DNA of 15,448 nucleotides from Aquimarina sp. (GTDB lineage Bacteria > Bacteroidota > Bacteroidia > Flavobacteriales > Flavobacteriaceae): NCBI GenBank assembly GCA_011524575.1, contig WTKB01000268.1, positions 1 through 15,448 on the forward strand. Reading direction: 5' to 3'. The notes under the pieces were generated by a model. It saw nothing but the letters and a program-made list of their open reading frames with translations, was not told the DNA's origin and did no database searches. The position numbers and the translations under genes were made by a program. Shown piece after piece: positions 1 through 15,448 of this stretch. How positions within the stretch are numbered: the first letter of the stretch is position 1; each line of letters opens with the position of its first letter.

Positions 1-1
1 T

Positions 2-58
2 TTTCATAACGTTTTGACAAAGATAGAGAAATCATTGGGAATTTTAGAGCATGTTTAA
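2..58 (+). CDS. possible 3' end of a rightward gene cut by the window edge
   Basis: One frame is open from base 2 to a TAA at 56-58 and would encode an 18-residue tail ending in LGILEHV. The other two forward frames stop within the first 20 bases. A terminator-like hairpin follows at 81-127, as expected after a rightward gene. The family cannot be recognised from so little. The last codons overlap a sequence that matches the end of the repeat family described below (47-59), so the present stop codon may come from that repeat. It could equally be non-coding DNA; 18 open codons is weak evidence. Confidence 0.3.
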   Translation, partial: FHNVLTKIEKSLGILEHV

Positions 59-59
59 A
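47..59 (+). repeat. lone end of the palindromic repeat family
   Basis: The bases GAGCATGTTTAAA match the 13-base end GAGCTTGTTTAAA of the repeat family at 12 of 13 positions, and they are preceded by TTA, as copy A is. The DNA after it does not resemble either half of the repeat interior, so this is a solo end or remnant rather than a full copy. A chance match is possible in AT-rich DNA. Confidence 0.35.
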
Positions 60-80
60 AGCCAATGAAAACGGTTATTC

Positions 81-127
81 AAGACCGCCCTTAGAAATCC
101 TTTTAAGGGTTGTTTTTTTATTTTTTT
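81..127 (+). terminator. putative terminator of the upstream rightward gene
   Basis: CCCTTA at 88-93 pairs with TAAGGG at 104-109. The stem can be extended outward with one mismatch and wobble pairs into the flanking A-rich and T-rich bases. A T-rich run follows to base 127. The shape fits an intrinsic terminator reading rightward, but the core stem is short. Confidence 0.45.
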
Positions 128-135
128 AAAGCTGT

Positions 136-256
136 TAAACTTTATACCAATTGATCTTTAAAATCGACATCATAAATCGTTTCTTTTTACTTTCTACTTT
201 ATTAGAAAAATAAACCGTAGCATAAGGCTATGCTTGATTTTTATAATGCGGGTACC
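136..256. repeat. possible degenerate second repeat, no gene
   Basis: This non-coding stretch begins with ATACCAA (144-150) and ends with GGTACC (251-256). It has loosely mirrored blocks near both ends (TTTAAAATCGACAT on the left; the reverse complement of GCTTGATTTTTA on the right). Inside is a small hairpin, AGCATA at 219-224 pairing with TATGCT at 229-234. It may be a decayed palindromic repeat different from the main family. The mirror symmetry is weak, so this is tentative. Confidence 0.25.
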
Positions 257-275
257 AAAAAAACTACACCGAAAC

Positions 276-314
276 AAAAGAGGTTAGAAAAACCACGTTT
301 TTCTAACCTCTTTT
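276..314 (-). terminator. strong bidirectional terminator downstream of pheS
   Basis: A perfect 17-bp inverted repeat: the left arm 276-292 (AAAAGAGGTTAGAAAAA) pairs with 298-314 around a 5-base loop (CCACG). It has a central GC-containing block with A runs on one side and T runs on the other, so it can act in both directions. It sits 29 bases past the pheS stop codon, in the convergent spacer between pheS and any rightward gene upstream. Confidence 0.85.
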
Positions 315-343
315 TAGGTATAATAAAAGATATAAAACTTCTT

Positions 344-1381
344 TTACAATGGCATATACTTTCCTTTAAATTGCTTTAAGAATCGCACATCATTTTCAAA
401 AAATAAACGAATATCTCCAATTTGATGTAAAAGCATTGCTATACGTTCTACACCTACTCCAAAAGCAAAACCACTATATTCTTTAGGGTCGATATTGCAA
501 TTGGTAAGTACGTTAGGATCTACCATTCCACAACCACCTATTTCGAGCCAACCTGTTCCTTTAGTAATTTTGTAATCGGTTTCGGTTTCTAATCCCCAAT
601 AAATATCAATTTCGGCACTAGGCTCTGTAAATGGAAAGTAAGAAGGGCGTAAACGTATTTTACTTTTACCAAAAAGTTGCTCGGTAAAGTAAAGCAAGGT
701 TTGTTTCAAATCTGAAAAAGAAACGTTCTTATCAATATATAAACCTTCTACTTGGTGGAAAATACAATGGGAGCGTGCCGAAATCGCTTCGTTACGAAAT
801 ACTCTTCCTGGAGAAATGGTTCGAATCGGAGGCTTGTTTTCTTCCATATAACGCACTTGTACCGATGAGGTATGCGTACGTAGTAAAATATCCTCAGGAT
901 TGGTTTGTATAAAAAACGTATCCTGCATATCTCTTGCAGGGTGGTACTCTGGTAAGTTTAAAGCTGTAAAGTTATGCCAATCGTCTTCAACCTCTGGACC
1001 TTCACTTACATTAAAGCCAATACGAGAAAAGATTTCAATAATTTGATTTCTTACAATAGATATAGGATGCCTTGCACCAATTTCTAGGGCTTCACCTGGT
1101 CGTGTTAAATCTCCCCAAGAAGTTTCTTTTCCTGAAGTTACTTTCGTACTCAAACTAGACTTAAGATCATTTACTTTTTGTTCTGCAGTCGATTTCCAAG
1201 TATTTAACACCTTTCCAAATTCCTTTTTTTGGTCGGCAGGTACTTCTTTAAATTTAGCGAAATATTCTTTTAAGGCACCTTTACTTCCTAAGATTTCCAC
1301 TCGAAAGGCTTCTAGTTCTTCTAAGGTGTTGGCATTAAAGGCTTCTGCTTCTTGTATCCGAGCTTTAATTTCTTCAATCAT
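344..1381 (-). CDS. pheS: phenylalanine--tRNA ligase alpha subunit
   Basis: Catalytic subunit of the cytoplasmic alpha2-beta2 phenylalanyl-tRNA synthetase, which charges tRNA-Phe. At 345 residues it is of normal length for the family. Residues 1-90 form the charged, helical N-terminal arm that contacts tRNA. The class II catalytic core follows, with HPARDMQDTFF at 147-157, RTHTSSVQ at 168-175, motif 2 around FRNEAISARSHCIFHQ (195-210), and motif 3 GFAFGVGVERIAM (304-316). The beta subunit gene, pheT, is not in the window, which is common where pheS and pheT are unlinked. The ATG at 1381 is chosen because the conserved N-terminal arm starts there. The HAD gene lies upstream on the same strand, but a repeat copy and about 265 bases separate them, so pheS probably has its own promoter. 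Confidence 0.97.
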   Translation of the reverse strand: MIEEIKARIQEAEAFNANTLEELEAFRVEILGSKGALKEYFAKFKEVPADQKKEFGKVLNTWKSTAEQKVNDLKSSLSTKVTSGKETSWGDLTRPGEALEIGARHPISIVRNQIIEIFSRIGFNVSEGPEVEDDWHNFTALNLPEYHPARDMQDTFFIQTNPEDILLRTHTSSVQVRYMEENKPPIRTISPGRVFRNEAISARSHCIFHQVEGLYIDKNVSFSDLKQTLLYFTEQLFGKSKIRLRPSYFPFTEPSAEIDIYWGLETETDYKITKGTGWLEIGGCGMVDPNVLTNCNIDPKEYSGFAFGVGVERIAMLLHQIGDIRLFFENDVRFLKQFKGKYMPL

Positions 1382-1407
1382 TGTGAAAATGTAAATTTAT
1401 AGAATAA

Positions 1408-1415
1408 CAAATTTA
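1408..1415 (-). promoter_or_regulatory. possible -7 element for pheS
   Basis: Read leftward, the bases are TAAATTTG, an exact match to the Bacteroidota -7 consensus TAnnTTTG, 27 bases upstream of the pheS start codon. No convincing -33 TTG box lies at the expected distance, so the call rests on one short motif in AT-rich DNA. Confidence 0.35.
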
Positions 1416-1424
1416 GTAAAAATT

Positions 1425-1636
1425 GAACGGATCTTAGTTTTTTATATTTAGAGCTTGTTTAAAGGTACTACTTCTTGTAATCCAAAATTTTAAGAACTAG
1501 GATCCCTTTAAAAGGACTTACATATTTCAGGCATGCACATCATTTAAAAGTAACCCAAAAAACCTTACACTTTTGGATTACAGTTTGTATTTAGTTTAAA
1601 CAAGCTCTTATCTCAAAAAGGTTAAGATCCGTGTTC
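1425..1636. repeat. outer inverted repeat surrounding copy A
   Basis: GAACGGATCTTA at 1425-1436 is the reverse complement of the bases at 1623-1636, apart from a 2-base bulge. The sequences just inside are a T run on the left and an A run on the right, which also complement each other. These arms enclose repeat copy A. They may be the two halves of an older hairpin, perhaps the terminator of the HAD gene, into whose loop the repeat was inserted. Confidence 0.5.
1451..1607 (+). repeat. palindromic repeat element, copy A (157 bp)
   Basis: A full copy of the repeat family. The ends GAGCTTGTTTAAA (1451-1463) and TTTAAACAAGCTC (1595-1607) are perfect 13-bp inverted repeats. Further inside, a block around TGTAATCCAAAATTTTAAG (1476-1494) is mirrored by the block before TTTGGATTACAG (1571-1582), so the whole unit can fold into one long hairpin. 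TTA flanks it on both sides (1448-1450 and 1608-1610), consistent with a 3-bp target duplication. It has no coding capacity. It lies between the HAD and pheS genes, both read leftward. The orientation of this copy is taken as the reference. Confidence 0.85.
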
Positions 1637-1646
1637 TTCTATTAGG

Positions 1647-2495
1647 TTATTTATTTTGATAGGCATCAATAACTTTTGCGATAATTTTTTCAACACCAAA
1701 TGCATCATTTGAATCCGTTTCAAATTTTGCAGTTTGCTTAACTTCTGGATGTGCATTTTGCATGGCGTAACTAAAAGAAGCATCTTTTAGCATTTCTAAA
1801 TCATTTTTAAAATCTCCGAAAACCATGGTTTCAGATGGAGATATTCCTAACTTTTTTTGCAATCGATTTATAGCTACTCCTTTATTGGTGCTTACATTAG
1901 CAATATCTAGCCAGTTTTCTCCTGAAACTTTTAATAACCAATTTTTGTAGTTAGTATTTGTTTGCTCTTCAAAATGTTTTTTAAATACAGGGTATAAATA
2001 TTTTTCAGAACTTTCTGGATGGTAAAGAGCAATTTTGAGTAAGGTATCTTCATAATGTTCAACTACCTTAGTAGTAAGCGTATTTACAATAGTAGAAGAT
2101 GGATGGTATTCCCTTAGTTTTTTATCTAGAGTAGGGCTTGTTTTTTCAAAATATGCAGATTTTTTACCACATAATATTAAACAAGAGTTGGGGATTTTTT
2201 TTGCAATTTCAACAATATCATCTGCTTTATATGCAGGGATTCCTTCTGTAGAAAAGTCCTCGCCTTTGTGTTGGGTATAAGCACCATTTTCTGCAACAAT
2301 AGAAATTCTATTTATAATTCCAGGAAGTTTACTAGCAATACCTTCATATTGTCTTCCGCTAGCTGCAACAAATGCTACCTTAAATTTTTCTAGTATTTTA
2401 AACTGTTCTAGAAATAGCTTGCTAACTTCATGTTTAGAGTTGAGTAGTGTACCATCTAAATCACTTACAATAAGTTTTACCTTTGAGAAGTCCAT
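1647..2495 (-). CDS. Cof-type HAD-IIB family hydrolase
   Basis: A predicted cytoplasmic phosphatase of the Cof/YidA group of the haloacid dehalogenase superfamily, whose members typically remove phosphate from sugar phosphates, nucleotides or flavin precursors; the substrate is not predictable here. With the chosen start the protein has 282 residues, typical for the group. Motif I is SDLDGTLL (11-18) with nucleophile D12 and acid/base D14. Motif II is S46 in ASGR, motif III is K205 in NKG, and motif IV is GDFKND (227-232), close to the usual GDGxND. The C2-type cap lies between motifs II and III. An in-frame ATG 13 codons upstream exists (2534), but the alignable N-terminus begins at MDFSKVKLIVSDLDG, so 2495 is preferred. 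The gene is bracketed by two oppositely oriented repeat copies (1451-1607 and 2575-2728). Confidence 0.9.
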   Translation of the reverse strand: MDFSKVKLIVSDLDGTLLNSKHEVSKLFLEQFKILEKFKVAFVAASGRQYEGIASKLPGIINRISIVAENGAYTQHKGEDFSTEGIPAYKADDIVEIAKKIPNSCLILCGKKSAYFEKTSPTLDKKLREYHPSSTIVNTLTTKVVEHYEDTLLKIALYHPESSEKYLYPVFKKHFEEQTNTNYKNWLLKVSGENWLDIANVSTNKGVAINRLQKKLGISPSETMVFGDFKNDLEMLKDASFSYAMQNAHPEVKQTAKFETDSNDAFGVEKIIAKVIDAYQNK

Positions 2496-2539
2496 GTTTT
2501 TTCGGGTTAGATCATTGATTATATTACATAGCATGTCTT

Positions 2540-2554
2540 ATACCAAGTTGGTAT
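2540..2554. repeat. short ATACCAA-TTGGTAT palindrome
   Basis: ATACCAA (2540-2546) and TTGGTAT (2548-2554) are perfect 7-bp arms around one base, located 44-59 bases upstream of the HAD start. A related hexamer pair is at 8919-8932 (ATACC and GGTAT), and single copies occur at 144-150 and 9358-9364. It may be a regulatory site or a repeat remnant; no function can be assigned. Confidence 0.35.
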
Positions 2555-2560
2555 ATTTAA

Positions 2561-2571
2561 GAAACAAGCTC
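2561..2571. repeat. lone repeat end abutting copy B
   Basis: The bases GAAACAAGCTC match the outward end of the repeat family (AAACAAGCTC). They are separated from copy B only by TAA (2572-2574), so two repeat ends face each other and form a near-perfect palindrome at 2562-2584. It may be the remnant of a second element inserted at the same TAA. Confidence 0.55.
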
Positions 2572-2574
2572 TAA

Positions 2575-2728
2575 GAGCTTGTTTAAAGGGAATACAAACT
2601 GTAATTCAGAAGTTTAATATTTTGGTTTACTTTTAAATGACGTGCATATCGAGATGTGTAAGTCCTTTTAAAGTGATCCAAGTTCTTAAAACTTTGGATT
2701 ACAGAAAGTAGTGAGTTTAAATAAGCTC
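2575..2728 (-). repeat. palindromic repeat element, copy B (154 bp)
   Basis: A full copy in the opposite orientation to copy A. The ends are GAGCTTGTTTAAA (2575-2587) and TTTAAATAAGCTC (2716-2728), with one mismatch. The subterminal mirrored blocks around CTGTAATTCAGAAG and the ATTACAG near 2699-2705 are present, as is the central CATATCGAGATGTG palindrome. The left flank is TAA and the right flank is TTA, so no exact 3-bp direct duplication is seen. It lies between the start of the HAD gene and the 3' end of alaS. Confidence 0.85.
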
Positions 2729-2748
2729 TTAGATGATATTTTATTTTA

Positions 2749-2799
2749 CTATTTATAAGTTGCTGTAAAAAAAAATATTTTTCAGCAACTTATAAGTAG
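2749..2799 (-). terminator. putative alaS terminator
   Basis: A 17-base arm at 2749-2765 (ending in AAGTTGCTG) pairs with 2783-2799 (starting CAGCAACTT), with one G-T wobble. The internal A and T runs between the arms can extend the stem. It lies 45 bases beyond the alaS stop codon. The T run lies inside the loop rather than after the stem in the leftward direction, so termination efficiency is uncertain. Confidence 0.6.
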
Positions 2800-2843
2800 T
2801 AAGGTGTTATTTGTGACTATTATAAACAGTGTAATACTAGGTT

Positions 2844-5483
2844 TTAAGCCGATTCAATAAGTGTTTTAGCTGCGTCAAGTGCATTTTGGATTCCAGAAAT
2901 ATTCTTTCCTCCAGCGGTTGCAAAAAAGGCTTGACCACCACCACCACCTTGGATGTGTTTTCCTAGTTCACGTACTATTTTTCCTGCGTTGAGGTCTTTG
3001 TTTTTTGTGAGTTCTTTAGAGATGTAACAACTCAAAATAGCTTTTTCTCCTTGTGTACTTCCAATAAGTATAAATGCATTTTCTTTATTTTTTCCAAGTT
3101 CAAAACAAAGGTCTTTTACGCCTTGCGAGTCAAGATCAATTTTTTGAACTAAGAATAGTGTTTCATTAACTGTTTCAAAGGCATTTGATAATTGTTCTCC
3201 TAATTGAATTGCTTTTTGTTTTGAGAAAGCTTCAATTTGCTTTTTTAGTTCGCTATTTTCTTCTTGTAAACTGATAACCGACTTTAAAGGATCTTTAGTG
3301 TTTTTAAGTTGGTTTTTAAGAGCTAATAGTTCTAATTCTTGCTTATTAAAATAGGCTTTAGCTTCTTTACTTGTAATCGCTTCAATTCTACGAATTCCTG
3401 AAGCTACTGCCGATTCACTTTTGATTTTAAAATGCCAAATCTCCGCAGTATTTTTCACATGTGTTCCTCCACAAAGTTCGATAGAGTTTCCAAAACGAAT
3501 ACTTCGTACCACTTTTCCGTATTTTTCACCAAAGAGTGCTTTAGCTCCTTGTTCAAGAGCATTTTCTATAGTATCGTTTCTGTTTTCTATAAGCTCGATA
3601 CTTTCTGATATACGTTCATTTACAAAGTGTTCTACTTTTTTTAATTCTTCATCAGTAACTTTAGAGAAATGAGAAAAGTCAAAACGTAAATTTTTAGCAC
3701 TTACCATTGATCCTTTTTGCTCTACATGGTTTCCTAATATTGAAACAAGTGCTTCGTGTAATAGATGTGTTGCTGTATGGTTTGCAGTAGCTCCAGTACG
3801 GTTTTCAGCGTTTACTACTGCAGTTATTTTGCCAGAAATGTTTTCTGGTAATTCTTTAGTTACATGAAAAATAAGGTTATTTTCTTTTTTTGTATTTAGT
3901 ACTGCAACTTTTTGTCCTGATGGGCTGTGTAAATAACCAATATCTCCTAGTTGTCCTCCACCTTCTGGGTAAAATGGAGTGGTAGCAAGTATAATTTGGT
4001 ATTGTACGCCATGTTTTTTATGTTCGGTTCTTCTGTACTGAGTGATTGTAGTTTCACAACTTAAGGCATCATAACCTATAAAATCAGTAGTAATATCTTT
4101 TTGAATGATTTGCCAGTCTCCAGTAGCTACCTGTTGTGCTGCTCTTGAACGTTCTTTTTGTTTTTGAAGTTCGGTTTCAAAACCTTTATGATCTAGCTGG
4201 TATCCTTTTTCACTTAGGATAAGCATGGTAAGATCTATTGGGAAACCAAAAGTGTCGTAAAGTTCAAAGGCTTTTTCACCTGAAAGGGTTTTGTTTTCTG
4301 ATTTATTAATAACATCATCTAATCGTATAAGCCCTTTTTCTAGTGTCTTTAAAAAAGAGTGCTCTTCCTCTTTAATTACATTTTCTATCAGCGTTTTTTG
4401 AGTAATAAGTTCTGGGAAAGTTTCTCCCATTTGTTCCGCTAAAGTTGAGGTAAGTTTATAGATAAATGGCTCTTCAGTATTTAAAAAAGTAAATCCATAA
4501 CGAATAGCCCTTCTAAGAATCCTACGAATGACATAACCAGCACCATTATTACTTGGTAATTGTCCGTCAGCTATAGAAAAAGCAACTGCTCTTACGTGAT
4601 CTGCAATTACTCGGATGGCTACGCTTACTTTACCATCAGCGTTTTCAGGTAAGCTTTCTTTGTCGTATGTACTGCCTGTAATTGCTTCAATTTTTGCAAT
4701 TAGAGGTGTGAAAACATCTGTGTCATAGTTAGAACGTACGCCTTGCATTGCCATACATAAACGCTCAAAGCCCATACCTGTATCGATGTGTTGTGCCGCT
4801 AGTTTTTCTAGTGACCCATCAGCTTTACGATTGTATTGCATAAATACCAAATTCCAGATTTCTACAACTTGAGGGTGGTCTTGGTTTACAAGATCTCTTC
4901 CAGAAATTTGTGCCTTTTCCTCTTGAGTACGTAGGTCTATGTGAATTTCTGAGCAAGGACCACAAGGACCTTGGTCTCCCATTTCCCAGAAGTTATCCGC
5001 TTTATTTCCCATTATGATGCGTTCTTTGGGTACGATTTTGCTCCAAAGTTCCATGGCTTCTGTATCTAAAGAGAGTCCATCTTCCGAAGAACCTTCAAAA
5101 ATAGATACATATAAATCCTCAGGGTTTAATCCATAAATAGCTACTAAAAGCTCCCATGCCCATTCGATAGCTTCTTTTTTAAAGTAATCTCCAAAACTCC
5201 AGTTCCCTAGCATTTCAAAAAGTGTATGGTGGTAGGTATCCATACCTACTTCTTCTAAGTCGTTATGTTTTCCACTTACACGTAAACATTTTTGAGTATC
5301 GGCTATACGATTGTATTCTGGTTCTGCATTACCCAAAAAGTACTCTTTAAAAGGATTCATTCCTGCGTTTACAAAAAGCAAACTAGGGTCGTTTTTTAAT
5401 ACCAAAGGTGCAGAAGCAACAATTTGGTGGTTTTTACTTTTAAAAAAATCGAGGAATTTTCTTCTAATTTCTTGAGATTTCAT
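2844..5483 (-). CDS. alaS: alanine--tRNA ligase
   Basis: Cytoplasmic class II synthetase that charges tRNA-Ala and edits mischarged Ser or Gly. The 879-residue length is normal. The N-terminal catalytic domain has motif 1 around [19 protein letters not shown] (24-42), with R68 and H73 nearby and [13 protein letters not shown] at 89-101. The tRNA-recognition helical domain follows to about residue 455. The editing domain carries the metal-binding HTATH at 569-573 (H569, H573) and CGGTH at 671-675 (C671, H675). The C-terminal C-Ala domain ends with the oligomerisation/DHHA1-like glycine run GGGGG (846-850). All signature residues are present, so the enzyme looks intact. The gene is divergent from the M23 peptidase gene across a 147-base spacer. 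Confidence 0.98.
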
Positions 5484-5560
5484 GAGAAATAACTTATTGA
5501 TAGCGTTGATTAATATGTATGTATCTGATTTTCAGTATATTTATTTTGAAATCAAATAAT

Positions 5561-5568
5561 TATATTTG
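5561..5568 (+). promoter_or_regulatory. possible -7 element for the M23-LemA-TPM cluster
   Basis: TATATTTG matches the Bacteroidota -7 consensus TAnnTTTG and would give a leader of about 55 bases before the ATG at 5631. The nearest TTTG upstream ends 12 bases away, closer than usual for a -33 box, so only the -7 element is supported. Confidence 0.35.
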
Positions 5569-5608
5569 TTAAAAAATGAAATGTACTATTTTTTAATGAT
5601 AGTTATTT

Positions 5609-5637
5609 CAAAAATACTATATTTTAATTTATGTCAA
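5609..5637 (-). promoter_or_regulatory. possible alaS promoter overlapping the divergent start codon
   Basis: Read leftward, TTTG at 5637-5634 is followed after 17 bases by TATTTTTG at 5616-5609. Both the sequence and the spacing fit the Bacteroidota -33/-7 promoter pattern. Transcription would start near 5600 and leave an alaS leader of roughly 120 bases. The -33 box lies within the first codons of the divergent peptidase gene (ATG 5631), so the two promoters would overlap and might compete. Confidence 0.4.
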
Positions 5638-6608
5638 AGATTAAATACTATTACGATACAGAGACTTTATCTTATCGTGAAATAGAGCCTTCTATAAAAA
5701 AACGATGGGCAAATGCACTTCTTTGGTTGCTCAGTGTGTTTTGCATGGCAATGCTTTTAATGGTTGTTTACTTAAGTATTCCTCAAATAGAAAGCCCAAA
5801 AGAAAAGAGTTACCGAAGAGAGCTTTCACTTATGCAAGAACAATATAAGTCCCTTAACCAAAAAATTCATTTACAGCAAGAAGTTCTTAAAGAAATTGCA
5901 GACAGAGACAATAATATTTATCGTTTGTATTTTGAGGTTGACCCTATAAGCGAAGAGGAGCGTCTAGCTGGTTTTGGAGGGATAAATAGATATAACCAGT
6001 ACGAAGGTTATGATAATTCCGAACTGATTAAACATACCCACCAGCAAGTAGATCAGATTACGAAACAAATTTCAGTACAGTCAGAATCTCTAGATGAAAT
6101 TGTAGAACTTGCTAAAGAGAAACAAGAATTACTTACTGCAATACCTGCTATACAGCCTGTTAGTAACGAGGATCTTACTCGTATGGCTTCAGGGTATGGG
6201 ATGCGAAATGATCCTTTTACAAAAGCTCGTAAAATGCATAAGGGTATGGACTTCACCTCTCCAAGAGGGACTCCTATCTATGCAACTGGAGATGGGGTTG
6301 TTATTCGAGCAGATAGTCGTTCATCAGGTTATGGGAAACATGTTCGTATCAATCATGGATATGGATATGTAACCTTGTATGCACACATGTATAAATATAA
6401 TGTCCGAAAAGGACAAAAAGTAAAACGAGGTGATGTTATTGGTTTTGTTGGAAGTACAGGCCGTTCACAAGCACCTCATTTACACTATGAAGTCCGTAAG
6501 GATGGTAAACATATAAATCCTGTAAACTTTTATTACGGAAATTTATCAGCGGAAGAATTTGCTATTCTCCTTGAGAAATCCAAACAGGCAAACCAATCTT
6601 TAGACTAA
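5631..6608 (+). CDS. membrane-anchored M23 (LytM-type) peptidase
   Basis: A predicted zinc metallopeptidase or activator acting on peptidoglycan cross-bridges in the periplasm. Residues 1-26 are cytoplasmic and basic at the end, a single membrane helix spans about 27-50, and a coiled-coil stalk covers about 58-95 and 130-170. The LytM domain occupies about 185-300. All zinc ligands and catalytic residues are visible: H203 and D207 in HKGMD, H252 in YAHMY, and H283 and H285 in HLHYE, so it appears catalytically competent rather than a degenerate EnvC/NlpD type. The 325-residue layout resembles the M23 proteins commonly found beside alaS in Flavobacteria. It is the first gene of a compact cluster; only three bases separate its stop from the MerR-like gene. 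Its substrate and division role are inferred from the family. Confidence 0.93.
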   Translation: MSKIKYYYDTETLSYREIEPSIKKRWANALLWLLSVFCMAMLLMVVYLSIPQIESPKEKSYRRELSLMQEQYKSLNQKIHLQQEVLKEIADRDNNIYRLYFEVDPISEEERLAGFGGINRYNQYEGYDNSELIKHTHQQVDQITKQISVQSESLDEIVELAKEKQELLTAIPAIQPVSNEDLTRMASGYGMRNDPFTKARKMHKGMDFTSPRGTPIYATGDGVVIRADSRSSGYGKHVRINHGYGYVTLYAHMYKYNVRKGQKVKRGDVIGFVGSTGRSQAPHLHYEVRKDGKHINPVNFYYGNLSAEEFAILLEKSKQANQSLD

Positions 6609-6611
6609 ACT

Positions 6612-6941
6612 ATGCGTGTAGAACTTTCCGAAAAGCGTTATCATTCAATAGGTGAGGTTGCCGAAGCTTTTGGAGTCAATACTTCTTTAATAAGGTTTTG
6701 GGAAAAAGAATTCTCTCAAATAAAACCTAAAAAGAATAAAAATGGGGTACGTTATTTTAGTAAAAAAGATATTGATGCAGTCAGCTTAATCTATCATTTA
6801 GTTAAAGAGCGTGGTTTTACTTTAGAAGGAGCAAAAGAACATCTCAAAAATCACCCTAAAAAAAATGATCAAAATCTAGATTTGCTTCAGAAATTACAAA
6901 AGATTAAAGCAACTCTAGAAGAATTAAAATCAAATTTATAA
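6612..6941 (+). CDS. small MerR-like transcriptional regulator
   Basis: A 109-residue DNA-binding protein. Residues 9-78 form a MerR-type winged helix: the helix-turn-helix IGEVAEAFGVNTSLIRFWEKEF (13-34) is followed by the wing NGVRYFSKKDIDAV (44-57) and the linker helices LVKERGFTLEGAKEHL. A short charged helix (about 85-109) probably makes the dimer coiled coil. No C-terminal effector domain or metal-binding cysteine is present, so it does not look like a classical metal or drug sensor. The ATG follows the peptidase stop after three bases, and lemA begins 25 bases downstream, so it is likely co-transcribed and may regulate the cluster or unrelated targets. Confidence 0.88.
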   Translation: MRVELSEKRYHSIGEVAEAFGVNTSLIRFWEKEFSQIKPKKNKNGVRYFSKKDIDAVSLIYHLVKERGFTLEGAKEHLKNHPKKNDQNLDLLQKLQKIKATLEELKSNL

Positions 6942-6966
6942 TTTATTTCAATTTTATATCCAAACT

Positions 6967-7557
6967 ATGAAAACATTTTTTAAATGTATTGGTGTGTTAC
7001 TTTTAATGCTTTCTTTAAACTCTTGTGGTTACTATAACAACATGGTTACTTTGAATGAGGATGTAGATGAGGCATGGGGAAATGTACAAACAGCTTATCA
7101 ACGTAGAAATGATCTTATAGGAAACCTTGTGAAAACCGTTCAAGGAGCTGCTGATTTTGAAAAAAGTGCTCTTGTAGATGTAGTTAACGCAAGAGCTAAA
7201 GCGACTTCAATAACTATTGATCCCAGTAATATTACTCCAGAACAACTTGCAAAGTTTAATAAAGTTCAAGGAGGGCTTTCAGGGGCATTAAAAAGTTTAT
7301 TAGTCTCAGTGGAACGTTATCCTGATCTAAAGGCAAATAAAAACTTTTTGAAACTTCAAGACGAATTAACTTCTACTGAAAATCAAATTTTGACTGCTCG
7401 TACGCGTTTCAATGAAGGAGTAAAGCCTTATAATACCTATGTTAAAAAATTTCCAAATAATTTTTTTGCTGGTTGGTTTGGTTTTGATTCTAAACCCTAT
7501 TTTGAAGCTGAAGCTGGGGCAGAAAAGCCCGTAGATGTTAATTTTAACTTCAAGTAA
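6967..7557 (+). CDS. lemA: LemA family lipoprotein
   Basis: A 196-residue helical envelope protein of the LemA family, whose biochemical role is not established. The N-terminus is a lipoprotein signal: a hydrophobic stretch at 8-17 and the lipobox LNSC with acylated C20. No acidic residue follows the cysteine, which under the usual sorting rules suggests the outer membrane. The mature part starts with the family signature: YNNMVTLNEDVDEAWGNVQ (23-41) and YQRRNDLIGNLV (44-55), followed by amphipathic helices with ERYPDLKANKNFLKLQDEL (117-135). The C-terminus carries the usual Phe/Pro-rich segment FPNNFFAGWFGF. Its stop codon is directly followed by the ATG of the first TPM gene, and LemA-TPM pairing is a recurrent arrangement, suggesting a shared membrane function. 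Confidence 0.93.
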   Translation: MKTFFKCIGVLLLMLSLNSCGYYNNMVTLNEDVDEAWGNVQTAYQRRNDLIGNLVKTVQGAADFEKSALVDVVNARAKATSITIDPSNITPEQLAKFNKVQGGLSGALKSLLVSVERYPDLKANKNFLKLQDELTSTENQILTARTRFNEGVKPYNTYVKKFPNNFFAGWFGFDSKPYFEAEAGAEKPVDVNFNFK

Positions 7558-8079
7558 ATGTCTAAAGATTTTAATAATAAAAAAGCCTCTTCCAGTTTGG
7601 TTGAGGCTTTTTTAAATTCTAAGCAAGAAGAACAAGTTGTAGCAGCTATTGTTGCTGCAGAAAAAGAAACTTCAGGAGAAATCCGAGTACATCTAGAAAA
7701 TTTTGATACCAGTTTTATCAAAGAACAATCAGGTGTAGATTTAACTCCTAAAGAGATGGTGTATCAAAGAGCACAACAGGTTTTTGAGATTTTAGAAATG
7801 CAAAATACCATGCAACGTAATGGCGTACTTATTTATGTAGCTGTAAACTTAAGGCAGTTTGTGGTATATGGCGATTATGGTATAAATCAAAAAGTTTCTG
7901 CTGATTTTTGGAGTTCCACCTGTAATGTAATAAGTAAGTATTTTAAAAATAAAGAGTTTTCAAAAGGGCTTATTATGGGGATCTCAGAAATAGGAACGGT
8001 TCTCTCTACCTATTTTCCATATAAAGAGGGGGAAGATATTGATGAATTGGATAACCAAATTTCTAGATTAGATGGATAA
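7558..8079 (+). CDS. TPM domain protein (soluble, short form)
   Basis: A 173-residue protein with one TPM (YgcG/Psb32-like) domain over about residues 23-155. The recognisable core is EKETSGEIRVHLE (35-47), the conserved helix around KEMVYQRAQQVF (65-76), and RNGVLIYVAVNLRQFVVYGDYGIN (87-110). It lacks a signal peptide, membrane helix and glycine-rich tail, so it is either cytoplasmic or exported by an unrecognised route. The ATG follows the LemA stop codon with no spacer, which suggests translational coupling. Its last 8 bases overlap the second TPM gene. A terminator-like hairpin (7579-7613) lies inside codons 8-19. Some TPM proteins bind calcium or act as phosphatases, but neither activity can be asserted here. 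Confidence 0.88.
   Translation: MSKDFNNKKASSSLVEAFLNSKQEEQVVAAIVAAEKETSGEIRVHLENFDTSFIKEQSGVDLTPKEMVYQRAQQVFEILEMQNTMQRNGVLIYVAVNLRQFVVYGDYGINQKVSADFWSSTCNVISKYFKNKEFSKGLIMGISEIGTVLSTYFPYKEGEDIDELDNQISRLDG
7579..7613 (+). terminator. terminator-like hairpin inside the first TPM coding sequence
   Basis: AAAAAAGCCTC at 7579-7589 is perfectly complementary to GAGGCTTTTTT at 7603-7613 around a 13-base loop. It has a GC-containing core stem followed directly by six T residues on the + strand, the form of an intrinsic terminator. It begins 22 bases after the lemA stop codon but sits within the TPM gene. It may be a partial terminator or attenuator that lowers expression of the TPM genes relative to lemA, or a coincidence of codon choice. 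Confidence 0.5.
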
Positions 8080-8881
8080 GCAGCTTTTTAAAACCTATAT
8101 GTTATCTTTTTGGTTGGTATTTTCTATAAGCATATTATCTGCTCAATTTACTATTCCAGAACCTCCAAAACCAAAATTTGGTCGTACTCGTGTTTCGGCT
8201 GTGTATGATTATGCCTCGTTACTTCAAAAAAATCAACGTACGGCTTTAGAAGTAAAATTAAATAGGTATGCTGATACAACCAGTACGCAAATTGTAGTAG
8301 CAACTATTGAAAGTTTAAAAGGAGAGGATATAGGTGTACTTACCCCAAAGTGGGCTCATCAGTGGGGTATTGGAGGTACAGCAAAAAAAGATAATGGAGT
8401 TTTTATACTTCTTTCTAAGAAGGATCGAAAGATATGGATTTCTCCAGGTTATGGTGTAGAACAATATTTAACAGCTGGGCAATTAGGAGCAATTACCAGA
8501 GATTTTATCGTTCCAGAGTTTAAAAAGGGGAGTTATTATTTAGGTTTAGATAAAGGAACATCTGTTATCATGGGGTTATTAAGCGGTACTTTTAGCTTAG
8601 AACCCAGTGCGACAAATGATGATTTTCCTTATGGAGTGCTTTTATTTTTTGGAATTTTAATTTTAGTAATTATTTTTTCTAAAAAGAATGGAGGAAATCA
8701 TCATAACGATAATGACCCGTATAAATCAATTATTTTAAGTAGAAGAGGACGAAGAGGTATGAACGGAGGGTTCTATCCTAGATCTGGTGGTTTTGGTTCA
8801 TCGGGTGGTTTTGGTGGTGGCTTCGAAGGTGGTTTTGGCGGCGGCGGCTTTAGTGGCGGCGGTGCAGGAGGTGATTGGTAG
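8072..8881 (+). CDS. membrane-anchored TPM domain protein (YgcG family)
   Basis: A 269-residue envelope protein. Residues 1-24 are a Sec signal peptide (basic start, hydrophobic core, predicted cleavage after SILSA). The TPM domain spans about 42-172, with VYDYASLL (44-51), the typical TQIVVATI (72-79), DNGVFILLSKKDRKIWISPGYGVE (107-130) and LGAITRDFIVPEFKKG (138-153). A single transmembrane helix lies at about 186-204. It is followed by a basic linker and a glycine-rich tail (231-269) made of FGG-like units ending in AGGDW, as in many YgcG proteins. The start overlaps the previous gene by 8 bases (ATGGATAA), a classic coupling arrangement. A later in-frame ATG at codon 10 would shorten but not destroy the signal peptide. 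Confidence 0.92.
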   Translation: MDKQLFKTYMLSFWLVFSISILSAQFTIPEPPKPKFGRTRVSAVYDYASLLQKNQRTALEVKLNRYADTTSTQIVVATIESLKGEDIGVLTPKWAHQWGIGGTAKKDNGVFILLSKKDRKIWISPGYGVEQYLTAGQLGAITRDFIVPEFKKGSYYLGLDKGTSVIMGLLSGTFSLEPSATNDDFPYGVLLFFGILILVIIFSKKNGGNHHNDNDPYKSIILSRRGRRGMNGGFYPRSGGFGSSGGFGGGFEGGFGGGGFSGGGAGGDW

Positions 8882-8952
8882 CTTTTGTCAATAGTCAAGA
8901 CTTTCTTTTAAATTCGTAATACCAATAGGTATCAATAAAATATTACATAATC

Positions 8953-9306
8953 ATGTCAAGAGATCAAGAGTTAAAGCTAAATTGGGATACCCTTGTAAGT
9001 AATTTGTCTAATCAATTTGCAGATGGGGATACTATAGATTTGGATGCTATTATTTATTTAGTAGGTGTTCAAGAGTTAGGGCTTATGGGTACTAAATTTA
9101 AGAAAGATGAAAAGATCAATCTAATGCATATTGCCATTTGTAGGCTATTAGAGCCTTATGGATATTATACTTTTGATTTTGTAGACGAAGATGGTTGGCC
9201 TCATTATCAAAAAAATGAAGATCTTCCATTTTTGAAAGCGGGAGAGCAAACCATATTGATGAAAGAAGCTTTAGTTGGTTATTTTAAAGCTACAGGATAT
9301 TTATAG
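8953..9306 (+). CDS. conserved-looking protein of unknown function
   Basis: A 117-residue soluble protein with no signal peptide or membrane helix. I do not recognise a domain. It is acidic, predicted mostly helical, and has an aromatic-rich central block, RLLEPYGYYTFDFVDEDGWPHYQ (104 or so residues from the end of the chain inward to about 65-87), which is the most likely conserved core. Codon usage resembles the neighbours, so it is probably a real gene. It begins 71 bases after the TPM gene, so it may belong to the same transcription unit or have its own promoter. It ends just before a strong bidirectional terminator and converges on holB. Confidence 0.75.
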   Translation: MSRDQELKLNWDTLVSNLSNQFADGDTIDLDAIIYLVGVQELGLMGTKFKKDEKINLMHIAICRLLEPYGYYTFDFVDEDGWPHYQKNEDLPFLKAGEQTILMKEALVGYFKATGYL

Positions 9307-9314
9307 TTTTACAG

Positions 9315-9360
9315 CAATTTTGTATTGAAATTACTGTGAAGTAATTTCAATACAAAATTG
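9315..9360. terminator. bidirectional terminator between convergent genes
   Basis: A perfect 21-bp inverted repeat: arms 9315-9335 and 9340-9360 around a 4-base loop. A and T runs lie in both arms, so it can serve both the rightward gene ending at 9306 and leftward holB ending at 9479. Repeat copy C now lies between this hairpin and holB. Confidence 0.8.
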
Positions 9361-9363
9361 GTA

Positions 9364-9479
9364 TTAAGAACTCGGATCACTTTAAAAAGATTTACATATC
9401 TCGATATGTGCATCATTTAATAGTAAACCAATAACGGCAAACTTTTGAATTACAGTTCGTATTCCCTTTAAACAAGCTC
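9364..9479 (+). repeat. palindromic repeat element, copy C (left-truncated, 116 bp)
   Basis: It matches the right two-thirds of copies A and D in the same orientation: TTAAGAACT, GGATCACTTTAAAAAG, the central CATATCTCGATATG palindrome (9404-9417), TTTTGAATTACAG, and the intact end TTTAAACAAGCTC (9467-9479). The left third, including its terminal repeat, is missing; the terminator hairpin at 9315-9360 stands in its place. The last base of the element forms part of the holB stop codon. Confidence 0.8.
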
Positions 9480-10627
9480 TAAGACTCTTTGGTGTGCAAT
9501 AACTTAGTGAGTTGTAAGCATAAATCTGTAAAAATAATTTTACTATTTGCATTACGTTCTAGATGTACTTGTGCTTGTTCTAGAGTTTTAAAAATATTTT
9601 CAATATTACCACTATGTATGAAAGGTGCAAAGTTTTCTAATTTGAAATTTTCTTTATCAGGGGTTTTATACACAAGTTGAGGTACCTTATAGTTTATGAG
9701 AAGACTGTCTCTAAAAGTTTTTGAGCAATACTCTAAAAAATCTTTTTGCATTTCTCTAGGTTTAGTCGAGATATTTTCACTCCATTGTAAAAGTTCTGAA
9801 ATGGTGCTTTTTTGCTTTGCTGCTTTAAAAGCTAATCTTACCCATGTTATAAACCACGTCTCAAAAATATCAGTGCTTTCATGTTTAATTAAATACTTGA
9901 GAGCAGTATTATAATCTCCTTGACTTTGAGAGGCAATTTGCATTGCTGATTGTAATTCAAGTTGGTGTTTATTTTGCAAATATGTGGTCATACTTTCCGT
10001 ATCAATAGGTTTTAAGTTAGTGCTTTGGCATCGTGAACGAATAGTATTGAGTAATTTATTTTGATCGGAAGTAACCAGTAAAAAAATAGTTTTTAAAGGA
10101 GGTTCTTCAATAAGTTTAAGAAGTTTGTTTGAGGCGGAAACATTAAGTTGTTCTGCATTCCATATAAGCATTACTTTATAGCTACCACTATGACTTTTAA
10201 GGCTGAGTTTTTTTGCAATATTTAGGGCTTCTGTTACTCCAATAAGTCCTTGTTTATTTTCAGAACCTATATGCTTACACCAATCTGAGAGTCCACTATA
10301 GGGTTGCTCTTGAATAAATTCTTGCCATTGATTTAAAAACAGATCAGAAGTAGGATTTTTTTTTATTTCTTTTGTTGTAGTAACAGGGTAAACAAAGTGT
10401 AAGTCTGGGTGAAAAACCCAGTTTTGTTTTTCAGGATTTTGTCTTTCAGGTGCTTTGTAGTTTACAAGCATCTTTGCATAAGCTAATGCCATAGGAAGCG
10501 TTCCATAACCAGATGTGCCATTTAAAATTTGTGCATGAGCTACCCTTTGATTTTTATAAGAGGCAATTAAGTAACTACAGATATTTTGATTACCTATAAT
10601 AGATTTAAAGTATGAAGAAGGAGTCAT
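9479..10627 (-). CDS. holB: DNA polymerase III subunit delta prime
   Basis: Clamp-loader subunit that helps load the sliding clamp at replication forks. The 382-residue protein shows the delta-prime pattern: N-terminal FKSIIGNQNICSYLIASYKNQRVAHAQIL (7-35), a degenerate P-loop GTSGYGTLPMALAYAK (37-52) without the GKT lysine, HPDLHFVYPV (73-82), the SASNKLLKLIEEPP block (164-177), and the SRC motif (198-200) used to engage the neighbouring ATPase subunit. The C-terminal helical collar follows. None of the five cysteines (17, 117, 200, 300, 370) falls in residues 45-75, where many homologues carry a four-cysteine zinc module. The TAG stop codon is formed at the junction with repeat copy C. The gene is divergent from pgk. 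Confidence 0.93.
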   Translation of the reverse strand: MTPSSYFKSIIGNQNICSYLIASYKNQRVAHAQILNGTSGYGTLPMALAYAKMLVNYKAPERQNPEKQNWVFHPDLHFVYPVTTTKEIKKNPTSDLFLNQWQEFIQEQPYSGLSDWCKHIGSENKQGLIGVTEALNIAKKLSLKSHSGSYKVMLIWNAEQLNVSASNKLLKLIEEPPLKTIFLLVTSDQNKLLNTIRSRCQSTNLKPIDTESMTTYLQNKHQLELQSAMQIASQSQGDYNTALKYLIKHESTDIFETWFITWVRLAFKAAKQKSTISELLQWSENISTKPREMQKDFLEYCSKTFRDSLLINYKVPQLVYKTPDKENFKLENFAPFIHSGNIENIFKTLEQAQVHLERNANSKIIFTDLCLQLTKLLHTKES

Positions 10628-10658
10628 GATTATAAGAGGGTTAGTATAGTGTTATATA

Positions 10659-10694
10659 TTGTTTTTTTCATGTGAATGATAAAAATTATCTTTG
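10659..10694 (+). promoter_or_regulatory. putative pgk promoter
   Basis: TATCTTTG at 10687-10694 matches the Bacteroidota -7 consensus TAnnTTTG exactly. A TTG followed by a T run starts at 10659, about 25 bases upstream, somewhat far for a -33 box. Transcription would begin around 10700, giving a leader of about 45 bases before the pgk start codon. This is the best forward promoter candidate in the holB-pgk spacer. Confidence 0.5.
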
Positions 10695-10745
10695 CTTATC
10701 TCAAGTAAGTGAAGTCTTGATGAAATATACTAAAAAGACATAGTT

Positions 10746-11933
10746 ATGAAAACAGTAAATGATTTTAATTTTAAAGGCAAAAGAGTATTAATACGAGTAG
10801 ATTTTAATGTGCCTTTAAATGCTGAATTTAAAGTTACAGATGCCACACGTATTCAGGCTGCTAAAAACACTATTATAAAAGTGTTAGAAGGTGGTGGTAG
10901 TGTGATTTTAATGTCGCACCTTGGAAGACCAAAAGGAAAAGATCAATCACTTTCTTTATCACATATCACCGAGAAAGTACAAGATATTTTAGGAGTTCAA
11001 GTTAAATTTGTACAAGATTGTATCGGTCAGGAAGTACAACAAGCTTCTGCAGATCTTAAGGCTGGAGAGATTTTATTACTAGAAAATTTAAGGTTTTATA
11101 AAGAAGAAACGGCAGGAGATGTTGAATTTGCGAAACAATTAGCAAGTATTGCAGATTTTTATATAAATGATGCTTTTGGAACGGCACATCGTGCACATGC
11201 TTCGACAGCTATTATTGCACAATTTTTTAAAGAAACGAAGTGCTTCGGTTCTTTATTAGCTAAAGAAATTGAAAGCATTGATAAGGTACTTACTTCTGGT
11301 CAAAAGCCAATTACAGCTGTATTAGGTGGTGCTAAAGTTTCTTCTAAGATTACAATTATTGAAAATATCTTGGATAAAGTCGATCATTTAATCATTGGAG
11401 GTGGTATGAGTTTTACCTTCATAAAAGCTCAAGGAGGTCAGATTGGAAACTCCATTTGTGAGGATGATAAACAAGAATTAGCTTTAGAAATTCTAAAAAA
11501 AGCAGCTGAAAAAGGCGTAAAGATTCATTTACCTGTTGATGTTATTGCTGCTGATGATTTTAGTAATGATGCCAATACGCAACAAGTGGCTATAAATGCT
11601 ATTCCAGAAGGATGGGAAGGTGTAGATGCTGGTGAAGCTTCAAGATTAATTTTTGATAAAGTAATTAAAGATTCTCAAACAATTCTTTGGAATGGTCCAT
11701 TAGGTGTTTTTGAAATGGAGTCTTTTGCTAAGGGTACTATTGCACTTGGTAATTCTATTGCAGAGGCAACTAAGAATGGTGCTTTTTCTCTTGTAGGTGG
11801 AGGTGATTCTGTTGCTGCGGTTAAAGAATTTGGTTTTGAAAATAGTGTAAGTTATGTTTCTACAGGTGGTGGAGCTATGCTTGAAAGTTTAGAGGGAAAA
11901 GTTCTTCCTGGAATTGATGCTATTTTAAACTAA
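10746..11933 (+). CDS. pgk: phosphoglycerate kinase
   Basis: Cytoplasmic glycolytic enzyme that transfers phosphate between 1,3-bisphosphoglycerate and ADP. Its 395 residues are the normal length. The N-terminal domain has the signature [12 protein letters not shown] (12-23), MSHLGRPKG (56-64) and the substrate-binding [10 protein letters not shown] (112-121). The nucleotide-binding C-terminal domain has [10 protein letters not shown] (192-201), [11 protein letters not shown] (313-323), GGGDSVAAV (351-359) and STGGGAMLE (372-380). All key residues are present. The gene appears monocistronic: it is preceded by a -7 element, and followed by repeat copy D immediately after the stop codon and then a strong terminator. 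Confidence 0.98.
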
Positions 11934-12087
11934 GACCTTGTTTAAACTCGCTACTTTCTGTAATTCAAAACTTTATGAACTTGGATCACTTTAAAAAGAT
12001 TTATATATCTCGATATACGCATCATTTAAAAGTAAACCAAAACCTTAAACTTTTGAATTACAGTTTGTATTCAGTCTAAACAATCTC
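11934..12087 (+). repeat. palindromic repeat element, copy D (154 bp)
   Basis: A full copy in the same orientation as A, with more decayed ends (GACCTTGTTTAAA on the left, TCTAAACAATCTC on the right). The interior is well conserved: CTTTCTGTAATTCAAAAC, GAACTTGGATCACTTTAAAA, the central ATATCTCGATAT palindrome and ACTTTTGAATTACAG. TAA flanks it on both sides (11931-11933 and 12088-12090), and the left TAA is the pgk stop codon. It would be transcribed as part of the pgk 3' untranslated region before the terminator. Confidence 0.82.
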
Positions 12088-12097
12088 TAACTCATAG

Positions 12098-12110
12098 AGT
12101 TTGTTTAAAC
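12098..12110 (+). repeat. lone repeat end after copy D
   Basis: GAGTTTGTTTAAA (12098-12110 region) matches the 13-base repeat end with one mismatch, starting 10 bases after the end of copy D. The DNA that follows is the pgk terminator rather than repeat interior, so it is a solo end or a remnant of a second, adjacent insertion. Confidence 0.45.
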
Positions 12111-12113
12111 TAG

Positions 12114-12169
12114 ATATATAATAAAAAACGTTGAAAATAGTAGTATTTTCAACGTTTTTTATTATATAT
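12114..12169 (+). terminator. pgk terminator, 26-bp perfect stem
   Basis: The arms 12114-12139 and 12144-12169 are perfectly complementary over 26 bases around the loop GTAG. The core AAAACGTTGAAAATA on the left is followed by a T run on the right arm (after CAACG). It lies 180 bases past the pgk stop codon, with copy D and a lone repeat end in between, consistent with later insertion of the repeats. Confidence 0.85.
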
Positions 12170-12346
12170 GGCTTATATTTTAAAGTTGATGTGATTTATT
12201 ACAGTAATTTCAAAGAAGAATTAGTATTATAGTAGTAATTTGTACTCTTTTTAGAGTTAATTTGTAATATATGATTTATCAATGCAAATTTTGAGTTGAT
12301 AAATTGATTAATTCTTAATAATAATTTATTGAGTTTGAGGTACCCT
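12170..12346. other. AT-rich leader region of the transglycosylase gene
   Basis: A non-coding spacer between the pgk terminator and the next start codon. It must carry the promoter, but no exact TAnnTTTG element is seen; two near-matches (TAATTTG, one base short) occur around 12237 and 12259. A 9-bp hairpin can form between 12274-12282 and 12296-12304 (ATTTATCAA with TTGATAAAT), possibly in the mRNA leader. Nothing else is recognisable. Confidence 0.4.
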
Positions 12347-14281
12347 ATGTTTATATCTTCGTTTTCTTTAGCGAGTAAATGGTTCTGTGTTTTAATGTTT
12401 GTTCCTTTACTTTCAAGCGCACAATACCAAGTAACCAAAAATAAAAAACTGAGTCGTAAAGAACGAAAGCGTCTTCGCAGACTGAAAGCGTTAAAATCAA
12501 CAGACACTTTGGTTTTAACTTCAGAACAGTTGGCTAATGTTAATAAAGTGTCATCTGGTCAAAAAAAAGACATACAAGCTCATGTAAATAAAAATCTTTC
12601 CATTTTTTTTTCTGAAAATGGAATAAAAAAAGAAGTGCCTTCTATAGCGTCTGAAGGTGTTGAAGAACAAAGTGTTGAGGTGATTAAGCATGATAAAGAA
12701 TTACCTTTAACAGAGTTTGTTTTAGATAAAAATATCATAGCAGACACGCTACAAGTTAATCGTTCTGTAGATCCCACTATAAATGAAACTTTATCTATTT
12801 CTACTCCTAGTGGTTTAGAGAAATCCCCTTTTATAGATACTGCTCCTAAACATACTTTTACGCCAACTTATAACAATACACAGGTTTCCCTTTCTGAGAT
12901 CGATCTTCAGTGGAAAGAAGAATTGACAAAGTTTTTTTATGAAGATCAAGAGTTTTTAGATGCCATTAAGGATCAAAGGTATTTAAGTAATTCTTATTAT
13001 TCAACGGATTTACCTACAGAGGTTTTACGTTCTCGATTACAAGAGTTAGACGCCAAGACTCCTTTTGATATGATTTATCATCCATCTTTAGAAAGTGTTA
13101 TTAAAGGATATTTAAAAGATCGTATCCATGTAATGGCTCGATTGAAGCGTTTGAGTGCTTACTATTTTCCACTTTTTGAAGAAGTACTTGATGCTTACGA
13201 TTTGCCTTTAGAATTGAAATATTTACCCATTGTTGAATCTGCTTTAAAACCAAAAGCAAAGTCAAGAGTTGGTGCAACTGGACTTTGGCAATTTATGTTT
13301 CAAACAGGTAAAATGTATGGGTTAGAAGTAAATTCCTATGTTGATGAGCGTATGGATCCTGTAAAATCCACTCATGCTGCTGCAAAATATCTCAAGAAAT
13401 TATACAGTATGTTTGGTAGCTGGGATTTAGTACTTGCAGCCTATAATTCTGGTCCTGGTAATGTGAATAAAGCCATAAGACGTAGTGGAGGACATCGTAA
13501 TTATTGGAATATACGTCCTTTTTTACCTAGAGAAACTGCAGGCTATTTACCTGCTTTTTTGGCAACATATTATCTTTTTGAATATTCTAAAGAACATGGT
13601 GTTGTCCCAGAAGAACCAGAACATATCTTTTTTACTACAGATACGCTGCAAGTGAAGTCTAAGGTTCAATTAGACGTTGTTTCTAAAGAGTTATTTATTC
13701 AAAAAGATGTTCTAGAGTTTTTAAATCCATCTTATAAATTAGGTATCATTCCAGCATCAAATACTTTAAAAGATTCCTATTATTTACGTCTTCCTATGGA
13801 ACAAATAGGGAATTTTTTGGCGAGACAAGATCATATTTATAGCCAAACTAAAAATGTTTTGGCTACTACTGAAAAGCCTTTACCAAAATTTTATAATTTA
13901 GATCAAAAAGTTAGGTATAGAGTACGACAAGGCGATTATCTTGGTAAAATAGCTAGTAAATTTGGAGTAAGTGTTTCTCAGATAAAACGATGGAACGGAC
14001 TTGGTAATTCAAGTATTCGTGAGGGAAAAACCTTGATTATTTATCCGAAAAATATAAAAAACCTTTCAAAGAGTACTTCTCAAAAAAATAAAAAACAGAG
14101 CAGTTCTGGGTTTGCAAATTTTTTAAAACGAGGAGTTTTGGGAAGTAGTTACCGTGTAGAGTCAGGAGATTCTTTGTGGAGTATTTCTAGAAAGTTTTCA
14201 GTTACTGTCGATGAGTTGAAGCAATGGAACAATCTTTCTGGATCAGCATTAAAACCAGATATGATATTACGTGTAAAATAG
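12347..14281 (+). CDS. MltD-like lytic transglycosylase with SLT and two LysM domains
   Basis: A predicted periplasmic murein hydrolase that cleaves glycan strands. From the chosen ATG it has 644 residues. Residues 1-25 are a signal peptide ending LLSSA before QYQ. A basic segment and a long low-complexity linker (about 33-180) follow. The SLT (goose-lysozyme-like) domain spans about 280-410 with catalytic E297 in PIVESAL, GATGLWQFM (309-317) and AAYNSGPGNV (364-373). Two LysM peptidoglycan-binding repeats lie at about 523-566 and 602-643, each with the RVxxGDxL pattern. A TTG six codons upstream (12329) is also in frame, but the ATG gives a better signal peptide. The stop codon is immediately followed by the next ATG, so the two genes form an operon. 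Confidence 0.93.
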   Translation: MFISSFSLASKWFCVLMFVPLLSSAQYQVTKNKKLSRKERKRLRRLKALKSTDTLVLTSEQLANVNKVSSGQKKDIQAHVNKNLSIFFSENGIKKEVPSIASEGVEEQSVEVIKHDKELPLTEFVLDKNIIADTLQVNRSVDPTINETLSISTPSGLEKSPFIDTAPKHTFTPTYNNTQVSLSEIDLQWKEELTKFFYEDQEFLDAIKDQRYLSNSYYSTDLPTEVLRSRLQELDAKTPFDMIYHPSLESVIKGYLKDRIHVMARLKRLSAYYFPLFEEVLDAYDLPLELKYLPIVESALKPKAKSRVGATGLWQFMFQTGKMYGLEVNSYVDERMDPVKSTHAAAKYLKKLYSMFGSWDLVLAAYNSGPGNVNKAIRRSGGHRNYWNIRPFLPRETAGYLPAFLATYYLFEYSKEHGVVPEEPEHIFFTTDTLQVKSKVQLDVVSKELFIQKDVLEFLNPSYKLGIIPASNTLKDSYYLRLPMEQIGNFLARQDHIYSQTKNVLATTEKPLPKFYNLDQKVRYRVRQGDYLGKIASKFGVSVSQIKRWNGLGNSSIREGKTLIIYPKNIKNLSKSTSQKNKKQSSSGFANFLKRGVLGSSYRVESGDSLWSISRKFSVTVDELKQWNNLSGSALKPDMILRVK

Positions 14282-15325
14282 ATGAAGATGTTTTCTAGGA
14301 TTGAATATTTTAAAAGTCAAAGTTTTTTTGTGTTGGGTTGTTTTTCGCTACTCGTTTTTATTTCATGCAAAGACATTACTGATTCCTCTTTAAAAACTAA
14401 TTCTATTATTGAAGAATTAGATAATGGCGCCTATGCAAAATCAGCAGGAAGGTCTTTGAGTTTAACAGTAGTTATGGATAACTTTTCTTGGCAGCATAAA
14501 ATAGGTGAGGCATTTAGAGAGGTTTTAGCAGCACCCGTAAAAGGGCTTCCACAACCAGAACCTCTTTTTACAATACGTCAAATGAACCAGAATGCTTTTA
14601 CAGGTTTTGTGCGTAAATCAAGGTGTTTTTTAAAAGTAGTGGAGGGTGCTCCTAAGGGTTTTAAAGTTTTAAAGAATGAGTATGCTCGTCCGCAAATAGG
14701 TATTGTTATTTCAGGACAAACTCCAGAGGAGATCATTTCTTGTTTTCAGCAAAATAAGGAGCAAATAGTTACCTTTTTTAAACAAATGGAACTCTATGCG
14801 AAACAGCAACGTATAAAGCGTATTTTACCCTTGGAATCTATTAAAGAGGATTTACAATTAACTATAAAAATACCTAGATCTTATCGACTAGCAAAAAAAA
14901 CGTCAGACTTTTATTGGTTTAGAAAGAATATTCCTCATGGTGGAATGAATATCTTAGTATATGCTGTACCTCAAGATTTTTTTGTAAATTCAAAGAGTAT
15001 GCCTCAAAACATTATACGTCTCAGAGATTCTATATCAGGGCATCATATTCCTGTTGATAAAGGTGGGCGTTTTATTACAGAAGAGGCTTTTAGTCCTTAT
15101 ATTAAGCCTGTTACTTTAAAAGGCTTTTCTTCTATTGAAACAAAAGGAACATGGGAGGTTAAAAATAAATATATGGCAGGACCTTTTATAAATTATATTG
15201 TAAAGGATACAGCTTCTAAACGTTTGGTTGTTTTAGAAGGATTTGTTTTTGCTCCTTCTGTAAAAAAACGAGATTATATATTAGAATTAGAAGCTATTTT
15301 AAAAACTTTCACGCTTTCTCCTTAA
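14282..15325 (+). CDS. DUF4837-like lipoprotein
   Basis: A 347-residue predicted lipoprotein that resembles the DUF4837 family, found in Bacteroidota next to MltD-like genes; the assignment is from recall of the family and its neighbourhood. The signal has a hydrophobic stretch at about 14-27 and the lipobox FISC with acylated C29, followed by KDITDSS; the Lys-Asp after the cysteine loosely resembles Bacteroidota surface-export signals. The mature domain has alternating beta and helix character with PSKSxR-type elements not seen; notable blocks are KIPRSYRLAKKTSDFYWFRK (residues about 199-218) and GTWEVKNKYMAGPF (about 289-302). It starts directly at the preceding stop codon, which implies co-translation with the transglycosylase. 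The function is unknown; an envelope role is inferred from context. Confidence 0.75.
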   Translation: MKMFSRIEYFKSQSFFVLGCFSLLVFISCKDITDSSLKTNSIIEELDNGAYAKSAGRSLSLTVVMDNFSWQHKIGEAFREVLAAPVKGLPQPEPLFTIRQMNQNAFTGFVRKSRCFLKVVEGAPKGFKVLKNEYARPQIGIVISGQTPEEIISCFQQNKEQIVTFFKQMELYAKQQRIKRILPLESIKEDLQLTIKIPRSYRLAKKTSDFYWFRKNIPHGGMNILVYAVPQDFFVNSKSMPQNIIRLRDSISGHHIPVDKGGRFITEEAFSPYIKPVTLKGFSSIETKGTWEVKNKYMAGPFINYIVKDTASKRLVVLEGFVFAPSVKKRDYILELEAILKTFTLSP

Positions 15326-15380
15326 GCTATTAAAATTGTTTTATAAGATGTATTAGGTATAATTATTTAAAAGTAATTTT

Positions 15381-15448
15381 ATGGTTCAGAATTCCAACAA
15401 CAATCAAAATAAAAAAAGTAAAAATCCATTTTCATTTCGTAGTTCTCC
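15381..15448 (+). CDS. 5' end of a gene cut by the window edge
   Basis: An ATG at 15381 opens a frame that stays open to the last base, giving MVQNSNNNQNKKSKNPFSF and a few more residues. The Asn/Lys-rich, hydrophilic N-terminus resembles the cytoplasmic leaders of several Bacteroidota membrane proteins (for example FtsH-type proteases), but 22 residues are too few to identify it. It lies 55 bases after the DUF4837-like gene on the same strand. The spacer between them shows no terminator. Confidence 0.5.
   Translation, partial: MVQNSNNNQNKKSKNPFSFRSS

Follow-up and report, generated by a model that had tools for sequence, protein, structure and literature searches.

Palindromic MITEs of Aquimarina and their probable helper, an IS5-family transposase

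Four palindromic sequences lie between the genes of a 15,448-nucleotide contig from Aquimarina sp. (the window, i.e., the whole stretch of DNA that was analyzed). Their recurrence raises a question: are these structures that the host keeps at each site, or copies of something that moves, and if they move, by what means? The repeats are a palindromic MITE family of approximately 156 bp, with inverted ends, no coding capacity, and a 3-bp TNA target-site duplication (TSD). We consider it very probable that they are moved in trans by a transposase of the IS5 family (NF033580, DUF4096-type). Read as type II MITEs served by an IS5-type helper, the repeats are accounted for in their ends, duplications, spread, and decay.

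Repeat copies in the window and the source genome

The original prediction, made from the sequence of the window, described four intergenic copies. All four are present between genes at the coordinates it gave, but three solo ends (47-59, 2560-2571, and 12097-12109) had been missed. The elements of the window are as follows.

47..59, plus strand: solo end GAGCATGTTTAAA, a variant also found on the insertion sequence (IS) of congener G003
1451..1607, plus strand: full copy 1, flanked by TTA on the left (1448-1450) and TTA on the right (1608-1610)
2560..2571, minus strand: solo end, AGAAACAAGCTC as read on the plus strand, adjoining copy 2
2575..2728, minus strand: full copy 2, inverted, with unequal flanks (TAA at 2572-2574, TTA at 2729-2731)
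9308..9367, no strand: near-perfect hairpin outside the repeat family, located where copy 3 would have its left arm
9364..9479, plus strand: copy 3, which lacks the left arm; right flank TAA (9480-9482)
11934..12087, plus strand: full copy 4, flanked by TAA on the left (11931-11933) and TAA on the right (12088-12090)
12097..12109, plus strand: solo end GAGTTTGTTTAAA, directly past copy 4

The target of copy 4 is the TAA stop codon (11931-11933) of pgk (gene 10746-11933). Copy 2 has an HAD-type gene on one side and alaS on the other, a neighborhood absent from the relatives examined, and the junction of copy 3 is spanned by the TAG stop of a minus-strand gene (9479-10627). Among the gene names used for the window, HAD, M23, SLT/LysM, and DUF4837 came from searches; pheS, alaS, merR, lemA, TPM, holB, and pgk were read off the translations. 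Of the first eight listed relatives of the M23 peptidase in the window, seven are from Aquimarina (71–73% identity) and one is from elsewhere in the Flavobacteriaceae (67%), which points to Aquimarina as the genus. Three of the four copies adjoin long near-perfect hairpins (2746-2802, 9308-9367, and 12114-12169), with arms of 25–28 bases and folding z-scores of −7.6 to −11.4. These hairpins are terminator-like and unrelated to the repeat family. An Rfam search of the window at E ≤ 1 yielded nine matches, all under the gathering scores: eight fell on the adjoining hairpins and one at 270-340, and no family matched the repeat bodies.

The inverted ends of the element are GAGCTTGTTTAAA. The 13-bp ends, the mirrored CTGTAATTCAAAA blocks, and the central ATATCTCGATAT that had been proposed were all found in the copies; with point changes, the 13-bp ends occur in every aligned copy save at the left end of copy 3. 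Including the outer A and T, the element measured 156–159 bp in 30 of 31 cases from sampled stretches and 151 bp in the other, in a count limited to near-full-size elements with both ends paired. Aligning 32 copies gave a 156-bp consensus that, in register, shares 77% identity with its reverse complement. It has at least one stop in each of the six frames (one of which is open for 48 codons), in agreement with the proposed lack of coding capacity.

The copies proved to be neither confined to the window nor unrelated outside their end motifs: they align as one family, and a 20-base core (≤ 3 mismatches) occurs at 175 places (91 + 84) in the source genome, compared with none for the reversed-pattern control. 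A 16-base end (≤ 1 mismatch) occurs at 714 places (347 + 367; control 0). This assembly comprises 2,093,196 bases in 373 contigs and is 89% complete; a direct DNA search of it scored 40 of 380 candidates. At 2.09 Mb, the genome is small for Aquimarina, as congeners that are at least 89% complete have 3.5–7.0 Mb. A profile search of 60 contigs (273,102 bases) gave 30 matches, eight of them full, covering 1.0% of the bases. This set took the 74 contigs whose numbers are divisible by five and dropped 14 of them; the resulting density is biased low, since the core had previously been located in at least 12 of the 14 omitted. Twenty contigs selected mainly for their matches, together with the window, contained 55 profile matches, 27 of them full. 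Ten of the 30 matches in the 60 contigs touch a contig end, and an element end lies within 160 bp of 17 of 120 contig ends, as against 82 of 4000 interior windows. Thus, assembly breaks conceal copies. In the open literature listings that were searched, no title or abstract describes the family; it is a new family, and its kind is already known.

Target sites and a candidate helper

Target duplication was assessed with 65 full elements that have distinct flanks, taken from stretches fetched from the source genome. TNA stands on both sides of 59 of them, and the triplets are identical in 43. The 22 non-identical cases comprise 16 reverse-complementary triplets (12 TTA/TAA and four TAA/TTA) and six others; either exchange between copies or assembly error would explain the reverse-complementary ones. 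Full copies avoid genes: in the sampled contigs, of which approximately 77% is covered by ORFs of at least 80 aa, none of 35 full matches lies inside such an ORF, and two share a single base with the end of one. The element inserts at TNA and duplicates that triplet; as TAA also serves as a stop codon, an insertion can fall on the stop of a gene without harming it.

A comparison of loci with and without the element had been proposed as a check, and congeners supplied such a pair. Genome G020 has a TAA without an element; in G027 (contig C4), the element stands between TAA and TAA:

G020, empty: TTATAGTT-TAA-GCGATTCC
G027, filled: TTATAGTT-TAA-(element)-TAA-GCAATTCC

The flanks in G027 match G020 at 93% and 92%, and in G020 they are contiguous, overlapping by the target. 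By comparison of the two genomes, this pair documents both insertion and duplication of the target, TAA. A second G027 copy is 99% identical to a copy found in G020, but it is located in unrelated flanks. Nested insertions were also considered as a source of empty sites: 177 elements were excised in silico and their rejoined flanks used for a search, and the sole match, having non-TNA flanks, was judged to be an artifact.

Three of the four window copies are situated at gene junctions absent from the relatives examined (pheS/HAD, HAD/alaS, and a 117-aa gene/holB). Conserved blocks within 1381-12329 are alaS-to-TPM2 and holB-pgk-mltD-DUF4837. There is thus a hint that the element may have driven rearrangement of gene order in the window: the novel junctions at three copies and the unequal TSDs at copy 2 speak for it, while the equal TSDs at the novel junction of copy 1, the position of copy 4 in a conserved junction, and the failure to find a homologue of the 117-aa gene in any relative stretch speak against it.

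The original prediction also called for a full-length IS with the same ends, and IS5-family elements with ends of the same kind were found in two congeners. G003 harbors nine identical 884-bp copies, each with GAGCATGTTTAAA at its ends and the same TNA triplet on both sides. G010 has one intact 884-bp IS (74% identical to that of G003; ends GAGTATGTTTAAAAA; TSD TAA) and additional broken or cut-off copies. The transposases of both scored above the NF033580 (IS5 family) cut-off. G010 is also repeat-rich (99 end matches), and its IS end agrees with the right end of its repeat at 15 of 15 bases and with the left end at 13 of 15. The ends of the source repeat match those of the G010 IS at 11 of 15 bases and those of the G003 IS at 12–14 of 15. 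By these comparisons, a putative autonomous partner with matching ends exists in the genus. The repeat and the IS thus resemble one another in their ends and in TNA duplication, but the IS is 884 bp long, has a transposase gene, and shows no likeness past approximately 15 bp: similarity extends over the terminal 13–15 bases (best E of 2e-4 in G010 and G024, 0.05 for the source consensus), and interior matches are of 8–12 bases only, at E ≥ 0.05. Given that the likeness is confined to the ends, the repeat is best classed as a type II MITE with its own long-lived palindromic body; a type I MITE (an internally deleted IS) was rejected because the interior is unlike the IS. The helper transposase would recognize ends of the form GAG(C/T)(T/A)TGTTTAAA.

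Among 37 genomes of the genus, strong matches to the transposase (80–100% identity) were limited to G003 and G010; G015 and G019 had weak domain matches. The search found no match in the repeat carriers G024, G020, G027, G030, and G001, and in the source genome neither a DUF4096 match nor a match to the G010 transposase. As no such transposase was found in the source genome, we infer the helper, and with it the identity of the moving transposase. The absence itself carries little weight, since the assembly is 89% complete and breaks at repeats. Repeat and IS occur together only in G010 among the 37 genomes; G003 has the IS and no repeat match among 15 candidates scored. The single PF01609 match in the source genome (locus L088) was rejected as a helper, for it has an internal TAG stop and no matching ends around it. 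This gene adjoins shortened copies of the repeat.

The palindromic body across lineages

Full-length relatives of the repeat were found in G010, G024, G027, G020, G030, and G001. Their consensus sequences are 67–73% identical to that of the source and 66–99% to one another, and the median divergence of copies from their own consensus is 2.5% in G010 (15 copies) and 1.3% in G024 (five copies). G030 and G001 have the element at the same site, with flanks 93% identical over 3 kb. A covariance-model search of 199 genomes of the Flavobacteriaceae detected the repeat in at least six, the source genome included; this count is a lower bound because 15 candidates were scored per genome. One of the 27 alignment rows in the model was in the wrong orientation. 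A single degenerate 157-bp relative was observed in G077 by this search.

The structure was examined in an alignment of 27 copies chosen from 95 (10 from the source, 17 from others), with 61 pairs defined on one source copy. Pairs formed in 87.6% of cells, as against 79.2% in shuffles. Both sides had changed in 163 cells, compared with 69.3 ± 8.5 in shuffles (none of 500 reached the observed value), with the caveat that shared descent inflates such cell counts; sliding the partner by 1–3 columns gave at most 35. Columns 60/106 read A-U, C-G, or G-C in 27 of 27 copies. Two of five covariation measures were not above shuffles: pairs changed on both sides (22 vs. 19.4; reached by 52 of 500 shuffles) and pair types (48 vs. 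48.9). By this alignment, the arms have changed in pairs between lineages, with the whole-length palindrome kept by compensatory changes.

The suggestion that a full copy folds almost end to end needs correcting in that the fold is strand-dependent: on the plus strand, z was −6.5 for copy 4 and −7.1 for copy 2 trimmed to 145 bases, but −0.8 for copy 1 trimmed to 141 bases; for copy 3 it was −1.1. The original prediction had further offered a choice between a selected structure and recent spread. Spread in the source genome is not recent, as 69 copies there stand at a median distance of 7.1% from their consensus. As for structure, most single changes in paired source columns ignore pairing (the distinct events comprise 36 G-T, 43 A-C, and 88 of other kinds), but between lineages paired changes keep the palindrome. 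The structure thus seems to be preserved in the lineages that move, and not in every copy where it resides.

Our preferred guess for why the body stays palindromic is that this aids in joining the ends: folding would bring together two ends that are too close for easy bending of the DNA. A bolder version, in which a folded single strand or cruciform (formed better by the strand opposite copy 4) is needed for mobility and the family is an independent, structure-dependent parasite lineage throughout the genus, is conceivable but doubtful. Any role of the element beyond mobility is hypothetical.

The main rival to this guess holds that the arms are alike through mutation, with template switching copying one arm onto the other and no selection involved. 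Palindromes are known substrates of template switching, which would yield paired changes between lineages without function, and paired variants occur among the source copies as well. However, across the consensus sequences of the lineages, the left arm keeps YTRCTTCYTG and the right arm, read inward, ATRNRAAYTG; arm copying should erase such a difference. We accordingly regard template switching as unlikely.

Less probable still is that the host preserves the element site by site as a structured RNA or a hairpin with a regulatory role, such as a terminator, an mRNA stabilizer, or an sRNA. The paired changes between lineages are compatible with it, and one strand does fold better: in 67 of 69 full source copies, the strand opposite copy 4 is the more stable (medians of −57.6 vs. 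−42.6 kcal/mol), and the same strand is better by median in all six other lineages, although in G024 by only 0.8 kcal/mol. In addition, A-C mismatches on the copy-4 strand, which are G-U on the opposite one, outnumber G-T in every one of the six consensus sequences (by 5 to 1 in that of the source), and 51 of 62 double-changed cells in the source genome keep a Watson-Crick pair, albeit with 37 of them at positions 15, 16, and 72, a pattern that looks like subfamilies. Against such a role, the single changes tallied above indicate that pairing in resident copies is unprotected and that no strand is clearly favored; the excess of A-C over G-T cells in source copies (122 to 85) compares with the approximately 10 to 6 predicted from composition alone. 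An apparent sign of strand-specific RNA selection (300 A-C vs. 54 G-T cells) came from pairs chosen by folding one strand; the claim was dropped because that choice was biased and an unbiased register gave the 43 to 36 events. Placement argues in the same direction. Of 27 full copies with both neighbors known, nine lie between divergent genes and three between convergent ones, and orientation shows no clear preference (13 same and 10 opposite at gene 3′ ends; nine and 15 at 5′ ends), on which grounds a terminator role was rejected. Finally, no Rfam family corresponds to the repeat.

Collapse to a 22-bp scar

Shortened forms with element ends recur in the sampled stretches, at 22 bp (10 cases), 33 bp (two), 49–53 bp (10), 64, 70, 84 (two), 96, and 116 bp. 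The 22-mer is both ends overlapped on GTTTAAAC. The two halves of the consensus share no longer direct repeat than this 8-bp sequence (positions 8 and 142), and the 22-mer is the product expected from a deletion between its two occurrences. Since GTTTAAAC equals its reverse complement, the inverted ends double as an 8-bp direct repeat at the base of the hairpin. The junctions of the 10 22-mers fit: their ambiguity is eight bases in eight, 10 in one, and zero in one, whereas the other 18 short forms range from 0 to 7 (mean 2.3), random junctions average 0.9, and only 0.04% of the latter share eight bases or more. Deletion across the repeat would thus remove the body and leave the scar between the original TNA copies, presumably by slippage or through microhomology.

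Across the source genome, the 22-mer occurs at 44 places (≤ 3 mismatches), 12 of them perfect, and it was found in five of 36 other genomes of the genus at one or two places each (controls 0). Among all 44, TNA flanks 36 on both sides; 18 have identical triplets and 12 reverse-complementary ones.

One orthologous site displays three states: it is empty in G032, holds the full element between TAAs in G030 and G001, and carries the 22-bp scar between the same TAAs in G027. The flanks are 78% identical in G032, and those of G027 are 97% identical to G030. Here, too, the TAA terminates an open frame (403 codons in G027; 213 in G032, where it is cut by the end of the locus). That G030 and G001, the latter more distant, both have the element places its arrival before the collapse. 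This alignment of states documents collapse as well as insertion at a single locus. That the 22-mers are independent protein-binding sites rather than remnants is very improbable: 12 of 44 are perfect, in contrast to full copies with their median of 7% off the consensus, and identical TSDs number only 18 of 44 with 12 reverse-complementary pairs, but the flanking TNA in 36 of 44, the rarity of the 22-mer in congeners, and the scar in G027 exactly at the full-element site of G030 and G001 all favor remnants.

Of the two identities originally suggested for the family, MITE stands, given the ends, the TNA duplications, the empty site, and the IS5-family partner in congeners; ERIC does not. ERIC is an intergenic imperfect palindrome that duplicates TA. 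It resembles the Aquimarina repeat as a similar-sized imperfect palindrome between genes and, compared by description only, differs in host group and duplication; the 3-bp TNA here, along with the lack of an Rfam match to the repeat bodies at E ≤ 1, leaves that identity unsupported. REPINs depend on RAYT transposases. Described as palindromic, non-autonomous repeats of bacterial genomes (PMC3116915), they are like the present repeat in those two respects. Bacterial type II MITEs are characterized as shorter than 500 bp, with inverted ends, an intergenic location, and a stable stem-loop; their direct repeats fade with age, their IS likeness is confined to the ends, and shortened copies are known (Chunjie, QMITE2) (PMC10969869). 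The Aquimarina family is like them, as so described, in size, ends, fading repeats, location, stem-loop, end-only IS likeness, and shortened copies; it departs from that description in two points: compensatory changes keep the body palindromic from one species of the genus to the next, and there is a fixed 22-bp end product, which the self-complementarity of the ends dictates. The QMITE1 and QMITE2 elements of Coxiella burnetii likewise number tens of copies, with QMITE2 at 150–190 bp, and have small derivatives (PMC5896051). By description, the direct repeats of QMITE2 are 7–11 nt and varied, as opposed to the 3-bp TNA in Aquimarina.

One bacterial MITE can thus be traced from empty site through insertion to collapse at a single orthologous locus, the form of its scar being predictable from the sequence of its ends. 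The family also offers a direct way to test why palindromes are so common among bacterial MITEs, an old question. In addition, the source genome, small by the standards of Aquimarina, bears a heavy load of such elements, with no helper found in it. An unlike palindromic, MITE-like family of 99–153 bp, with ends near AGAGGCTGTCTAAAAAG, was observed in three other genera (genomes G143, G182, and G232; loci L419, L420, L421, and L423-L426). In G153 (L422), from another genus, a 163-bp element has the same ends as the Aquimarina repeat around an unrelated interior.
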